A DNA stretch of 64,000 bases from Rhodoplanes tepidamans (GTDB lineage Bacteria; Pseudomonadota; Alphaproteobacteria; Rhizobiales; Xanthobacteraceae): assembly GCF_030813915.1 (NCBI RefSeq), contig NZ_JAUSUJ010000011.1, positions 62,001 through 126,000 of the forward strand, read 5' to 3'. The notes beneath the pieces were generated by a model. The model searched no databases, was not told where the DNA came from, and saw only the letters and a program-made list of their open reading frames with translations. Of this stretch, positions 1-64,000 are shown in pieces; positions within the stretch are counted from its first letter, which is position 1, and the number at the start of each line of letters is the position of its first letter. The position numbers and the translations under genes are program-made.

Positions 1-1225
1 GCCGGTTCCACAGCACGAAGCGGTCGTCGGCGTCGAAGAAGGCGAGGCCGACCGGCACCGCCTCGATCGCCTCGCGCAGCCGCTCGTGGGCGGCGCGCGC
101 GTCCGCGGAGGCGCGTTCCGCCTCGGCGCGGGCGTCGCGCAGCGCCTGCTCGCGCCGGCGGTTGTCGTGCAGCAGGGCCTGCAGCGACCGCGACAGCGAC
201 TCCACCTCGGCGTAATCGCGGACCTCCGGCAGGTCGACGTCGTGGAAGCGGCGCGCCGCGTTCGCCCCTTCGGTGAGACGGACCAGCGGGTCGGCGATGC
301 GGCGGGCGAGGCCGAGCGCCAGCATCATGGCGATCGCCAGCGCGACGGCGGAGATCACGGCGCCGCGGCCGATCTTCAGGTCGGTCCGGGCCAGCACCTT
401 GGCGCGTTCGACGGCGGCGACGATGCGGGCTCCGGACTGCGGAACCTCGACGACGCCGTAGATGCGGGCGGGCCCGCCGGGCGGCGCGGTCTCGATCCAG
501 CCGCCCGGTGTTCGCATCAGGGCCTGCAGGCTGTCACGGTCGATCGGGGCGGGATCCGGCGGGGCGTCGCCGGACCGGTAGCTCGCCATGGCGGTGCCGG
601 TCCGGTCGATCAGCCAGAGGCTCACCTCGGAGCTGCTCGGGAGCTGCCGGGCGAGATCCTCGAGCCAGGTCGGCAGCAGGACCGCCCCGATCAGCCGGGT
701 CACGGCGCCCTCGTCGTTGAGGACGGGCAGCATGGTGATGCTGATCAGCGAGCCGGTCACCCGGCTCGAGATGAAGTCGCCGACCACGAAGCGCCGTTCG
801 GCCATCGCTTGGCGGTAGTAGGCGCGATCGGAGAGATCGAGGCCGGTCCCGCCCGGCGTCGTCGAGCAGACCGCGATGCCATGCGGGTCGAGCGCCATCA
901 GGCCTTCGGCCCACGGACGGGTCCGCTCGATCTGCGACAGGAACCGGCCGCAGGTCTCCGCCGTGCCATGGATCACCTCCGGGACGAAGGCGACGATGTC
1001 CAGCAGGGTGCGTGATTCGAGCAGCACCTCCTGATAACGCAGGGCGGCGCGGCGGGCGAGATCCTCCACCTGCAGGCCGGCGGCGTCGACGACCTGGATG
1101 CGCTCGCGATGGATGGCGGCCGCCATGGCGGCCATCAGCGGCAGCACGGCGACCAGGATCAAACCCAGAAGCCGCGCCCGAATACCCGAAAATCGCCGGG
1201 TCGATCTGGGTAAGCCGTCCGTCAT
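1..1225 (-). CDS. Cache-HAMP-PAS sensor protein, 3' end cut by window
   Basis: The frame is open from an ATG at 1225 to the left edge (about 408 residues seen), so the output domain is missing. An N-terminal membrane segment (about residues 16-38) is followed by a periplasmic sensor region of roughly 240 residues resembling a Cache domain (Asp-Arg-Ala-Tyr-Tyr near residue 133 is typical). A second membrane segment (about 288-307) leads into a HAMP-like helix pair, a basic coiled stretch rich in Arg/Ala/Glu, and the start of a PAS domain (reading EAVPVGLAFFDADDRFVLWN at the edge). The family pattern is a membrane-bound signal receptor; whether it ends in a GGDEF, EAL or histidine kinase module cannot be told. 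It is transcribed away from the host-attachment gene. Confidence 0.8.
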   Translation of the reverse strand, partial: MTDGLPRSTRRFSGIRARLLGLILVAVLPLMAAMAAAIHRERIQVVDAAGLQVEDLARRAALRYQEVLLESRTLLDIVAFVPEVIHGTAETCGRFLSQIERTRPWAEGLMALDPHGIAVCSTTPGGTGLDLSDRAYYRQAMAERRFVVGDFISSRVTGSLISITMLPVLNDEGAVTRLIGAVLLPTWLEDLARQLPSSSEVSLWLIDRTGTAMASYRSGDAPPDPAPIDRDSLQALMRTPGGWIETAPPGGPARIYGVVEVPQSGARIVAAVERAKVLARTDLKIGRGAVISAVALAIAMMLALGLARRIADPLVRLTEGANAARRFHDVDLPEVRDYAEVESLSRSLQALLHDNRRREQALRDARAEAERASADARAAHERLREAIEAVPVGLAFFDADDRFVLWNR

Positions 1226-1367
1226 CGCCTGCCCCACCTACCCGGGAACCATCGCCGACGGGCTACCTCACTCGCCTTAAGGGTCGAGGCTAATCAATCG
1301 TTAACGGCCGTTATGTTTGACAATCAGTTGTGTCGATTGCGGAGCGGTTCGGTTCCCTGCGCGACGG

Positions 1368-1395
1368 TTGACCCGGCCCCTGGCCGGCCTATGCT
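1368..1395 (+). promoter_or_regulatory. sigma70-type promoter of the host-attachment-like gene
   Basis: TTGACC, a 16-base spacer and TATGCT lie about 38 bases upstream of the ATG at 1433. Both hexamers are close to the housekeeping consensus and the spacing is acceptable; no transcript evidence. Confidence 0.5.
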
Positions 1396-1432
1396 TTTTC
1401 GGGCTTGCCTTCACGTCAGGAGAGGCGACCCC

Positions 1433-1882
1433 ATGACCAAGCTCAGCATTCCCCACGACGCCTTCGTGTTCGTCGGTGACGGCCGCAAGGCGCTCTTTCT
1501 GCGCAACGAGGGGGACGAGAAGTTCCCCAACCTGCGCACCGAGCGGGTCTTCGTCGACGAGAATCCGCCGGCCCACGAGCAGGGCACCGACGCCCCCGGC
1601 CGGGCCTTCGCCAGCACCGGCAGCCGACGCAGCGGCGTCGAGCAGACCGACTGGCACGAGATCGAGGAGCAGCGTTTCGCCAAGGATGCGGCGGCGACGC
1701 TCCACCGCCTGGTGCGGGACCGCAAGGTCAAGGCGCTGGTGATCGCCGCGCCACCCAAGACCCTCGCCGAGATCCGGCGCGCCCTGCACAACGAGGTGAA
1801 GGCCCGGGTGGTCGCCGAGATCGACAAGGATCTCACCAAGCTGCCGCTCTACGAGATCGAGAAGCACCTGGCCGCTGCGTAA
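1433..1882 (+). CDS. host attachment family protein (baeRF family 12-like)
   Basis: A 149-residue soluble protein beginning MTKLSIPHDAFVFVGDGRKA and ending in a Leu-Pro-Leu-Tyr-Glu-Ile-Glu helix. This is the pattern of the small proteins annotated as required for attachment to host cells, now grouped with archaeal/bacterial release-factor-like (baeRF) folds; the biochemical role in bacteria is unsettled. The start was chosen because AGGAGAGG at 1418 is 8 bases upstream of the ATG, whereas the upstream in-frame ATG at 1313 has no ribosome site and would lie ahead of the promoter. It stands alone, followed by an extragenic palindrome. Confidence 0.8.
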   Translation: MTKLSIPHDAFVFVGDGRKALFLRNEGDEKFPNLRTERVFVDENPPAHEQGTDAPGRAFASTGSRRSGVEQTDWHEIEEQRFAKDAAATLHRLVRDRKVKALVIAAPPKTLAEIRRALHNEVKARVVAEIDKDLTKLPLYEIEKHLAAA

Positions 1883-1921
1883 GAGCCGCACTCTGCGGAG
1901 CGCCGTCGCTCCCGCCGGCCG

Positions 1922-2010
1922 CTCGTCCCCGCGCAAGTGGGGATCCAGGGGCGGCACAGGGTGCGTCCGAGATCCGGGCCCTGGATCCCCGCTCGCGCGG
2001 GGATGAGCGG
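1922..2010. repeat. extragenic palindromic repeat, CCCCGCG-core type
   Basis: Two inverted arms, each built around a smaller hairpin with a CCCCGCG...GGGGATCCAGG pattern, flank a short centre. The same architecture with similar arms occurs at 26711-26785. Similar elements are widespread REP-like, non-autonomous repeats between genes; here it lies between convergent genes and could also stop transcription. Confidence 0.7.
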
Positions 2011-2068
2011 CGGGTGGGGCGAAGCCGGGACCGATCAGGAACGACCGGCAATCACCGGCTCGGCGCGC

Positions 2069-3010
2069 TCACGCGCGTCGCGTCGCCCCGAGCTCGTAGA
2101 GGGCCGCGGCGAGCGCGGCCTCGAAGGGCGTGTGCGGGATTGCGTCGATCGTCGCGGCGAGCCGCCGCTCGTCGATCCGATGCGGCACGGTCCACAGGTA
2201 GTCGATGTCGACGAGCTCGCGGAAGACCGGCACCACGGGCGCGGCGAGGCGCAGCATCCACCACTGCATACGGTCGATCTTGAACGCGCGGCCGAGGGCG
2301 TGGACGATCGCGTCGATCAGCTCGCGGCCGGTGACGGCGTGCCCGGCGAAGCCGAAGGACGCGAAGGGCGGCAGCGTGTCGCGCACCGCCGCGAGCTTCG
2401 GAAACGTGGCGGCGAGGTCGGGCAGATAGGCCCAGGGATGCACCACGTCGAGCGGCCCCGGATAGGCGAGCCGCCCGTGGCTGATGTGGTTGAGGACGAC
2501 GCGGTCGAGCCAGCCGCCGGCGTCGCCGCCGTAGAAGTCGCCGGCCCGCAGGATCACGACGCGCAGGCCGTCCTCGCTCTCGGCGCGCAGCCGCTCCTCG
2601 ATGGCGACGCGCAGTGCGCCCTTGCGCGACGTCGGCCGCATCGGCGTGTCCTCGTCGAGCACCGCCGGCATGCCGGCGCCGTAGCCGTAGACGTTGCCCG
2701 GCATCATCAGGGTGGCGCCGGCGGCGCGCGCCGCCGCGACGGCGGTCTCGGCGAGCCGGAACGCCTCGGTCTGCCACTGGGTATAGGGAACGTTGAGGGC
2801 GTGCAGCACGACGTCGGCACCGGCGGCGGCCTCGGCGACCGACTCGGTGTCGCGGGCGTCGAGCGTGATCACCTCGGTGCCCGGGGCGGCACGCGAGGCG
2901 GCGCGGCCACGCACCAGGCTCGCGACCTGCCAGCCGGCGTCACGGAACATCTCCGCGGCGGCGCGGCCGAGCCGGCCGGCGGCGCCCAGCACCAGGACGC
3001 GGCCGCTCAT
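2069..3010 (-). CDS. atypical extended SDR / NAD-dependent epimerase-dehydratase family protein
   Basis: A 313-residue Rossmann protein. The nucleotide-binding glycine motif GAAGRLGRAAAEMF is at residues 9-22 and an Asn-Val-Tyr-Gly-Tyr-Gly segment corresponds to the substrate region of epimerases. The usual catalytic Tyr-x-x-x-Lys is not visible where expected: after the Arg-Pro-Thr-Ser stretch the sequence runs Arg-Lys-Gly-Ala-Leu-Arg, without a Tyr. It may therefore be a non-catalytic or differently acting NAD(P)-binding protein. The ATG at 3010 overlaps the TGA of the upstream PLP enzyme by 4 bases, implying coupled translation. Confidence 0.8.
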   Translation of the reverse strand: MSGRVLVLGAAGRLGRAAAEMFRDAGWQVASLVRGRAASRAAPGTEVITLDARDTESVAEAAAGADVVLHALNVPYTQWQTEAFRLAETAVAAARAAGATLMMPGNVYGYGAGMPAVLDEDTPMRPTSRKGALRVAIEERLRAESEDGLRVVILRAGDFYGGDAGGWLDRVVLNHISHGRLAYPGPLDVVHPWAYLPDLAATFPKLAAVRDTLPPFASFGFAGHAVTGRELIDAIVHALGRAFKIDRMQWWMLRLAAPVVPVFRELVDIDYLWTVPHRIDERRLAATIDAIPHTPFEAALAAALYELGATRRA

Positions 3011-4164
3011 GCCCCGGTCCCCCCGAGCGCCCGGTCGAGGTCGGCGTAGAGATCCTCCGGATCCTCGAGCCCGACCGAGAGGCGCAGCAGGTTGGTCGGG
3101 CAGGGCGAGCCCGGGCCCTCGATCGAGGCGCGGTGCTCGATCAGGCTCTCGACGCCGCCGAGCGAGGTCGCCCGCTTCCACAGCGCGACGGCGGCCGCGA
3201 CGGCGATCGCCGCCGCCTCGCCGCCATGCACCTGCACCGACAGCATGGCGCCGTAGCCGGTCATCTGCCGGGTCGCGATGGCGTGGCCGGGGTGGTGCGG
3301 CAGGCCCGGATAGAGCACCCGCTCGATGCCGCGATGATGGCCCAGCCAGGTGGCGAGCAGGGCGGCGGCCTCCGACTGGGCCCGCACCCGGACGTCGAGG
3401 GTGCGCATCCCGCGCAGCAGCAGCCAGGCCTCGAACGGGCCGAGGATCAGGCCGTGCCGGGCCCGCAGCTCGGCGATCCGGGTCCACCAGGGATCCCCGG
3501 GGCGGGCGGTGGCGAGGCCGCCGGCGATCACGTCCGAATGGCCGTTGAGGTACTTGGTCGCCGAATGCATCACCAGGTCGGCGCCGAGCGAGAGCGGCCG
3601 GCTGAACACCGGCGTCGCGACCGTCGAATCGACCGCGACGCGGGCCCCGGCCGCGTGGGCGATCTCGACGACCCCGGCGATGTCCGTGATGGTCCACAGC
3701 GGGTTGCCGGGCGTCTCGATCCACACCAGCCGGGTCTGCCCCGGCACCACGGCGGCCCGGACGGCGGCGAGGTCGGTGGTGTCGACGATCTCCACCGTGT
3801 GGCCGTAGCGCGGCGCCTCGCGCAGGAGCCAGTCGCGAAACGCCCAGTACATCACCTGCGACGCGACGATGTGGCCGGGCTCCGGCAGCGCCATCACGGC
3901 GGCGGTCGCGGCCGACATGCCGGAGCCGAGCAGCATCGCGGCGGCGGCGCCTTCGAGGGCGGCCAGCACGCCCTCGGCCTGGCGCACCGTCGCGTTGTCC
4001 GGCCGGCCGTAGACGTAGCCGGACGAATAGCCGTTGTCGGGGTCGCGCAGGAACGTCGTCGCGACATGCACGGGCGGCACGATCCCGCCGGTCTGCGGCT
4101 CGATGTCGCCCAGGGCCTGGGCGGCGAGCGTGCGGGGCTTCGGGGACGAGGGGGGCTTGATCAT
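3007..4164 (-). CDS. trans-sulfuration family PLP enzyme (cystathionine gamma-synthase-like)
   Basis: 385 residues, the usual size of the Cys/Met metabolism PLP family. The N-terminal Leu-Ala-Ala-Gln-Ala...Gly-Ile-Val-Pro-Pro-Val-His segment, the Ser-Gly-Met-Ser-Ala phosphate-binding stretch and the Schiff-base lysine motif HSATKYLNGHSDV all fit. Members make cystathionine from O-acyl-homoserine and cysteine, or lyse cystathionine or methionine; sequence alone does not separate these. It is first in a two-gene operon with the SDR protein, an unusual partner that hints at a specialised sulfur or amino acid reaction rather than housekeeping methionine synthesis. Confidence 0.85.
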   Translation of the reverse strand: MIKPPSSPKPRTLAAQALGDIEPQTGGIVPPVHVATTFLRDPDNGYSSGYVYGRPDNATVRQAEGVLAALEGAAAAMLLGSGMSAATAAVMALPEPGHIVASQVMYWAFRDWLLREAPRYGHTVEIVDTTDLAAVRAAVVPGQTRLVWIETPGNPLWTITDIAGVVEIAHAAGARVAVDSTVATPVFSRPLSLGADLVMHSATKYLNGHSDVIAGGLATARPGDPWWTRIAELRARHGLILGPFEAWLLLRGMRTLDVRVRAQSEAAALLATWLGHHRGIERVLYPGLPHHPGHAIATRQMTGYGAMLSVQVHGGEAAAIAVAAAVALWKRATSLGGVESLIEHRASIEGPGSPCPTNLLRLSVGLEDPEDLYADLDRALGGTGA

Positions 4165-4348
4165 CGGGGTCCGGACGGTTCGGGGCGCCCCGGCGCGGCG
4201 CCCGTGCGGGTCATCCTAGTGGCGCGAAAGAGCCGCGCCGCACAAGGGGCCTGGCCCGAAGGCTGCCATTCCCGCCGGGCGAAACATCCCTATATGCTGG
4301 CCTCGTGCCGCCGGCCCGGGCGGCCGGCCCGGAGCAGAGGACGACGGC

Positions 4349-4543
4349 ATGGCGCACGCGCTCAGCATGTATGCGGTTCCGGTGGCGATCGGGGCGGTCG
4401 CCGTCGTGCTCCTGCTCGGCCTCGCCAACATGCTGCGCGGCGGCGCGCCGTCGACCTCGCAGCGGCTGATGCGCTGGCGCGTGGTGCTGCAGCTCGTCGC
4501 CATCGTGGTGATCATGCTCACCATCTGGGCGATGGGGCGGTAA
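4349..4543 (+). CDS. HIG1-domain-like twin-transmembrane small protein
   Basis: 64 residues with two hydrophobic helices (about 9-28 and 45-61) joined by a basic loop, Gly-Gly-Ala-Pro-Ser-Thr-Ser-Gln-Arg-Leu-Met-Arg-Trp-Arg. This is the layout of alphaproteobacterial HIG1-like (hypoxia-induced) proteins, which mitochondrial relatives link to respiratory complexes; the bacterial role is not established. It lies 87 bases ahead of the corrinoid adenosyltransferase on the same strand, an arrangement I recall as recurrent in alphaproteobacteria. A TATATG element at 4291 could be the -10 of their promoter, but no good -35 precedes it. Confidence 0.75.
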   Translation: MAHALSMYAVPVAIGAVAVVLLLGLANMLRGGAPSTSQRLMRWRVVLQLVAIVVIMLTIWAMGR

Positions 4544-4630
4544 CGGGGCGGGATTGCCCAGGCGTCGAAATCCATTACGGTCCCGCTACCGTAGTGACCC
4601 GGCTGGATCGGAACCCCGCAGGATACGCCC

Positions 4631-5212
4631 ATGGTCGTGCTCAATCGCATCTACACCCGCACCGGCGACGACGGCACCACGGCGCTCGGCACCGGCGAGC
4701 GGCGCAAGAAGCACGATCTGCGGATCGCCGCCTACGGCACGGTCGACGAGACCAATGCGGCGCTCGGGATGGCGCGGCTCTCCACCGCGGCCGAGCCGGT
4801 GCTCGACGCCATGCTCGGGCGCATCCAGAACGACCTGTTCGACCTCGGCGCCGACCTGTGCATGCCGGGCGAGGCCGGCAAGGGGCCGGGCGGCGCGCGG
4901 CTCGCCGTCACCGAGGAGCAGGTCGCCCGGCTGGAGCGCGAGATCGACACGCTGAACGCCGATCTGGCGCCGCTGCGCTCCTTCGTGCTGCCCGGCGGCA
5001 CCCCGGCGGCGGCCGCCCTGCACGTCGCCCGCACGGTGTGCCGGCGGGCCGAGCGGCTGATGGCCGAGCTCGCCGAGCGGCCCGGCGAGGCGGTGTCGGG
5101 GCCCGCCCTGAAATACGTCAACCGGTTGTCGGACTTCCTGTTCGTGGCGGCGCGGTGGGCCAACGGCCGCGGCGCCGGGGACGTGCTCTGGCAGCCCGGA
5201 CGCAACCGCTGA
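4631..5212 (+). CDS. PduO-type cob(I)yrinic acid a,c-diamide adenosyltransferase
   Basis: 193 residues. It transfers the adenosyl group of ATP to reduced corrinoid, giving adenosylcobalamin. The N-terminal ATP-binding segment reads IYTRTGDDGTTALGTGER and is followed by the conserved Tyr-Gly-Thr-Val-Asp-Glu-Thr-Asn-Ala. The C-terminal helix has Cys-Arg-Arg-Ala-Glu-Arg and Tyr-Val-Asn-Arg-Leu-Ser-Asp-Phe-Leu-Phe, hallmarks of the PduO/MMAB fold. In organisms of this type the product serves methylmalonyl-CoA mutase and ribonucleotide reductase. No cobalamin riboswitch was recognised upstream. Confidence 0.92.
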   Translation: MVVLNRIYTRTGDDGTTALGTGERRKKHDLRIAAYGTVDETNAALGMARLSTAAEPVLDAMLGRIQNDLFDLGADLCMPGEAGKGPGGARLAVTEEQVARLEREIDTLNADLAPLRSFVLPGGTPAAAALHVARTVCRRAERLMAELAERPGEAVSGPALKYVNRLSDFLFVAARWANGRGAGDVLWQPGRNR

Positions 5213-5311
5213 GCCGGTTTCCGACGGTGGCCGCGGGGCTCCGGATTCCGCCGCAGTTTGAAGGTTTTCCAGCCAGGACCCGGGTCGCTGTGCGGCACTG
5301 CGGCATGCGCG

Positions 5312-5340
5312 TTGACAGCCCCGGAACCGGGCCATAGGTT
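5312..5340 (+). promoter_or_regulatory. sigma70-type promoter of etfBA
   Basis: TTGACA, a 17-base spacer and TAGGTT end 27 bases before the etfB ATG. The -35 is a perfect consensus and the spacing optimal, so this is among the best promoter candidates of the window. Confidence 0.6.
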
Positions 5341-5367
5341 GCGCCGCCGCCGCGGGAGTGATGCAGC

Positions 5368-6117
5368 ATGAAGGTCCTTGTCACAGTCAAGCGGGTCGTC
5401 GACTACAACGTGAAGGTGCGGGTCAAGCCGGACGGGTCCGGCGTCGAGCTCGCCAACGTCAAGATGTCGATGAACCCCTTCGACGAGATCGCCGTCGAGG
5501 AGGCGATCCGGCTGAAGGAGGCCGGAAAGGCGACCGAGATCGTCGCCGTCTCGATCGGCCCGGCCCAGGCGGCCGAGACCATCCGCACCGCGCTCGCCAT
5601 GGGCGCCGACCGCGGCATCCTGGTGAAGACCGACGGCATCGTCGAGCCGCTGGCGGTGGCCAAGATCCTCGCCAAGGTGGTCGCCGAGGAGGCGCCCGGC
5701 CTCGTCGTCATGGGCAAGCAGGCGATCGACGACGACTGCAACCAGACCGGCCAGATGCTGGCCGCGCTGCTCGGCTGGCCGCAGGGCACGTTCGCCTCCA
5801 AGGTCGTGCTCGAGGGCGACGGCGTCACCGTGACGCGCGAGGTCGACGGCGGCCTGCAGACCGTCGCCCTGAAGGGGCCGGCGATCGTCACCACCGATCT
5901 GCGGCTCAACGAGCCGCGCTACGCCTCTCTGCCCAACATCATGAAGGCGAAGAAGAAGCCGATCGCCGAGAAGGCGCCGGCCGACTACGGCGTCGACGTC
6001 GCGCCGCGGCTCGAGGTCCTCAAGACCGTCGAGCCCGCGGGCCGCAAGGGCGGCGTCAAGGTCGGCTCGGTCGCCGAGCTGGTCGGGAAGCTCAAGGACG
6101 AAGCCGGAGTGCTGTGA
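5368..6117 (+). CDS. etfB: electron transfer flavoprotein beta subunit
   Basis: 249 residues, full length. It starts [20 protein letters not shown] and carries [11 protein letters not shown], the family signature, plus [13 protein letters not shown] in the AMP-binding region. With EtfA it forms the soluble FAD/AMP dimer that passes electrons from acyl-CoA dehydrogenases to ETF-quinone oxidoreductase in the membrane. Its stop is one base from the etfA start, so the two subunits are translated together. Confidence 0.96.
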
Positions 6118-6118
6118 G

Positions 6119-7066
6119 ATGGCGAACCTTCTGGTTGCGGAACACGACGGCGGAACCCTCAGGGACGCCACCGCCAAGGCCCTGACCGCGGCGAAGGCGC
6201 TCGGCGGGGACGTCCACGTGCTGGTCGCGGGACAGGGCGTCTCAGGTGCGGCGGACGCCGCGTCCGGGCTCGACGGCGTCGCCAAGGTGCTGACCGCCGA
6301 CGACGCCCGCTACGCCCACCAGACGGCGGAGCCGCTGGCCGCCCTGCTGGTCTCGCTCGCGCCGGCCTACGACGCGATCGTCATGCCGGCGACGGCGATC
6401 GGCAAGGACGTCATGCCGCGGGTCGCGGCGCTGCTCGACGTCATGCAGGTGTCCGAGATCATCAAGGTGCTCGGCCCGGACATGTTCGAGCGGCTGATCT
6501 ATGCCGGCAGCGCCATCCAGACGGTGAGGTCGGGCGACGCCAAGAAGGTGATCACGGTTCGCATCTCGTCGTTCCAGGCGACCGGGGCCGGGGCTGCCGC
6601 GGCGCCGATCGAGCCGGTGGCCGCCGTCGACGATCCCGGCATCTCCCGCTTCGTCGGCGAGGAGCTGTCGAAGTCGGAGCGGCCGGAGCTCACCTCGGCC
6701 CGCATCGTGGTGTCGGGCGGGCGCGCCGTGCAGAGCCGCGAGAACTTCGCCAAGTACATCGAGCCGCTCGCCGACACGCTCGGCGCCGCGGTCGGCGCCT
6801 CGCGCGCCGCCGTGGACGCCGGCTACGCCCCCAACGACTGGCAGGTCGGCCAGACCGGCAAGGTGGTGGCGCCGGAGCTCTATGTCGCGGTCGGCATCTC
6901 GGGGGCGATCCAGCACCTCGCCGGCATGAAGGACTCCAAGGTCATCGTCGCCATCAACAAGGACGAGGAGGCGCCGATCTTCCAGGTCGCCGATTACGGC
7001 CTCGTGGGCGACCTGTTCAAGATCCTCCCCGAGCTCCAGGACGAGCTCGCCAAGACCGGCAAGTGA
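6119..7066 (+). CDS. etfA: electron transfer flavoprotein alpha subunit
   Basis: 315 residues. The N-terminal adenine-nucleotide-hydrolase-like domain is followed by the FAD-binding C-terminal domain, with Val-Val-Ser-Gly-Gly-Arg-Ala, then [20 protein letters not shown] (about residues 241-260) and the Gln-His-Leu-Ala-Gly-Met stretch that contacts FAD. It completes ETF for beta-oxidation and other flavin dehydrogenases. The downstream 3-hydroxybutyryl-CoA dehydrogenase, 141 bases away on the same strand, fits a fatty-acid or hydroxybutyrate oxidation role. Confidence 0.96.
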
Positions 7067-7207
7067 CGCCTGCCGAGGACGCCCGATCCGGGCATCACGG
7101 CCGTGGCGGGGGATCGAGACTGGCAGTATAAGAGCATCCCGGTCCCCGGCCGGGCTCGCCGTTCGGCGGGCCGGTAGCCAGGGCCGCCAGTCGCTCGGGT
7201 AGGTGAG

Positions 7208-8101
7208 ATGACGAACATCGACAAGGTCGCCATCGACAAGGTCGGCGTGATCGGGGCCGGGCAGATGGGCACCGGCATCGCCCATGTCTGTGCGCTCGCG
7301 GGAGTGAACGTCGTGCTCAACGACGTCTCCGCCGACCGCATCAAGGCCGGGCTCGCCACCATCAACGGCAACATGACCCGGCAGGTGAAGCGGAACCGCA
7401 TCACCGAGGCGGAGCGCCAGGCCGCGCTCGCCCGGATCGTCCCCGCGGTCGGCTACGACGGCTTCTCGGACTGCGACCTCGTCATCGAGGCGGCGACCGA
7501 GAAGGAGGACGTCAAGCGCAAGATCTACGGCCAGCTCTGCCCGAACCTGAAGCCGGACGCGATGGTCGGCTCCAACACGTCGTCGATCTCGATCACCCGC
7601 CTCGCCGCCGCGACCGACCGGCCGGAGCGCTTCATCGGCATTCATTTCATGAATCCGGTGCCGGTGATGGAGCTGGTCGAGCTGATCCGCGGCATCGCCA
7701 CCGAGGACGCCACCTACGAGGCCACCAAGGCGTTCTGCCACCGGCTCGGCAAGACGGTCGCGGTGTCGGAGGACTTCCCGGCCTTCATCGTCAACCGCGT
7801 GCTGATGCCGATGATCAACGAGGCGATCTACACGCTGTACGAGGGGGTCGGCACGGTCGAGGCGATCGATGTCGCCATGCGGCTCGGCGCCAACCACCCG
7901 ATGGGCCCGCTGCAGCTCGCCGACTTCATCGGCCTCGACATCTGCCTGTCGGTCATGCAGGTCCTGCACGAGGGGCTGGCCGACTCCAAGTACCGCCCGT
8001 GCCCGCTGCTGGTGAAATACGTCGAGGCCGGCTGGCTCGGCCGCAAGACCCAGCGCGGCTTCTACGACTACCGCGGCGAGAAGCCCGTCCCGACCCGGTG
8101 A
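7208..8101 (+). CDS. hbd: 3-hydroxybutyryl-CoA dehydrogenase
   Basis: 297 residues, the normal size of the monofunctional enzyme. The NAD site GVIGAGQMGTGIAHVCALAG follows a short N-terminal tail. The catalytic region reads IGIHFMNPVPVMELVELI, with His and Asn-Pro in place, and the C-terminal dimer domain has HPMGPLQLADFIGLD. It interconverts (S)-3-hydroxyacyl-CoA and acetoacetyl-CoA-type products using NAD(P). A -10-like TATAAG at 7127 suggests that it may have its own promoter as well as read-through from etfBA. Confidence 0.93.
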   Translation: MTNIDKVAIDKVGVIGAGQMGTGIAHVCALAGVNVVLNDVSADRIKAGLATINGNMTRQVKRNRITEAERQAALARIVPAVGYDGFSDCDLVIEAATEKEDVKRKIYGQLCPNLKPDAMVGSNTSSISITRLAAATDRPERFIGIHFMNPVPVMELVELIRGIATEDATYEATKAFCHRLGKTVAVSEDFPAFIVNRVLMPMINEAIYTLYEGVGTVEAIDVAMRLGANHPMGPLQLADFIGLDICLSVMQVLHEGLADSKYRPCPLLVKYVEAGWLGRKTQRGFYDYRGEKPVPTR

Positions 8102-8145
8102 GGCGGGTCGTCGATCCGTAGGGGGGCGAAGGCGCGGAACGTGCC

Positions 8146-8187
8146 GTGCCCACGCGGTGACACGATCGCGTCGGACGGCGTGGGCAC
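8146..8187. terminator. inverted repeat between convergent hbd and DMT genes
   Basis: GTGCCCACG at 8146 and its exact complement CGTGGGCAC ending at 8187 enclose a 24-base loop. It lies 45 bases after hbd and 18 bases after the end of the convergent transporter gene, the place for a two-way stop. There is no clear T-tract, so it may act with Rho or be a degraded repeat. Confidence 0.4.
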
Positions 8188-8204
8188 GCTTCGCCTTGCC
8201 CGCC

Positions 8205-9134
8205 CTACGACTTCCTCCCTCGCCGCCACTCCGAAAACGCCCTCCAGGCCCGCCCGTCGATCGCCACGAGGCCGGCCGCGATGCCGAGCATGCCGGCGAT
8301 CTGGTGCGGCTCCAGGCGCTCGTCCATCAGCACGGTGCCGAGCAGCATGGCGCTGACCGGGATCAGGAATGTGACCAGGAGCGTATTGGTGGCGCCGGCC
8401 CGCGACAGAACCCGGAAATACAGGACGTAGGCGAGCGCCGTCGAGAAGGCGCCGAGCGCCAGCAGCGCCGCGACGGCCGGCCAGGACGGGGCCGGCAGCC
8501 GCCACGGCTGGTCGAGCAGCAGCACGGGCGGCAGCATCAGCACGATGGCGGCGACCGCCTGGCCGCCGCCCATCACGTTGGGCGAGAGGTGCTTGTAGCG
8601 CCGGGCGTAGATGGCGCCGACGGCGTACAGGAAGGCGGCGAGCAGGCAGGCGAGCTCGCCGCCGATATGGCCGCCGAGACCGGCGAGCGCGCCGGGCCCG
8701 ATCATCACGGCGACCCCGGCGAGGCCGAGCAGCAGCCCGGCCGCCCGGGCGGGCGTGATGCGATCGTCGCGCGTCGTCAGGTGGGCCAGCACGATGGCGA
8801 ACAGCGGCGTGGTCGCGTTGAGCACGGCGGCGAGCCCGCTCCCGATCCGCAGCTGGCTCCACGAGATCAGTGCGAAGGCGGCGGCATTGCTGAGGAAGCC
8901 CATCACCAGGAACGGCAGCCAGTAGCGCGGCATCTGCGCGAGCTCGCCGGCCTGCCGGCACAGCGCCAGCATGATCGGCGCGGCGACCGCCACCCGGATC
9001 AGCGAGATGGTCATCGGCGGCACCTCGGCGACCGCCACCTTGGCGAAATAGTAGGAGGCTCCCCACAGCGTGGAGAGGGCGACGAGCATCGCCCAGTCGC
9101 CGGGCGACATGGTCAGGAGGGGTCGTTGCCGCAT
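8205..9134 (-). CDS. DMT-superfamily transporter (EamA type)
   Basis: 309 residues with about ten hydrophobic segments arranged as two EamA halves. The N-terminal half has Leu-Trp-Gly-Ala-Ser-Tyr-Tyr-Phe-Ala-Lys-Val-Ala and the second half begins around the Pro-Asn-Val-Met-Gly-Gly-Gly-Gln-Ala segment; the membrane part ends with a short basic tail. Members export amino acids or other metabolites from the cytoplasm; the substrate is unknown. The ATG at 9134 was preferred to the upstream 9206 start because the extra 24 residues are not membrane-like; an internal ATG at 9110 is also possible. Confidence 0.85.
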   Translation of the reverse strand: MRQRPLLTMSPGDWAMLVALSTLWGASYYFAKVAVAEVPPMTISLIRVAVAAPIMLALCRQAGELAQMPRYWLPFLVMGFLSNAAAFALISWSQLRIGSGLAAVLNATTPLFAIVLAHLTTRDDRITPARAAGLLLGLAGVAVMIGPGALAGLGGHIGGELACLLAAFLYAVGAIYARRYKHLSPNVMGGGQAVAAIVLMLPPVLLLDQPWRLPAPSWPAVAALLALGAFSTALAYVLYFRVLSRAGATNTLLVTFLIPVSAMLLGTVLMDERLEPHQIAGMLGIAAGLVAIDGRAWRAFSEWRRGRKS

Positions 9135-9350
9135 GCCTCCTTGTAGGGGCGAAGCCGCGCCGGCGCGACCCCGAAAGGCGGCGATTTCTGCACATCCTGG
9201 GGGCAACGCCAGGATGGCGGGAGCCCGGCAAGCTCTCGTTAACCGGCCCGGGGAGGAGAGGCGTCCGCCGGGCGGGCCCGTTCAGGACTCGTCAACCGGT
9301 CGCGCGCCGGAATGGCACGGAGAAGTTGTGTGGCCCGGGGAGTGTGCCGC

Positions 9351-9623
9351 ATGGAGATCACCACGGGACTGACGGCGGCTTGGCTCGACGCGGTGCGCCG
9401 CGCCCAGTCGGACATGGTCCAGCGATACGCCCGGCAGGCGCCGACCACCCAGCCGTCGTACCAGGAGCGGACCCTGACCGACGTGATCGAGCGCGCCGTC
9501 AAGGCGGGCGGCGCCGCTCCGCCGGCCGAGGGCCGGACCACCGACACCGCCGTCCAGCGGAGCTCGCCGGCCGCCACCGTGCCCAAGGGCACGGTGGGGC
9601 GAATCCTCGACATCGAGGTGTGA
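9351..9623 (+). CDS. small hypothetical protein
   Basis: 90 residues starting MEITTGLTAAWLDAVRRAQS. The first 50 residues look helical and amphipathic and are followed by an Ala/Pro/Gly/Thr-rich linker. The 3' end contains a compact inverted repeat (CACCGTGCCC / GGGCACGGTG near 9577-9598) that may fold in the mRNA. No signal peptide, membrane segment or cysteine is present. I recognise no family. The reading frame has credible codon use, but the region also has an open antisense frame, so it is only a probable gene. The ATG at 9351 is preferred to 9312. Confidence 0.45.
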   Translation: MEITTGLTAAWLDAVRRAQSDMVQRYARQAPTTQPSYQERTLTDVIERAVKAGGAAPPAEGRTTDTAVQRSSPAATVPKGTVGRILDIEV

Positions 9624-9651
9624 AAGGGCCGAACGGGCGGACCGGCTCCGC

Positions 9652-9894
9652 GGCCGCGGCGCGTCACGACGCTGGCGTCGCGCTGCACCGCGCCCGCGAC
9701 ACGCGGTACCCGCGTCGGCTCCCCCAGGCCTTCGAGCAGCTTCGCCCGGTCCACGTTGTTGGTGCCGTGGCCGAAATAGACTCGGTTGCCGGACGGCCCC
9801 GTCGAGATCGCGCCGTGCAGCTCGGTCGCCACCGGGCCGGTCGTGCCGGGCTCCTGGCAAGGCAGGCCGGAGTCGCGGATCTTCTTCGGCGCTG
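9652..9894 (-). pseudogene. relic of a coding region, probably a secreted or repeat protein
   Basis: The minus strand between the small plus-strand gene and the glycosyltransferase stop contains an open, protein-like stretch with normal codon choice. It includes Ser-Gly-Leu-Pro-Cys-Gln-Glu-Pro-Gly and the block ELHGAISTGPSGNRVYFGHG, followed by Asn-Asn-Val-Asp-Arg-Ala-Lys-Leu-Leu. It has no start of its own and merges into low-quality sequence at both ends. From memory it resembles an internal part of a larger beta-propeller-like protein family, with a short in-frame loss before Val-Asp-Arg. It is best read as a gene fragment; this stretch explains most of the 337 bases between its two neighbours. 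Confidence 0.4.
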
Positions 9895-9960
9895 CCGATC
9901 GGAGAGGTCGTGCCGCGCTGGGCGCGTGACGGCTCGTTCGCCGTGCGGCCGACCGTGCCG

Positions 9961-11262
9961 TCAGGCCCCGATCGTGGCGAGACCCGCGACCGGCGGCGCC
10001 GTCCGGTCGCGGACCGGCACGCCGCCGGACTGCAGCACCGCATCCCACCGCGCGAAATAGGCCGCGTTGGACAGGCGCTCCCGATAGGCGTCGCGGGACA
10101 GGCCGCGCAGGGCCCGCCATCGTCCGAGCGTCTCCATCATGGCACGCGCGAAGCCGTCCGGGTCCTCTGCGCTCGCGATCGACGCAGGCGTCGAGGCGCC
10201 GACGAGGCCGCGCAGCGCCGCGCCGGTGGCGACGATCGGGTTGCCGGCCGCCAGCGCCTCGATGGTCTTGATCGAGATGCCGGTGCCGAAGCGGGTCGGA
10301 ATCACGACGACGGCGGCCTGGGCGTAGACGGTCGTCACGTCGTCGACGACGCCGACGAACCAGTGTGCGTAGCGGCCGAAGAGATCCGGGCGGACCGCCT
10401 CCATGTGGCCGCCGATCCGTCCGGCGATCGCGATCCGGCAGCCGCGATCGAGCCGCGGTGCGACCTCGGTCAGGAACCAGGCGAGGCTCACCTCGTTGCC
10501 CGGATTGTTGTCGCCGACATAGGCGAAGTCGAAGCGCTCGCGATCCGCCGGCTCCAGGGCGAGGAGGCGGCGCTCGTTCTCGGGGGTGAGGGTGGCGCGG
10601 ACGAGGTGATGAGGTCCGGGCAGCCGCGTGCTGAAATACGCCCGGTCGTCGTCGGTCACGTGGGTGAAGGCGTCGGCGCCGGCGGCGAGCCGTAGTTCGT
10701 CCCGCTCCAGCAGCGCCCGCGCGTCCGGCCGGCCGCGGAAGACGTTGGCGAGCCCGCCGTCCGCATAGAGCTCGGCCTGGACGTCGTGAGTTTCCAGCAC
10801 GACGAGCGGCCGCGGCAGGCGGCGGCGGGCCATCTCCCGCAGCACCGTGTGCGCCAGCCCCATCTGGAAGCAGTGATTGACGACGATCACGCGCGGCGGA
10901 TGGGCCTCGATGAAATCGAGAAGCGTCGCCGGAAGCGTGGCGGCGCCGCCGTAGCGCGCCATCACCGACAGCTGCGAGTCGCGTCCGCTGGCGAGCCATT
11001 GCAGATGGCTGCGCGAGCGCCAGGCGCGCATGCGGTGCGACGTCGAGGCGTGGCAGACCAGCGCGACGCCCTCGAAGCGCATCTGCTCCAGCATCCAGTC
11101 CCAGTAGCCGTGATACCTGGCGCGGTGAATGGGGAGATGCGGGCCGAGCAGAAGCGCGGTGCGATAGCCGCGGGTGTCTAGATACCTGCACTGGGCGGCG
11201 AAGATGTTGGAACTTCCGCAGCGGGGCCACGGCGACGCGATGACGAGCGCGGAGTCCTGCAT
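9961..11262 (-). CDS. GT-B fold glycosyltransferase (family 1/4-like)
   Basis: 433 residues from the ATG at 11262; an in-frame ATG at 11295 would add 11 residues and is equally possible because neither has a strong ribosome site. The C-terminal half shows the retaining GT-B nucleotide-sugar region: Phe-Asp-Phe-Ala-Tyr-Val-Gly-Asp, then VVVIPTRFGTGISIKTIEAL, a form of the Gly-x-x-x-Lys...Glu motif, and an Ala-x-Gly-Asn-Pro-Ile-Val-Ala-Thr stretch. It probably transfers a sugar during polysaccharide or protein glycan assembly at the cytoplasmic face. It is divergent from two GT2 genes with a 236-base AT-richer gap between them. Confidence 0.82.
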   Translation of the reverse strand: MQDSALVIASPWPRCGSSNIFAAQCRYLDTRGYRTALLLGPHLPIHRARYHGYWDWMLEQMRFEGVALVCHASTSHRMRAWRSRSHLQWLASGRDSQLSVMARYGGAATLPATLLDFIEAHPPRVIVVNHCFQMGLAHTVLREMARRRLPRPLVVLETHDVQAELYADGGLANVFRGRPDARALLERDELRLAAGADAFTHVTDDDRAYFSTRLPGPHHLVRATLTPENERRLLALEPADRERFDFAYVGDNNPGNEVSLAWFLTEVAPRLDRGCRIAIAGRIGGHMEAVRPDLFGRYAHWFVGVVDDVTTVYAQAAVVVIPTRFGTGISIKTIEALAAGNPIVATGAALRGLVGASTPASIASAEDPDGFARAMMETLGRWRALRGLSRDAYRERLSNAAYFARWDAVLQSGGVPVRDRTAPPVAGLATIGA

Positions 11263-11498
11263 GCAGCTGCTCGTCACCCGTTGGGTCGACACCATTCGGA
11301 AGCATTAGGAAACCATCCATTAATACCATGCCTTGCCGTGGCCGCCAAACGACACGTGATCACACGCCGCGGTGAGCGTCCAAGACCCCCGACGGCGCGG
11401 ATCTGGACGTGACGAGCCGGGCCGGTAGGATCGTCCGGCGCGGCGACCCGGCCGCAGACATCGTCCCCTGTCGTCGCGGGCCGTCGGCCAGGACTCGC

Positions 11499-12599
11499 AT
11501 GCAGCTTTCCCTTCCGCTCGTCAGCGTCGTCGTCACGTCCTACAATTTTGCCCGCTTCCTGACGGAGGCGGTCGCGTCGGTTCACGCCCAGGCCTATCCG
11601 GCGATCGAGTGCATCGTGGTCGACGACGCGTCGAGCGACGACACGGCCGCCGTGCTCGACGCCGTCGCGGCCGAGTGGCCGGCCACGACCGTGATCAGGC
11701 GCGAGACCAATGGCGGGCAGGGCGCGGCCTGCCGCACCGGCTACGAGGCGAGCCGCGGCCCCTATGTCGTGTTCATGGACGGCGACGACGTGATGGGGCC
11801 GGACTTCGTGGCGACCCACGTCTATGTCCAGCTCTCCTCGCGGATCCACGTCGGCATCACGTCGAGCGACATCTATCAGGTGGTCGACGGACAGGTCGTG
11901 CTCGGCACCTGCCAGGGCGTCAACGACCATATCGTCGCGCATGCGGGCAACGGTGCGGGGCTGTTTCGTCCCGTCGAGCCGGCGCCGGCGGGCCCGTGGA
12001 CGCTCGACACGCCGGGGCCGGCGCTGCTCGATCGGCTGGTGCACGTGCCGCCCGGCCAGGTCCACTGGTGCTGGTCGCATCACAGCGCCAACATGTATCG
12101 GCGCGACGCCGTCGATCTGTTCGTCCGCTCCGACGAGTTCTCGGCGATGCGGATCTGCCTCGACGCCTTCCTCTGCACGGCGGTCGGGCATCGTTGCGGC
12201 GGGGTGCTGATCGACCGGCCGTTGTCGCTCCATCGCGTGCACGGCGGCAATGCCGGCATCCGGCAGGCCCAGCTGGTCAATGTGCGGGCCGCGCCGCCCG
12301 ACAAGGAGCTGAGCACGGTCGCGCTGATGCGGCTGGTGGAGCTCTATGTCCGCGAGGCGGCCACGGTCGTGCCGCAGCTCTGGAACGCCGGCACCTACAC
12401 GGCGCTGGTCGACCGGCTGGACGCACATCTCACCGGGCTCGGCCATCCGGGCGTCCTCGCGGCCGCGATGGCCCGCCACCACGCGACGCTGGTGCAGGCG
12501 CTCGGACAGGATGAGCTCACCGGATGGATGGAGCGGCGCGCGACCGGCGGACGGAAGCGGCGTTGGTCCAGACCGTGGCGAAAGCGTGCCCGAGGATGA
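11499..12599 (+). CDS. GT2 family glycosyltransferase, first of a tandem pair
   Basis: 366 residues. The GT-A core begins LPLVSVVVTSYNFARFLTEA, continues with Cys-Ile-Val-Val-Asp-Asp-Ala-Ser-Ser-Asp-Asp, and has the metal-binding Asp-Gly-Asp-Asp (residues 93-96) in Val-Phe-Met-Asp-Gly-Asp-Asp. The second half keeps Cys-Trp-Ser...Asn-Met-Tyr-Arg-Arg-Asp-Ala and an unusual conserved run, CTAVGHRCGGVLIDRPLSLH, shared with its neighbour. The C terminus is very basic. It likely transfers sugars from nucleotide donors. The start at MQLSLPL is chosen because the paralogue aligns from the same point; an in-frame start at 11409 would add 30 unconserved residues. Confidence 0.88.
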   Translation: MQLSLPLVSVVVTSYNFARFLTEAVASVHAQAYPAIECIVVDDASSDDTAAVLDAVAAEWPATTVIRRETNGGQGAACRTGYEASRGPYVVFMDGDDVMGPDFVATHVYVQLSSRIHVGITSSDIYQVVDGQVVLGTCQGVNDHIVAHAGNGAGLFRPVEPAPAGPWTLDTPGPALLDRLVHVPPGQVHWCWSHHSANMYRRDAVDLFVRSDEFSAMRICLDAFLCTAVGHRCGGVLIDRPLSLHRVHGGNAGIRQAQLVNVRAAPPDKELSTVALMRLVELYVREAATVVPQLWNAGTYTALVDRLDAHLTGLGHPGVLAAAMARHHATLVQALGQDELTGWMERRATGGRKRRWSRPWRKRARG

Positions 12600-12824
12600 C
12601 GGCCGGCGGCCCGGGCTGCTGGTGACGTGCTCGTCGTGGGCGGCGGACCGAGTCGTTTTTCCCGCGGATCGATGGTATTGCTGTGATTGGCAGAGGTGGC
12701 CTCGCGACGGTTCGATGAATCGGACCGGCGACCCGCGCTCGATCCTCCCGGTGCGATTCCGAACCGGGCAGGCGAGACGGACATGACGCCGGCCGTTCGA
12801 GGATCGGGCCCGAGGAGCGCATTG

Positions 12825-13931
12825 ATGCAGATCGCCCTCCCGCTGGTGAGCGTCGTCATCTCCAACTTCAACTACGGTCGCTTTCTCCGCGATGCGATCG
12901 AGTCGGTCCGGGCCCAGACCTACGAGGCGGTCGAATGCATCGTGGTGGATGACGCCTCCACGGACGACAGCGCCGTCGTGCTCGACGCGCTCGCGGTCGA
13001 GTGGCCCGATCTCGTGGTGCTGCGGCACGCCACGAACGCCGGGCAGGGCGCCGCGAGCGCTACCGGTTTCGCCGCGAGCCGCGGTCATTACGTCGTCTTC
13101 ATGGATGCCGACGACCTGCTGTTCCCGGAGTTCGTCGCCACCCACGTCTATGTCCATCTGTCGGCGCGGCGGCATCCCGGCCTCACCTCCAGCGACGTCG
13201 TCCAGGTCGTGGACGGGCGAGCGGTGCTGACCACCGGCCAGGCCCTGAACGATCGTCTGATGGAGGACCGCCTCGCCGGCGCCGGTTCCGGCGGCCCGCC
13301 CGGGCACGCGTTCCGGCCGCTGGCCCGGGCCCCGGCGGGCCCGTGGACGCTGCCCGGTCCGGCCCCGGCGCTGCTCGACGACCTGGTCTCGGTGCCGCCC
13401 GGCCAGGTGAGATGGTGCTGGTCTCCAGGTACCGCGAACATGTTCCGGCGCGACGCCGTCGCGTTGTTCGCCGACGCGCCGGAGCTCGCCGCCACGCGGA
13501 TCGGGTCGGATGCCTTCCTGTGCATCGCGGTGGGCCACCGCTGCGGCGGCGTGCTGATCGACCGGGCGCTGTCGGTGTATCGCATCCATGGCGGCAATGT
13601 CGGCACGGCCCATCCGCAGCTCGCCAATGTCCGCTGCATGAAGCCCGACTCGGAACCGTCGGATGCCGTGGTGGCCGCGCTGATCGAGCTCTACACCCGC
13701 GAGGCCGTCGCCATGGTCCCGCGCTTCTGGTCGGTCGAGAGCTACACGGGCCTGCTCGAGCGGCTCGACACGCATCTTGCCGGCGGCGGGCGGCGTGATA
13801 CCCTCGCGGCCGCTCTGGCGCGGAACCGCGCGGCGGTGGTGCAGGCGCTCGGCCCCGAGCGGCTCGCCACCTGGACGACCAAGCGGCGCAAGCGGTGGTT
13901 CAAGCGGTGGCTCCGGCGCCGCCGGACGTGA
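12825..13931 (+). CDS. GT2 family glycosyltransferase, second of a tandem pair
   Basis: 368 residues, colinear with the preceding gene over its whole length: MQIALPLVSVVISNFNYGRF at the start, Asp-Ala-Asp-Asp as the metal-binding motif, Gln-Val-Arg-Trp-Cys-Trp-Ser and CIAVGHRCGGVLIDRALSVY later, and a basic C terminus. This is a clear gene duplication with later divergence; the acceptor-side half has changed more than the nucleotide-binding half. An ATG at 12783 could add 14 residues. The 225-base gap from its twin holds no gene and no matching leader. Confidence 0.88.
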   Translation: MQIALPLVSVVISNFNYGRFLRDAIESVRAQTYEAVECIVVDDASTDDSAVVLDALAVEWPDLVVLRHATNAGQGAASATGFAASRGHYVVFMDADDLLFPEFVATHVYVHLSARRHPGLTSSDVVQVVDGRAVLTTGQALNDRLMEDRLAGAGSGGPPGHAFRPLARAPAGPWTLPGPAPALLDDLVSVPPGQVRWCWSPGTANMFRRDAVALFADAPELAATRIGSDAFLCIAVGHRCGGVLIDRALSVYRIHGGNVGTAHPQLANVRCMKPDSEPSDAVVAALIELYTREAVAMVPRFWSVESYTGLLERLDTHLAGGGRRDTLAAALARNRAAVVQALGPERLATWTTKRRKRWFKRWLRRRRT

Positions 13932-13992
13932 TCAGGTGCGGGTGCCGGGCCGGCGGCGATCCGGACAGACGCTGCCGAGACGGGGGAGAGTG

Positions 13993-15117
13993 GTGTTCCA
14001 TTTCCTGAAGCGGATGGTGTCCCGCGAGGCGCCGGCCGGCGGCTTCGACGCCCGTCTCGATCCGCCGCGCTTCCTGTTCCTGCTGATCAACAGCCGCTGC
14101 AATCTCAAATGCGAGCACTGCAGCTTCTGGCACACCGACGACGCCGACAGAGCCAACTATCTCGACCGCGCCGGCCGCCGGCGGGTGCTCTCCGAGTTCG
14201 CCGCCATGAACCCGCACGGCGCCGTGGTGATCTGCGGCGGCGAGTCGATGCTCGACCTCGAGGACTATTTCGACGTGGCCGGCCACTGCCGCGCGCTGGG
14301 GCTGACCTGCCTGTCGGTCGTCAACGGCACCCGCATCCGCACCGACGCGATGGCCGAGCGGATGGTCACCGAGGGGCCGCACGAGATCTCGATCTCGCTC
14401 AACAGCCACCGGCCCCAGCTGCACGACCGCACCCGCGGCGTGCCAGGCGCCTTCGACAAGGCCTGCCGGGCCGTGCGCCTGCTGAAGGCGGCGCGCGACC
14501 GCACCGGCAGCACCAGCCGCATCTACGTGATGGGGCTGATCTTCGACGAGAACCACCGCGAGCTCGAGCCGTTCTACGACTTCGTCCTGAACGACCTGAA
14601 GGCCGACAAGCTGAAGCTGAACTTCCTGCAGCCGTCGTTCGGCGACACCCCGGAGGACCGGTTCTTCGCCGCCCATCACCGGATGGATCCGGACGTGCTG
14701 GTCGAAGAAATCCGCCGCTGCGACGCGCGCTTCGGCCTCGGTCTCAACCCGGTCTGGCTCGCCAATGTGCGCATGTATGTCGAGTCGATCGCGGCCGGTC
14801 AGCAGTACGAGAAGGGTTGGGCGGCGCCGACCCGCACCCGCGCCCACATCTGCAACACCTACGAGCGCAACATCATGGTCGATCACTACGGCACGGCGCG
14901 GCTGTGCTTCTCGACCGACTTTCGCGGCGCGAAGCTGCGCGCCGACGGCGACCTGAAGAGGTTCTGGCTCGGCGCCAACGACATCCGCTGCGAGATGCGC
15001 AAGTGCAACCGGCTCTGCGGCATCAGCCACAGCGTCCGCCGCATCGGCAGCACCCTGACCCCCGCCGCCTACAGCCTGCCCACCCGCAGCCTCGCCGGAA
15101 CCGCGGCGGCGGAGTGA
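13993..15117 (+). CDS. radical SAM protein with SPASM-like C-terminal cysteines
   Basis: 374 residues from a GTG that follows GGGGAG by 5 bases. The [4Fe-4S]-SAM motif is Cys36-Asn-Leu-Lys-Cys40-Glu-His-Cys43, followed by a Gly-Gly-Glu motif in VVICGGESMLDLEDYF. The C-terminal third has a cysteine series: Cys in Ala-His-Ile-Cys-Asn, then Arg-Leu-Cys-Phe-Ser-Thr, then Arg-Cys-Glu-Met-Arg-Lys-Cys-Asn-Arg-Leu-Cys-Gly. That matches the SPASM/twitch pattern for auxiliary clusters. Such enzymes modify peptides, sugars or cofactors; the gene follows the second GT2 by 61 bases, suggesting a shared job in glycan or glycoprotein modification. No precursor peptide is evident beside it. Confidence 0.87.
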   Translation: MFHFLKRMVSREAPAGGFDARLDPPRFLFLLINSRCNLKCEHCSFWHTDDADRANYLDRAGRRRVLSEFAAMNPHGAVVICGGESMLDLEDYFDVAGHCRALGLTCLSVVNGTRIRTDAMAERMVTEGPHEISISLNSHRPQLHDRTRGVPGAFDKACRAVRLLKAARDRTGSTSRIYVMGLIFDENHRELEPFYDFVLNDLKADKLKLNFLQPSFGDTPEDRFFAAHHRMDPDVLVEEIRRCDARFGLGLNPVWLANVRMYVESIAAGQQYEKGWAAPTRTRAHICNTYERNIMVDHYGTARLCFSTDFRGAKLRADGDLKRFWLGANDIRCEMRKCNRLCGISHSVRRIGSTLTPAAYSLPTRSLAGTAAAE

Positions 15118-15184
15118 TCCGACGCTGTGCGCCGCTCCGGAACGACCGACGAGTCGATCACCGGGACCCCCGTCACGAGACGGC

Positions 15185-16606
15185 TCAGCCGCCGGTGCCG
15201 CCGACCGTGATGCGGTCCATGCGCAGCGTCGGCTGGCCGACGCCGACCGGCACACCCTGGCCGTTCTTGCCGCAGGTGCCGATGCCGTGGTCGAGGGCGA
15301 GGTCGTCGCCCACCATGGTGATGCGGTGCAGATCCGTCGGGCCGTTGCCGATCAGCATGGCGCCCTTCACGGGCGCGCCGACCTTGCCGTCCTCGATCCG
15401 ATACGCCTCGGTGCACTGGAAGACGTACTTGCCCGAGGTGATGTCGACCTGGCCGCCGCCGAAACTCACGGCGTAGAGCCCGTTCTTCACCGAAGCGAGG
15501 ATCTCGGCCGGATCGTGGCGGCCCGCCACCATCACGGTGTTGGTCATGCGCGGCATCGGCACATGGGCGAAGCTCTCGCGGCGGCCGTTGCCGGTGGGCC
15601 GCATGCCCATCAGGCGGGCGTTCTGGCGGTCCTGCATGTAGCCGACGAGAATCCCGTCGTCGATCAGCACGGTGCGGTTGGTCGGCGTGCCCTCGTCGTC
15701 GATCGACAGCGAGCCGCGCCGTGACGCCATCGTGCCGTCGTCGATCACGGTGACGCCCCTGGCGGCCACCTGCTGACCCATCAGGCCGGCGAAGGCCGAG
15801 GTCTTCTTGCGGTTGAAGTCGCCTTCCAGCCCGTGGCCGACCGCCTCGTGCAGCATCACGCCGGGCCAGCCGGGGCCGAGCACCACGTCCATCTCGCCGG
15901 CCGGGGCCGGGACGGACTCCAGATTGACGAGCGCCTGGCGCACCGCGTCGTCGGCCGCGCCGCGCCACGCCGCCTCGCTCACGAACTGCTCGATGGTGGA
16001 CCGGCCGCCATAGCCGTGGCTGCCGGTCTCCTGGCGATCGCCGTCGCCGACCACGACCGAGACGTTGACCCGCACCATCGGCCGCACGTCGCGATAGGTC
16101 TCGCCGTCCGGCCGCACGATCTCGACCACCTGCCAGGTCGCCGCGACGCTCGCCGTCACCTGACGGACCCGCGGGTCCTTGGCGCGCGTGTAGGCGTCGA
16201 CGGCCTCCAGCAGCTTCACCTTCTCGGCGAAGGCGACGCCGGCGAGCGGGTTGGCATCGGTATAGAGCTTCGCATTGGTGCGCGGCGGCGCGGCGGCGAG
16301 CGTCCCGGAATAGCCGCCCTTGACCGCCTTCACGGCGTCGGCGGCGCGGCCGATCGCCTCCTCCGAGAGGGCCGAGGAATGGGCGTAGCCGACCGCCTCG
16401 TCCTTGACGGCGCGCAGCCCGAAGCCCTGCGTCGTGTCGTAGGTCGCCTGCTTCAGGCGGCCGTTGTCGAACATCAGCATCTCGGACTGGCGGTACTCGA
16501 GATAGAGCTCGCCGTCGTCGGCCCCCTCCAGCCCGCGCGCGATCAGGCGCGACACGTTGGTCCGGTCGAGACCGGCGCGGTCGAGGAGCGAGGTGGTGGC
16601 GGTCAT
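15185..16606 (-). CDS. tldD: TldD metalloprotease subunit
   Basis: 473 residues, normal for TldD. The zinc-site motif His-Glu-Ala-Val-Gly-His-Gly-Leu-Glu-Gly-Asp lies near residue 255, with the later Cys-x(2)-Gly region reading GIGTCGKNGQGVPVGVGQP near the C terminus. TldD pairs with TldE/PmbA (not in this window) to form a peptidase that trims unfolded or RiPP-type peptides. The frame runs open well upstream of the true start; MTATTSLLDRAG at 16606 is chosen because family homology begins there. It is 67 bases from the convergent radical SAM gene; a processing link is possible but unproven, as tldD is a common housekeeping gene. Confidence 0.93.
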   Translation of the reverse strand: MTATTSLLDRAGLDRTNVSRLIARGLEGADDGELYLEYRQSEMLMFDNGRLKQATYDTTQGFGLRAVKDEAVGYAHSSALSEEAIGRAADAVKAVKGGYSGTLAAAPPRTNAKLYTDANPLAGVAFAEKVKLLEAVDAYTRAKDPRVRQVTASVAATWQVVEIVRPDGETYRDVRPMVRVNVSVVVGDGDRQETGSHGYGGRSTIEQFVSEAAWRGAADDAVRQALVNLESVPAPAGEMDVVLGPGWPGVMLHEAVGHGLEGDFNRKKTSAFAGLMGQQVAARGVTVIDDGTMASRRGSLSIDDEGTPTNRTVLIDDGILVGYMQDRQNARLMGMRPTGNGRRESFAHVPMPRMTNTVMVAGRHDPAEILASVKNGLYAVSFGGGQVDITSGKYVFQCTEAYRIEDGKVGAPVKGAMLIGNGPTDLHRITMVGDDLALDHGIGTCGKNGQGVPVGVGQPTLRMDRITVGGTGG

Positions 16607-16794
16607 GGCAGGTCTTTCTCGGCTTGAAAGGGTCGCCCGGAAGATAGTGGGTCCGGCGCCGCTGCGCGAGGGGGCTCCGGGACGGCGTTCAGCGCCGCAG
16701 CCCGCATGAAGTGAAACGGAATGCGGGGCGGCGCTAGCGCCCGGGGATCCCGTTTCCGCCCCGCGGGCTTTCTGCAGGCGAGGCCCCGGCGGCC

Positions 16795-17940
16795 TCACTC
16801 TCCCAGGACGTGCAGGCGGTCGAGGGTGATGTCGATCGCAACCGCCGTGCCGGGCTCCAGCCCGGCCGGCGCGGTGCCGTGGGTGAGGTCGACCGACACC
16901 TCGGTGCTGCCTTCGACGCCACCCGCGACCGCGATCCCGTAGCGCTCCGTGGCGCCCAGGAACTCCTTGAACCGGATCGTTCCCGGCAGGCGCGCCCGGC
17001 CTTCGGCGAGCGGGACGCCGGGGCGCGACAGGATGGCGTGGTGCGGACGGAAGACCAGCTTCGCCCCGGGCGGCACGTCGCCTCCGGGAAGGGCGCCGGC
17101 CGGCAGCGGGATTGTCCCTGCCGCCGTCTCGAAGGCCACGCCGCCGCAGTCGCGCAGCACCCGGCCCTGAAGGATGTTGGTCGTCCCCAGAAAGCCGGCG
17201 ACGAACAGGTTTCTCGGCGCGTCGTAGAGCGCCGTGGGGGCACCGACCTGCTGCACCGTGCCGTCCTTCATCACGGCGATGCGGTCGCAGATGGTGTTTG
17301 CCTCCTCCTGGTCGTGGGTGACGAAGATCGCCGTGAGGCCGAGGCGCTGCTGCAGCTCGCGCAGCTCGCGCCGCACCTCTCCGCGCAGCTTGGCATCCAG
17401 ATTGGACAGCGGCTCGTCGAGCAGCAGGACCTTCGGCTCGACCACGATGGTGCGGGCGAGGGCGACGCGCTGCTGCTGGCCGCCGGACAGCTGGGCCGGG
17501 CGGCGCTTCTCCAGGCCGCCGAGGCCGACGAGGTCGAGCGCGGCGGCGACGCGCTTCCTGATCTCCTGGCGCGGCAGCCGCCGCTCCTCCAGGCCAAAGG
17601 CGATGTTCTGCTCGACCGTCATGTGCGGCCACAGCGCATAGGACTGGAACACCATGCCGACGTCGCGCTTCCACGGCGGCAGGCCGGAGACGTCGCGCCC
17701 GGCGATCAGGACGCGGCCGCGGTCGGCCTGGTTGAAGCCGGCGATCAGGCGCAGCAGAGTGGTCTTGCCGCAGCCGGACGGCCCCAGGAACGCGAAGAAC
17801 TCGCCCGGCTCGATCCGCAGATCGACGTCGCGCAGCACGTGATTGCTGCCGTACCAGAGATCGACGTGCTCGATGGCGATGTCGACCGAGGGGGCGGACA
17901 GGGACGATGCGGACGTGGGCGCGGCGGGCAGGGCGGTCAT
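16795..17940 (-). CDS. ABC transporter ATP-binding protein (FbpC/PotA/UgpC-like)
   Basis: 381 residues. The Walker A is Gly-Pro-Ser-Gly-Cys-Gly-Lys-Thr-Thr, the signature LSGGQQQRVALARTIVVEPK and Walker B Val-Leu-Leu-Leu-Asp-Glu-Pro-Leu-Ser-Asn-Leu-Asp. They are followed by the H-loop Thr-His-Asp-Gln-Glu-Glu-Ala and a C-terminal TOBE-type domain (about 270-381), as in importers of iron(III), polyamines or sugars. No permease or binding protein lies next to it, so it is an orphan ATPase whose partners are elsewhere. The start at MTALPAAPTSA avoids 43 low-complexity residues upstream. Confidence 0.9.
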   Translation of the reverse strand: MTALPAAPTSASSLSAPSVDIAIEHVDLWYGSNHVLRDVDLRIEPGEFFAFLGPSGCGKTTLLRLIAGFNQADRGRVLIAGRDVSGLPPWKRDVGMVFQSYALWPHMTVEQNIAFGLEERRLPRQEIRKRVAAALDLVGLGGLEKRRPAQLSGGQQQRVALARTIVVEPKVLLLDEPLSNLDAKLRGEVRRELRELQQRLGLTAIFVTHDQEEANTICDRIAVMKDGTVQQVGAPTALYDAPRNLFVAGFLGTTNILQGRVLRDCGGVAFETAAGTIPLPAGALPGGDVPPGAKLVFRPHHAILSRPGVPLAEGRARLPGTIRFKEFLGATERYGIAVAGGVEGSTEVSVDLTHGTAPAGLEPGTAVAIDITLDRLHVLGE

Positions 17941-18036
17941 CGGGCTCCGGAGGCGTTCGTGGCCCTTCCGATTAGCCTCCCGGGTGCGTCTCGGCAAATC
18001 GCGCGCCGCGCGGCGCGGCCGCGCCGCGAAAACGAA

Positions 18037-18060
18037 AGGGGCGGCCCGCGGGCCGCCCCT
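18037..18060 (-). terminator. intrinsic terminator of the cstA-ybdD operon
   Basis: A perfect 24-base palindrome of G/C-rich arms sits 27 bases past the ybdD stop. Read on the minus strand it is followed by TTTCGTTTT, a T-rich tail, giving a classic Rho-independent stop. Confidence 0.75.
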
Positions 18061-18087
18061 TCGCATCACGTCGTCCTCCGGTCCGGC

Positions 18088-18300
18088 CTAGCAGCAGCGG
18101 AAACGGCCGCCCTTGCCGAAGCCGTAGCGCGCCTCCTGGCGCTCCCGGAAGAACTCCTCGTAGGTCATGATCGGCTCGTCGGGGTGCGTCGCCTTGCGAT
18201 GCGCCACATAGGTGTCGTAGTCGGGCACGCCGACCATCAGGCGGGCCGCACGAACGGCCCACCCGGTGATGCCGAGCGTCTGGGGCCCTGCCTCAGGCAT
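18088..18300 (-). CDS. ybdD: YbdD/YjiX family small protein
   Basis: 70 residues: [13 protein letters not shown] near the middle, Pro-Ile-Met-Thr-Tyr-Glu-Glu-Phe-Phe and a C-terminal Gly-Gly-Arg-Phe-Arg-Cys-Cys, all typical of this family. In enterobacteria such proteins are encoded with CstA-type pyruvate transporters and are needed for their function. Its start overlaps the end of cstA by 8 bases, so it is translated from the same message. Confidence 0.9.
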
Positions 18301-20380
18301 GGGCTGCCCGCGCGCTGCCGGCGACGCCGCCGACCTCGGCCGTGGTGACCCGCGAGGTCGCGAGCGCCCGGCGGATGCTGACGATGCCGAACACCAGCAT
18401 GGCGAGGACGACGGCCACGAAGGCGGCCGACAGCGCCGTGTTGATGTAGTCGTTGAACACCACCCGGCTCATGTCCTCGATGGACTTGGCCGGCGCCAGG
18501 ACCTTGCCCTGGGCGAGCGCGTCGCCGAACACCTGGGCGTGGGCCAGGAAGCCGATCTTCGGGCTCGGGTGGAAGATCTTCTGCAGGCCGGCGGTGAGCG
18601 TGCAGGCCAGCAGCCAGCTGGTCGGCAGGAGCGTGACCCAGGCGTACCGCTCGCGCTTCATCTTGAACAGCACGGTGGTGCACAGGATCAGGGCGATGCC
18701 GGCCAGCATCTGGTTGGAGATGCCGAACAGCGGCCACAGGGTGTTGATGCCGCCGAGCGGATCGACGACGCCCTGGTACAGGAAGTAGCCCCAGCACGTC
18801 ACCGAGAGCGCGGAACCGATCAGGTTGTTGACCCACGATTCGGTGTTCTTGAAGGGCGGGATCACGCTGCCGATCAGGTCCTGGATCATGAAGCGGGCGA
18901 CCCGGGTGCCGGCGTCGACCGTCGTCAGGATGAACAGGGCCTCGAACAGGATGGCGAAGTGGTACCATAAGCCCATCATGGTCTTGCCGCCGATCAGGCC
19001 GGACAGGATGTGGGCCATGCCGACGGCGAGGGTGGGCGCGCCGCCGGCGCGCGACAGGATCGTGTGCTCGCCGACGTCGCTCGCCATCTGGCTGAGCATG
19101 TCGGGCGTCACCACGAAGCCCCAGCCCGAGATCACCTGCGAGGCGTTCTCCACGGTCGTGCCGATGAGGCCCGCCGGGCTGTTCATGGCGAAGTAGACGC
19201 CGGGCTCGATCACGGTCGCGGCGATCAGGGCCATGATGGCGACGAACGACTCCATCAGCATGCCGCCGTAGCCGATCAGCCGGATCTGGTTCTCGTTCTC
19301 GATCATCTTGGGCGTGGTGCCCGACGAGATCAGGGCGTGGAAGCCGGAGACCGCGCCGCACGCGATGGTGATGAACAGGAACGGGAACAGGCTGCCGGCC
19401 CACACCGGGCCGGTGCCGTCGATGAACTTGGTCACGGCCGGCATCTTCAGCTCGGGCTGAACGATCATGATGCCGATGGCGAGCAGACAGATGGTGCCGA
19501 TCTTGAGGAAGGTCGACAGATAGTCGCGCGGGGCGAGCAGCAGCCAGACCGGCAGCACCGAGGCGACGAAGCCGTAGCCGATGATGGTGAGCGCGAGCGT
19601 CTCGCCCTTCCAGTCGAACAGCACGGCGAGCGACGGCGTCTCGGAGACGGTCTTGCCGAAGATCAGCGCGGCCATCAGCAGCACGAAGCCGATCACCGAC
19701 ATCTCGCCGATGCGGCCGGGCCGGATGAACCGGGTGTAGACGCCCATCAGCATGGCGATCGGGATGGTGGCGACCACCGCGAAGGTGCCCCACGGGCTGC
19801 CGACCAGCGCCTTGACCACGACGAGAGCGAGCACGGCGAGCAGGATGATCATGATCAGCAGCACGCCGACCAGCGCGATGCCGCCGGCGACCGGGCCCAT
19901 CTCGGCCCTGATCATGTCGCCGAGCGAGCGGCCGTCCCGCCGCGTCGACATGAACAGCACGATCATGTCCTGCACGGCGCCGGCGAACACGACGCCGGCG
20001 AGGATCCACAGCGTGCCGGGCAGGTAGCCCATCTGCGCGGCCAGCACCGGGCCGACCAGCGGGCCGGCGCCGGCGATGGCGGCGAAGTGGTGACCGAACA
20101 GCACGTAACGGTTGGTCGGGACGTAGTCGAGGCCGTCGTTGTGGCGCTGCGCCGGGGTCGGCCGCGCCGGGTCGACGCTCAACACCTTCTCGGCGATGAA
20201 CAGGGCATAGAACCGGTAGGCGATCAGGTAGACGCAGACGGCGGCTACCACCAACCAGGCGGCATTGATGCTCTCCCCGCGGTTGAGCGCCACCACCCCG
20301 AGCGAGATGGTGCCGGCCACGACGATGAGCGCCCAGAGGGCCCAGTGCCCTCTCGGGTTGCTTCGCACGAGAGATGTCAT
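18293..20380 (-). CDS. cstA: carbon starvation protein A (CstA family transporter)
   Basis: 695 residues with about 16-18 hydrophobic segments in the inner membrane. The Asn-Asp-Gly-x-Asp-Tyr-Val-Pro-Thr segment, [20 protein letters not shown] and the Ile-Ser-Ser-Gly-Thr-Thr-Pro-Lys stretch are family landmarks. Members take up pyruvate or peptides when preferred carbon runs out. The ATG at 20380 is 8 bases after AGGAG; the frame extends further upstream without homology. Downstream ybdD overlaps it. A palindromic candidate operator lies about 96 bases upstream. Confidence 0.93.
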
Positions 20381-20743
20381 TGAAGTCTCCTGATGCGGAT
20401 CCCGCGCGTGATCCCGACCGGGAGATCGCGCGACTGCAGTGACGTGCGGCCGCAACGAGAACGCGCGACACGCAATGAACGTTCACTGCGGGATGGCTAT
20501 CAAGAAAGGGGAATAATCTATAGTCGGGCGAGTCCTTATGACGATATGCAAGTCTTTCGAATTTCAGCGCTCCCGCGAAATTTTCGGAAGAGCTCAACCG
20601 TCGCGTGTCCTGGCGCGGAGGTATTGACCGAAGCAGCATAAGGGTTATTGCGGCGCACCGCCGTCGGCGTGCCGCGGCCGCGTGCGGCGCGGTTCCGCGT
20701 CCTCCGCCGCCGAAGGCCGGACGGCGGCGGAGGACAGGCGGCG
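20381..20743. promoter_or_regulatory. upstream region of cstA
   Basis: 363 bases without a gene. The perfect palindrome TGAACGTTCA at 20476-20485 is a plausible repressor or activator site. The stretch from about 20500 to 20650 is clearly richer in A and T than its surroundings (TATAG, AATAAT, AAATTTT), as expected for a regulated promoter. I could not assign a confident -35/-10 pair. The last 80 bases, next to the hydratase stop, hold an imperfect G/C hairpin only. Confidence 0.45.
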
Positions 20744-21442
20744 TCAGGAAAAGCGGACCGTCACGTCGCCGAGCGGCGCGAGCCGATGCTCGAGCAGGCG
20801 GTCCTGGGGGCCGAGCATCAGCGGCGGCGTGATCGAGCCGGCGATGATCACGTCGCCGGCCCGGAGCGTCTCGCCGAGCGCGGCGAGCGTGTCGGCGACA
20901 TGGCGGACGACGCGGGCGAGCGACCCGGTGTTGGCCGTCACGTCGTCGGGCGCCGGTACCGCCGTGCCGTCGCGCAGCACGGTGGAGGCGAGGCCGGCGG
21001 TGTCGCCGCGGGGGCGCGGCAGCCGCGGGCCGAAGATCACGTGCCGGTGAAAGATGTTGCCCGACAGGATCGCCTCGGCGTCGTCGGTCGGCGAGAAGTC
21101 GGCGAGCTCGATCGCCGGGCCGAGTGCCGCGATGGCGGCCGCGGCCGCCGCCTCGTCGCCGCCGCCCGGCAGGTCGGCGCCCATCTCGACCGCCACCTCC
21201 GGCTCGGCGACCGGCATGGCGAAGCGCGACAGCGGCACGGTGGCGCCCGAGGCGAGCACGTTGCGGTCGAGCAGGAAGCCGACGATCGGCGCCGTGATCT
21301 TCAGCTTGGCGAGCCCGGCGGGCGCGCCGAAGCCGACCTTCCAGCCGATCGGGCCGGCGCCGTCGCGCAGCGCGCCGCGGCGCAGCTCCATCTGGGCCGC
21401 CATGCCGCGGGCGAGCCGCGGGTCGTCGAGCGGGCCGCTCAT
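20744..21442 (-). CDS. 2-keto-4-pentenoate hydratase / FAH-superfamily enzyme
   Basis: 232 residues. Gly-Pro-Ile-Gly-Trp-Lys-Val-Gly-Phe-Gly near residue 36 and the metal-binding Ala-Glu-Pro-Glu-Val-Ala-Val-Glu near residue 77 follow the MhpD/HpcG pattern, ending in a Gly-Ser-Ile-Thr-Pro-Pro segment. Such enzymes hydrate 2-hydroxy-dienoates or decarboxylate 4-oxalocrotonate in meta-cleavage pathways. No ring-cleavage dioxygenase is adjacent apart from cupins, so the true substrate is open. It is the last gene of a three-gene operon, its ATG overlapping the cupin stop by 4 bases. Confidence 0.82.
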   Translation of the reverse strand: MSGPLDDPRLARGMAAQMELRRGALRDGAGPIGWKVGFGAPAGLAKLKITAPIVGFLLDRNVLASGATVPLSRFAMPVAEPEVAVEMGADLPGGGDEAAAAAAIAALGPAIELADFSPTDDAEAILSGNIFHRHVIFGPRLPRPRGDTAGLASTVLRDGTAVPAPDDVTANTGSLARVVRHVADTLAALGETLRAGDVIIAGSITPPLMLGPQDRLLEHRLAPLGDVTVRFS

Positions 21443-21861
21443 TGCTCGCCCCCGCCCCGATGCGACGCGCCTTCGGGCGTCTCGTAACCCGAGTCCGCGA
21501 TCGAGCCGGCGCCCATCCAGCCCCACACCAGCACCACGTCCCGGTCCGAGGTGTTGTTGAAGCCGTGCCAGCAGCCGCGTGGCGAATAGACCACGTCGCC
21601 CTTCCTGGACGGCTCGAGGCCGGTCTCGGTGATGATGTGGCCCTCGCCCTCGAGCACGATGAAGAACTCGTCGCAGTTCCGGTGCAGATGCGCCTCGTGG
21701 CTGGCGCCGGGCTTCAGCACGGTCCAGCCGACGACGTGGTCGGCGCCGGCCGACTTCTTGTCGATCAGGAACTGGACCTGCATGTCGATCCAGCCGTCGT
21801 CGCGCTTCAGGCCTTCGACCAGCGGCACGTCGGCCATGCGGGTGCGGAACATGGTGCTCAT
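21439..21861 (-). CDS. cupin-domain protein
   Basis: 140 residues, a single beta-barrel. Motif 1 is His-Glu-Ala-His-Leu-His-Arg-Asn-Cys-Asp-Glu-Phe-Phe (about residues 55-67) and motif 2 is Pro-Arg-Gly-Cys-Trp-His-Gly-Phe-Asn-Asn (94-103), which supply the metal ligands. It could be a small metal-dependent enzyme or a sugar/acid-binding protein; sequence does not say which. It overlaps both neighbours by 4 bases, so the three proteins are made together. Confidence 0.82.
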   Translation of the reverse strand: MSTMFRTRMADVPLVEGLKRDDGWIDMQVQFLIDKKSAGADHVVGWTVLKPGASHEAHLHRNCDEFFIVLEGEGHIITETGLEPSRKGDVVYSPRGCWHGFNNTSDRDVVLVWGWMGAGSIADSGYETPEGASHRGGGEQ

Positions 21862-22739
21862 GACTGTCCTCCCAGCCGCCGGTAGACCTCGTGGGCGGCG
21901 ACGAAATCGCGGTGGTCGATGCCGAGCCCGCGACAGGCGTTCATCATCTCGTTGGCGGCGGCGGCGAGCGGCACCGGGCTGCCGAGCCGGCGGCCGAGGT
22001 CGAGCGCCAGCATCATGTCCTTCTGCTGCAGCGTCACGTCGGCGAGCGGCTTCGCCGGCATCTTGCCCTCCAGGATGAAGGGGCCGCGATAGCCGAGCAC
22101 CGGCGAGGCCGCGACGCTCTTGAGGATCGCCTCGACCGCGACGGCACGGTCGACGCCACCCTTCTCGGCGAGCGCCACCGATTCGCCGAAGCAGATCACC
22201 TCGACCATCAGCAGCAGGTTGACGGCGATCTTCATCTGGCAGGCGAGCCCGTTGCCGCCGACCCGCATCACCTTGGGACCGATCGCCAGCAGAACCGGGG
22301 CGATTCTCTCGTAGCCCGCCTCGTCGCCGCCGACCATCACCGAGGCCTGGCCGGCCTGGATGGTCACCGGGCTGCCGGAGATCGGCGCGTCGAGCATCAC
22401 CCGCCCGGCGGCGGCGAACGTCTCGGCGACGCCGCGGCTCACATGCGGCGCGATGGTGCTCATGTCGGCGTAGATGCCGCCTTCGCGCAGGCCCGCCAGG
22501 ATGCCGTCCGGTCCGAGCGCCACCTGCTCGACGGCGGCGCCGTCGGTGACGATCGAGAAGACGATCTCGGCGTTCGCCGCCGCCTCGCGCGGCGTGGCGG
22601 CGAAGCTCATGCCGGCCGCGATCAGCGGCTCGGCCTTCGATCTGGTGCGGTTCCAGCCGGTGACGCGATGACCGGCCGCCATCAGGCGCGGCACGATCAG
22701 CGATCCCATGTCGCCGAGACCGACGAATCCGATCTCCAC
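21858..22739 (-). CDS. 3-hydroxyisobutyrate dehydrogenase-family oxidoreductase
   Basis: 293 residues from a GTG at 22739 preceded by GAGGTG. The N-terminal NAD(P) site is Val-Glu-Ile-Gly-Phe-Val-Gly-Leu-Gly-Asp-Met-Gly. Asp-Ala-Pro-Ile-Ser-Gly-Ser is the substrate loop, and Gly-Asn-Gly-Leu-Ala-Cys-Gln-Met-Lys-Ile-Ala-Val-Asn contains the catalytic lysine. Members oxidise beta-hydroxyacids such as 3-hydroxyisobutyrate, tartronate semialdehyde (reverse) or L-threonate. It leads the minus-strand operon, divergent from the cupin-Bug-hydrolase operon. Confidence 0.88.
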   Translation of the reverse strand: MEIGFVGLGDMGSLIVPRLMAAGHRVTGWNRTRSKAEPLIAAGMSFAATPREAAANAEIVFSIVTDGAAVEQVALGPDGILAGLREGGIYADMSTIAPHVSRGVAETFAAAGRVMLDAPISGSPVTIQAGQASVMVGGDEAGYERIAPVLLAIGPKVMRVGGNGLACQMKIAVNLLLMVEVICFGESVALAEKGGVDRAVAVEAILKSVAASPVLGYRGPFILEGKMPAKPLADVTLQQKDMMLALDLGRRLGSPVPLAAAANEMMNACRGLGIDHRDFVAAHEVYRRLGGQS

Positions 22740-23215
22740 GGTGTACACCTCGGGGGTTGGCGCCGTTCCGGCCGGATGCGGACCCGCGCCGCCGCGCGAT
22801 GGGGCGGGCGATGTCACGCGCGGAACGGAGAGGCGCGGGGGAAGAAGGCTCCGCATGCTGCCGCGCCGCACGCGCCGACGCAAGCGGCACGAAACGTCCC
22901 GCTCCGGCCCGCGGGTCGGCCGGACGAGCGGGCCGGCCGGCGGCGGCGGCTCGCGCGCCGGCGTGTGCAGTGCGGGATGATCGTCCAAACGAGCTTCTAT
23001 ACAGAGCGCGACGACGGCGCCCGGGCCGGCCGATCCGGCAGCGCTCCGCCGAAACGTCGCGGAGACCTGCACGGCGCGCGGGACCCGCTTCGCAGCGCCG
23101 CAGCTTTGCCGATTGACAAATGGGCCGCTGCCCGTGGACTCTTCGTCCAACCGGCTCGCCGAAACGACGAGCGGACGACAATGCATAACAACATAACGAC
23201 AACGGGGAGAGACGC
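22740..23215. promoter_or_regulatory. divergent control region of the first catabolic locus
   Basis: 476 bases separate the two operons. A consensus -35 TTGACA stands at 23113-23118, directed to the plus strand, but the bases 17 downstream (GGACTC) make a poor -10, so an activator may be needed. TTCTATACAG at about 23002 is an A/T-rich half-palindromic stretch. No complete gene is credible here, and no regulator gene for the locus lies in the window. Confidence 0.35.
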
Positions 23216-23644
23216 ATGAGCGAGCCGGCCGCGAGTGAGCCGACCGTCAGCGAACCGGCCGTGGCCCGCACTCCGGGCGCCAAGCGGGCCGGCCCGGGCG
23301 AGTACGTGTTCGAGCTCGCGAAGGTCAATCACATTCTCGGCGGGCCCGACTACTCGACCGCGAACGGGGCCTGCGTCGAAGGCGATCGGATGATCGTCGG
23401 CCTGATGCGCATGCCCGCCGGCACCGGCGCGGCGCCGCATTCGCATCCGAACGAGCAGTGGATCTACGTCCTCGAGGGCACGTTCCGGGCGACCATCGGC
23501 GACCGGCCGGTCGAGGCCGGACCGGGCTCGCTCGTCTACATCCCGGCCGACACGATCCATTCGGGTGGCGCCACCGAGGACGGCGACGTGCTGTTCTTCA
23601 CCGTGAAGGACGCGTCCCACTCGCTGCACGGCATCAAGGCCTGA
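23216..23644 (+). CDS. cupin-domain protein
   Basis: 142 residues with a Ser/Glu/Pro-rich leader of about 25. The single cupin barrel has motif 1 in APHSHPNEQWIYVLEGTF (His-x-His and Glu present) and motif 2 in Val-Tyr-Ile-Pro-Ala-Asp-Thr-Ile-His-Ser, so a metal site is likely intact. It precedes the solute-binding protein by 116 bases and probably heads the plus-strand operon. It may handle the imported compound or a pathway intermediate; the function is not known. Confidence 0.82.
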   Translation: MSEPAASEPTVSEPAVARTPGAKRAGPGEYVFELAKVNHILGGPDYSTANGACVEGDRMIVGLMRMPAGTGAAPHSHPNEQWIYVLEGTFRATIGDRPVEAGPGSLVYIPADTIHSGGATEDGDVLFFTVKDASHSLHGIKA

Positions 23645-23760
23645 CCCTGCCGCCGTCGAGCGGCGGCGCCCTCCACGCCCGGGTCGGGCGTCGCGTTCTG
23701 CACCACGACACAACGATCCGTCACCGATCGAAATCGACGGACGCATCCAAGGAGGAGAGC

Positions 23761-24765
23761 ATGCAACGAACCGTGCTGGCCCTGATGTCGGCCGCCTGCG
23801 TCGCGGTGGCGGGTGTCGCCGCGACGTCGAGCGTCGTGGCGCAGGAGAAATACCCGTCGCGCACCGTCAAGATCATCGTGCCCTACGCGCCGGGCGGCGC
23901 CACCGACATCGTCGCGCGCCTGATCGGCGAGCACATGCGACAGGATCTCGGCCAGTCCTTCGTGGTGGAGAACAAGCCGGGCGCCTTCGGCATCATCGCC
24001 ATCGAGGAGATGGCGCGGGCGAAGCCCGACGGCTACACGCTGATGATCGGCAACGTGTCGACCAATGCCATCACGCCGGTGCTGTTCCCGAAGAAGTTCA
24101 AGATCGACTACGTCAAGGACGTCGTCCCGGTCACCCGCCTCGTCGACATTCCGGAGTTCATGGTCGCCACCACCAAGGACTTTCCGCCGAAGAACGTGAA
24201 GGACGTCGTCGACTACGCCAAGAAGAACCCCGGCAAGGTGCGCTACGGCTCGGTCGGCGTCGGCAGCTATCCGCACTACGACGCGGCGCTGTTCGCCAAG
24301 CGGGCCGGCGATCTCGACATGGTGGCGATCCACAACAAGGCCGGCGCCTCCGGGGTGATCAACGACCTGGTCTCGGGCGACGCGCAGTTCGCCTTCCTCA
24401 ACGTCGCCTCGACGGCGCCGATGATCAAGGCCGGCAACCTGCGCCCCTTCGCCCTCGTCAACCATGCGCGGCTGCCCGACTATCCGGACGTCCCGACCAT
24501 GGACGAGCTCGGCTACAAGGGCGTCGGCACGATCGCCTGGCAGGGGCTGTTCGCCCCGGCGGGGACGCCGCCCGAGGTTCTGGAGACGCTGTTCAAGGCG
24601 TCCGTGAAGGCCATGCAGGCGCCCGCCGTCCAGGAGGCCTTCAAGAAGCAGAACTTCAACGTGGTGCCGAGCAAGTCGACGGCCGAGGCGAAGACCTGGC
24701 TCGCCGCCGAGATGGACGCCTGGAAGAAGATCGCCGCCGAGGTGAAGATCGAGCTGGCGGAGTAG
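23761..24765 (+). CDS. Bug-family tripartite tricarboxylate transporter binding protein (TctC type)
   Basis: 334 residues. A signal peptide of about 28 residues ends Ser-Val-Val-Ala-Gln. The mature part opens YPSRTVKIIVPYAPGGATDI, the Bug signature in which the Pro-x-Ala-Pro-Gly-Gly loop grips a carboxylate. It is periplasmic and delivers a carboxylated ligand to TctAB, whose genes follow two positions downstream. A strong AAGGAGGAG precedes the ATG. Residues do not identify the ligand. Confidence 0.93.
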   Translation: MQRTVLALMSAACVAVAGVAATSSVVAQEKYPSRTVKIIVPYAPGGATDIVARLIGEHMRQDLGQSFVVENKPGAFGIIAIEEMARAKPDGYTLMIGNVSTNAITPVLFPKKFKIDYVKDVVPVTRLVDIPEFMVATTKDFPPKNVKDVVDYAKKNPGKVRYGSVGVGSYPHYDAALFAKRAGDLDMVAIHNKAGASGVINDLVSGDAQFAFLNVASTAPMIKAGNLRPFALVNHARLPDYPDVPTMDELGYKGVGTIAWQGLFAPAGTPPEVLETLFKASVKAMQAPAVQEAFKKQNFNVVPSKSTAEAKTWLAAEMDAWKKIAAEVKIELAE

Positions 24766-24791
24766 GCGAACGGTCGCTCGGTTCCCGGCCC

Positions 24792-24846
24792 GTCCTCTCC
24801 TCGCACGCAGAGGCTGCTCTCCCTCTCCCCGCGCGCGAGGAGAGGT
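24792..24846. repeat. extragenic repeat, CCTCTCC/GGAGAGG type
   Basis: CCTCTCC at 24822 and GGAGAGG at 24839 form an inverted repeat, with related half-copies just upstream. It resembles the longer elements at 29742-29882 and 31842-31984. Confidence 0.5.
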
Positions 24847-24890
24847 GAAGAGCCGACCTTTCCCGGACCATCGATATATCGACATACGGA

Positions 24891-26606
24891 GTGTCCTCAG
24901 TGCTGGACGTGAAGAGCGAGACGCCCGGCGGCGCCGGGACTGCCGGTGGCACGAGCAGCGGCATCCGGGTGGAGCGGAACGTCGACGTTCCGGTCCGCGA
25001 CGGTGCCCGCCTGAAGGCGGACGTGCTGCGGCCCGATGCCGACGGGCGGTTTCCGGCGCTGCTCAATCTCGGCCCCTACCAGAAGGACAAGGTGTGGATC
25101 CCTCCGGAGAACCTGGAGGAGAAGCCGAACCCGCTGATGAACTGGGAGACCGTGAACCCGGAATGGTGGGTGCCGCGCGGCTACGCCTGCGTCCGCATCG
25201 ACGCCCGCGGCACCGGCAAGTCGCCGGGCCGCACCCAGCCGTGGTCGCTGCAGGAATCGCTCGACTACTGCGACGCCATCGAATGGGCCGCGGCGCAGCC
25301 CTGGTGCAACGGCAAGGTCGGGCTGATCGGCATCTCCTACTTCGCCATCAACCAGTGGTTCGTCGCCAACCACCAGCCGCCCTCGCTCGCCGCGATCGTG
25401 CCGTGGGAGGGCTTCGCGGATCTCTATCGCGACGCCCTGTTCCACGGCGGCATCCTCAACCAGTTCATGACCAACTGGTTCGTCACGCATCTGTGCCACC
25501 ACCTGATCGGCCGGGCCTATCGGGACAATCCGGACACCTTCACGGCCGACACGCTGTGGCGCTGGGTGCGGCACAATCTCGACACCGGTGCCTTCGCGGG
25601 CGAGCAGGCGCAGTGGGACAGGATCACGGTGCCGCTGTTCTCGGTCGGCAACTGGTCCGGCATGGGCCTGCATCTGCGCGGCAACACCGAAGGGTTCATG
25701 CGCGCGGCCTCGAGGCACAAGAAGCTGCGGATGCATTCCGGCACGCATGTGCATCCGTTCTACACCGAGGAGGCGCGCGGGCAGCAGCTCCGCTTCCTCG
25801 ATCACTTCCTCAAGGGCGTCGACAACGGCGTCATGGACGAGCCGCCGGTGCGGCTGTTCATCCGCCACGGCAACGGCGAGGGCGTCTGGCGCGACGAGCA
25901 CGAATGGCCGCTCGCCCGCACGCAGTGGACCAGGATGTATCTCGACCTCTCGGCCCCGAAGCCGGGCGCGGCGGCGAACAGCGGCAGCCTGGTGCCGGAG
26001 AAGCCGGCGGAGACGTCGCACCGCACCTACAACGCCAGCGGCGCGTCGAAGGGCGGCTCGGCGTCGGCCTCGTCGACCTTCCTGGCGTCGGGCGCCATGC
26101 AGGCCGGCATGGGCATCACGCTCGACACGGCGCCGTTCGCCGAGGACACCGAGATCACCGGCCCGGTCGCCGCGACCCTGTGGGTGTCGAGCGCCACCGA
26201 GGACATGGATCTGTTCCTCACCATCCGCGACATCGACCCCGACGGCAACGACGTCTGGGAGGTCGGGCAGCAGGGCCAGCAGGTGCCGATCGCCAAGGGC
26301 TGGCTGCGGGTCTCGCATCGCGAGCTCGATCCGACGCTGAGCACGCCGTGGCGGCCCTATCACCGGCACGCGCGGCGGCTCTATCTCGAGCCGGGCGAGA
26401 TCGTGAAGGTTGAGGTCGAGATCTGGCCGACCTCTATGGTGTTCCGCAAGCGCCACCGGCTGCGGCTCGACATCCAGCCGCGCGACGGCGTGGGAAGCGT
26501 GCACTACACGCACTATCACGCCGACTACAACACCGGCACCAACACCATCTATTCCGGCGGCGACAAGGAGTCGTTCCTGCTGCTGCCCGTGATTCCGGCG
26601 CGATGA
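24891..26606 (+). CDS. CocE/NonD family hydrolase
   Basis: 571 residues from a GTG. The N-terminal alpha/beta-hydrolase domain has the Arg-Asp-Gly-Ala-Arg-Leu-Lys-Ala-Asp-Val family start, Arg-Ile-Asp-Ala-Arg-Gly-Thr-Gly-Lys-Ser, and a nucleophile elbow Gly-Ile-Ser-Tyr-Phe-Ala in place of the usual Gly-x-Ser-Tyr-x-Gly. A jelly-roll X-Pro-peptidase C-terminal domain follows from about residue 350. No signal peptide is visible, so it is cytosolic. Members cleave esters, beta-lactam side chains or X-Pro peptides. Lying between a Bug protein and TctB, it likely acts on the transported compound or its ester. Confidence 0.87.
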   Translation: MSSVLDVKSETPGGAGTAGGTSSGIRVERNVDVPVRDGARLKADVLRPDADGRFPALLNLGPYQKDKVWIPPENLEEKPNPLMNWETVNPEWWVPRGYACVRIDARGTGKSPGRTQPWSLQESLDYCDAIEWAAAQPWCNGKVGLIGISYFAINQWFVANHQPPSLAAIVPWEGFADLYRDALFHGGILNQFMTNWFVTHLCHHLIGRAYRDNPDTFTADTLWRWVRHNLDTGAFAGEQAQWDRITVPLFSVGNWSGMGLHLRGNTEGFMRAASRHKKLRMHSGTHVHPFYTEEARGQQLRFLDHFLKGVDNGVMDEPPVRLFIRHGNGEGVWRDEHEWPLARTQWTRMYLDLSAPKPGAAANSGSLVPEKPAETSHRTYNASGASKGGSASASSTFLASGAMQAGMGITLDTAPFAEDTEITGPVAATLWVSSATEDMDLFLTIRDIDPDGNDVWEVGQQGQQVPIAKGWLRVSHRELDPTLSTPWRPYHRHARRLYLEPGEIVKVEVEIWPTSMVFRKRHRLRLDIQPRDGVGSVHYTHYHADYNTGTNTIYSGGDKESFLLLPVIPAR

Positions 26607-26710
26607 GCGCGGCGTTTCCGCGTGCCGTCGTTCCGGGGCGCGGGCGCAAGCCCGCGAGCCCGGACTCCATGGCCCCGGGACATTGTCCGCCGAGGCTCGC
26701 CTCGCGCTCC

Positions 26711-26785
26711 GCTCATTCCCGCGAAAGCGGGAATCCAGGGCCACACGTCGAGTCGCCCTGGGGTCCCGCTTTCGCGGGAATGAGC
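26711..26785. repeat. REP-like palindrome with 21-bp perfect arms
   Basis: The arm GCTCATTCCCGCGAAAGCGG plus one G (26711-26731) is repeated in perfect inverted form at 26765-26785, each arm itself a small hairpin. If translated it gives the Ser-Phe-Pro-Arg-Lys-Arg-Glu-Ser-Arg peptide that contaminates many annotated proteins. The type is known as a mobile REP element dependent on RAYT transposases; none lies here. Confidence 0.85.
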
Positions 26786-26808
26786 GGAACATCGGTGCGG
26801 AGCCTGCC

Positions 26809-27306
26809 ATGACCGAAGCCTCCGGCTTTCCGATGACCCGGCCGTGGCGGCGGCTGATCCACCGCGACGTGCTCTCCGGTCTCCTGTTCATCGCGCTCGC
26901 CGGCCTCGGCCTGTGGCTGTCGCGCGACTATCCGGTCGGCACGGCGCTGCGCATGGGCACCGGCTACGTGCCGCGGCTGCTGTGCTGGATCCTGCTCGGC
27001 CTCGGCGCCGTGATCGCGCTGCGCGGCTTCATGGCACCGGGTGCCGAGCGCAGCACGCTGCCGATCGGCCTCGCCGCCGTCCGGCCCGTGATCCTGGTGT
27101 TCGTCGCGCTCGTCGTGTTCGGCGTCTCGCTGGAGCGGCTCGGGCTGGTGATCTCGATCCTCCTCCTGGTGGGGATCGGGGCGCTCGCCGGCCGCAATCT
27201 CCGCCCGGCCGAGACGGTGCTGGCGGCCGTTGTCCTGGTCGCGCTCGCATGGGGCGTGTTCATCGCCGGGCTCGGGCTGACGATCCCGGTCTGGCCGGAG
27301 TGGTAG
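26809..27306 (+). CDS. tctB: tripartite tricarboxylate transporter small membrane subunit, TctB
   Basis: 165 residues with four membrane helices (about 25-43, 56-78, 91-115 and 135-158). The Thr-Gly-Tyr-Val-Pro-Arg motif after helix 1 is typical of TctB. It supports the large subunit TctA in the inner membrane. The start at 26809 was preferred because the longer frame runs into the REP-like palindrome, whose translation is meaningless. It sits 7 bases before tctA. Confidence 0.88.
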   Translation: MTEASGFPMTRPWRRLIHRDVLSGLLFIALAGLGLWLSRDYPVGTALRMGTGYVPRLLCWILLGLGAVIALRGFMAPGAERSTLPIGLAAVRPVILVFVALVVFGVSLERLGLVISILLLVGIGALAGRNLRPAETVLAAVVLVALAWGVFIAGLGLTIPVWPEW

Positions 27307-27313
27307 GGGCGCC

Positions 27314-28816
27314 ATGGAGTTCCTGTCCAACCTGGCGCTCGGCTTCTCGGTGGCGCTGACCCCCGCGAATCTGGTGTTCGCCTTCGTCGGCGCGATGATC
27401 GGCACGCTGATCGGCGTGCTGCCCGGCATCGGCCCGATCGCCACCATCGCGATGCTGCTGCCGCTGACCTTCCATCTCGAGCCGACCGCCGGCCTGATCA
27501 TGCTGGCCGGCATCTTCTACGGGGCCCAGTACGGCGGCTCGACCACGGCGATCCTGATCAATCTGCCGGGCGAGACCTCCTCGGTGGTGACGACGCTCGA
27601 CGGCCACCAGATGGCGCGCAACGGCCGCGCCGGGGCGGCGCTGGCGGCGGCCGCGCTCGCCTCGTTCCTGGCCGGCTGCGTCAGCACCGCCCTGATCGCG
27701 ACGCTGGCGCCGCCGCTCGCCCGGGTCGGGCAGTCGTTCGGGGCGCCGGAGTACTTCTCGCTGATGGTGCTCGGGCTGATCGCCGCCGTGGTGCTGGCGC
27801 ACGGCTCGGTCCTCAAGGCGATCGCCATGATCGTGCTCGGCCTGCTGCTCGGCCTGATCGGCACCGACGGCAACACCGGCGGCCAGCGCTTCACCTTCGG
27901 GCTCAACGAGCTCGCCGACGGGATCGACGTCGCGACGCTGGCGATCGGGCTGTTCGGCATCAGCGAGATCATGGCCAACCTGACGCAGCGGGAATCCTCG
28001 CGCGAGCCGGTGGTGCAGAAGATCACCCGGCTGTGGCCGACCGGCGAGGAGTTCCGGCGCGGCTGGCCGGCGGCGCTGCGCGGCACCGCCCTCGGCGCCG
28101 TGCTCGGCGTGCTGCCGGGCGGCGGCGCGACGCTCTCGGCCTTCGCGGCCTATGCCCTCGAGAAGCGCGTCTCCGACCGCCCGGGAATGTTCGGGCGCGG
28201 CGCCATCGAGGGCGTGGCCGCGCCGGAGGCCGCCAACAACGCCGGTGCGCAGAGCTCCTTCATTCCCATGCTGACGCTGGGCCTGCCCGGCAATCCGGTG
28301 ATGGCGCTGATGATCGGCGCGCTGATGATCCACGGCATCCAGCCGGGCCCGCAGATCATGACCGAGCGGCCGCAGATGTTCTGGGGCATGGTCGCCTCGA
28401 TGTGGATCGGCAATCTCATGCTGGTGATCATCAACCTGCCGCTGATCGGCATGTGGGTGCAGCTCCTCAAGGTGCCGTACCGGTTCCTCTATCTCGCCGT
28501 GCTGCTGTTCTGTGCCATCGGCGTCTACACGGTGAGCAACAGCCCGGCGGCCGTGGTGATGGCGGCGATCTTCGGGGTGGCCGGCTTCGTCTTCCAGCGG
28601 CTCTCCTGCGAGCCGGCGCCGCTGATCCTCGGCTTCGTGCTCGGGCCGCTGATGGAGGAGAACCTGCGGCGCGCGCTGCGGGTCTCGGGTGGCGACCCGA
28701 TGATCTTCGTCAATCGGCCGATCTCGCTCGGCCTGCTGATCGTCGCCTTGGTCCTGCTGCTGATCGTCGCCCTGCCGGCGATCCGCTCGGGCCGCGAGCA
28801 GGCGTTCCAGGAGTAG
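27314..28816 (+). CDS. tctA: tripartite tricarboxylate transporter large subunit, TctA
   Basis: 500 residues with about 11-12 membrane helices. The two hallmark regions are GVLPGIGPIATIAMLLPLTF (about 35-54) and the later Gly-Val-Leu-Pro-Gly-Gly-Gly-Ala. Ile-Glu-Gly-Val-Ala-Ala-Pro-Glu-Ala-Ala-Asn-Asn-Ala is the third family signature. It is the ion-coupled channel subunit of the Bug-dependent importer and a close paralogue of the gene at 38673-40181. Confidence 0.95.
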   Translation: MEFLSNLALGFSVALTPANLVFAFVGAMIGTLIGVLPGIGPIATIAMLLPLTFHLEPTAGLIMLAGIFYGAQYGGSTTAILINLPGETSSVVTTLDGHQMARNGRAGAALAAAALASFLAGCVSTALIATLAPPLARVGQSFGAPEYFSLMVLGLIAAVVLAHGSVLKAIAMIVLGLLLGLIGTDGNTGGQRFTFGLNELADGIDVATLAIGLFGISEIMANLTQRESSREPVVQKITRLWPTGEEFRRGWPAALRGTALGAVLGVLPGGGATLSAFAAYALEKRVSDRPGMFGRGAIEGVAAPEAANNAGAQSSFIPMLTLGLPGNPVMALMIGALMIHGIQPGPQIMTERPQMFWGMVASMWIGNLMLVIINLPLIGMWVQLLKVPYRFLYLAVLLFCAIGVYTVSNSPAAVVMAAIFGVAGFVFQRLSCEPAPLILGFVLGPLMEENLRRALRVSGGDPMIFVNRPISLGLLIVALVLLLIVALPAIRSGREQAFQE

Positions 28817-28894
28817 GATGAGCGGAGCGGACGGCTGGAGCGGGCATCCGCTTCGATGTTTCGATGCGCGGCAGTCTCGCCGCAGGAGGAGACC

Positions 28895-29728
28895 ATGGCG
28901 ATCCATTTCAACGAGAGCGAGGTCGCGACCGTGCCGCTCGCGGCGGGCGTCGGCCGCCAGCGGCTGCTCGACGCCGCCCGGGTGCCGGGGGTGCTGTTCG
29001 AGCTCGACCGGATCGTGCTGGCGCCCGGCGCCGCCGTGACGTTCGACATCGCCGGCGACGCGCTCGCCTGGTTCCAGATGATCGACGGCGGCGGCGTGCT
29101 GCACATGCCGCAGGGAGGCGTCGAGGTGGTGTCGACGCATATCGGCCTGCTGCCGCCCGGGTTCTCCGGCACGCTCGCCAGCGAGAGCGGCGCGACCCTG
29201 CTGTTCGCCAGGGTGCCGGACGTCGGCACGCTCGACGCCCCCGTGCTGGCGAGCCCGCCGCCGTTCCGGCTCGTCGACTGGCGCGAGGAGCCGCTGCTGA
29301 AGTCCGAGCACGACGCCCGCAAGCGGATCTACATCGTGACCCCGAAGATGTTCGGCGTCCGGGCGATCCGCGGCGAGATGATCATCTATCCGCCCGGCAC
29401 CACCTGTCCGGTGCACCACCACGAGGGCGGCGCGCATTTCATGTATTTCATCGCCGGGCAGGGCACCTGTTACGCCGGCGACGACCAGGAGATGCAGGTG
29501 AAGCCGGGCGACGTCGTCTATTATCACGACCGCGAGCCGCACTGGGTGAAGGGCGGCGACGCCGGCGACATGATCTTCTCGGAGTTCTTCGTGCCGAGCG
29601 CCGTCGCGACCGTGTGGGCCGACCCCTCGAAGATCTGCACCTGGATCCCGCTGGGCGTGAACCACCGCGGCGGCGCCCCCTCCCGCACCATCGAGAAGCA
29701 CGCCCACGGGCCCATGGCCGAGGTGTGA
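28895..29728 (+). CDS. bicupin protein
   Basis: 277 residues from an ATG 5 bases after AGGAGGAGA. Two cupin folds are visible. The first (about 30-120) lacks clear histidine ligands. The second has Pro-Val-His-His-His-Glu-Gly-Gly-Ala-His-Phe (about 170-180) and Val-Tyr-Tyr-His-Asp-Arg-Glu-Pro-His-Trp, giving one metal site. The layout recalls ring- or diketone-cleaving dioxygenases and ureidoglycine-type enzymes, but no specific match is certain. Its place after tctA suggests an early catabolic step on the imported compound. Confidence 0.78.
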   Translation: MAIHFNESEVATVPLAAGVGRQRLLDAARVPGVLFELDRIVLAPGAAVTFDIAGDALAWFQMIDGGGVLHMPQGGVEVVSTHIGLLPPGFSGTLASESGATLLFARVPDVGTLDAPVLASPPPFRLVDWREEPLLKSEHDARKRIYIVTPKMFGVRAIRGEMIIYPPGTTCPVHHHEGGAHFMYFIAGQGTCYAGDDQEMQVKPGDVVYYHDREPHWVKGGDAGDMIFSEFFVPSAVATVWADPSKICTWIPLGVNHRGGAPSRTIEKHAHGPMAEV

Positions 29729-29741
29729 GACCGGCACCGTT

Positions 29742-29882
29742 ACCCTCTCCCCTCGTGGGAGAGGGTGGCTCGGACCGAAGGTCCGAGACGGGTGAGGGGG
29801 CGTCCCGCACACTCCGAATTTGCGGATCGCCCCCTCACCCGCCTCGCTTCGCTCGGCCCCCTCACCCGCGAGGGGAGAGGGT
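29742..29882. repeat. extragenic repeat, CCCTCTCC/GGAGAGGG type
   Basis: CCCTCTCCCCTCGTGGGAGA opens a 141-base element that closes with GCGAGGGGAGAGGG. Inside are inverted GGGTGAGGGGGCG / CCCCCTCACCCG segments. The same motifs recur at 31842-31984. No coding sequence is credible in this 265-base gap. Confidence 0.75.
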
Positions 29883-29993
29883 TTGGCCGTGCCTCGCGGA
29901 AGGCCTCTGGCGACGGTCCTGTCTCGTCCCCCGGGCTTGGCGGCGCGGCGCTCCTGTGGTCAAGTGCGCTCCCCGCCATCCCCGGACCCCGTA

Positions 29994-31787
29994 ATGAGCA
30001 ACGTCAACCCCAATCCGTTCACCACCCGTCCCGAGATCGAAGGCACGTTCGGGGTCGTCACCTCGACTCACTGGATCGCCACCGCGGTCGGCATGGCTAC
30101 GCTGGAGAAGGGCGGCAACGCCTTCGATGCGGCGGTCGCCACCGCGTTCACGCTGCAGGTCGTCGAGCCGCACCTCAACGGCCCGGGCGGCGACGTGCCG
30201 ATCGTCCTCTACGACGTGCGCAAGGGGCGCCCCGAGGTGATCTGCGGCCAGGGCCCGGCCCCGGCCGGCGCCACCATCGCCTATTATCGCGGACTCGGCC
30301 TCGACATGGTCCCGGGCACCGGACTGCTGGCGGCCTGCGTGCCGGGCACGTTCGAGACCTGGATGATGCTGCTGCGCGACTACGGCACCATGCGTCCGGT
30401 CGACGTGCTCGCCCCGGCCATCACCTACGCCCGCGAGGGACATCCGCTGGTGGAGCGTGCCAATGCCACCATCCGTTCGGTGGAAAAGCTGTTCCGCGAG
30501 CACTGGCCGACCTCGGCCGCCGTGTATCTTCCCGGCGGCGCCGTGCCGGAGACCGGCAGCCTGTTCGTGAACCGCGGGCTCGCCGACACCTATGCGCGCA
30601 TCGTCCGCGAGGCGGAGAGCGGCGGCGGCGGGCGTGAGCAGGAGATCGGCCGCGCCTGCAAGGCGTGGTCGGAGGGCTTCGTGGCCGACGCGGTCGATCG
30701 CTTCTGCCGTACCCAGAAGGTGATGGACACCTCGGGCGAAGCCCATCGCGGCGTCCTGTCCGGCCACGACATGGCGAGCTGGAAGCCGCGCATCGAGGCG
30801 CCGCTCACCTACGACTACGGCCGCTACACGGTGTGCAAGGCCGGCGCCTGGTCGCAGGGCCCGGTGCTGCTCCAGCAGCTCGCGCTGCTGAAGGGATTCG
30901 CTCTCGACGGCCTCGACGTGACCGGCCCCGAGTTCATCCACACCGTGGTCGAGTGCGCCAAGCTCGCCTATGCGGACCGCGAGAAGTTCTACGGCGATCC
31001 GGACGTCGTGAAGGTGCCCATGGAGGTGCTGCTGTCCGATGCCTACAACGACGCGCGACGCAGGCTGGTCCAGCACGCCGCGTCGCTGGAACAGCGGCCC
31101 GGCTCGGTGGAAGGCTTCGGCGGCAGCATCACGCTGCGCCGCGCGGGCGCGGTGCCGGCCGCCGCCGGCGCCGGCGAGCCGACCGTCGGCCGCATGGGCG
31201 AGGTGCGCGGCGACACGGTGCATTTCGACATCGTCGATCGCGCCGGCAACATGATCTCGGCGACGCCGAGCGGCGGCTGGCTGCAGTCCTCGCCGGTCAT
31301 CCCCGACCTCGGCTTCTGCCTCGGCACGAGGGCCCAGATGTTCTGGCTGGAGGAGGGGCATCCGGCGGCGCTCGCGCCCGGCAAGCGGCCGCGCACCACG
31401 CTGTCGCCGACGCTGGCGCTGCGCGACGGCGAGCCCTACCTGGCCTGGGGCACGCCGGGTGGCGACCAGCAGGACCAGTGGAACCTGCAGCTCTTCCTGC
31501 GCCATGTCCACGCCGGCATGAACCTCCAGCAGGCGATCGACGCGCCGGCCTTCCACAGCGAGCATTTTCCGATCTCGTTCTGGCCGCGCACCGCGCGCCC
31601 GGGCGTGCTGGTCGTCGAGGAGCGCGTGCCCGAGGAGACGCGGCGCGACCTCGCCGCCCGGGGCCATGTCGTCGAGGTCGGGCCGGCGTGGTCCGAGGGG
31701 CGCCTCACCGCCGCCTCGCGCGACGGCTGGCGCCGCCGCGCCGCCGCCAATCCGCGCGGCATGCAGGGCTACGCGGCGGGGCGGTGA
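29994..31787 (+). CDS. gamma-glutamyltransferase family Ntn-hydrolase
   Basis: 597 residues without a signal peptide, hence cytosolic. The autoprocessing/nucleophile threonine is Thr408 in Gly-Asp-Thr-Val-His-Phe-Asp-Ile-Val-Asp, followed by Gly-Asn-Met-Ile-Ser-Ala-Thr-Pro-Ser-Gly-Gly. The N-terminal Gly-Gly-Asn-Ala-Phe-Asp-Ala-Ala-Val-Ala is also conserved, but Asn-Gly-Pro-Gly-Gly-Asp replaces the usual glycine-rich loop. It splits into two chains at Thr408. Within the catabolic operon it may be an amide hydrolase of the oxamate-amidohydrolase (HpxW-like) or acylase kind rather than a glutathione enzyme. Confidence 0.88.
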   Translation: MSNVNPNPFTTRPEIEGTFGVVTSTHWIATAVGMATLEKGGNAFDAAVATAFTLQVVEPHLNGPGGDVPIVLYDVRKGRPEVICGQGPAPAGATIAYYRGLGLDMVPGTGLLAACVPGTFETWMMLLRDYGTMRPVDVLAPAITYAREGHPLVERANATIRSVEKLFREHWPTSAAVYLPGGAVPETGSLFVNRGLADTYARIVREAESGGGGREQEIGRACKAWSEGFVADAVDRFCRTQKVMDTSGEAHRGVLSGHDMASWKPRIEAPLTYDYGRYTVCKAGAWSQGPVLLQQLALLKGFALDGLDVTGPEFIHTVVECAKLAYADREKFYGDPDVVKVPMEVLLSDAYNDARRRLVQHAASLEQRPGSVEGFGGSITLRRAGAVPAAAGAGEPTVGRMGEVRGDTVHFDIVDRAGNMISATPSGGWLQSSPVIPDLGFCLGTRAQMFWLEEGHPAALAPGKRPRTTLSPTLALRDGEPYLAWGTPGGDQQDQWNLQLFLRHVHAGMNLQQAIDAPAFHSEHFPISFWPRTARPGVLVVEERVPEETRRDLAARGHVVEVGPAWSEGRLTAASRDGWRRRAAANPRGMQGYAAGR

Positions 31788-31841
31788 ACCTGTCTCCCCC
31801 GGTGCTGGTGTGTCCGACACCGGGTGCGGCATGCTCCGGAT

Positions 31842-31984
31842 CACCTCTCCCCTGCGGGGAGAGGTCGACGCGCACAGCGCGTCGGGTGAGGGGGTGCCGA
31901 GGCCAGCCGACTGGCGCTGTAAACCCTCCCCCCGGTCGCGAGCTTGCGCTCGCGCCCGACCCTCTCCCTCGGGGAGAGGGTGAG
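31842..31984. repeat. extragenic repeat, CCTCTCC/GGAGAGG type, second long copy
   Basis: It opens with ACCTCTCCCCTGCGGGGAGA and closes with CCTCTCCCTCGGGGAGAGGG; a GGGTGAGGGGGTG segment lies between. It occupies most of the 276-base gap before the crotonase gene and contains nothing else. Confidence 0.75.
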
Positions 31985-32063
31985 TGCCCCGAGCCAATCC
32001 GGAGCCCGACCGGACCTCGTGGGAAGAATTCACGACAGCACGACGAACCGACAGCAGGACCCC

Positions 32064-32786
32064 ATGACCAACGTGATCAGATCGTCGCGCGACGGCGCGG
32101 TCGCGACCCTGGTGATCGACCGGCCGGAGGAGAGGAACCTCCTCACGATCGCCCAGGTGCGCGAGCTGACCGCGGCGATCCGCGAGGCCGCGGCGAGCGA
32201 CGCCAAGGCGATCGTCATCCGGGCGAACGGACCTGACTTCTGCCGCGGCCGCGATCCGCGCGACGGGTCGGGTCTCACCAACGCGCTGCAGCTGCGCACC
32301 ACCACGCTGGAGCCGATCCTCGGCGCCTACGCGGCCATCGAGGCGGCGCCGCAGCCGGTGATCGCCGTCGTTAACGGCGCCGCGCACGGCTTCGGCTCGG
32401 CCGTCACCTCGGCCTGCGACATCGCCGTCGCGGCCGACACGGCCCGCTTCAAGCTGCCCGAGATGGAGCACGACCTGCCGCCGACGCTCGCCATGTCGGC
32501 GCTGGTGCCGAAGGTGTCCAGGAAGGCGGTGGGCTGGATGGTCTTCGCGCTGGAAGAGCTCACGGCCGCGCAGGCGCTGCAGATCGGTCTGGTCAGCACG
32601 GTCGTGCCCGAGGCCGAGGTCGATGCCGCCCTGGAGAAGGTGCTGGCGACCGTGACGTCGCGGGCGGCGCCGTCGCTCGTCGCCGTGAAGGACTTCCTGC
32701 GCGTCGCCTATCACATGGAGCCGCGCGGCCTCGCCGACTACTCGGCGAGCGCCCTCGCCACCGTGCTGTCGTCGCGCGAGCGCTGA
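32064..32786 (+). CDS. crotonase-family protein (enoyl-CoA hydratase-like), first Glu missing
   Basis: 240 residues. The crotonase start Val-Ala-Thr-Leu-Val-Ile-Asp-Arg-Pro-Glu-Glu-Arg-Asn and the oxyanion loop Gly-Ala-Ala-His-Gly-Phe-Gly-Ser-Ala are present. The position that carries the first catalytic Glu in hydratases (Gly-Gly-Gly-x-Glu) reads Gly-Phe-Gly-Ser-Ala; the second Glu is kept in Phe-Lys-Leu-Pro-Glu. It may be an isomerase, a hydrolase or a decarboxylase on a CoA ester rather than a hydratase. It is followed after one base by the next gene. Confidence 0.82.
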   Translation: MTNVIRSSRDGAVATLVIDRPEERNLLTIAQVRELTAAIREAAASDAKAIVIRANGPDFCRGRDPRDGSGLTNALQLRTTTLEPILGAYAAIEAAPQPVIAVVNGAAHGFGSAVTSACDIAVAADTARFKLPEMEHDLPPTLAMSALVPKVSRKAVGWMVFALEELTAAQALQIGLVSTVVPEAEVDAALEKVLATVTSRAAPSLVAVKDFLRVAYHMEPRGLADYSASALATVLSSRER

Positions 32787-32787
32787 C

Positions 32788-33303
32788 ATGAGCGCGGCCG
32801 GGGAGGGCGGCGGCTCGCCGTTCTGGCGCTTCTCGCTCGCCACCTACCGCAAGCCCGGCGTCGCCGAGGCCTGCCTCGCCCTGCAGGACGGCTGCTCGGT
32901 CGACGTCAATGTGCTGCTGTTCGTGCTGTGGCTCGGCACCCAGGGCCGGCGCCTCGACGCGCAGGCGACTGGGCTGGTGCTCGATCAGGCCGTCGGCTGG
33001 GCCCGCGAGGTCGTCGTGCCGCTGCGCGGCGTGCGGCGCCGCCTCAAGCAGGATCCGCCGCTGGTCGACACCGCGGCCGCACAGGCGTTCCGCAGCGAGG
33101 TGAAGCGGCTCGAGCTCGAGGCCGAGCGCCTGCAGCAGGAGGCGCTGTTCCGGCTCGCCGGGACGCTGCCGTCAGCCGACGGAGCGCCGCCCGAGGCCGC
33201 GGCCCGGGCCAATGTCGGGATGCTGGCGCGGGTGATGGGGACGGCGTTTCCGGCCGCCGAGGTCGAGCGGCTGGTGGAAGCGGCTGTCCCGGAGCGTGCG
33301 TAA
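32788..33303 (+). CDS. TIGR02444 family protein
   Basis: 171 residues, all-helical by composition. The N-terminal Phe-Trp-Arg-Phe-Ser-Leu-Ala-Thr-Tyr, Pro-Gly-Val-Ala-Glu-Ala-Cys-Leu-Ala-Leu-Gln-Asp and Asp-Val-Asn-Val-Leu-Leu-Phe-Val-Leu-Trp segments are those of the uncharacterised TIGR02444 (DUF2390-like) family. A helix rich in Leu/Glu (about 108-130) could be a coiled coil. It is coupled to the crotonase gene with one intervening base; function unknown. Confidence 0.82.
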   Translation: MSAAGEGGGSPFWRFSLATYRKPGVAEACLALQDGCSVDVNVLLFVLWLGTQGRRLDAQATGLVLDQAVGWAREVVVPLRGVRRRLKQDPPLVDTAAAQAFRSEVKRLELEAERLQQEALFRLAGTLPSADGAPPEAAARANVGMLARVMGTAFPAAEVERLVEAAVPERA

Positions 33304-33463
33304 GGCCGTACGGCACGGCCTCTCCGGAGTCGTCGTCCGGGCAGGCGGACGGACCCGGGACACGCCGGCGTCGCGGTCGATCGCCGAGGCTGCGGCGTAC
33401 CGGGTGCTCCGCCCTGCGCGGAGCACGACGGAGAGGACCGCGGTGACGCCGACCGGTCGTTCC

Positions 33464-34216
33464 TCAGCGCGTGATGACGATCTTCTGGTACAGGCCGCCG
33501 AAATAGGAGGTCCGCGGCCAGTCCTTCTTGGACCAGGGGGCGGGCATCCAGGTGGTCAGCTTGTGGTTCCAGAGATCGAGCGCGAACGGCTCCAGCACGG
33601 CCAGGACCGGCTTGAACCAGTAGCGCCACGGGTGCCACCAGTCCGGCTTGGCGTAGTCGACGATCACCACCTTGCCGCCCGGCTTCACCACGCGGAAGAT
33701 CTCGGCGAGCGTCTTCTCGCGATGCTCGACCGGCTGCTCGTGGAACAGCAGGTAGACGATGGCGCGGTCGTAGCTCGCGTCGGGCAGGTTGAGGTCGGCC
33801 GAATCCATGTTCAGGAGCCGCACCGGCGCGTCGGCCTTGAGCTTGCGGCGCACGTTGCGCAGCTGCGCCGGCACGATGTCGATGACGTCGAGGCGCCCGC
33901 CGCCGGCGGAGACGCGGTCGCACAGGTGCGGCGTCAGGTCACCATAGGCGCAGGCGACCTGCAGGGTGCTGCCCGGAAGCTCGTCGCCCATCTCGGCGAG
34001 CGCGGCGTTCCTCAGCTTGGCGTAGTTGCCCCACAGGATGAAGTTGATGATCGGCTGATGGTCGAAGAAACGGATCGCGTTCGGGTGAATATAAGCCCAC
34101 CAGTAATGCTTCTCGAGGTAAGCAGGAATGGAAACGACGGGAGCTTTCGCACTATCTACCGGTGAGCCGGCCTCGATTCGCACCGAAGTCGGCGTTCTGA
34201 CTGCAGTACTCTGCAT
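33464..34216 (-). CDS. rquA: RquA-like rhodoquinone-biosynthesis methyltransferase homologue, copy 1
   Basis: 250 residues from the ATG at 34216, with GAGGT 8 bases upstream. Family landmarks are Tyr-Leu-Glu-Lys-His-Tyr-Trp-Trp-Ala-Tyr-Ile-His-Pro-Asn-Ala (33-47) and Ile-Leu-Trp-Gly-Asn-Tyr-Ala-Lys-Leu-Arg (60-69). The SAM-site region is the odd Leu-Gln-Val-Ala-Cys-Ala-Tyr-Gly-Asp (85-93) in place of the glycine-rich motif I of class I methyltransferases. The fold ends with SYFGGLYQKIVITR. RquA exchanges the methoxy group of ubiquinone for an amino group, giving rhodoquinone used with fumarate reductase in low oxygen. A close paralogue lies immediately upstream. Confidence 0.85.
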   Translation of the reverse strand: MQSTAVRTPTSVRIEAGSPVDSAKAPVVSIPAYLEKHYWWAYIHPNAIRFFDHQPIINFILWGNYAKLRNAALAEMGDELPGSTLQVACAYGDLTPHLCDRVSAGGGRLDVIDIVPAQLRNVRRKLKADAPVRLLNMDSADLNLPDASYDRAIVYLLFHEQPVEHREKTLAEIFRVVKPGGKVVIVDYAKPDWWHPWRYWFKPVLAVLEPFALDLWNHKLTTWMPAPWSKKDWPRTSYFGGLYQKIVITR

Positions 34217-34302
34217 GTGTAATGACCTCGAAACGGGTGGGGGATCCCGCAAGAGTTCATGCCCCCTGTAATCGACCATCGCATTCACCCCGGTACAACA
34301 CC

Positions 34303-34316
34303 TTGAGATAACGCAA
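34303..34316. promoter_or_regulatory. weak FNR/Dnr-like box upstream of rquA copy 1
   Basis: TTGAGATAACGCAA has the outer TTG...CAA of the FNR-type TTGAT-N4-ATCAA site but only about seven of ten consensus bases. It lies 87 bases before the copy-1 ATG. Low-oxygen control of a rhodoquinone gene would make sense; the match alone is weak. Confidence 0.25.
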
Positions 34317-34364
34317 CACTAAACCATCGGGCACGTCCGCCATGCGCGGCGGACGGGGCGGGGC

Positions 34365-35114
34365 TCAGCGGGTCACGACAATCGCCTGGTAAAGTCCACC
34401 AAAGTACGAGCGCCGCTCGATTTTCCGGTCGTGCGGCAGATCCGGAATCCAGGCCGCGACGTCCTCGCGCCAGAGATCCAGGGCGAAGGGTTCGAGCGCG
34501 GCCAGCACCGGTGCGAATACGTATCGCAGCGGGTTCCACCAATGCGGGCGGGCGTAGTCGACGATGACGACGCGGCCCCCGGGCTTCACCACCCGCAGGG
34601 CCTCGGCGAGGGTGCGGCGGCGCCAGCTCTCCGGCTGCTCGTGCAGCAGGAAGAACAGGAGCGCGCGGTCGTAGGTCGCGTCGTCGAGCGGCAGCGCCGA
34701 CGAATCGGTCTCCACCAGCCGCGCCGGTGCATCGGCCGGCAGCTTGCGGCGCAGATTGTCGAGCTGCACCGGCAGCACGTCGACGATGTCGAGCTCGCCG
34801 CCCCCGGCGGCGACGCGATCGACGAGATGCGGCGTCAGGTCCCCGTAGGCGCAGGCGACCTGGAGGGTGCGGCCCGGCAGCGCCCCGCCCAGGAGGGCGA
34901 GGGCGGCATCGCGCAGGCGCGCGTAATTTCCCCAGAGAATGAGATTCGCGAGCCACTGGCGCTCGAACACCCGCACGGCGTTCGGGTGCACATAGGCCCA
35001 CCAGTAGTGAACGTCGAGATAGGAGGGCACCTGCGGCGCCGCCTGCGCCTCGAGGTGCGGCAATCCCGCCGGGGCGCCGCCCGAGACCGCCTGCGTCGCG
35101 ACCGCTGACTTCAT
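34365..35114 (-). CDS. rquA: RquA-like methyltransferase homologue, copy 2
   Basis: 249 residues from the ATG at 35114 behind GGGGGGAG. It aligns end to end with copy 1 after a divergent 30-residue N terminus: HYWWAYVHPNAVRVFERQW, Ile-Leu-Trp-Gly-Asn-Tyr-Ala-Arg-Leu-Arg, Leu-Gln-Val-Ala-Cys-Ala-Tyr-Gly-Asp-Leu-Thr-Pro-His-Leu and SYFGGLYQAIVVTR. By eye well over half the positions are identical. Copy 2 has 'LLFFLLHEQPE' where copy 1 has 'AIVYLLFHEQPV'. The 148-base gap and separate ribosome sites suggest individually tuned expression. Either may be the active enzyme or they may share the task. Confidence 0.83.
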   Translation of the reverse strand: MKSAVATQAVSGGAPAGLPHLEAQAAPQVPSYLDVHYWWAYVHPNAVRVFERQWLANLILWGNYARLRDAALALLGGALPGRTLQVACAYGDLTPHLVDRVAAGGGELDIVDVLPVQLDNLRRKLPADAPARLVETDSSALPLDDATYDRALLFFLLHEQPESWRRRTLAEALRVVKPGGRVVIVDYARPHWWNPLRYVFAPVLAALEPFALDLWREDVAAWIPDLPHDRKIERRSYFGGLYQAIVVTR

Positions 35115-35417
35115 GTCGTGCTCCCCCCACCGTCCGGAACCAACAGATCCGAACTTATCGCATAGCACACAGCCGATGGGCGCAACATCCTTGGCTTTAC
35201 AGACACGTTGTCACGAGATCCTTACGCGGTCCTCCTTATGGTGGATCACGGATGGTCGAGATCCGAGGCGTCGGCTGCCTTTTCCGATTGCCGCGCCCGG
35301 GCGGCGGGTCGATACTCGGAGGTGCTCGGAGCTCGGTGCGGGCCGCGGACGCGGCGAGGCGCGCCGCCGGGTGCGGGGCGGTGCGGCACCGGAGCGATCC
35401 GAGCAGGAGAAGCCGCA
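35115..35417. promoter_or_regulatory. divergent promoter region between rquA copy 2 and the CBS-BON gene
   Basis: 303 bases with a locally A/T-richer part around 35150-35230 that should hold both promoters. On the minus strand TTGCGC followed 15 bases later by TATGCG is a possible but short-spaced promoter for rquA copy 2. Nothing else is recognised. Confidence 0.3.
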
Positions 35418-36149
35418 ATGAAAGCCCGAGACGTGATGTCGAGCCGGGTGGTGTCGGTCGCCCCCGAAGCCACCATCCAGGATGCCATCCGGCTGATGCT
35501 GGACAACCGGATCAGCGGGCTGCCGGTGGTGGATGCCGCCGGCACCCTGGTGGGGATCGTCACGGAAGGGGACTTCCTGCGCCGCGCCGAGACCGGCACG
35601 CTGCGCAAGCGGCCGCGCTGGCTCGAGATGCTGATCGGCCCCAACAGCCTCGCGACCGACTATGTGCGCTCGCACGGCCGCCGGGTCGAGGAGGTGATGA
35701 CCCGCACGCCCGTCACGGTCGGCGAGGACGCCGGCCTCGACGAGATCGTCGCTCTCATGGAGCGCAAGCGGGTGAAGCGGCTGCCGGTGGTGCGCGGCCG
35801 TGAGGTGGTCGGCATCGTCAGCCGCGCCAACCTGCTGCACGCGCTGGCGAGCGTCAGCCGCGACCTGCCGCCGGCGCCGGCCAGCGACGCCGAGATCCGG
35901 ACCCAGGTGATGGACGAGCTCGCCCGCCAGCCCTGGGCGCCTATCGCGCTCGTCGACGTCATCGTCAAGGACGGCGTCGTCGAGCTGTGGGGCAGCATCA
36001 CCGAATCGAAGCAGGGCGAGGCCCTGCGGGTGGTCGCCGAGAACGTGCCCGGCGTGAAGGGCGTGGTCAGCCATCTCGCCTGGATCGAGCCGATGTCCGG
36101 CCTCGTGATCAGCGAGCCCGACGTCCCGCCGACGCGAAAGACGGGATGA
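35418..36149 (+). CDS. CBS-CBS-BON domain protein
   Basis: 243 residues from an ATG after AGGAGAAG. Two CBS motifs (about 6-60 and 93-147) each show Val-Met-Ser/Thr followed by Ile-Val-x-Leu-Met, with Gly-Ile-Val-Thr-Glu-Gly-Asp-Phe-Leu ending the first. A BON domain (about 160-230; Val-Lys-Asp-Gly-Val-Val-Glu-Leu-Trp-Gly) completes it. CBS pairs bind adenine nucleotides and BON domains bind lipids or membranes, so a cytosolic stress or energy sensor is likely. No partner gene is attached. Confidence 0.88.
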   Translation: MKARDVMSSRVVSVAPEATIQDAIRLMLDNRISGLPVVDAAGTLVGIVTEGDFLRRAETGTLRKRPRWLEMLIGPNSLATDYVRSHGRRVEEVMTRTPVTVGEDAGLDEIVALMERKRVKRLPVVRGREVVGIVSRANLLHALASVSRDLPPAPASDAEIRTQVMDELARQPWAPIALVDVIVKDGVVELWGSITESKQGEALRVVAENVPGVKGVVSHLAWIEPMSGLVISEPDVPPTRKTG

Positions 36150-36198
36150 CGGTGGGCTTTTCCCTGGGGCGGCGCGGAGAGGCTGCCGCCCTGTCTCG

Positions 36199-36343
36199 CC
36201 CTCACCCCGAGGAGCGAACCGCGGGTTCCCGTCTCGATGGGCGAGGGCGGCCACCGAGGTCGGTGTTCGCCGTCTGCACGGACGGCGGGGCCTCATGGTT
36301 CCAGACGCGATCCTGCGGGCCGCTCCTCGCCACGAGGGGAGGA
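36199..36343. repeat. extragenic repeat, CTCACC(C)CGAGGAGC / CTCATGGTTC type
   Basis: The element starts CCTCACCCCGAGGAGCGAAC and its right half reads CCTCATGGTTCCAGACGCGA, then GCTCCTCGCCACGAGGGGAGG. The two halves form long imperfect dyads. Related elements are very common between genes of Bradyrhizobium and Rhodopseudomonas, which supports the taxonomic guess. No gene fits in this 292-base gap. Confidence 0.65.
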
Positions 36344-36441
36344 GCATGCCCTGCACGCGCCGCATCGGCACATGACATACAAGGGGTGGTCCGCGTCTCC
36401 GGCAGCCGCTATGACAGGCGGTTCTCGGAGGAAACACAACA

Positions 36442-37458
36442 ATGCCCAATGCGAAGACGATCGACACGCACGCTCACATCCTGAGCGACGAGACCATGCG
36501 GCTGATCGCCAAGGAAGCCCCCGCGATCTCCCCCAAGATCACGCCGATCGACGACGAGTTCTCGGTGCTGGACGTCGCCGGCGTGCCGTACCGGCCGTTT
36601 CCGCGCGGCGGCTGGAACCTGGAGAAGCGCCTCGCCGACATGGACGTCGCCGGGGTCGACATGCAGGTGCTGTCGAACACGCCGCAGACCTTCCTCTACA
36701 ACATCGACGCCTCGCTGAACGCGACGCTCGCGGCGCTGCAGAACGACCAGATCGCCGCGACCGTGAAGCAGATGCCCGACCGCTTCATGGGCATCGCCAC
36801 GCTGCCCATGCAGGCGCCAGAGGCGGCGGCCGCCGAGCTGACCCGGGCGATGCGCTCGCTCGGGCTGAAGGGCGCCCAGATCGGCTCCAACGTCAACGGC
36901 CGCAATCTCGACGACCCGGCGCTCGAGCCGCTGTGGGCGGCCGCCGACGAGCACGCCGCCTTCGTCATGATCCATCCGACCCAGGTGGCCGGCATGGACC
37001 GGCTGAAGTCCTATTACCTGAACAACCTGATCGGCAATCCGCTCGACTCGACCATCGCGGCGGCCGCGCTGGTGTTCGGCGGCGTCGTGTCGCGCTTCCC
37101 CAGGATCAAGTTCCTGTTCGTCCACGGCGGCGGCTTCGTGCCCTATCAGTTCGGCCGCTGGATCCACGGCTGGACGGTCCGGCCCGAACCGCGGGTGCAC
37201 CTGAAGGAGTCGCCGGAAGCCGCGCTGAAGACGCTGTGGTTCGACACCATCCTGCACGCCCCGGAGCCGCTGGAGTACCTGATCTCGTCCGCCGGCGTCG
37301 CGCGCGTCGTGCTCGGCAGCGACTATCCCTACGACATGGGCACGCTCGAATGCGTCCGCCAGGTGCGGGCCCTGTCGATCTCCGACGCCGACAAGGAGCG
37401 GATCCTCTCCGGCGGTCCGCTGGCGCTCGCCGGCGCGCGCGCCGAGGTGCCGGCATGA
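36442..37458 (+). CDS. amidohydrolase-2 family metal-dependent hydrolase/decarboxylase
   Basis: 338 residues of TIM-barrel type. The metal motif Asp-Thr-His-Ala-His is at residues 8-12, His178 lies in Phe-Val-Met-Ile-His-Pro-Thr, a His in Phe-Leu-Phe-Val-His-Gly-Gly-Gly, and the metal Asp in Val-Leu-Gly-Ser-Asp-Tyr-Pro-Tyr near residue 294. This is the aminocarboxymuconate-semialdehyde decarboxylase (ACMSD)/2,6-dihydroxybenzoate decarboxylase lineage. It either hydrolyses or non-oxidatively decarboxylates an aromatic or dienoic acid. Its stop overlaps the next start by 4 bases. Confidence 0.88.
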   Translation: MPNAKTIDTHAHILSDETMRLIAKEAPAISPKITPIDDEFSVLDVAGVPYRPFPRGGWNLEKRLADMDVAGVDMQVLSNTPQTFLYNIDASLNATLAALQNDQIAATVKQMPDRFMGIATLPMQAPEAAAAELTRAMRSLGLKGAQIGSNVNGRNLDDPALEPLWAAADEHAAFVMIHPTQVAGMDRLKSYYLNNLIGNPLDSTIAAAALVFGGVVSRFPRIKFLFVHGGGFVPYQFGRWIHGWTVRPEPRVHLKESPEAALKTLWFDTILHAPEPLEYLISSAGVARVVLGSDYPYDMGTLECVRQVRALSISDADKERILSGGPLALAGARAEVPA

Positions 37459-38528
37459 ACGCGCCTTCCGTGTCGTTCCGGCGCGCCTCCGCGGCCGGGG
37501 TGAAGGGCCTGATCGCCGACTGCCTCGCCGCCGCCGGCGCGCCGCGCCCGGACGCCGAGGCGGTCGCGGGCTTGATGACCGAGGCCGATCTCACCGGAGC
37601 CGACGCCCACGGCGTCTTCCGCCTGCCGCAATATGTCCGCCGGCTGCGCGCCGGCGGCTTCAACAGGACCCCGTCGATCGCGGTCGAGCGCACCGCGCCC
37701 GCGACCGCCCGGGTCGACGGCGACAACGGCATCGGCCATCTGGTGGTGAAGCGTGCCGCCGAGACGGCGATCGAGATCGCCCGCGAGACCGGCGTCGCCT
37801 GGGTCGGCGTGCGCGGCTCCAACCACGCCGGCTCGGCCGGGCTCTATGCCGAGATGGCCGCCGCGCACGGCATGATCGGCATCTACTCGGCGGTGGCGAG
37901 CGCCAACCACATGGCCGTGTGGGGCGGCAACGAGCTGCTGCTCGGCACCAACCCGCTCGCCATCGCGGTGCCGACCGGGACCGGGCCGATGGTGCTCGAC
38001 ATGGCGACCACGGTGGTCTCCTACGGGACGATCAAGAAGCACGTCCTGCAGGGGCTGCCGATGCCGGAGGGCTGGCTGATCGACCGCGACACCGGCGAGC
38101 CGATCACCGATCCGGCGAAGGCCGGGCGGGGGATCCTGCTGCCGATCGGCGGCTACAAGGGCTCCGGCCTGTCGCTGATGCTCGGCGTGCTGGCCGGCAT
38201 CCTCAACGGCGCCGCGTTCGGCCGCGACTGCGTCGACTTCAACGCCGACGACACCAGCGTCACCGACACGGGCCAGCTGGTGATCGCGGTCGACGTCGCC
38301 CGATTCGTCGGGCTCGACCGCTTCACCGCGGAGGTCGACCGCCACATGGCGGCGCTGCGCGGCTCGGCCCGGATGGCGGGCGTCGACGCGATCCGGCTGC
38401 CCGGCGATCGCCGCCGCGAATGCCGGGCCGAACGCGCCGCCTCGGGCATTCCGCTGCCGGCGGCGCTGGTCGCCCAGCTCGACACGGTGGCGACCGAGCT
38501 CGGCGTGAAGACGCTGGGGGAAAGATAG
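37455..38528 (+). CDS. Ldh family (YlbC/ComC/YiaK-type) malate/L-lactate dehydrogenase
   Basis: 357 residues. The N-terminal Asp-Ala-His-Gly-Val-Phe-Arg-Leu-Pro and Ser-Asn-His-Ala-Gly-Ser-Ala-Gly (His near residue 119) segments, Ala-Val-Trp-Gly-Gly-Asn-Glu and Leu-Gly-Thr-Asn-Pro-Leu-Ala are diagnostic of this non-Rossmann NAD(P) enzyme family. Gly-Gly-Tyr-Lys-Gly-Ser-Gly-Leu near 235 completes the site. It reduces or oxidises a 2-keto/2-hydroxy acid. It is coupled to the amidohydrolase and converges on a TctAB operon, so a shared hydroxyacid substrate is likely. Confidence 0.9.
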   Translation: MNAPSVSFRRASAAGVKGLIADCLAAAGAPRPDAEAVAGLMTEADLTGADAHGVFRLPQYVRRLRAGGFNRTPSIAVERTAPATARVDGDNGIGHLVVKRAAETAIEIARETGVAWVGVRGSNHAGSAGLYAEMAAAHGMIGIYSAVASANHMAVWGGNELLLGTNPLAIAVPTGTGPMVLDMATTVVSYGTIKKHVLQGLPMPEGWLIDRDTGEPITDPAKAGRGILLPIGGYKGSGLSLMLGVLAGILNGAAFGRDCVDFNADDTSVTDTGQLVIAVDVARFVGLDRFTAEVDRHMAALRGSARMAGVDAIRLPGDRRRECRAERAASGIPLPAALVAQLDTVATELGVKTLGER

Positions 38529-38553
38529 CGGCGGGATCGCCGGCACGAACGTC

Positions 38554-38582
38554 GGCATGGCCGGGCTCGTTCCGGCCATGCC
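38554..38582. terminator. hairpin between convergent ldh-type and tctA genes
   Basis: GGCATGGCCGG, a 7-base loop and its exact complement CCGGCCATGCC make an 11-bp stem, 25 bases after the dehydrogenase stop and 90 bases from the convergent tctA stop. It lacks a T-tract and is part of a longer repeat-like stretch reaching 38645, so it may be a repeat serving as a two-way stop. Confidence 0.45.
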
Positions 38583-38672
38583 CGGTCTCCTCGGGCGCGT
38601 TCGTCGTGACGGCGTGGATGGCCGGGACGAGCCCGGTCACGACGAGTCACCGCCGCACAGCCGCCGCCGTCC

Positions 38673-40181
38673 TCACCCCGCGTCCTCCGCGAACACCTTC
38701 TCGCGGCCGGCGCGGATCGCCGGAAGCAGCAGGATCAGCACGACGATCGCGGTGAGGATCAGGAAGACGAGGCTGATCGGCCGCTCGACGAACACGGCCG
38801 GGCTGCCGTGCGAGATGAGGAGCGCGCGGCGCAGGTTCTCCTCGATCAGCGGGCCCAGGATGAAGCCGAGCAGCAGCGGCGCCGGCTCGCATTGCAGGCG
38901 GGTGAGCACGTAGCCGACCAGGCCGAACACGCTGGCGACGATCACGTCGAGCGCGTCGTTGCGGATCGAGTAGACGCCGATGCAGCAGATCAAGAGGATC
39001 GACGGATAGAGCAGCCGGTACGGCACGGTGAGCAGCTTCGCCCAGAAGCCGACCAGCGGCAGGTTGAGGACGACCAGCAGCAGGTTGCCGATCCACATCG
39101 AGGCGACCAGCCCCCAGAACAGCTCGGGCTTCTCGGCGATCAACTGCGGGCCGGCATAGAGGCCGTGCATCATCAGGGCGCCGACCATCAGCGCCATCAC
39201 CGGGCTCGCCGGCAGGCCGAGGGTCAGCAGCGGGATGAACGCGGTCTGCGAGGCCGAGTTGTTGGCCGCCTCCGGCGCGGCGACGCCCTCGATGGCGCCC
39301 TTGCCGAACTTCTCCGGCTCGTCGGAGATGCGCTTCTCCAGCGCGTAGGCCGAGAAGGAGGCGAGCACCGGGCCGCCGCCCGGCAGGATGCCGAGCGCGG
39401 CGCCGAGGAACGTGCCGCGCAGGGCGGGCCGCACGATCTCCTTGAGATCGTGCGGCTTGGGCCACAGGCCCTTGTAGTCCTTCACGTACTCGCGCGCCTC
39501 GGCGCCTCGGCCGAGATTCGTGATGGTCTCGCCGATGCCGAAGATGCCCATGGCGATGACCGCGAAGTCGATGCCGTCGCCGAACTGCGGCACCCCGAAG
39601 GTGTAGCGCGGCAGGCTGGAATTGACGTCGATGCCCATGGTGCCGAGCAGGATGCCGACCAGGATCATGCCGATCGCCTTGATCACCGAGCCGTGCGCCA
39701 GGATGACGGCGGCGACCAGGCCGAACACCATCAGCGAGAAGTAGTCGGCCGGCCCGAAATCGAGCGCGAACTCGGCGAGCGCCGGCGCCGCGAAGGCGAT
39801 GATGAAGGTGGCGATGGTGCCGGCCATGAAGGAGGACAGCGCCGCGGTGGCGAGCGCCAGTCCCGCCTTGCCCTTGCGGGCCATCTGGTAGCCGTCGAGC
39901 GTCGTCACGACGGACGAGGATTCGCCCGGCAGGTTGACCAGGATCGCCGTCGTCGAGCCGCCATAGGCGGCGCCGTAGTAGATGCCGGCCAGCATGATGA
40001 TGGCCGACTGCGGCTGCAGCGTGAAGGTGACCGGCAGCAGGATCGAGATGGTCGCCACCGGCCCGAGACCCGGCAGCACGCCGATGGCGGTGCCGAGCAG
40101 CACGCCCAGGAAGGCGTAGACCAGGTTGATCGGCTCGAGCGCGACCGAGAAGCCGAGGGCGAGATTGCTCAGCACGTCCAT
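38673..40181 (-). CDS. tctA: tripartite tricarboxylate transporter large subunit, TctA, second system
   Basis: 502 residues, opening MDVLSNLALGFSVALEPINL, nearly the same as the first system. Gly-Val-Leu-Pro-Gly-Leu-Gly-Pro-Val-Ala-Thr-Ile-Ser and Gly-Ile-Leu-Pro-Gly-Gly-Gly-Pro-Val are the two transport motifs, with Ile-Glu-Gly-Val-Ala-Ala-Pro-Glu-Ala-Ala-Asn-Asn later. It has about 11-12 membrane helices. It ends the minus-strand operon Gfo/Idh - Bug - tctB - tctA. Confidence 0.95.
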   Translation of the reverse strand: MDVLSNLALGFSVALEPINLVYAFLGVLLGTAIGVLPGLGPVATISILLPVTFTLQPQSAIIMLAGIYYGAAYGGSTTAILVNLPGESSSVVTTLDGYQMARKGKAGLALATAALSSFMAGTIATFIIAFAAPALAEFALDFGPADYFSLMVFGLVAAVILAHGSVIKAIGMILVGILLGTMGIDVNSSLPRYTFGVPQFGDGIDFAVIAMGIFGIGETITNLGRGAEAREYVKDYKGLWPKPHDLKEIVRPALRGTFLGAALGILPGGGPVLASFSAYALEKRISDEPEKFGKGAIEGVAAPEAANNSASQTAFIPLLTLGLPASPVMALMVGALMMHGLYAGPQLIAEKPELFWGLVASMWIGNLLLVVLNLPLVGFWAKLLTVPYRLLYPSILLICCIGVYSIRNDALDVIVASVFGLVGYVLTRLQCEPAPLLLGFILGPLIEENLRRALLISHGSPAVFVERPISLVFLILTAIVVLILLLPAIRAGREKVFAEDAG

Positions 40182-40188
40182 CGGAGCC

Positions 40189-40629
40189 TCACCACTGCGG
40201 GAAGGGGCGGAGCGGCAGGCTGAGGCCGAGCCAGAACAGCGCCGCGACGAAGGAGACGAGGCCGAGCGCCAGGAGCCCGACCTCGAGCGGCCGGAAGTCG
40301 CGGTCGGCGAGCCGCGCCAGCACCACGACCAGGATCGCCGAGATCACGAAGCCGGCCTTCTCGACCAGCAGCCCGAACAGGATCGTTCCGGTGAGGACGA
40401 ACAGCAGCGGCCGCAGCGAGATGCCCTCGATGCGGTCGCCGGGAGCGAAGAGCGAGCGGGCGACCAGGATCAGGCCGAGCAGCACCAGGCCGGAGCTGAC
40501 CAGCATCGGATAGTAGCCGGGACCGATGCGGGCCGGGGTGCCGAGCGGGTAGTTCCAGCCGTAGACGATGGCGAACAGGCCGAGCGAAACGAAGAGCAGG
40601 CCGGTGACGAGATCGGTCGAGAGTCGCAT
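40189..40629 (-). CDS. tctB: tripartite tricarboxylate transporter small membrane subunit, TctB, second system
   Basis: 146 residues with four membrane helices and the Pro-Ala-Arg-Ile-Gly-Pro-Gly-Tyr-Tyr-Pro segment after the first. It is shorter than the first-system TctB because the N-terminal tail is absent. The ATG at 40629 follows GGGAGG by about 9 bases; an upstream in-frame ATG at 40665 would only add an arginine-rich tail. Seven bases separate it from tctA. Confidence 0.88.
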   Translation of the reverse strand: MRLSTDLVTGLLFVSLGLFAIVYGWNYPLGTPARIGPGYYPMLVSSGLVLLGLILVARSLFAPGDRIEGISLRPLLFVLTGTILFGLLVEKAGFVISAILVVVLARLADRDFRPLEVGLLALGLVSFVAALFWLGLSLPLRPFPQW

Positions 40630-40753
40630 GCGCACGGGCACCTCCCTTCGCCATGGAAACACCATCGCATCGTCGCGGCACGGCGGTGCGCGACGGCGGG
40701 TCCATCAGGACGATGCGGCCGGACCGCGAGGCCCGGCCACCCACGCGAACGGA

Positions 40754-41755
40754 TCAGTCCGGCTTGGCGCCAGATTCCTGGATCACCTTGGCCCAGCGGG
40801 CCGTTTCCTTGCCGATGAAGGTCTTGAACGCCTCGGGCGACTGGCTCGCCACCGCCGAGACCCCGCCCTCGAGCATGCGCTGCTTCACGGTCGGGTCCGC
40901 CGTCGCCTTGACGATCGCCTGGAACAGCTTGTCGACGATCGGCTTGGGCGTGCCGGTCGGCACCAGGAAGCCCTGCCAGGAGGTGGTGACGATGTCCGGA
41001 TAACCGAGCTCGACCACGGTCGGCACGTCGGGCAGCGCCGGGCTGCGCTTCGAGTCGGTGATGGCCAGCACCTTCACCCGGCCGGACTTGATGTGCGGCA
41101 TCGCCGAGGGCAGCGTCACCGACATCACCTCGACATGGCCGCCGAGAATGTCCGCCACGGCCGGGCCGGCCCCGCCCTTGTAGGGCACGTGGTTCATGTC
41201 GAGGCCAGCCGCCTTCCGGAACTGCTCCATCTCCAGGCGGTCGACGCTGCCGCTGCCGGGCGAGGCGAAGTTCACCTTGCCGGGCCGCGCCTTCACGTAG
41301 TCGACGAACTCCTTGATGGTGTTCGGCGGGAACTTGGGATTGGCGATGAAGACGCTGGGCGTCTCCGAGGCCACCGAGACCGGGATGAAGGCCTTGTCGG
41401 GCTTCACGGTCATGTCGGGGAACAGGGTCGGGTTGATCGACACGGTGCCGACATTGCCGAAGAACAGGGTGTAGCCGTCCGGCGCGCCGCGGGCGGCGAC
41501 GTCCATGCCGACATTGCCGGCGGCGCCGGCGCGGTTCTCGATGACGATCTGCTGGCCAAGCGCCTGCGACATAGGCGCCTGCAGCAGCCGCATCGCGAAG
41601 TCGGAAGCGCCACCCGGGGCGAAGGGCACGATGACCCGGATCGGCTGGCTCGGATATTTCGACGGGTCCTCGGCGGCGAGGGCGCCGCCCACGGAGCCGA
41701 ACGCGATCACGCAGGTGGTCGCGAGCAGGGTGCCCAGAACGTGTCGACGATTCAT
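40754..41755 (-). CDS. Bug-family binding protein (TctC type), second system
   Basis: 333 residues. The signal peptide ends Gly-Gly-Ala-Leu-Ala-Ala at about residue 28. The mature part has YPSQPIRVIVPFAPGGASDF, Ile-Glu-Asn-Arg-Ala-Gly-Ala-Ala-Gly-Asn-Val-Gly and a Val-Pro-Tyr-Lys-Gly-Gly region typical of Bug proteins. It captures a carboxylate in the periplasm for TctAB just downstream. It differs clearly from the first Bug protein (for instance Ala-Gly-Asn-Val-Gly against Phe-Gly-Ile-Ile-Ala), so a different ligand is likely. Confidence 0.93.
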   Translation of the reverse strand: MNRRHVLGTLLATTCVIAFGSVGGALAAEDPSKYPSQPIRVIVPFAPGGASDFAMRLLQAPMSQALGQQIVIENRAGAAGNVGMDVAARGAPDGYTLFFGNVGTVSINPTLFPDMTVKPDKAFIPVSVASETPSVFIANPKFPPNTIKEFVDYVKARPGKVNFASPGSGSVDRLEMEQFRKAAGLDMNHVPYKGGAGPAVADILGGHVEVMSVTLPSAMPHIKSGRVKVLAITDSKRSPALPDVPTVVELGYPDIVTTSWQGFLVPTGTPKPIVDKLFQAIVKATADPTVKQRMLEGGVSAVASQSPEAFKTFIGKETARWAKVIQESGAKPD

Positions 41756-41849
41756 TCCGATCTTCCTCCGAATGACTCTCTGACGGAGTCTCTGTTGCTA
41801 GGCGACGGGGCGGCGGCGCCGTCCCGTCCGGCGTCTGGCCGCCAGGTCG

Positions 41850-42962
41850 TCAGCTCGGCAGGTCGGCCGGGTCGAGCGGCACCGGGACCGGCTTCTTCAG
41901 CTTGGCGGAGAGGTCGAGCGCCTTGGTCAGCATCAGGTTCCGATGCGCCTCGGCGGCCGTGGCGGCGACCGTCGGGATGCCGAGCGCCATGCGGTTGAGC
42001 CACGACATGGTCTCCTCGGCCATCGGGCCGCGCAGCTCGCCCATCGCCATGTCGCCGGGCGGATAGCTGCCCATGAAGTCGACCAGCCGGCGTTCGTCCG
42101 GATTGTAGCCTTCCGACTGCGGCTTGGAGACCGCGAGGATGATGTCGCGATGGGTGTCGTCGATGGTCAGCACGCCGGTGGTGCCGGCGATGCCGACCTC
42201 GAGGCTGTACACGGCGGCCGGCCAGGTCACCGGCATGGCCCAGGAGATGTTCAGATGGTAGATGGTGCCGTCCGAGAACATGATCATCCCGGCAGTCGCG
42301 TCGATGCCCTGGTAGAGCGGCCCCAGCACCTTGTCGACCGAGCGGGCGTAGACCTCGGTCGGGGTCTTGCCGTCCAGGCACCACATGCAGATGTCGAGGG
42401 CGTGGGTGCCGGAGATGACGAGCGGGGAGATCGTCGACGGATCGTCGGTGCGCTTGTAGTTGTCGATCGCGACGAGGCGGTTCATGAAGGCGCGCGAGGT
42501 GACCAGCTCGACCTCGCCCAGTGCGCCGGACTGGCATTTCTCCCGGGCGGCGAGCCAGCGGCGGCGGAACCGCTGGGTGTAGCCGACCACCGCGTCGAGC
42601 CTGGCCTTCTCGATCTCGGCCAGCACCGTGGCCGAGGCGCCCAGATCGGTGGCGAGCGGCTTCTCGATCAGCATCGGCAGGCCACGCTCCACCGCCGCCA
42701 TGATCGGGTCGATGTGGAGGTGCTCGTCCGTCGCGATGATGACGCAGTTGACCTCGGGCCGGGCCAGGAGCTCGCGATGGCTGTTGGTGACGAAGTCGGC
42801 GCCGATCTTCTCGGCCACCGAGGCGGCACGGTTGGGATTGAGCTCGGCGATTCCGATCCACTCGACGGAGGGATGGCGGGTCGCGACCTCGCCCCGGAAC
42901 AGGCCGACACGTCCGGCACCGACGATCGCGAGTCCGAGTTTCTTCGGCGTCCGACCCTTCAT
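41850..42962 (-). CDS. Gfo/Idh/MocA family oxidoreductase
   Basis: 370 residues. The NAD(P) site is Leu-Ala-Ile-Val-Gly-Ala-Gly-Arg-Val-Gly near residue 10 and the family motif Glu-Lys-Pro-Leu-Ala lies near residue 98. His in Gly-Thr-His-Ala-Leu-Asp-Ile-Cys (about 185) matches the catalytic region of inositol or glucose-fructose-type dehydrogenases. It acts on cyclic polyols, sugars or related compounds in the cytosol. It heads the second TTT operon, 94 bases ahead of the Bug gene. Confidence 0.88.
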   Translation of the reverse strand: MKGRTPKKLGLAIVGAGRVGLFRGEVATRHPSVEWIGIAELNPNRAASVAEKIGADFVTNSHRELLARPEVNCVIIATDEHLHIDPIMAAVERGLPMLIEKPLATDLGASATVLAEIEKARLDAVVGYTQRFRRRWLAAREKCQSGALGEVELVTSRAFMNRLVAIDNYKRTDDPSTISPLVISGTHALDICMWCLDGKTPTEVYARSVDKVLGPLYQGIDATAGMIMFSDGTIYHLNISWAMPVTWPAAVYSLEVGIAGTTGVLTIDDTHRDIILAVSKPQSEGYNPDERRLVDFMGSYPPGDMAMGELRGPMAEETMSWLNRMALGIPTVAATAAEAHRNLMLTKALDLSAKLKKPVPVPLDPADLPS

Positions 42963-43273
42963 GGCAACCCCCGATTTTTCTTGAGACGTTGATCGAGGTC
43001 ATCACGCGGTCCAGATGCCGTCAACGGCCCGGCTAGACCTGTCATGCAGAGCTTCCATGTTCAGATGCAGCACTCCGGCGCGCCAAACGGCACGGCCGGT
43101 CACGGCAGCCGACACGCCGGAGCCGCGGCACGCCGCCCGCCGCGGCACCCGCCGGAGCCGCATCGGCCGCTGGACGCCCCCGCCGGCGGGACGGTAAGGA
43201 AGGTTCCGAGCCAGGAGGCGCCGTCGGGGCGTGCCCTCCGGTCGCAAACCCCTTGTCTCGCCGGAGGAACGAC
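42963..43273. other. divergent intergenic region without a recognised element
   Basis: 311 bases between the Gfo/Idh gene and the FadJ-like gene, moving apart. It must contain both promoters, but no convincing -35/-10 pair, operator or repeat was seen; the second half is extremely G/C-rich. Confidence 0.4.
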
Positions 43274-45364
43274 GTGACCGATCTGGTCGGATGCCGCCGC
43301 GACCGCGACGTCGCGGTGATCACGATCGACAATCCGCCCGTCAACGCCCTGAAGGCGGAGGTGCGGGCCGGCCTGATGGCCGCCATTGCTGCGGTGCAAG
43401 ATGATCCGGACGTGGCCGCGGTGGTGATCCGCTGCGCCGGGCGCACCTTCGTGGCCGGGGCGGACATCTCCGAGTTCGGCAAGCCGCCGCTCGCGCCGCT
43501 CCTGCCGGACGTGATCAGGGCCGTGGAGGAGAGCCGCAAGCCGGTGGTCGCGGCTCTGCACGGCACCGCGCTCGGCGGCGGGCTGGAGATCGCGCTCGCC
43601 TGTCATCATCGCGTCGCGGTGCCGGGCACCCGCATGGGCCTGCCCGAGATCCGGCTCGGCCTGATCCCGGGCTCCGGCGGCACCCAGCGGCTGCCGCGGC
43701 TGGTCGGGCCGGACCGCGCCTTCGCCATGGTGCTGACCGGTGATCCGATCGACGCCGAGACGGCGCTGGCGGAGGGGCTGGTGGACGCGATCGTGGCGGA
43801 CACCGAGGCGGCGGCGGTCGCCTTCGCCCGCACCGTGGCGGCGCACGGCGCGCCGGTCCGCACCCGCGACCGCACCGAGAAGATCGCCGAGGCCGCGGCG
43901 AAGCCCGAGACGCGCGAGGCGCTGGTGGCCCGTCACGCCCCGAAGGCGGACGGGCGCGAGGCGCCGCCGGCCGCGGTGGCGGCGCTGTGCGCCGCGCTCA
44001 CGCTGCCGTTCGACGAAGGGCTGGCGCGCGAGCGCGCCCTGTTCGTGAGCCTGCGCGACGGCGACCAGTCGGCCGCCTATCGGCACCTGTTCGCCGCCGA
44101 GCGCGAGGCCGCGCGGCTCGACCTGCCGGCCGGCGTCGCGGCGAGAAAGCCCGCCCGGGCCGCCGTGATCGGCGCCGGCACCATGGGGGCCGGCATCGCC
44201 ACCTGCTTCGCCAATGCCGGCATCCCGGTCACCATGGTCGACGTCTCGCCCGAGAGCCTGGCACGCGGCAGCGAGACCATCCGCAAGACCTGGGCCGGCG
44301 CGGTGGCGCGCGGGAAGATGACACAGGCCGAGATGGACCGGCGGCTCGGCCTGCTCGCCACCGGCACGGCGCTCGCCGACGTCGCCGGCAGCGAGGTGGT
44401 GGTCGAGGCGGCGATCGAGGAGATGACGGTGAAGCGCGACATCTTCGCGACGCTCGACACCATCGTTCCGGACGCCGTGCTGGCCACCAACACCTCTTAT
44501 CTGGACATCGACGACATCGCGCAGGCGACCACACGGCCGCGGCAGGTGGTCGGCCTGCATTTCTTCAGCCCGGCGCCGGTGATGAAGCTGGTCGAGGTGG
44601 TGCGCGCCAGGGAGACGTCGCCCGAGGTGCTGGCGACCGCCGTGTCGCTCGCCCGCACGCTCGGCAAGACGCCCGTGGTGGTCGGCGTCTGCCACGGCTT
44701 CGTCGGCAACCGCATGCTGCGGGTGCGGAGCACCGAGGTCGAACGCCTGCTGCTGGCCGGCGCGCTGCCGCAGGACATCGACGGCGCGCTGACCGGATTC
44801 GGCTTCGCCATGGGGCCGTGCGCGGTGGGCGATCTCTCCGGGCTCGACATCGCCTGGCGGATGCGCAAGGCGCAGGGCGCGCGCGCCGAGATCGCCGACC
44901 GGCTGTGCGAGGCGGGGCGCCTCGGCCAGAAGACCGGCCGCGGCTATTTCCGCTACGAGCCGGGCTCGCGCACGCCGCTGCCCGATCCGGAGGTCGAGGC
45001 CCTGATCGTCGCGACCTCGCAGGCGCTCGGCGTCGCGCGGCGCCGCTTCTCGGCCGACGAGATCGTCGAGCGCCTGCTGCTGCCGATGGTCAACGAGGGG
45101 GCCCGAATCCTCTCGGAAGGGATCGCGCAGCGGGCCGCCGACATCGACGTGATCTGGGTGAACGGCTACGGCTTCCCGGCGTATCGCGGCGGTCCGATGT
45201 ACTGGGCCGACCGGCTCGGCCTCGCGCATGTCCGCGACCGCCTGACGGCGATCGCGGCCGAGACCGGAGAGCCGTCGCACGCCCCGGCGCCCCTGCTGGT
45301 CGACCTAGCGCGCGCCGGGGCGGGATTCGCGGACGCGCCGCGCCCCGGAGTGACGGCGAACTGA
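43274..45364 (+). CDS. fadJ: bifunctional enoyl-CoA hydratase / 3-hydroxyacyl-CoA dehydrogenase (FadJ/FadB-like)
   Basis: 696 residues from a GTG 6 bases after GGAGG. The N-terminal crotonase domain (1-180) has the oxyanion loop Ala-Gly-Ala-Asp-Ile and both catalytic Glu positions in GGGLEIALACHHRVAV and Gly-Leu-Pro-Glu-Ile-Arg-Leu-Gly. The NAD domain starts at about 295 with VIGAGTMGAGIATCFANAG, followed by His-Phe-Phe-Ser-Pro-Ala-Pro-Val-Met-Lys-Leu-Val-Glu and two C-terminal 3HCDH domains ending with Asn-Gly-Tyr-Gly-Phe-Pro. It catalyses two consecutive beta-oxidation steps. No thiolase is adjacent. Confidence 0.93.
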   Translation: MTDLVGCRRDRDVAVITIDNPPVNALKAEVRAGLMAAIAAVQDDPDVAAVVIRCAGRTFVAGADISEFGKPPLAPLLPDVIRAVEESRKPVVAALHGTALGGGLEIALACHHRVAVPGTRMGLPEIRLGLIPGSGGTQRLPRLVGPDRAFAMVLTGDPIDAETALAEGLVDAIVADTEAAAVAFARTVAAHGAPVRTRDRTEKIAEAAAKPETREALVARHAPKADGREAPPAAVAALCAALTLPFDEGLARERALFVSLRDGDQSAAYRHLFAAEREAARLDLPAGVAARKPARAAVIGAGTMGAGIATCFANAGIPVTMVDVSPESLARGSETIRKTWAGAVARGKMTQAEMDRRLGLLATGTALADVAGSEVVVEAAIEEMTVKRDIFATLDTIVPDAVLATNTSYLDIDDIAQATTRPRQVVGLHFFSPAPVMKLVEVVRARETSPEVLATAVSLARTLGKTPVVVGVCHGFVGNRMLRVRSTEVERLLLAGALPQDIDGALTGFGFAMGPCAVGDLSGLDIAWRMRKAQGARAEIADRLCEAGRLGQKTGRGYFRYEPGSRTPLPDPEVEALIVATSQALGVARRRFSADEIVERLLLPMVNEGARILSEGIAQRAADIDVIWVNGYGFPAYRGGPMYWADRLGLAHVRDRLTAIAAETGEPSHAPAPLLVDLARAGAGFADAPRPGVTAN

Positions 45365-45387
45365 TCAACCGGAAACACTGTGACGGA

Positions 45388-46146
45388 TTACCCCGCCGCG
45401 GTCGCGCGGAGCACCAGCGTGGCGCCGGAGGCGATCAGGATCACGTAGATGATCCGCAGGAACTGATCACGTGTCAGGCGCAGCGTGACGTGATGGCCGG
45501 CCCAGGTGCCGAGCAGCATGCCGGGCACCAGCAGCACGGCGAGGACCAGGAGCCTGCCGTCGGTGTAGAGGCCGGCCAGGGCGAAGATGCTCGCGCGGGT
45601 CAGCGTCGACAGCCCGATCAGCGCACTCTGGGTGGCTCGGATGGCGTCCTTGTCGGCGAGCCGGCGGCCCAGATAGATGGCGTAGATGAAGCCGCCGCTG
45701 CCGAACATCGCGCTGACGATGCCGCCGATGCCGCCGAACGGCAGCACCCAGCCGCGCGACAGCCGGCCCTGCGGCGGGCGCGCGAGGAGCGCGTACACGG
45801 CGTAGGCGACGACGAAGAGGCCGAGCGCCAGCATCATCGGACGTGGCGGCACGATCATCAGCAGCCAGGCGCCGACCAGACTGCCCGCCACCATCAGCGG
45901 CACCAGCGAGAACAATTCGTCGCGTGCCACCTTGTCACCGATGCGCAGCCCGTTGACGATCGCGGCGGCGCAGTCGAGCAGCGCGAGCGTCGGCACGATC
46001 GCGGCGACCGGCATGGCGTGCGCCAGCACCGGCGCCGCGATCAGGGCGGTGCCGAATCCGGCGATCCCGAAGATCACGTAGGCGAGCGCCACGGTCGGCA
46101 GCGCGACGGCGATCTGATCCAGCGAGGGAAGCGCGTCGAAACCCAT
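45388..46146 (-). CDS. TSUP family (TauE/SafE) anion exporter
   Basis: 252 residues, about eight membrane helices in two halves. The repeated motifs are Gly-Ile-Ala-Gly-Phe-Gly-Thr-Ala-Leu-Ile-Ala-Ala-Pro-Val (about 28-41) and Gly-Gly-Ile-Gly-Gly-Ile-Val-Ser-Ala-Met-Phe-Gly-Ser-Gly-Gly. Family members export sulfite, organosulfonates or other small anions. It is convergent with the FadJ-like gene (23 bases) and divergent from ptsN. No sulfur enzyme is next to it, so the substrate is not inferred. Confidence 0.87.
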   Translation of the reverse strand: MGFDALPSLDQIAVALPTVALAYVIFGIAGFGTALIAAPVLAHAMPVAAIVPTLALLDCAAAIVNGLRIGDKVARDELFSLVPLMVAGSLVGAWLLMIVPPRPMMLALGLFVVAYAVYALLARPPQGRLSRGWVLPFGGIGGIVSAMFGSGGFIYAIYLGRRLADKDAIRATQSALIGLSTLTRASIFALAGLYTDGRLLVLAVLLVPGMLLGTWAGHHVTLRLTRDQFLRIIYVILIASGATLVLRATAAG

Positions 46147-46302
46147 CGCCGGTGGTCCACGGTGGCAGGAGGGGCGGCAGGAGGAGGCGTCTCCTTTGGC
46201 ACGCACGCCGGACCGGCGCAATCGCGGGCGGCCGCCCCGGCCGTGGCGCGGATTCGTCGCCGGCTCCGCAAGCGCCTGGGTTCCTTGGGGATATTCCAGT
46301 TC

Positions 46303-46328
46303 TCGACAGCCACTTGTGGCACTGTCGA
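46303..46328. promoter_or_regulatory. 26-base imperfect dyad upstream of ptsN
   Basis: TCGACAG and CTGTCGA flank CCAC-TT-GTGG with a two-base bulge, giving 11 potential pairs around a two-base centre. It sits 40 bases before the -35 of the ptsN promoter and 157 bases before the divergent exporter start, a position fit for an operator. No known binding consensus is recognised. Confidence 0.35.
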
Positions 46329-46367
46329 CCCGCCGTCCACCGCGACTCCGGCCTGCCCGCCGCGCTA

Positions 46368-46396
46368 TTGACGCGGCCCGGACCGGTCCCTATCGT
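46368..46396 (+). promoter_or_regulatory. sigma70-type promoter of ptsN
   Basis: TTGACG, a 17-base spacer and TATCGT, ending 58 bases before the ptsN ATG. Good -35, fair -10, ideal spacing. Confidence 0.5.
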
Positions 46397-46454
46397 CCGC
46401 GCGCCGTCGCCCAGGGTGAGCGCCGAGCGTCGTTTCCCCGAGTCGGACCGTTCC

Positions 46455-46913
46455 ATGCCGCTGAACGATCTCGTCGCGCCGCAAGCGGTCATTCCGGCGC
46501 TCAAGGTCAACAACAAGAAGCAGGCCCTGCAGGAGCTCGCCGAACGCGCCGCCGAACTCACCGGTCGGACGGAGCGCGAGATCCTCGAGGTGCTCATGCA
46601 GCGCGAGCGGCTGGGCTCGACCGCGATCGGCAACGGCATCGCGATTCCGCACGGCAAGCTGCCGCGGCTCGACAAGCTGTTCGGTCTGTTCGCGCGACTC
46701 GACCGGCCGATCGACTTCGAGGCGCTCGACGGCCAGCCGGTCGATCTCGTCTTCCTGCTGCTCGCGCCGGAAAGCGCCGGCGCCGATCACCTGAAGGCGC
46801 TGGCGCGCGTCGCCCGCATGCTGCGCGAGCCGGAGATCACCCGCATGCTGCGCGATTCGCAGGATCGCGAGGCGCTCTACGCGGTGCTGGCGATGCCGCC
46901 GCCGGTGTGCTGA
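46455..46913 (+). CDS. ptsN: nitrogen-PTS EIIA component, PtsN
   Basis: 152 residues. The phosphorylated histidine is His66 in Gly-Asn-Gly-Ile-Ala-Ile-Pro-His-Gly-Lys, with Gln-Arg-Glu-Arg-Leu-Gly-Ser-Thr-Ala upstream and Val-Phe-Leu-Leu-Leu-Ala-Pro later. It receives phosphate through NPr and controls potassium transport, carbon/nitrogen balance and polyhydroxyalkanoate-type storage in alphaproteobacteria. No hpf/raiA or rpoN gene directly precedes it here, unlike in many relatives. Confidence 0.93.
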   Translation: MPLNDLVAPQAVIPALKVNNKKQALQELAERAAELTGRTEREILEVLMQRERLGSTAIGNGIAIPHGKLPRLDKLFGLFARLDRPIDFEALDGQPVDLVFLLLAPESAGADHLKALARVARMLREPEITRMLRDSQDREALYAVLAMPPPVC

Positions 46914-46967
46914 CGCGGCCGGCTCCCCCGCGCGAATCCCGTCGCGAATCCCGTCCTCGAAACGACG

Positions 46968-46991
46968 ATGCCCGGCACGGTGGCCGGGCAT
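46968..46991. terminator. hairpin between convergent ptsN and DUF1150 genes
   Basis: ATGCCCGG and its exact complement CCGGGCAT enclose an 8-base loop, 54 bases after ptsN and 57 bases from the DUF1150 stop. The placement fits a two-way stop, though there is no T-tract. Confidence 0.5.
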
Positions 46992-47048
46992 GTCGATATC
47001 GGTCGGACGACGGGTCGGGCGCGCCGATGCGGCGCGCCGCCGGTCGGG

Positions 47049-47312
47049 TCAGTGGACGCTCACCGCCTCGAGCTCGTGGCTCCAGGCGTTGGCGACCGCC
47101 GCCTCGCGGCTGTCGGTGATCATGATCGGCGTGCCGTCCGCGGCGTGCAGGGCGAACAGGCGAAGGCCGGGCGCCACCTGGGGCGCCTGCGGGAACAGGG
47201 TGGGCAGATCCTCGGAGCGGATCGGCTTCACATAGGCGATGCGGCCGTCACCGAGATGCGCCAGCGCCTCCGGCGTGATGGCGGTCTGGCGGGGGGTGGT
47301 TTCGTTGTTCAT
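47049..47312 (-). CDS. DUF1150 family protein
   Basis: 87 residues containing Ala-Leu-Ala-His-Leu-Gly-Asp-Gly-Arg-Ile-Ala-Tyr-Val-Lys-Pro-Ile and FALHAADGTPIMITDSREAA, the core of the alphaproteobacterial DUF1150 family. The protein is small, soluble and of unknown function. AAGGAGT precedes the start. It follows the small heat-shock gene by 50 bases on the same strand, a conserved pairing, so it may be heat-induced with it. Confidence 0.87.
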   Translation of the reverse strand: MNNETTPRQTAITPEALAHLGDGRIAYVKPIRSEDLPTLFPQAPQVAPGLRLFALHAADGTPIMITDSREAAVANAWSHELEAVSVH

Positions 47313-47362
47313 GGCCCTCGACTCCTTACTTTTCTGGCTTTGCCGAGTCCTGTGCGTGACCG

Positions 47363-47788
47363 TCAGTCGGTGTCCCTGATGGCGATCGATCGCACCACGC
47401 GCGCCGGTTCTGGACGCGCCAGGTCGATCGACAGCAGGCCGTTCCTGAGGTCGGCCCCCAATACCTCCATCCCGTCAGCCAGCAGGAAGGTCCGCTGGAA
47501 CTGTCGTGCGGCGATGCCGCGATGCAGATACTGGCGTGTCTTGTCCTCCTGCTGCCGGCCCCGGATCAGGAGCTGGCTTTCCTCGACCGTGACGTCGAGC
47601 TGCTCCCGGGTGAAGCCGGCCACCGCCAGGGTGATGCGCAGCCGCTCGGGCTGCCCGTCGCCGCCGGCGACCCGCTCGATGTTGTACGGCGGATACCCGT
47701 CGGCGCCCTTTGTCACCCGGTCGAGTGCCCGCTCGATCTCGTCGAAGCCGAGCAGAAAAGGGCTGGAGAGCGAAGACACACGCGACAT
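47363..47788 (-). CDS. Hsp20 family small heat-shock protein
   Basis: 141 residues with an alpha-crystallin domain (about 35-130): Tyr-Pro-Pro-Tyr-Asn-Ile-Glu-Arg, Ile-Thr-Leu-Ala-Val-Ala-Gly-Phe, Leu-Leu-Ile-Arg-Gly-Arg-Gln and the closing Asn-Gly-Leu-Leu-Ser-Ile-Asp-Leu. It is an ATP-independent holdase for unfolding proteins. A heat-shock-like promoter and a hairpin over the ribosome site precede it, so both transcription and translation may respond to temperature. The start at 47788 gives the usual family length; the longer frame to 47884 would remove the leader. Confidence 0.92.
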   Translation of the reverse strand: MSRVSSLSSPFLLGFDEIERALDRVTKGADGYPPYNIERVAGGDGQPERLRITLAVAGFTREQLDVTVEESQLLIRGRQQEDKTRQYLHRGIAARQFQRTFLLADGMEVLGADLRNGLLSIDLARPEPARVVRSIAIRDTD

Positions 47789-47793
47789 GGTCT

Positions 47794-47816
47794 CAAAGTC
47801 CTGTGCAGCGACTTTG
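47794..47816 (-). promoter_or_regulatory. leader hairpin over the hsp20 ribosome site (candidate RNA thermometer)
   Basis: In the mRNA CAAAGUC and GACUUUG pair perfectly around a 9-base loop, ending 5 bases before the AUG. The AGGA sequence that could bind the ribosome is partly inside the 3' arm. A 7-bp A/U-containing stem just before a heat-shock start is what ROSE- or fourU-like thermometers do; the specific ROSE bases are not evident. Confidence 0.35.
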
Positions 47817-47885
47817 GGTTCGAGGCCCTTGCGGCGCCCCATCCGGCCCCGGCAGCCCACGGGCCTGCCTGTTCCGGACACCACA

Positions 47886-47915
47886 GAATATGGTCAGAAC
47901 TTTTAAGGGTTCAAG
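47886..47915 (-). promoter_or_regulatory. RpoH-like promoter of hsp20
   Basis: CTTGAA (47915 to 47910) and CCATATTC (47893 to 47886) with a 16-base gap resemble the alphaproteobacterial heat-shock sigma pattern CTTG...CYTATNT. A transcript would begin about 90-95 bases before the start codon, leaving room for the leader hairpin. Confidence 0.45.
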
Positions 47916-48074
47916 AACGGCGACGCTGCAACTGCGAAGGTTCGGCCCGGCGCGAGGGGAGGGGACGCCCGGCAAACCCGCCTCCGGCGCATTCCAGCCG
48001 CTCCCGGCGGCCCCCTGCCACGGCGGCGTCCGAAGGAGTAGAGCGGTTCCGGCGGATTCAACGGGAGGGCGACC

Positions 48075-48998
48075 ATGCGGATCGCGGTGATGGGATCGGG
48101 CGGGCTCGGCGGCTTCTTCGGCGGGCGGCTCGCCAAGGGCGGGGCGGACGTCGTCTTCATGGCGCGCGGCGCCCATCTCGCCGCCCTGAAGGCGACTGGG
48201 CTGACCATCGAGAGCCCCGAGGACCCGTTCACGCTGCCCGCCGTCCAGGCGACCGACGACCCGGCCACGATCGGGCCCGTCGACCTCGTCCTGTTCACCG
48301 TGAAGCTGTGGGACACCGAGGCGGCGGCCCGCGCCATCGCCCCGATCGTCGGCCCGCGGACCGCCGTGGTGTCGCTGCAGAATGGCGTCCAGAAGGACGA
48401 CATGCTGCGTCCGATCCTCGGCGACAACGCCTTGATGGGAGCGATCGCCCAGATCTCGACGACCATCGCCCGCCCGGGCGTCATCGCCCAGACCGGCACC
48501 ATGCAGCGGCTCGTCTTCGGCGAGTTCGACGGCGCCCGCTCCGAGCGCGCCGAGCGGTTCCTGGCGGCCTGTCTCGCCGGCGGCATCAAGGCCGAGATCT
48601 CGACCGACATCACCCGCGAGATCTGGCAGAAGTTCGTGTTCCTGGTCGGCCTGTCGGCGCTCACCTGCGCGACCCGCTGCACCATCGGGCCGGTGCGCGA
48701 GAACCCCCACACGCGGGCCATGCTGCTCGGCGTGATGGAGGAGGTGGTGGCGGTCGGCCGCGCCCATCGGGTCGCGGTGCCGGAGGACTTCGCGGCCGAG
48801 CGGCTCGCCTTCATCGACACCCTGCCGGCCGGGATGGTCGCGTCGATGTTCCACGATCTCGCCGCTGGACGGCGGCTGGAGCTGCCCTGGCTGTCGGGCG
48901 GGGTGGTCGACCTCGGCGCCGCCGTCGGGGTGCCGACCCCGCTCAACCGGGCGATCCGCGACGTCCTGGTTCTCCACGCCGACGGCCGTCCGGCCTGA
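48075..48998 (+). CDS. ketopantoate reductase family protein (ApbA/PanE)
   Basis: 307 residues. The NADP site is Met-Arg-Ile-Ala-Val-Met-Gly-Ser-Gly-Gly-Leu-Gly-Gly and the catalytic lysine region reads Phe-Thr-Val-Lys-Leu-Trp-Asp (Lys near 78). Ser-Leu-Gln-Asn-Gly-Val follows, and the C-terminal helical domain has Lys-Phe-Val-Phe-Leu. Members reduce 2-dehydropantoate for coenzyme A synthesis, but many paralogues with this Trp-Asp variant occur in catabolic loci, so panE function is uncertain. It is followed by a 150-base gap before the transpeptidase. Confidence 0.86.
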   Translation: MRIAVMGSGGLGGFFGGRLAKGGADVVFMARGAHLAALKATGLTIESPEDPFTLPAVQATDDPATIGPVDLVLFTVKLWDTEAAARAIAPIVGPRTAVVSLQNGVQKDDMLRPILGDNALMGAIAQISTTIARPGVIAQTGTMQRLVFGEFDGARSERAERFLAACLAGGIKAEISTDITREIWQKFVFLVGLSALTCATRCTIGPVRENPHTRAMLLGVMEEVVAVGRAHRVAVPEDFAAERLAFIDTLPAGMVASMFHDLAAGRRLELPWLSGGVVDLGAAVGVPTPLNRAIRDVLVLHADGRPA

Positions 48999-49178
48999 TC
49001 TGGCCGGTTCGGGCTAGGGCGAGCGGGCGGGTTTTCGTCCGCTCCCGTCCGGTCGCGGAGAGCGTCCGCCGCGGCGCGCCACCTGGGCGTGCGGTAGCGC
49101 ACTGCCGTCCGATTTCTGCTTCAATCCTGTGGTCCCGGTCGTGCGACAATGTCGTGCTTTTCCGGGGAGGTGGACATC

Positions 49179-49784
49179 TTGCGCGCCCGCACAGCGACTC
49201 TCGCCGCGCTGCTCGCCCTCGTGGCGGCCGCGGTTCCGGCCTCGGCCCAGACCGGCCGTTTCGGCTCGGTGGAGACCCTGAAGATCGACGACCAGCCCGG
49301 CTACGTGCCCGACGACGAGCGGCTGCCGCCCTCGCTGCAGCGTCAGCTGGTGTTCTTCCGCACCACCGAGCCGCCCGGCACCATCATCGTCCACACCTCG
49401 GAGCGCTTCCTCTACGTCGTCCAGGGCAACAACCGGGCGCTGCGCTACGGCATCGGAGTGGGCCGCGACGGGTTCCAGTGGCAGGGCCTCAAGACGATCG
49501 TGCGCAAGGCCGAATGGCCGGACTGGACGCCGCCGCCCGAGATGATCGAGCGCCAGCCCTACCTGCCGCGCTTCATGGCCGGCGGCCCCGGCAATCCGAT
49601 GGGCGCCCGCGCCCTCTATATCGGCGGCACCGTCTACCGCATCCACGGCACGAACCAGCCGCAGACCATCGGGCATGCCGTCTCGTCCGGCTGCTTCCGC
49701 CTCGTCAATTCCGACATCGAGGACCTCTACGAGCGCATCCCGGTCGGCACCCGGGTCGTCGTACGCCAGGCCCCGGAGCTCTGA
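49179..49784 (+). CDS. L,D-transpeptidase (YkuD domain)
   Basis: 201 residues from a TTG that follows GGGGAGG by 8 bases; an ATG at 49149 would put 10 unlikely residues before the signal peptide. The signal sequence ends Val-Pro-Ala-Ser-Ala-Gln. The YkuD catalytic motif is His-Gly-Thr-Asn...Ser-Ser-Gly-Cys-Phe-Arg-Leu near the C terminus, with nucleophile Cys. It is periplasmic and makes meso-diaminopimelate 3-3 cross-links in peptidoglycan or attaches lipoproteins. The next gene follows after 3 bases. Confidence 0.9.
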   Translation: MRARTATLAALLALVAAAVPASAQTGRFGSVETLKIDDQPGYVPDDERLPPSLQRQLVFFRTTEPPGTIIVHTSERFLYVVQGNNRALRYGIGVGRDGFQWQGLKTIVRKAEWPDWTPPPEMIERQPYLPRFMAGGPGNPMGARALYIGGTVYRIHGTNQPQTIGHAVSSGCFRLVNSDIEDLYERIPVGTRVVVRQAPEL

Positions 49785-49787
49785 GCC

Positions 49788-50813
49788 ATGACCCTGCCGA
49801 TCAAGACCGCCGCCGCGGCGGCGACCCTCGCGCTCGTCCTCGCGCCGGCCGCGGGCGCCGGCGCCCAGACCCTCGACGCCGTCAAGGCGCGCGGCACCCT
49901 CGTGTGCGGCGTCAGCGAGGGGCTTCCCGGCTTCTCGGCCAGGGACGACAAGGGCGCCTGGAAGGGCTTCGACGTCGACTTCTGCCGCGCGCTGGCGGCG
50001 GCGATCTTCGACGACCCGGCCAAGGTCCGCTTCGTGCCGCTCGACGCCGACACGCGGTTCGCCGCCCTGAAGGCGGGCGAGATCGACGTGCTGTCGCGCA
50101 ACTCGACCTGGACGCTCGCCCGCGAGGCCGAGCTGAAGATCGTGTTCCCGGCCACGACCTACTACGACGGCCAGGGCTTCATGGTGCGCCGGAGCCTCGG
50201 CGCGCAGTCGCCGCTCGACTTCAAGGACGTCAAGGTCTGCGTCCGCGAGGGCACCACCAATGTCCGCAACGCGACCGACTGGTTCCGGGCGAACGACGTC
50301 AAGGCGACGCTGGTCCCGGTGGCGAACGCGCGCGAGGCCGCGCGGGGCTACGACGAGGGCCGCTGCCAGGTGCTGACCAGCGACATCTCGCAGCTCCACG
50401 CCGAGCGCGCCGGCCTGAAGACGCCGGCCGATCACGTCATCCTGCCCGACGTGATCTCCAAGGAGCCGCTCGGTCCGGCGGTGCGCCAGGGCGACGACCG
50501 CTGGGCGCTCCTGGTCAAGTGGGTGCACTTCGCCATGCTGAACGCCGAGGAGCTCGGCGTGACGGCGCAGACGCTCGACCGCGCCCGGGCATCCGAGAAG
50601 CCCGAGATCAAGCGCCTCGTCGGCACCGACGGCGATCTCGGCGGCCAGCTCGGCCTGACCCGGGACTGGGTGGTGCGGATCGTGCGGCATGTCGGCACCT
50701 ACGGCGACGTGTTCGAGCGCAATGTCGGAACGGCGACGCCGCTCGGCATTCCGCGCGGTCTCAACCATCTGTGGACCACGGGCGGAATTCAGTACGCGCC
50801 GCCGCTGCAGTAA
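49788..50813 (+). CDS. amino acid ABC transporter substrate-binding protein (AapJ-like)
   Basis: 341 residues with a signal peptide ending Gly-Ala-Gly-Ala-Gln. The type 3 periplasmic binding fold shows Ala-Arg-Gly-Thr-Leu-Val-Cys-Gly-Val-Ser, Gly-Phe-Asp-Val-Asp-Phe-Cys-Arg-Ala-Leu-Ala and a long C-terminal part ending Gly-Gly-Ile-Gln-Tyr-Ala-Pro-Pro, as in general L-amino acid binding proteins. The companion AapQMP genes are absent. It is translationally linked to the L,D-transpeptidase (3 bases), which is odd and may point to uptake of cell-wall-derived amino acids. Confidence 0.88.
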   Translation: MTLPIKTAAAAATLALVLAPAAGAGAQTLDAVKARGTLVCGVSEGLPGFSARDDKGAWKGFDVDFCRALAAAIFDDPAKVRFVPLDADTRFAALKAGEIDVLSRNSTWTLAREAELKIVFPATTYYDGQGFMVRRSLGAQSPLDFKDVKVCVREGTTNVRNATDWFRANDVKATLVPVANAREAARGYDEGRCQVLTSDISQLHAERAGLKTPADHVILPDVISKEPLGPAVRQGDDRWALLVKWVHFAMLNAEELGVTAQTLDRARASEKPEIKRLVGTDGDLGGQLGLTRDWVVRIVRHVGTYGDVFERNVGTATPLGIPRGLNHLWTTGGIQYAPPLQ

Positions 50814-50966
50814 GGCGACGGTAAGGTTTTAGGACGACCACGCGTGACGTTCTGCGAGCCCGATGATCGGGCTCGCCCTGCTCTCGCCGCGATCGGAGAC
50901 CAGGAAAGAGACGGGGAACGACCGTGGCGCTCGGGGCGTCGCGGTGGCACGCGGGATACGAATTCG

Positions 50967-52124
50967 ATGGAGTCGAACCACACGGCGATGTCGCGCCGGG
51001 GATTTGTGCGCGCCTGCGGCGCGGCGGGAGCCGCGCTGGCGCTCGCCGGCTGCGCCGGCATCGGCACCGATGCGCCGGCCTACGACGCGTCCGCCCTGAC
51101 GACGCAGCCGACCCTGATGGTCGCCACCAACCGTCGTGCCGCCAACGGCGCCCAGGCGGCGCCGTGGTTCGGCACCGAGCGCGGGCCGATGACCATCGCG
51201 CGCGCCCGCCTCGTGCCGCCCGACTCCAGCCGCTTCTCGCTCGCCTCGGTCGGCCTGTCCGACTGGAAGCTCGCGGGAATCGACCGGGTCGGGCAGGTCG
51301 ACGACCTGTTCCGCGGCATGCCGACCGGGCGCGACATACTGCTCTACGTCCACGGCTACAACACCACCTTCGAGACCGCCGCGCTCGACGCCGTGAAGCT
51401 CTCCGACGGCGTCAGCTTCCGCGGCGCCACCATGCTGTTCTCGTGGCCGTCGCGGGCCAAGCTGCTCGACTACGGCTACGACCGCGAAAGCGCGATGTGG
51501 TCGCGCGACTCGCTCGAGCGGGTGCTCGACCAGATGATCGTCAGCCCGACGGTCGGTCGCATCAACATCGTGGCGCACTCGATCGGCACCATGCTGACGC
51601 TGGAGGCGCTGCGTCAGGTCTATGCGCGCCGGGGCGACGATCTCGTCACCCGCATCGGCGCCATCGTGTTCGCCTCGCCCGACATCGACATGGACGTGTT
51701 CGTCTCCTCGGTCGGGCGGATCGGCGGCCTCGCCGAGAAGATCACCGTCGTGACGGCGACCAACGACCGCGCGCTCGCGGTGTCGCGGATCATCGCCGGC
51801 GGCGTCACCCGGGTCGGGGCGGCCGAGAAGGCGCAGCTGGAAGGCATCGGCATCCGGGTCATCGACGCCTCGGAGACGGGCTTCGGCGTGATCAACCACG
51901 ACCTGTTCCTGTCGAACGAGTCGATCCGCGGCGTCATCCGCCGCGCGATCGAGCAGGGAACCTACGGCAGCGTACCGATGTCGGGCGGTCCGGTGCCGGG
52001 CGGTCCCGCCGGCAGCTATGGCGGCAGCGCCTACGGTGGTGGTGGCGGATACGGCGCCGCCACGTCCGGCAGCGCCCATGCGGAGCCGCCGCGGCCGGGC
52101 GCCGCCGCGCTGCAGCCCTACTGA
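50967..52124 (+). CDS. lipoprotein alpha/beta hydrolase (DUF900 family)
   Basis: 385 residues. A Tat-like Ser-Arg-Arg-Gly-Phe-Val-Arg precedes a hydrophobic stretch with a lipobox Leu-Ala-Gly-Cys, so it is probably an envelope lipoprotein. The hydrolase core has Tyr-Val-His-Gly-Tyr-Asn and the nucleophile Ile-Val-Ala-His-Ser-Ile-Gly-Thr, both DUF900 hallmarks, and a late Asn-His-Asp. The C-terminal 50 residues are Gly/Ser/Tyr-rich and low in complexity. The ATG at 50967 is used; one at 50988 is equally good. Its substrate is unknown; an esterase role is likely. Confidence 0.86.
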   Translation: MESNHTAMSRRGFVRACGAAGAALALAGCAGIGTDAPAYDASALTTQPTLMVATNRRAANGAQAAPWFGTERGPMTIARARLVPPDSSRFSLASVGLSDWKLAGIDRVGQVDDLFRGMPTGRDILLYVHGYNTTFETAALDAVKLSDGVSFRGATMLFSWPSRAKLLDYGYDRESAMWSRDSLERVLDQMIVSPTVGRINIVAHSIGTMLTLEALRQVYARRGDDLVTRIGAIVFASPDIDMDVFVSSVGRIGGLAEKITVVTATNDRALAVSRIIAGGVTRVGAAEKAQLEGIGIRVIDASETGFGVINHDLFLSNESIRGVIRRAIEQGTYGSVPMSGGPVPGGPAGSYGGSAYGGGGGYGAATSGSAHAEPPRPGAAALQPY

Positions 52125-52412
52125 TCACACCGCGTCCAGACTGCATCTGATCACGACGCCGCCGGCGCGCCGGGCGGTACGGCCGTGCGACCGCGCCGGT
52201 GCCCGAGCGCCGCGCCCGGTCTCATCATGCCGTGGCGAAGCGCGGACGGGCTTCGCCGCCGTTCCGTCGCCGCACCGCGCCCGCCCGATTCCGCCCTCCG
52301 ACCGCTCGACGCACGGAACGCCGCTCCCGACTTTGGATTGATCTCACGGCGAGGCGAGCCCGCCACATCCGGACAATCCATCGCGTACGACGCGCAGACG
52401 AGGAGAACGGCT

Positions 52413-53291
52413 TTGTTCCTGCATCAACGCAAGCTGCAATACAACGCCCGGCCGGACGCGCCGGACCCGATCTTCGCCAAGATGCTGCAGGAGCCGCTCG
52501 GCGGGCAGTGGGGCGAGATCAGCGTGATGATGGCCTATCTGTTCCAGGGCTGGAACTGCCGCGGCCCGGCCAAGTACCGCGACATGATCATCGACATCGC
52601 CACCGAGGAGATCGGCCATGTCGAGATGCTCGCCACCATGATCGCCCGCCTGCTCGAGACCTCGCCCGTCGAGGCGCAGGAGGACATGGCGAAGAACTCC
52701 CTGGTCGGCGCCGTGATGGGCGGGGCCCGTATCGAGGACGCGATCGTCGCCGGCATGAATCCGCAGCACGTCATCGTCTCCGGCTCCGGCTCGCGGCCGA
52801 CCGACTCGATCGGCAACCCGTGGACCTCGACCTACATCGTCGCCAGCGGCAATCTCCTCGCCGACTTCCGCTTCAACGTGACGGCCGAGAGCCAGGGCCG
52901 CCTGCAGGTCTGCCGGCTCTACAACATGACCGAGGACAAAGGCGTGCGCGACATGCTGTCGTTCCTGATCGCGCGCGACACCATGCACCAGAACCAGTGG
53001 CTCGCCGCCATCGCCGAGCTCGAGGCGGAGGGCTTCGACGAGACGCCGGTGCCGGCCAAGTTCCCCCAGGAGCTGGAGAAGGGCGACGTCGCCTACCAGT
53101 TCATCAACGCCTCCGACAGCGGCGAGAGCAGCAAGGGCCGGTGGGCCAAGGGGGCCTCGGTGGACGGCAAGGGCCAGTTCAGCTTCACCAAGATCAAGCC
53201 GCTGACCGACGACGACGGCCGGCTCGGCCAGGTCGATCCGCGCACCTACGGAACGCCGGCCGTGCCGGTGCCAGCCAAGGCCGCCGAGTAG
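52413..53291 (+). CDS. manganese catalase
   Basis: 292 residues from a TTG 7 bases after AGGAG; upstream in-frame starts have no ribosome site and no homology. All five dimanganese ligands are visible at the expected spacing: Glu35, Glu66 and His69 (in Thr-Glu-Glu-Ile-Gly-His), Glu159 and His192 (in Asp-Thr-Met-His-Gln-Asn-Gln). It destroys hydrogen peroxide without heme in the cytosol, a benefit when iron is short or oxygen returns after anaerobic growth. It is monocistronic. Confidence 0.93.
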   Translation: MFLHQRKLQYNARPDAPDPIFAKMLQEPLGGQWGEISVMMAYLFQGWNCRGPAKYRDMIIDIATEEIGHVEMLATMIARLLETSPVEAQEDMAKNSLVGAVMGGARIEDAIVAGMNPQHVIVSGSGSRPTDSIGNPWTSTYIVASGNLLADFRFNVTAESQGRLQVCRLYNMTEDKGVRDMLSFLIARDTMHQNQWLAAIAELEAEGFDETPVPAKFPQELEKGDVAYQFINASDSGESSKGRWAKGASVDGKGQFSFTKIKPLTDDDGRLGQVDPRTYGTPAVPVPAKAAE

Positions 53292-53315
53292 CCTCCGACT
53301 CGGTCGTCCGGGGCA

Positions 53316-53342
53316 GGGGATCGGCCCGCGCGGCCGGTCCCC
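53316..53342 (+). terminator. hairpin after the manganese catalase gene
   Basis: GGGGATCGGCC and GGCCGGTCCCC pair along 11 positions (one G-U) around a 5-base loop, 24 bases after the stop. No T-tract follows, so termination strength is uncertain. Confidence 0.5.
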
Positions 53343-53449
53343 GCTCTCTCGTGCCGCACCCGCATTGTCGACGCTGCGGGTGCTCGTTATGGTTCCGTGC
53401 CGGCCCGTGATCCGCATTCCTGCGGCGGGCCATCCGCACGGGGCGCCTG

Positions 53450-54871
53450 ATGCCGAGTTCCATCGGACCACGACCCAGCCGGGCCGCGATCCGGTCTGCC
53501 TTGCTCGGTCTCCTGCTGATCGCCGCCACGGCCTTCGCCCTCCTGGCTCCGGCCCGGGCCGCGCGGGCCAGCGAGGCGCGCACCGCCCTCGTCGTCGGCA
53601 ACGGCGCCTACGGCTTCGCCCCGCTCGCCAATCCGGCGAACGACGCGACCGACGTCGCGGCGGCGTTGCGCGGCGCCGGCTTCGACGTGACGCTTCTCAC
53701 CGACACGGACCGGGCGGCCCTGGAGGCGGCGGTGCGGCGCTTCGGCCAGCGGCTGAAGGAGCGCGGTGGCGTCGGCCTCTTCTTCTTCGCCGGGCACGGC
53801 GTCCAGGTCGGCGGCGAGAACTACATCGTCCCGGTCGGTGCGCGCGCGCCCGCCCCGGAGGAGCTGAGGTCGGCCTCGCTCGCCGCCTCCGAGGTGGTGG
53901 ACGCCATGGCGGAGGCCGGCAACGCGCTCAACATCGTGGTGCTGGACGCCTGCCGCGACAACCCGATTCCCGGCACCGACACCAAGGGGCTGTCGCGCAT
54001 CGACAGCGGCGCGCGGCTGTTCGTCTCCTTCTCGACCTCCCCGGGGGCGGTCGCACTCGACGGCGAGGGACGCAACAGTCCCTACAGCAAGCATCTCGTC
54101 CAGGCGCTGCAGACGCCGGGCCTCGCGCTCGAGGACACCTTCAAGCGCACCCTCAAGGGTGTGTACCAGGAGACCGGCGGCCGGCAGACGCCGTGGCTCT
54201 CGTCCTCCTTCTTCGGCGACTTCGTCTTCCGCGACGCTCCGGCGGCGGGCGGTGCATCGTCCACCGCGGACCGGCGGGAGCGGCCTGCGGTCCGTCCGGG
54301 CGTCGCCCCGCAGGTCGCCGGCATCTACCGGGCGGAGGGCCGCAACCCGGACGGCACGCGCTACCGCGGCATGGCGGCGCTGCAACCGGACGGCGCGCGC
54401 ATGCGCTTCACCTGGTGGATCGGCAACCAGGTCTATCGCGGGACCGGCGAGTTCGCCGGCCGCATGCTGGTGGTCGACTGGGGCGAGAAGCATCCGGTCG
54501 TCTACACGCTCGATTCCGGCCCCGTGCTCGAGGGCGAGTGGGCCGACGGCACGGCGACCGACCGGCTCGTCCCGTTCGGCCTCGCCGCCGGCACTCCCGT
54601 GGCACCCCCGCAGGGCCGCTATCGGGTCGCCGGGCGTAACGCCGACGGCAGCCGCTACAGCGGCAGCGCGACGCTGCGGCCCGACGGCGACCGCATCCGG
54701 CTGAGCTGGCGGGTCGGGTCGGGCTACCAGGGTACGGGGCGGCTCGCCGGCAACGTGCTCACCGTCGACTGGGGCGGGGCGACCCCGATCGTCTACGGGC
54801 TCGGCGCGGACGGCATCCTCCGGGGGCTGTGGGACGCCGGCCGGGCCGAGGAGGTTCTGACCCGCGAGTGA
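53450..54871 (+). CDS. secreted caspase-family (peptidase C14) protein with two C-terminal repeats
   Basis: 473 residues. A signal peptide (about 1-40) ends Ala-Arg-Ala-Ser. The caspase p20-like domain (43-260) has the dyad His116 (Phe-Phe-Phe-Ala-Gly-His-Gly) and Cys168 (Val-Leu-Asp-Ala-Cys-Arg-Asp-Asn), intact. After a Pro/Arg linker come two related beta-rich repeats, about residues 290-366 and 389-464, sharing Gly-Arg-Asn-x-Asp-Gly-x-Arg-Tyr, a Leu-x-Pro-Asp-Gly turn and Val-Asp-Trp-Gly. Bacterial metacaspase-like proteins of this kind act in stress or envelope processes; the repeats may bind a ligand. Confidence 0.88.
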   Translation: MPSSIGPRPSRAAIRSALLGLLLIAATAFALLAPARAARASEARTALVVGNGAYGFAPLANPANDATDVAAALRGAGFDVTLLTDTDRAALEAAVRRFGQRLKERGGVGLFFFAGHGVQVGGENYIVPVGARAPAPEELRSASLAASEVVDAMAEAGNALNIVVLDACRDNPIPGTDTKGLSRIDSGARLFVSFSTSPGAVALDGEGRNSPYSKHLVQALQTPGLALEDTFKRTLKGVYQETGGRQTPWLSSSFFGDFVFRDAPAAGGASSTADRRERPAVRPGVAPQVAGIYRAEGRNPDGTRYRGMAALQPDGARMRFTWWIGNQVYRGTGEFAGRMLVVDWGEKHPVVYTLDSGPVLEGEWADGTATDRLVPFGLAAGTPVAPPQGRYRVAGRNADGSRYSGSATLRPDGDRIRLSWRVGSGYQGTGRLAGNVLTVDWGGATPIVYGLGADGILRGLWDAGRAEEVLTRE

Positions 54872-54972
54872 GCCGGTTCGAGCGGCGGTCATGCCGGCCC
54901 TGCCATACGGAGGCCCCAGGGCCTGCCGCGATGTGCTATCGGACCCGCGTCCGCCGCGCGCTGGAGACCCCC

Positions 54973-56175
54973 GTGTTCCGAAACGCCGACGTCAACCGGC
55001 TGGCCGTGCATGCCGGGCTGCGCCAGTTCGCCTGGGGGCTCGCCGGGATCTTCTTCTTCGCCGTGCTGCTGCGGGCCGGTCTTTCGCCGGCCGCCGCCTT
55101 CCTGGTCCTCGCCGCGATGCTGGCGCTGCGCTTCGCCACCCGGCCGGTCGCCTTCGCCCTGATCCGCGGCTTCGGCGTGCGAACCGCCATGCTGGTCGGC
55201 TGCGTTCTGTTCGCTGCCCAGTTCCCGGTGCTGGCGCTGGTCGATGCCGGCCGGATGTGGACCATCGCCGCCTATGTGCTCGCGGTGGCGCTCGCCGACG
55301 TCACCTACTGGACCTGCTATCACGCCGTGTTCGCGGCGGCCGGCGATCTCGGCGAGCGCGGCGCCCAGGTCGGGGTGCGCACCGTCGTGATGGTCGCGGC
55401 CGACACGGTCGCCCCGGTGGTCGGCGGCCTGCTGCTGACCTGGCATCCGGCCGCCGCCTTCGCGGCGGCGACCATTGTCGCCCTCGTCGCCATCGTGCCG
55501 TTCCGGGCGGTTCCGGCGCCGCCCGTCGACCTCTCCGGCGATCACGGCGTTGCGCCCTTCCGCGACGGGGTGCGGCTGTTCGCCACCGACGGCTTCCTGA
55601 TGTGCGGCTTCGCCGTCACCTGGGGCCTGATCATGTTCGAGGCGTTCGACCGCCGCTTCGACGCCTTCGGCGGGCTTCTCGGCGCGGCGGCGCTCGCCGG
55701 GGCGGTCGGCGGCCTGCTGCTCGGCCGGCTGATCGACGCCGGCCACGCGGCGCGGGCCGTTTGGCTCAACCTCGCCGCCATGACGGTCGTGGTGCTGCTG
55801 CGCGTCGGTCTCGCCGGCACGCCGACCGGGGTCGTGGTCGCGGCACTCGCCTCGATGGCGCTGTTCGGCCTCTACGTGCCGACCGTGATGACCGCCGTCT
55901 ACAACGCGGCCAAGACCTCGCCCTGCGCGGTGCGGTTCCACTATCTGGCGGAGGCCGGCTGGGACCTCGGCGGCATCGCGGCCTGCCTGGTGACCGCCGG
56001 AGCGCTCGCCGCCGGCGTCCCGGCGCGGCTCCTGCTCCTCCTGGCACTGCCGGCGCTCGCCCTCCAGGCCTGGTGGCTGCAGCGGCGCTACGCCGACGAG
56101 AACGACGCGCGGCAGCAGGTCGCGGCGGGTGGCGATACGCATCACAGTACCATCCTGGCCGGCCGAATCGATTGA
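54973..56175 (+). CDS. MFS transporter
   Basis: 400 residues with about 11-12 hydrophobic segments. It begins Val-Phe-Arg-Asn-Ala-Asp-Val-Asn-Arg-Leu-Ala-Val-His from a GTG 6 bases after GGAG; an ATG at 54931 would add 14 basic residues. Inter-domain loops are short and basic, such as Phe-Asp-Arg-Arg-Phe-Asp-Ala-Phe. No substrate signature is recognisable. It lies 101 bases after the caspase-like gene on the same strand. Confidence 0.83.
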   Translation: MFRNADVNRLAVHAGLRQFAWGLAGIFFFAVLLRAGLSPAAAFLVLAAMLALRFATRPVAFALIRGFGVRTAMLVGCVLFAAQFPVLALVDAGRMWTIAAYVLAVALADVTYWTCYHAVFAAAGDLGERGAQVGVRTVVMVAADTVAPVVGGLLLTWHPAAAFAAATIVALVAIVPFRAVPAPPVDLSGDHGVAPFRDGVRLFATDGFLMCGFAVTWGLIMFEAFDRRFDAFGGLLGAAALAGAVGGLLLGRLIDAGHAARAVWLNLAAMTVVVLLRVGLAGTPTGVVVAALASMALFGLYVPTVMTAVYNAAKTSPCAVRFHYLAEAGWDLGGIAACLVTAGALAAGVPARLLLLLALPALALQAWWLQRRYADENDARQQVAAGGDTHHSTILAGRID

Positions 56176-56326
56176 GCGGATCGGCGGCGTCGGTCGCCCG
56201 GCGCCCTCGCGAAGCGTCCGGGAGCCTGCGGCAGCGCGGCCGTGCGACCGGGCCCGTGCGTCACGATCCTGCAATCGGTGATCGGCAGCGTGCTCCGCCA
56301 CCATCGTCGCAGACCCGGATCGTTCG

Positions 56327-57469
56327 ATGCCCAGCGTCCTTCGCTCTCTGCTGCCCGCCGTTCTTCTGATCCTCTCGGCTCTCGCCGCGTCGCCCGCCCC
56401 GGCCCAGCCGGCCGCTCCGACCCCCTCGACGCCGCAGGGCGCCGCGGCCCCACCGGAGCTGAAGGTGGCGACCCGGGTGCTGCCACCGCTCGTCGTCGAC
56501 CAGCATGGCCAGCTCGGCGGCTTCAGCATCGACCTGTGGAACGCGATCGGCGAGCGTCTCGGCGCCAGGACCGCGCTCCAGGTGGCGCCGGACGTGCGGG
56601 CGCTGCTGGAGATGGTCCGGTCCGGCAATGCCGACTTCGGCATCTCGGCGATCTCGATCACGGCGGCGCGCGAGAAGGAATTCGACTTCTCGCAGCCGAT
56701 GCTCAATGCCGGCCTGCAGATCATGATCCGCGGCCAGGGCGCCGGGCAGGGGCAGGACGGGGAGGCCGATCCGCTGCGCGACCTGCTCGGTCTCCTGTTC
56801 TCGAAGGCGATCCTGGTCTGGCTCGGCATCGCACTGCTGCTGATCCTGGTGCCGGCCCACGTCGTCTGGCTGCTGGAGCGGCGGCAGAAGGACGGCATCA
56901 TCCCGACGCCGAGCTACATTCCCGGCATCTTCCATGCGCTCTACTGGGCGGCCGGCACGCTCGTCGCCCAGGGCGAGCAGCAGCCGCGCCAGTGGCTCGC
57001 CCGCATCGTCGCGCTGCTGTGGATGTTCACGGGTGTCGTCTTCGTCGCCTTCTACACGGCGCAACTGGCCGCCACCCTCACGGTGCAGCAGATCCAGAGC
57101 GGCATCCGCGGTCCCGACGACCTGCCGGGCAAGCGCGTCGCCACCACGCGCGGCAGCACCGCCGCCACCTATCTGCGCCAGATGAACGCCCAGGTGATCG
57201 AGGTCGGGCGCATCGACGAGGCCTTCACGGCGCTGGTCGACCGCGAGGTCGACGCCGTCGTGTTCGACGCGCCCGTGCTGCAGTACTACGCGGCGAATGC
57301 CGGCAAGGGGCGGGTCCAGATGGTCGGCCCGCTGTTCCGCAAGGAGGACTACGGCATCGTCTTCCCGCAGGGGAGCGCGCTGCGCAAGCAGGTCAACGCC
57401 GCGCTGCTGGCGTTGCGCGAGGACGGCACCTACCAGCAGCTCCACGACAAGTGGTTCTCGGTCAAGTAG
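56327..57469 (+). CDS. prokaryotic ionotropic glutamate receptor-like channel protein
   Basis: 380 residues. A signal peptide (1-26) is followed by a split periplasmic amino-acid-binding domain interrupted by a channel. S1 is about 43-135, with the ligand carboxylate-binding Ile-Thr-Ala-Ala-Arg-Glu at 111-116. M1 is about 160-184, a pore helix region 201-215, M2 226-252, and S2 258-380 with Thr-Thr-Arg-Gly-Ser-Thr. The pore lacks the potassium Gly-Tyr-Gly filter. M2 ends Phe-Tyr-Thr-Ala-Gln-Leu-Ala-Ala-Thr-Leu-Thr, close to the SYTANLAAF gating motif of animal receptors. It probably opens an ion path on binding an amino acid. Confidence 0.85.
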   Translation: MPSVLRSLLPAVLLILSALAASPAPAQPAAPTPSTPQGAAAPPELKVATRVLPPLVVDQHGQLGGFSIDLWNAIGERLGARTALQVAPDVRALLEMVRSGNADFGISAISITAAREKEFDFSQPMLNAGLQIMIRGQGAGQGQDGEADPLRDLLGLLFSKAILVWLGIALLLILVPAHVVWLLERRQKDGIIPTPSYIPGIFHALYWAAGTLVAQGEQQPRQWLARIVALLWMFTGVVFVAFYTAQLAATLTVQQIQSGIRGPDDLPGKRVATTRGSTAATYLRQMNAQVIEVGRIDEAFTALVDREVDAVVFDAPVLQYYAANAGKGRVQMVGPLFRKEDYGIVFPQGSALRKQVNAALLALREDGTYQQLHDKWFSVK

Positions 57470-57635
57470 CCGTGTCTCGGACGGCCTCCGGCTGTTCGAT
57501 CCGGTGGCCACTGTCGGGCGGCGCGCAGCCCCGAACCCGAAAACCAGCCCGGGCCGGAAAGCTCGCCGTCGGTCCCCCGGGGCTCGACGTCGGCGCGCCC
57601 CGGACCGGCGGCGAACGGATCGCCCGAGCCGGGCC

Positions 57636-57929
57636 TCAGGCCGCGCGCCCGGAATAATGGCCGAGCGGACCGTGCCCGTGCGGCCGGTGATGGTGCGGCC
57701 CGTGACGGTGCGCGAACAGCTGCCAGGCGGCGGCCGCGATGGCGGCGACGATCAGGAGCGCGGCCGCGGCCAAGCCGATCTGCGACCAGTCCACGGCCGG
57801 AAGGTCCTCCGGGTGCTTCGCCACCAGAAAAGCGAAATGGGTGAGCCGGGCGACGAGGAACAGGCCGCCGATGCTGCCGACGAACACGAGCAGGCCCGCG
57901 ACGAGTCCGGGTGTCCGATCCGCGTTCAT
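57636..57929 (-). CDS. small membrane protein with histidine-rich tail
   Basis: 97 residues from an ATG with GGAGG 8 bases upstream. Two membrane helices (about 9-30 and 47-69) are followed by a tail reading Ala-His-Arg-His-Gly-Pro-His-His-His-Arg-Pro-His-Gly-His with 9 His in about 20 residues. Such tails bind nickel, zinc or copper; the family is not recognised. It is flanked on both sides by plus-strand genes and is monocistronic. Confidence 0.7.
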   Translation of the reverse strand: MNADRTPGLVAGLLVFVGSIGGLFLVARLTHFAFLVAKHPEDLPAVDWSQIGLAAAALLIVAAIAAAAWQLFAHRHGPHHHRPHGHGPLGHYSGRAA

Positions 57930-58130
57930 TCCGAAACCTCCGGGATCGACCGGGCCGCTTCGGGCGGCCCGAAGACGATCAGGATGCTAAGCCACGCGGG
58001 TGAGGCCGCACATCCGGAGTTTTTGGGAGGCAGCGGCGCATTTTCGAACGGGTGGCCCCACACCGCCGGCCTGCGCAATAATGGTCCGTGATCACGACAG
58101 CGGCGGCGACCGGCCGCCAGGGAGGCACGG

Positions 58131-58790
58131 ATGCACGCGCCGGGATTTCTGGATTGTTTCGATCGGCTGGTCGCCTTCGACGCGGAGACCACCGGCAAGC
58201 GCGCGCCGGAGGTCGCCTTCGTCCGACGGCAGCCCTCCGGCTGGCGGGCGCCCGGCCTCGTCATCGAGGTCGGCTTCGTCGAGCTCGTCCGCGACGGCGA
58301 CGGCTGGCGCAAGGGCGACACCTGGCGGACGCTGGTCAATCCGGACGCGCCGATCGAGCCCGCCGCCATCAAGGTGCACGGCATCAAGCCCGCCGACCTG
58401 AAATCGGCGCCGCGCTTCCCGGCGATCCTCGACCGGCTGCGCGACTTCGTCGGCGAGGCGCCGATCGTCGCCCACGCCTCGGAGAACGAGCAGAGCTTCC
58501 TCGACTACGAGTTCGCCCGCGCCAAGGCGATCGGCTGGGGCGAGAGCGCCTACGAACCGACCCGCTACGTCTGCACCCAGCGGCTCTATGCGCACCTCTT
58601 CCCCGGCGCCTCGACCTCTCTCACCGCCATGTGCGACCGCCTCGCCCTCGACGCCAGCGCCCGCGACGACCGCCACGGCGCGCTGCTCGACGCCGACATG
58701 ACGGCCGACGCGCTGATCCTGCTCGAGCGGATGCTCAAGGACGGCGTCGCGGCCAGCGCCGCGCCGCGCACCTGGACGTTCGGCGGCTGA
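58131..58790 (+). CDS. DEDDh 3'-5' exonuclease
   Basis: 219 residues. Exo I is Phe-Asp-Ala-Glu-Thr-Thr-Gly (residues 16-22), Exo II holds His-Ala-Ser-Glu-Asn-Glu-Gln-Ser-Phe-Leu-Asp, and Exo III is Arg-His-Gly-Ala-Leu-Leu-Asp-Ala-Asp, giving the four acidic residues and histidine of the DnaQ/RNase T superfamily. The loop Lys-Val-His-Gly-Ile-Lys is like DnaQ's His-Gly-Ile. It is shorter and more divergent than the DnaQ epsilon subunit and probably degrades or trims DNA or RNA in repair. Confidence 0.87.
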   Translation: MHAPGFLDCFDRLVAFDAETTGKRAPEVAFVRRQPSGWRAPGLVIEVGFVELVRDGDGWRKGDTWRTLVNPDAPIEPAAIKVHGIKPADLKSAPRFPAILDRLRDFVGEAPIVAHASENEQSFLDYEFARAKAIGWGESAYEPTRYVCTQRLYAHLFPGASTSLTAMCDRLALDASARDDRHGALLDADMTADALILLERMLKDGVAASAAPRTWTFGG

Positions 58791-58808
58791 GGGCGGGCGA
58801 CCGGAACC

Positions 58809-59420
58809 TCAATCGTCGTCCGGCGGCGGAACCAGCCAAGCGTCCGGCGGTGCCGTCCCGCCGGCGCCGAGCGAGCGCTGGACCATCACGACGTCGGTCC
58901 ACCGGCCGTATTTGTAGCCGACCGCCGGCAGGTATCCGACCTGGCGGAAGCCGCAGCGCTCGTGCAGCCGGAGCGAGGGCGCGTTGGCGGAATCGATGTA
59001 GGCGATCATCTGCCGATAACCTGCCGCCGCGCAGGCGTCGATCAGGGCCGGCAGCAGGATTCGTCCGATGCCGGCGTGCAGATGGTCCGGATGGACGTAG
59101 ATCGAGTGCTTGACCGTGTAGCGATAGGCCGGGCGCTTGCGAAACAGCACCGCATAGGCATAGCCGACCACGCCGCCGCCCTTCTCGGCGACCAGATGCG
59201 GCAGGCGGTGCCTGCGCATGTTGCGCCGCCGCCGCTTCAGGTCGTCCGGCAGCAGCACGCCGTCCTGTCCCAGGAAAGACGGATCGAGGCCGCGGCGGAC
59301 GTGGTGCCGGTAGATCGCCAGCATGGTCTCGATGTCGGCATCGGCGGACGGGCGGATGCGGATCGGCTCCGGCGTCGCGGTGGCGGCGGTCGCGGCCGCC
59401 GACGGGGCGGGGTCGGGCAT
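58809..59420 (-). CDS. GNAT family acetyltransferase (phosphinothricin-acetyltransferase-like)
   Basis: 203 residues. The acetyl-CoA site is His-Ala-Gly-Ile-Gly-Arg-Ile-Leu-Leu (about 122-130), preceded by SIYVHPDHL and followed by Ala-Pro-Ser-Leu-Arg-Leu-His-Glu-Arg-Cys-Gly-Phe, typical of the Bar/MddA group. The 17 N-terminal residues are Ala/Thr-rich. The start codon lies 5 bases downstream of the decarboxylase stop on the same strand, so the two are in one operon and the amine product may be the substrate. Confidence 0.86.
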   Translation of the reverse strand: MPDPAPSAAATAATATPEPIRIRPSADADIETMLAIYRHHVRRGLDPSFLGQDGVLLPDDLKRRRRNMRRHRLPHLVAEKGGGVVGYAYAVLFRKRPAYRYTVKHSIYVHPDHLHAGIGRILLPALIDACAAAGYRQMIAYIDSANAPSLRLHERCGFRQVGYLPAVGYKYGRWTDVVMVQRSLGAGGTAPPDAWLVPPPDDD

Positions 59421-59425
59421 GGACG

Positions 59426-61783
59426 TCACTCGCGAACCACGTAGGTATGGAAGCGGATCGCACCGCTCGCATCGATCTCGCGATAGACGCCCTGGATCTC
59501 GGCCTCGAAGCCCGGGAACAGGTTTGCGCTGCGTTCGAATGTCCTCAGATAGTCGATCATCGGGGCGGCCCGGTCGTCCAGGCGCTCGCCCGGGACCACG
59601 GTGGCGATGCCGGGCGGATAGACGACGAACAGCGTCGTCGCGATCCGCCCCTGGATGGCATCGATCGGCAGGTAGTCGACATTGTTGCGGACGAGCTCGC
59701 GGGCCGCCTCCCGCGGCGTCATCGCCGGCTCCGGCAGATGGCCGGTCGTGAACTGCGCCCGCTGCAGGGCGCTCACGTCGGCGGACCGGAAGAAGGCGTG
59801 CATGTCGGCACACAGATCCCGCAGCCGCACCCCGCGATAGCGTCGCGGCCGCGCCGCGACGAACTCCGGCATCGCCTGGTCGAGCAGGACGTTGTCGTCG
59901 TGTAGCCGCTTGAACGCGACCAGCGCGCTGACGAGCGTGCCCGCCTTGCTGGCCTCGACGCCCGGGGTGAGGAGGAAGAGCAGCGAGTTGAGGTCGTTCT
60001 TCTCGGGCACCACGCGGTTCTCGCGCAGATACTGGGCGACGATCGGGGCCGGGACGCCGTGCGGCTCGTACTCGCCGGTCACGCGGTCGAAGCCCGGCGT
60101 CAGCAGCGTCAGCTTGTTCGGATCCGTGATGGCGAATCCGGGCGCGACATGGGAGAAGCCGTGCCACGCCGCGCCGGGCTCGAGCTCCCAGAACCGCGCA
60201 TGGCCGGCGAGCGCGTCGGTGGCGACGCTCTCCCAGGCGACCTCGTGGAAGCCGCCGCCGGTCGCCGCGTCGGGAAGGCGGACGCGGTCGGGCACGAACG
60301 GATCGAAGAACCAGCGGCGCGCCGGGTCGGCCTCCTTGCGCTCGAACTCGGCCCGCACCGCCCGGAGCTTCTTGCGCAGCTCGATGCCGAGCCGGATCGT
60401 GTCGTCCCACAGGACCTCGCCGGAGCGGCCCTTCATCATCTGGGCGCCGACGTCGAGCGAGGCGAACAGCGGATAGAACGGCGATGTCGAGGCGTGCTGC
60501 AGGACGCTCTCGTTGAAGCGCCGGTGCTCGACGCGACGCCGCTGGCCGCGGATGTGGTTGTCCTTCACGTGGATCTGCGAGGCCTGCGAGAAGCTGGCGA
60601 GCTGCTTGTGGGTGGATTGCGTGGCGACGATGCCGGGCGCGCTGTCGTCGAGCCCCTGCAGCCCCATGGCGAATCGGCCGGCGTAAATGGGGTGGAACTT
60701 CATGAAGCCGGCCCAGGCCTCGTCGAACAGGATGTAGTCGCACAGCGGCGCGAGCCGCGAGAGGACGAGCTGCGCGTCGTGAATGGTGCCGTCGTAGGTG
60801 CACTGCTCGATCACGGCGGCCCGGAACGGCCGCTCGCGCCGCCACGCCTCCGGGTCCCTCACCAGCGGATTGCGGCGGATCGCCTCCCGGATCGCGGTCT
60901 CGTCGAGCGCCTCGGGATGGATCGGCCCGATCAGGCCGTAGGCGTTGCGGTCGGTCGGCAGGTAGACCGGGATGCCGCCGCCGAGCAGCAGCGCGCCGTG
61001 ATGCGCGGCCTTGTGGTTGTTGCGGTCGAACAGCACGAGGTCGCCCTCCGCGACGAGCGCGCCGAGCACGATCTTGTTCGAGGCCGAGGTGCCGTTGAGG
61101 ACGAAATAGGTCCGCTCGGCCCCGAAGATCGCGGCGGCCTCCTTCTGGGCCTGCAGGGCCGGGCCCTCGTGGGTGAGCAGGTCCCCGAGCTCGAGCACCG
61201 AGTTGTCGAGGTCGTCGCGGAACACCGCCTCGCCGAGATGCTCCATGAAAATCCGGCCGACGGGGCTGCGGCTGTAGAAGATGCCGCCGTTGTGGCCCGG
61301 GCAGGTCCACAGCTGGTTGCCTTCCTCGGCGTAGTCGACCATGGCGCCGAAGAACGGCGTCTTCAGCGTCTGGGCGTACTGGGTGAGCCGGCTGACCAGG
61401 TTGCGTGCGATGAACTCCGGCGTCTCCTCGGCGAGGAAGACGTAGCCGTCGATGAAGTCGAGCACCTCGACCGGCACGTCCTCGAAGCGGGTGCGGCGGA
61501 CCAGGAGCACGATCGGCATCTCCAGGCCGCGCCGGCGCATCACGTTGATGAGCGACGCCGCCTTGCCTTCCAGCCCCTTCTTGCCCCAGTCGACCACCAG
61601 GCAGCCGATGGCGGCATCGGTCTTCACCGCCATCTCGGCGTCCTCGATCCGGCGCGCCCGGACGACCTGGAAGCCGGAGCGCTCGATCGCCGTGATGATC
61701 TGCTGGATGCGGAGCCCTTCGAGGTCCTCGGCGTCGAAGCTCGGGGCGGAGAACAGGAACGTGAACCGCTGGATGAAGTTCAT
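59426..61783 (-). CDS. Orn/Lys/Arg family decarboxylase
   Basis: 785 residues, the size of the large fold-I amino acid decarboxylases. It has an N-terminal receiver-like wing domain (1-135), a PLP core whose Schiff-base Lys393 is in Ser-Thr-His-Lys-Gln-Leu-Ala-Ser, and a C-terminal domain. Cys-Pro-Gly-His-Asn-Gly-Gly at 161-167, Asn-Gly-Thr-Ser-Ala-Ser-Asn-Lys at 230-237 and Phe-Asp-Glu-Ala-Trp are conserved. It removes the carboxylate of ornithine, lysine or arginine; which is not decided. Products are polyamine precursors and acid resistance. Coupled GNAT gene downstream. Confidence 0.9.
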   Translation of the reverse strand: MNFIQRFTFLFSAPSFDAEDLEGLRIQQIITAIERSGFQVVRARRIEDAEMAVKTDAAIGCLVVDWGKKGLEGKAASLINVMRRRGLEMPIVLLVRRTRFEDVPVEVLDFIDGYVFLAEETPEFIARNLVSRLTQYAQTLKTPFFGAMVDYAEEGNQLWTCPGHNGGIFYSRSPVGRIFMEHLGEAVFRDDLDNSVLELGDLLTHEGPALQAQKEAAAIFGAERTYFVLNGTSASNKIVLGALVAEGDLVLFDRNNHKAAHHGALLLGGGIPVYLPTDRNAYGLIGPIHPEALDETAIREAIRRNPLVRDPEAWRRERPFRAAVIEQCTYDGTIHDAQLVLSRLAPLCDYILFDEAWAGFMKFHPIYAGRFAMGLQGLDDSAPGIVATQSTHKQLASFSQASQIHVKDNHIRGQRRRVEHRRFNESVLQHASTSPFYPLFASLDVGAQMMKGRSGEVLWDDTIRLGIELRKKLRAVRAEFERKEADPARRWFFDPFVPDRVRLPDAATGGGFHEVAWESVATDALAGHARFWELEPGAAWHGFSHVAPGFAITDPNKLTLLTPGFDRVTGEYEPHGVPAPIVAQYLRENRVVPEKNDLNSLLFLLTPGVEASKAGTLVSALVAFKRLHDDNVLLDQAMPEFVAARPRRYRGVRLRDLCADMHAFFRSADVSALQRAQFTTGHLPEPAMTPREAARELVRNNVDYLPIDAIQGRIATTLFVVYPPGIATVVPGERLDDRAAPMIDYLRTFERSANLFPGFEAEIQGVYREIDASGAIRFHTYVVRE

Positions 61784-61977
61784 GATGGGTGCCGCTCTCG
61801 GGGTGGGCCGCACCGTCCCGGGTGAGCATGACAGACGTGTGACGGGTGGGAGCGCCTCTGCTACGCTTGCCGCGGCGACCTGCGATCCGGGCGGGCCGGA
61901 CGGAGCCGGCCACCCTGCGCCGACCGGCTCACGACGCGATCGGGGGCGGTCGTGGGGGCGGGCGATCAGGCGACGGT

Positions 61978-62016
61978 GGTCCGGCACGGCGGTCCGGCAC
62001 GGCGGTCCGGCACGAC
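61978..62016. repeat. 13-bp tandem repeat, three copies
   Basis: GGTCCGGCACGGC is present twice exactly and once with one change (GGTCCGGCACGAC), end to end, in the 262-base leader of the LssY-C gene. It is a short array with no coding role seen. Confidence 0.8.
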
Positions 62017-62045
62017 GGTCGCGCGGGGCTCACGGGGGGCTCGGG

Positions 62046-62864
62046 GTGAGACGGCTGATTCGGCTGATGCAGCGCCTGCTCGTCCTGGCGCTCGGCGTCC
62101 TTACCGTCTGGCTTATCGTCTTCGTCGTGTTCGACACGGCGGACCAGCGGCTGCCGTGGATCGCCGCGGTCGCCGTCACCTATGCGGTCGCCGCCTACGT
62201 GATTCTGCCGCGGGCCGTGCGCACCGGCCTGAAGATCCTGCAGCGCAAGAGCATCCCGAGCTTCACCGTGACCGGGGACGGCCTGCCCGCCGATCCGGTC
62301 AATCTCGTGCTGGTCGGCACGCTGGCGGAGCTGCGCGAGGCCTTCTCGGCCGCCGGCTGGACCGAGGCCGAGCCGCTCACCCTGACGAGCTCCTGGCGCA
62401 TGGCGCGGGCCTTCGTGCTGAACGAGCCCTATCCGGCGGCGCCGTTCAGCACCCTGCATCTGTTCGGCCGCGGCCAGGACATCGGCTTCCAGCGGCCGAT
62501 CGGCGACAGCCCGCGCCAGCGCCATCACGTCCGCTTCTGGGCGCTCGGCCTCGAGCGTGCCGAGATGCCGCTGTCCACGCCGGAGTTCTGGCTCGGCACC
62601 GACCGGCCGCCGGAGGGCGACCGCGTGCTCTGGGTCGGCGCCGCCACCCGCGACACCGGGCTGTCGCTGACCCGGCTGACCTTCCAGATCACCCACGCGA
62701 CCGACGACGACACCAACGCGGAGCGCGACTTCATCGTCGCCGAGCTGACCGAGCGGCGGCTGATCGAGGACGTCACCTGGGTCCGCGCCGGCGAGGCACT
62801 GCCGGTCCGCCGCGTCAACCACTACACGGCCGACGGCGAGATCACGGTGGCGCGGCTGGCGTGA
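62046..62864 (+). CDS. membrane protein with LssY C-terminal domain
   Basis: 272 residues from a GTG; an ATG at 62067 would shorten it by 7. Two N-terminal membrane helices (about 9-30 and 35-57) lead to a soluble domain from about residue 70 with Asn-Leu-Val-Leu-Val-Gly-Thr, PLTLTSSWRMARAFVLNEPY, His-Leu-Phe-Gly-Arg-Gly-Gln-Asp, His-His-Val-Arg-Phe-Trp and Trp-Val-Gly-Ala-Ala-Thr-Arg-Asp. This is the LssY C-terminal domain found in Legionella LssY and many envelope proteins; its function is unproven. Confidence 0.8.
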   Translation: MRRLIRLMQRLLVLALGVLTVWLIVFVVFDTADQRLPWIAAVAVTYAVAAYVILPRAVRTGLKILQRKSIPSFTVTGDGLPADPVNLVLVGTLAELREAFSAAGWTEAEPLTLTSSWRMARAFVLNEPYPAAPFSTLHLFGRGQDIGFQRPIGDSPRQRHHVRFWALGLERAEMPLSTPEFWLGTDRPPEGDRVLWVGAATRDTGLSLTRLTFQITHATDDDTNAERDFIVAELTERRLIEDVTWVRAGEALPVRRVNHYTADGEITVARLA

Positions 62865-62871
62865 GCATGGC

Positions 62872-63014
62872 CATCGTTCCGGGGCGGCGTCATCGGGGCA
62901 GGCCTTCGCCCGGCCCGGCGACAGGCTCCGCGCCGAACCCGGACTCCAGCCCCACTCTCGGTGTGTGTCGCTGGAGTCCGGGTTCGCGCGCTGTCGCGCG
63001 CGTCCCGGAATGAC
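62872..63014. repeat. extragenic repeat, GTTCCGGG / TCCCGGAA type
   Basis: CGTTCCGGGGCGGCGTCATC opens and CGCGTCCCGGAATGACCAG closes the element; internal CCCGGACTCCAG and CTGGAGTCCGGG are exact inverses. A partial relative stands at 26629-26672. It fills the gap between the LssY-C gene and ugpB, which converge. Confidence 0.7.
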
Positions 63015-63040
63015 CAGAAACGGATCACGCGGCTCTCGCT

Positions 63041-64000
63041 TCACCTCGCGCCGGACGCGCTGAGGTTCTGGGCGGCGAAGTCGCGCAGAACGGCGTTGCC
63101 GCGGGCCACGGCGGACGTCAGTGCCGCGGCCGGGGTCTTGGTGCCGGCGAGCGCCTGCTCCATCTCCTCCTCGACGATGTCGCGGATCACCACGTAGGAG
63201 CCGAGCCGCAGCCCCTTGCGGCCGGCGGCGGGCGGCTCGAGGCCGAGCTGGCGGATGGCGATGTCGGCGCCCGGGTTCTTGCCGTAGAAGCCGCTCTTGC
63301 GGCTCGCCTCGTACGCCGCGCGGGTGATCGGCAGGTAGCCGGTCGTCTGGTGCCAGCGCGCCTGCACGGCCGGCTGCGACAGATAGGCGAAGAACTTCGC
63401 CACCCCGGCATATTCGGCGTCCGGCCGGCCGCGCAGCACCCACAGGCTGCCGCCGCCGATCAGCGGCGGGTGCGGGGCGCCGCGCACGTCCGGCCAGTAG
63501 GGCAGCGGGCCGAAGCCGACCTTGAAGGTGGCATTGTTCAGCATCTCGGCCCGCGAGGCCGACGAGCCGAGAAAGATCGGGCATTCGCGGCCGAGGAACT
63601 TGGCCTCCGCCTTGGTGGCGCGGCCGCCATAGGCGTAGAGGCCGGCCCTCTGCCACGCCACCAGCGCCTCCAGGTGGCGGAGCATCAGCGGGTTGTCGAG
63701 GGCGAGCTCGGCGTCGAGCCCGTCGAAGCCGTTGCCCCTGGTCGCCACCGGCAGGCCGTGGACGGCGGAGAAGTTCTCCACGTTGATCCACGACGGCCAG
63801 TCGGTGGTGAAGCCGCAGGTCTGGCCGGCGCCGCGCAGCCGCTTCGCCGCCGCCTCGACCTCCGGCCAGGTCTTCGGCGGCGCCTCGGGGTCGAGCCCGG
63901 CCGCCTGGAACTTGTCCTTGTTGTAGAAGAGGATCGGAACCGACGAGTTGAACGGGATGGAGAGCATCTTGCCGCTGCCGTCGGTGTAGTAGGCGGCGAC
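63041..64000 (-). CDS. ugpB: sn-glycerol-3-phosphate ABC transporter binding protein UgpB-like, 5' end outside
   Basis: The frame is open to the right edge (319 residues seen, the C-terminal three quarters). It continues through Tyr-Tyr-Thr-Asp-Gly-Ser-Gly-Lys-Met-Leu-Ser-Ile-Pro-Phe-Asn-Ser-Ser, the hallmark of UgpB, then Asn-Lys-Asp-Lys-Phe and Pro-Pro-Lys-Thr-Trp. The tail has an Arg/Ala-rich helix ending in Leu-Ser-Ala-Ser-Gly-Ala-Arg. It is the periplasmic part of a phosphodiester-uptake ABC system (UgpABCE); other parts would be upstream or elsewhere. Confidence 0.87.
   Translation of the reverse strand, partial: VAAYYTDGSGKMLSIPFNSSVPILFYNKDKFQAAGLDPEAPPKTWPEVEAAAKRLRGAGQTCGFTTDWPSWINVENFSAVHGLPVATRGNGFDGLDAELALDNPLMLRHLEALVAWQRAGLYAYGGRATKAEAKFLGRECPIFLGSSASRAEMLNNATFKVGFGPLPYWPDVRGAPHPPLIGGGSLWVLRGRPDAEYAGVAKFFAYLSQPAVQARWHQTTGYLPITRAAYEASRKSGFYGKNPGADIAIRQLGLEPPAAGRKGLRLGSYVVIRDIVEEEMEQALAGTKTPAAALTSAVARGNAVLRDFAAQNLSASGAR

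Follow-up and report, generated by a model that had tools for sequence, protein, structure and literature searches.

When oxygen is scarce, rhodoquinone allows fumarate to serve cells as an electron sink; RquA forms this quinone from ubiquinone with SAM and Mn2+ in an unusual reaction in which SAM donates the amino group. The window analysed here, a 64-kb stretch of Rhodoplanes DNA, carries two rquA-like genes side by side, which raises the question of why both are kept. The initial annotation took rquA to be normally a single gene and suggested that the copies work at different oxygen levels or form a catalytic/auxiliary pair. The premise of a single gene stands for bacteria as far as searched, in that no adjacent bacterial rquA pair is reported in the searched passages of open-access papers, but it does not extend to heterotrich ciliates, among which Spirostomum, Blepharisma and Stentor are described with multiple rquA genes in the accessible text of PMC7813818. 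Rhodoplanes resembles these ciliates, which have two or three, in possessing diverged RquA paralogs in one organism; the ciliate sets, however, are eukaryotic and not reported there as adjacent, whereas the Rhodoplanes pair is bacterial and adjacent, with promoters that differ.

The genes are arranged head to tail, U (upstream) before D (downstream), with an intergenic gap of 148 bp, and the protein lengths in Table 1 follow from the ATG codons at 34216 (D) and 35114 (U). As annotated, they are two full-length tandem open reading frames of RquA type, both matching the RquA equivalog model NCBIfam NF038261 over its full length and above its curated cut-off of 175 bits. The proteins are 60% identical over 251 columns and their N-terminal tails are unlike each other, as had also been noticed; a profile search of the genome revealed no third RquA match above the cut-off. 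Pfam methyltransferase families match both copies, as expected of the class I SAM-dependent methyltransferase fold, and the structure models of both are confident and of the same fold class as RquA, the fold search having covered D only. UbiE/Coq5 quinone methyltransferases differ, given that the UbiE/MenG models score far under their cut-offs on the pair (49.9 and 40.4 bits vs 158.35 for TIGR01934). Motif I of class I methyltransferases is usually glycine-rich, and where it usually stands both U and D read QVACAYGDLT. The SAM-binding motif I of RquA is described as deviating from that of other class I methyltransferases (PMC5953543).

Table 1. Features of the rquA locus, in window coordinates
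Feature	Position	Strand	Length	Remarks
rquA copy U (upstream)	34365..35114	minus	249 aa	NF038261 290.1 bits
rquA copy D (downstream)	33464..34216	minus	250 aa	NF038261 288.9 bits
D residues 155-162 (YLLFHEQP)	33731..33754	minus		D-specific Y155, L156 and F158 adjoining conserved HEQP
D residues 52-57 (DHQPII)	34046..34063	minus		D-specific H53 and P55, N-terminal helix region
FixK2-type box TTGCGTTATCTCAA	34303..34316	minus		In U-D gap, upstream of D
Conserved D leader, box to start codon	34217..34302	minus		Alignment of five species
Conserved blocks upstream of U, probable U promoter	35159..35201	minus		Alignment of five U upstream regions
CBS-BON domain gene	35418..36149	plus		Divergent to the pair; Pfam CBS and BON

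Both copies also have two aspartates 25 residues apart (113 and 138 in D, 112 and 137 in U), the first of which is invariant; the distance, compared as spacing, equals that between D118 and D143 of Rhodospirillum rubrum RquA, whose joint replacement is reported to abolish RQ8 (PMC9814641). In curated family, fold class, odd motif I, HEQP-type motif and, judged by spacing, apparently also the aspartates, the pair is like RquA of R. rubrum and other bacteria, and it is unlike a single bacterial RquA in comprising two adjacent, 60% identical copies, of which D has changes and a promoter box of its own. That both are RquA-family proteins, as initially proposed, is almost certain given the NF038261 scores, and a tree of 110 rows places the two amid RquA proteins of bacteria. 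At least one of them very likely produces rhodoquinone, and it is probable that both are catalytically active.

The pair is not peculiar to one assembly. It is found adjacent in all five Rhodoplanes genomes that are at least 90% complete (G000-G004, the host included), the named relatives nearest to the host being Rhodoplanes elegans DSM 11907, Rhodoplanes sp. Cfx2-03, R. serenus DSM 18633 and 'Rhodovulum' sp. PH10; the recurrence of the gene order in four other Rhodoplanes genomes makes an assembly artefact unlikely. G005, which is 58% complete, has one U-lineage gene on a 3,840-bp contig without a second copy alongside. Samples at genus, family, order, class and phylum level, deliberately weighted to the window's genus (1,483 genomes in total, with the host included anew at each level), yielded NF038261 matches over the cut-off in 104 distinct genomes. 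Among these 104, adjacent pairs occur in six, namely G000-G004 and G041, a member of the same family but of a different genus. Two further genomes (G301 and G726) have two over-cut-off copies each on separate contigs, and G1228 has one copy above and one below the cut-off. The G041 pair lies at about 9621-11251 of L131 (G041:C7:14001-34000), its upstream copy having a long branch in the trees (1.03 and 1.35) and being preceded by an FNR-type box. In a genome of the same order (L074, G387), an rquA-like gene is broken across two reading frames, and a plasmid search gave no match to U at 1e-20. In R. elegans DSM 11907, which we take to be the same strain as AS130T, U and D are the only RquA matches over the cut-off. 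R. elegans AS130T is listed with Q-10 and RQ-10 in Table 1 of PMC12470966, and rhodoquinone is mentioned for Rhodoplanes spp. in PMC10715153. The pair, natural and long kept in a genus for which rhodoquinone is reported, provides two presumably tuned forms of the enzyme for comparison.

How far the copies have diverged was assessed by comparing columns among 5 D rows, 6 U rows and 99 others, in which 28 family-conserved columns were defined, each at least 90% conserved in the 99 other rows. U retains 28/28 of them in all six rows, and D retains 27/28 in four species and 25/28 in PH10. The sole departure common to all D proteins is F158, beside HEQP, where phenylalanine occurs in 0/105 non-D rows. 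At eighteen columns each copy is invariant but with a different residue, two of these columns lying within unalignable tails. Y155, L156 and F158 sit at the end of a strand directly before HEQP, which presumably borders the SAM and substrate site in this fold. The initial annotation had placed copy-specific changes near the active site at residues 151-163 and 219-235: the former block is borne out by the fixed differences at 155, 156 and 158, and the latter is not, as none of its columns is invariant in each copy with a different residue, D being conserved there while U merely varies. Copy-specific divergence is also seen in a patch of the N-terminal helix region, around whose H53 and P55 the model predicts helices at 45-51 and 54-60. 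A far, long-branch RquA-like clade from Lysobacterales, Mariprofundus and other MAGs (L048-L053, L055, L056 and L099), only ~32-38% identical to D in the rows compared, also has H53 and P55 in a 'DHQPIIN'-type motif; this likeness may reflect convergence or a common lid constraint.

Both copies are under purifying selection. Pairwise omega, computed for five species by the Nei-Gojobori method with our own script, spans 0.10-0.31 among D genes and 0.18-0.46 among U genes, and D is lower in 10/10 species pairs, which are not independent of one another. Set against four neighbouring genes (0.13-0.40), U is ordinary and D strict in constraint. GC3 is similar in the two copies (0.82-0.89).

The promoters differ as well. 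The pattern of the box in front of D, TTGC-N6-TCAA, fits the FixK2 consensus TTGA/C-N6-T/GCAA from Bradyrhizobium diazoefficiens (PMC9104804). By itself this match means little, given that the consensus occurs twice in the window vs 0.82 expected; the weight of the predicted box rests on its conservation across species, since it stands at one alignment column in 5/5 species, with a shared match in 0/20,000 column shuffles, a conservation that does not amount to five independent events because the five species are related. Within 326 bp upstream of U, no exact FixK2-type match is found in any of six genomes, R. elegans having one site with one mismatch. The suggestion of different oxygen levels is thereby strengthened, though only as regards promoter sequence, through a conserved FixK2-type box before D and not before U, and D is probably oxygen-regulated through this box. 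U, whose own promoter could answer oxygen via another regulator, may also contribute to D expression by transcriptional read-through, no terminator-like site having been found. The searched passages of open-access papers report no FixK control of rquA; as far as the literature was searched, the conserved bacterial rquA pair and the FixK2-type box before D are new here. The presence of such a box on one copy and its absence on the other allow a direct test of whether oxygen controls the supply of rhodoquinone.

The box also bears on where D begins. An alternative ATG at 34279 would give a protein of 271 aa, and the 63-nt stretch that it adds is open and of equal length in 5/5 species, its variable columns being spread over codon positions 1/2/3 as 9/4/10, without significant periodicity (p 0.26). 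A class II FixK site would place the transcription start of D near 34268, downstream of this codon, and GAGG precedes the ATG at 34216; for both reasons the 250-aa form is likelier. The D leader has a possible GGGGG/CCCCC hairpin (GGGGA/TCCCC in PH10) and could alternatively be an N-terminal extension.

Candidate regulators are at hand. Twelve CRP/FNR-type helix-turn-helix matches exceed the Pfam cut-off in the host genome; two of these proteins, compared with NCBIfam, match FixK best and then FnrL, all under curated cut-offs (FixK scores of 230.1 and 128.1 vs 300). As in the FixK2 regulon of B. diazoefficiens, the box fits the consensus, here in a genome that encodes candidate FixK-/FnrL-like proteins; compared with that regulon, the D box is a prediction from sequence. 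As a control, exactly one FixK2-type box was found upstream of ccoN in 6/6 genus genomes, a sign that the genus uses this box. Two adjacent U32-family proteins, apparently the UbiU/UbiV pattern, which would fit oxygen-independent ubiquinone synthesis, are encoded in 5/6 genus genomes, and these five ubiUV loci have no FixK2-type box. Across the RquA family, a box match occurs in 25/107 rquA upstream regions vs 3.9 expected from Markov resampling, the count covering the 107 of 110 rows for which 250 bp or more lay upstream, and the 25 regions including 5 D genes and several mutual close relatives, so that they are not independent. This excess hints at wider low-oxygen control of rquA. Among the nearer relatives, the upstream G041 copy, the G160 gene and L036 have the box, and L035, L037 and the Rhodoblastus genes do not. 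Some of the rquA upstream boxes are perfect FNR palindromes, and L064 has two.

The comparisons lean, on balance, towards an old rquA duplication with regulatory division of labour and some enzyme divergence. In such a history, rquA would have been duplicated, most simply in the Rhodoplanes ancestor, and both enzymes kept adjacent, each presumably swapping a methoxy group of ubiquinone for an amino group from SAM. U would provide rhodoquinone from a FixK-independent promoter, a FixK/FNR-type regulator would turn D on at low oxygen, and the pocket changes in D may tune the enzyme to that role, a case of regulatory subfunctionalisation.

It is unlikely, by comparison, that dosage is all that matters, with the same chemistry and role in both copies, more rhodoquinone being useful and the differences mostly drift. 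Such a view would agree with the retention of nearly all family-conserved residues and with the conservation of both copies. It sits poorly with promoters that differ between U and D in every species compared, with the clustering of the fixed D changes beside HEQP and in one helix, and with the long stem of D (0.45 and 0.51), followed by slow change under strong constraint; this history looks like one of change and then hold, and rate effects may bear on the placement of D. A bolder possibility, likewise improbable, is that D is no plain RquA: its fast stem, its frozen, rebuilt pocket (H53/P55 and Y155-L156-F158) and its predicted low-oxygen control, beside an ordinary U, could then reflect another aminoquinone or another form of ubiquinone, or U and D might work only as a heterodimer.

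A duplication also has to be weighed against lateral transfer, by which one copy, probably D, would have arrived beside a resident gene and the two would not be mutual duplicates. Trees were built from 110 RquA-type rows and from 30 rows, with L074 omitted. D forms a clade of 5 rows (support 100/100 in both trees) and U one of 6 rows that includes G005 (100/97 and 99/98 in the 110- and 30-row trees, respectively), and both are nested among bacterial RquA rows in the 110-row tree, which was made without labelled characterised enzymes or a UbiE outgroup. The free trees do not recover a U+D clade, the surrounding branches being poorly supported, and a tree constrained to unite U and D matches the free one in likelihood (p-AU 0.527 and 0.509); forcing G005 outside U+D is 8.1 log units worse (p 0.262) and is not rejected. 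Transfer is compatible with a U+D monophyly that is unrejected yet absent from the free tree, with reports that rquA moves between lineages (PMC5953543, PMC11707229) and with the greater nearness of single-copy relatives to U than to D: L035, L036, L037, G160 and also the downstream G041 copy are 67-68% identical to U and 58-62% to D. The upstream G041 copy is ~50-52% identical to both, and of six groupings of the G041 copies with U and D none was rejected (p-AU 0.126-0.45). Against transfer, U and D occupy one region of the tree, are similar in GC3 and lie adjacent on one strand, and no closer relative of D emerged from the relatives search or the 110-row tree. Taken together, arrival of D by transfer is distinctly unlikely. 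Nor does the pair look like one group A and one group B copy, RquA types described as never together in one organism among 182 organisms in the accessible text of PMC5953543: in a tree without group A/B anchor sequences, the region common to U and D lies outside a 34-row HELP/HEVP-rich clade (100/97).

Very unlikely is the initially proposed division into a catalytic copy and an auxiliary one, whether as a heterodimer or with D as regulatory subunit: D-specific changes do lie near the presumed active site, and a mixed U/D dimer is conceivable because the R. rubrum enzyme reportedly forms homodimers in detergent (PMC9814641), but each copy alone has the full aspartate set and HEQP, both keep nearly all conserved residues under purifying selection, single-copy RquA is reported to suffice in vitro in R. 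rubrum, and a U-type gene stands without D alongside in G005, incomplete as that genome is.

The pair is flanked by genes for transporters and metabolic enzymes. Of 30 window genes examined with Pfam (28 with a family at 1e-10), none was recognised as respiratory, whereas many rquA genes are described as neighbouring respiratory genes (PMC5953543). The CBS-BON gene lies beside the pair in 4/4 relatives by tblastn (L133, L134, L135 and L136), and most other neighbours tested are not near the pair in PH10. A single match to the SDH/FRD flavoprotein C-terminal family in the host genome leaves no sign of a separate fumarate reductase flavoprotein; an Rfam scan of the window gave nothing at gathering scores. 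Two tripartite tricarboxylate transporter sets (TctC, TctB and TctA; 23458-28816 and 38673-41755) lie on either side of the rquA region, each on a different strand. Farther along, a gene at 53450-54871 encodes a caspase-domain (peptidase C14) protein and adjoins a manganese catalase gene, and another at 56327-57469 combines solute-binding and ligand-gated ion channel domains, resembling a bacterial ionotropic glutamate receptor.
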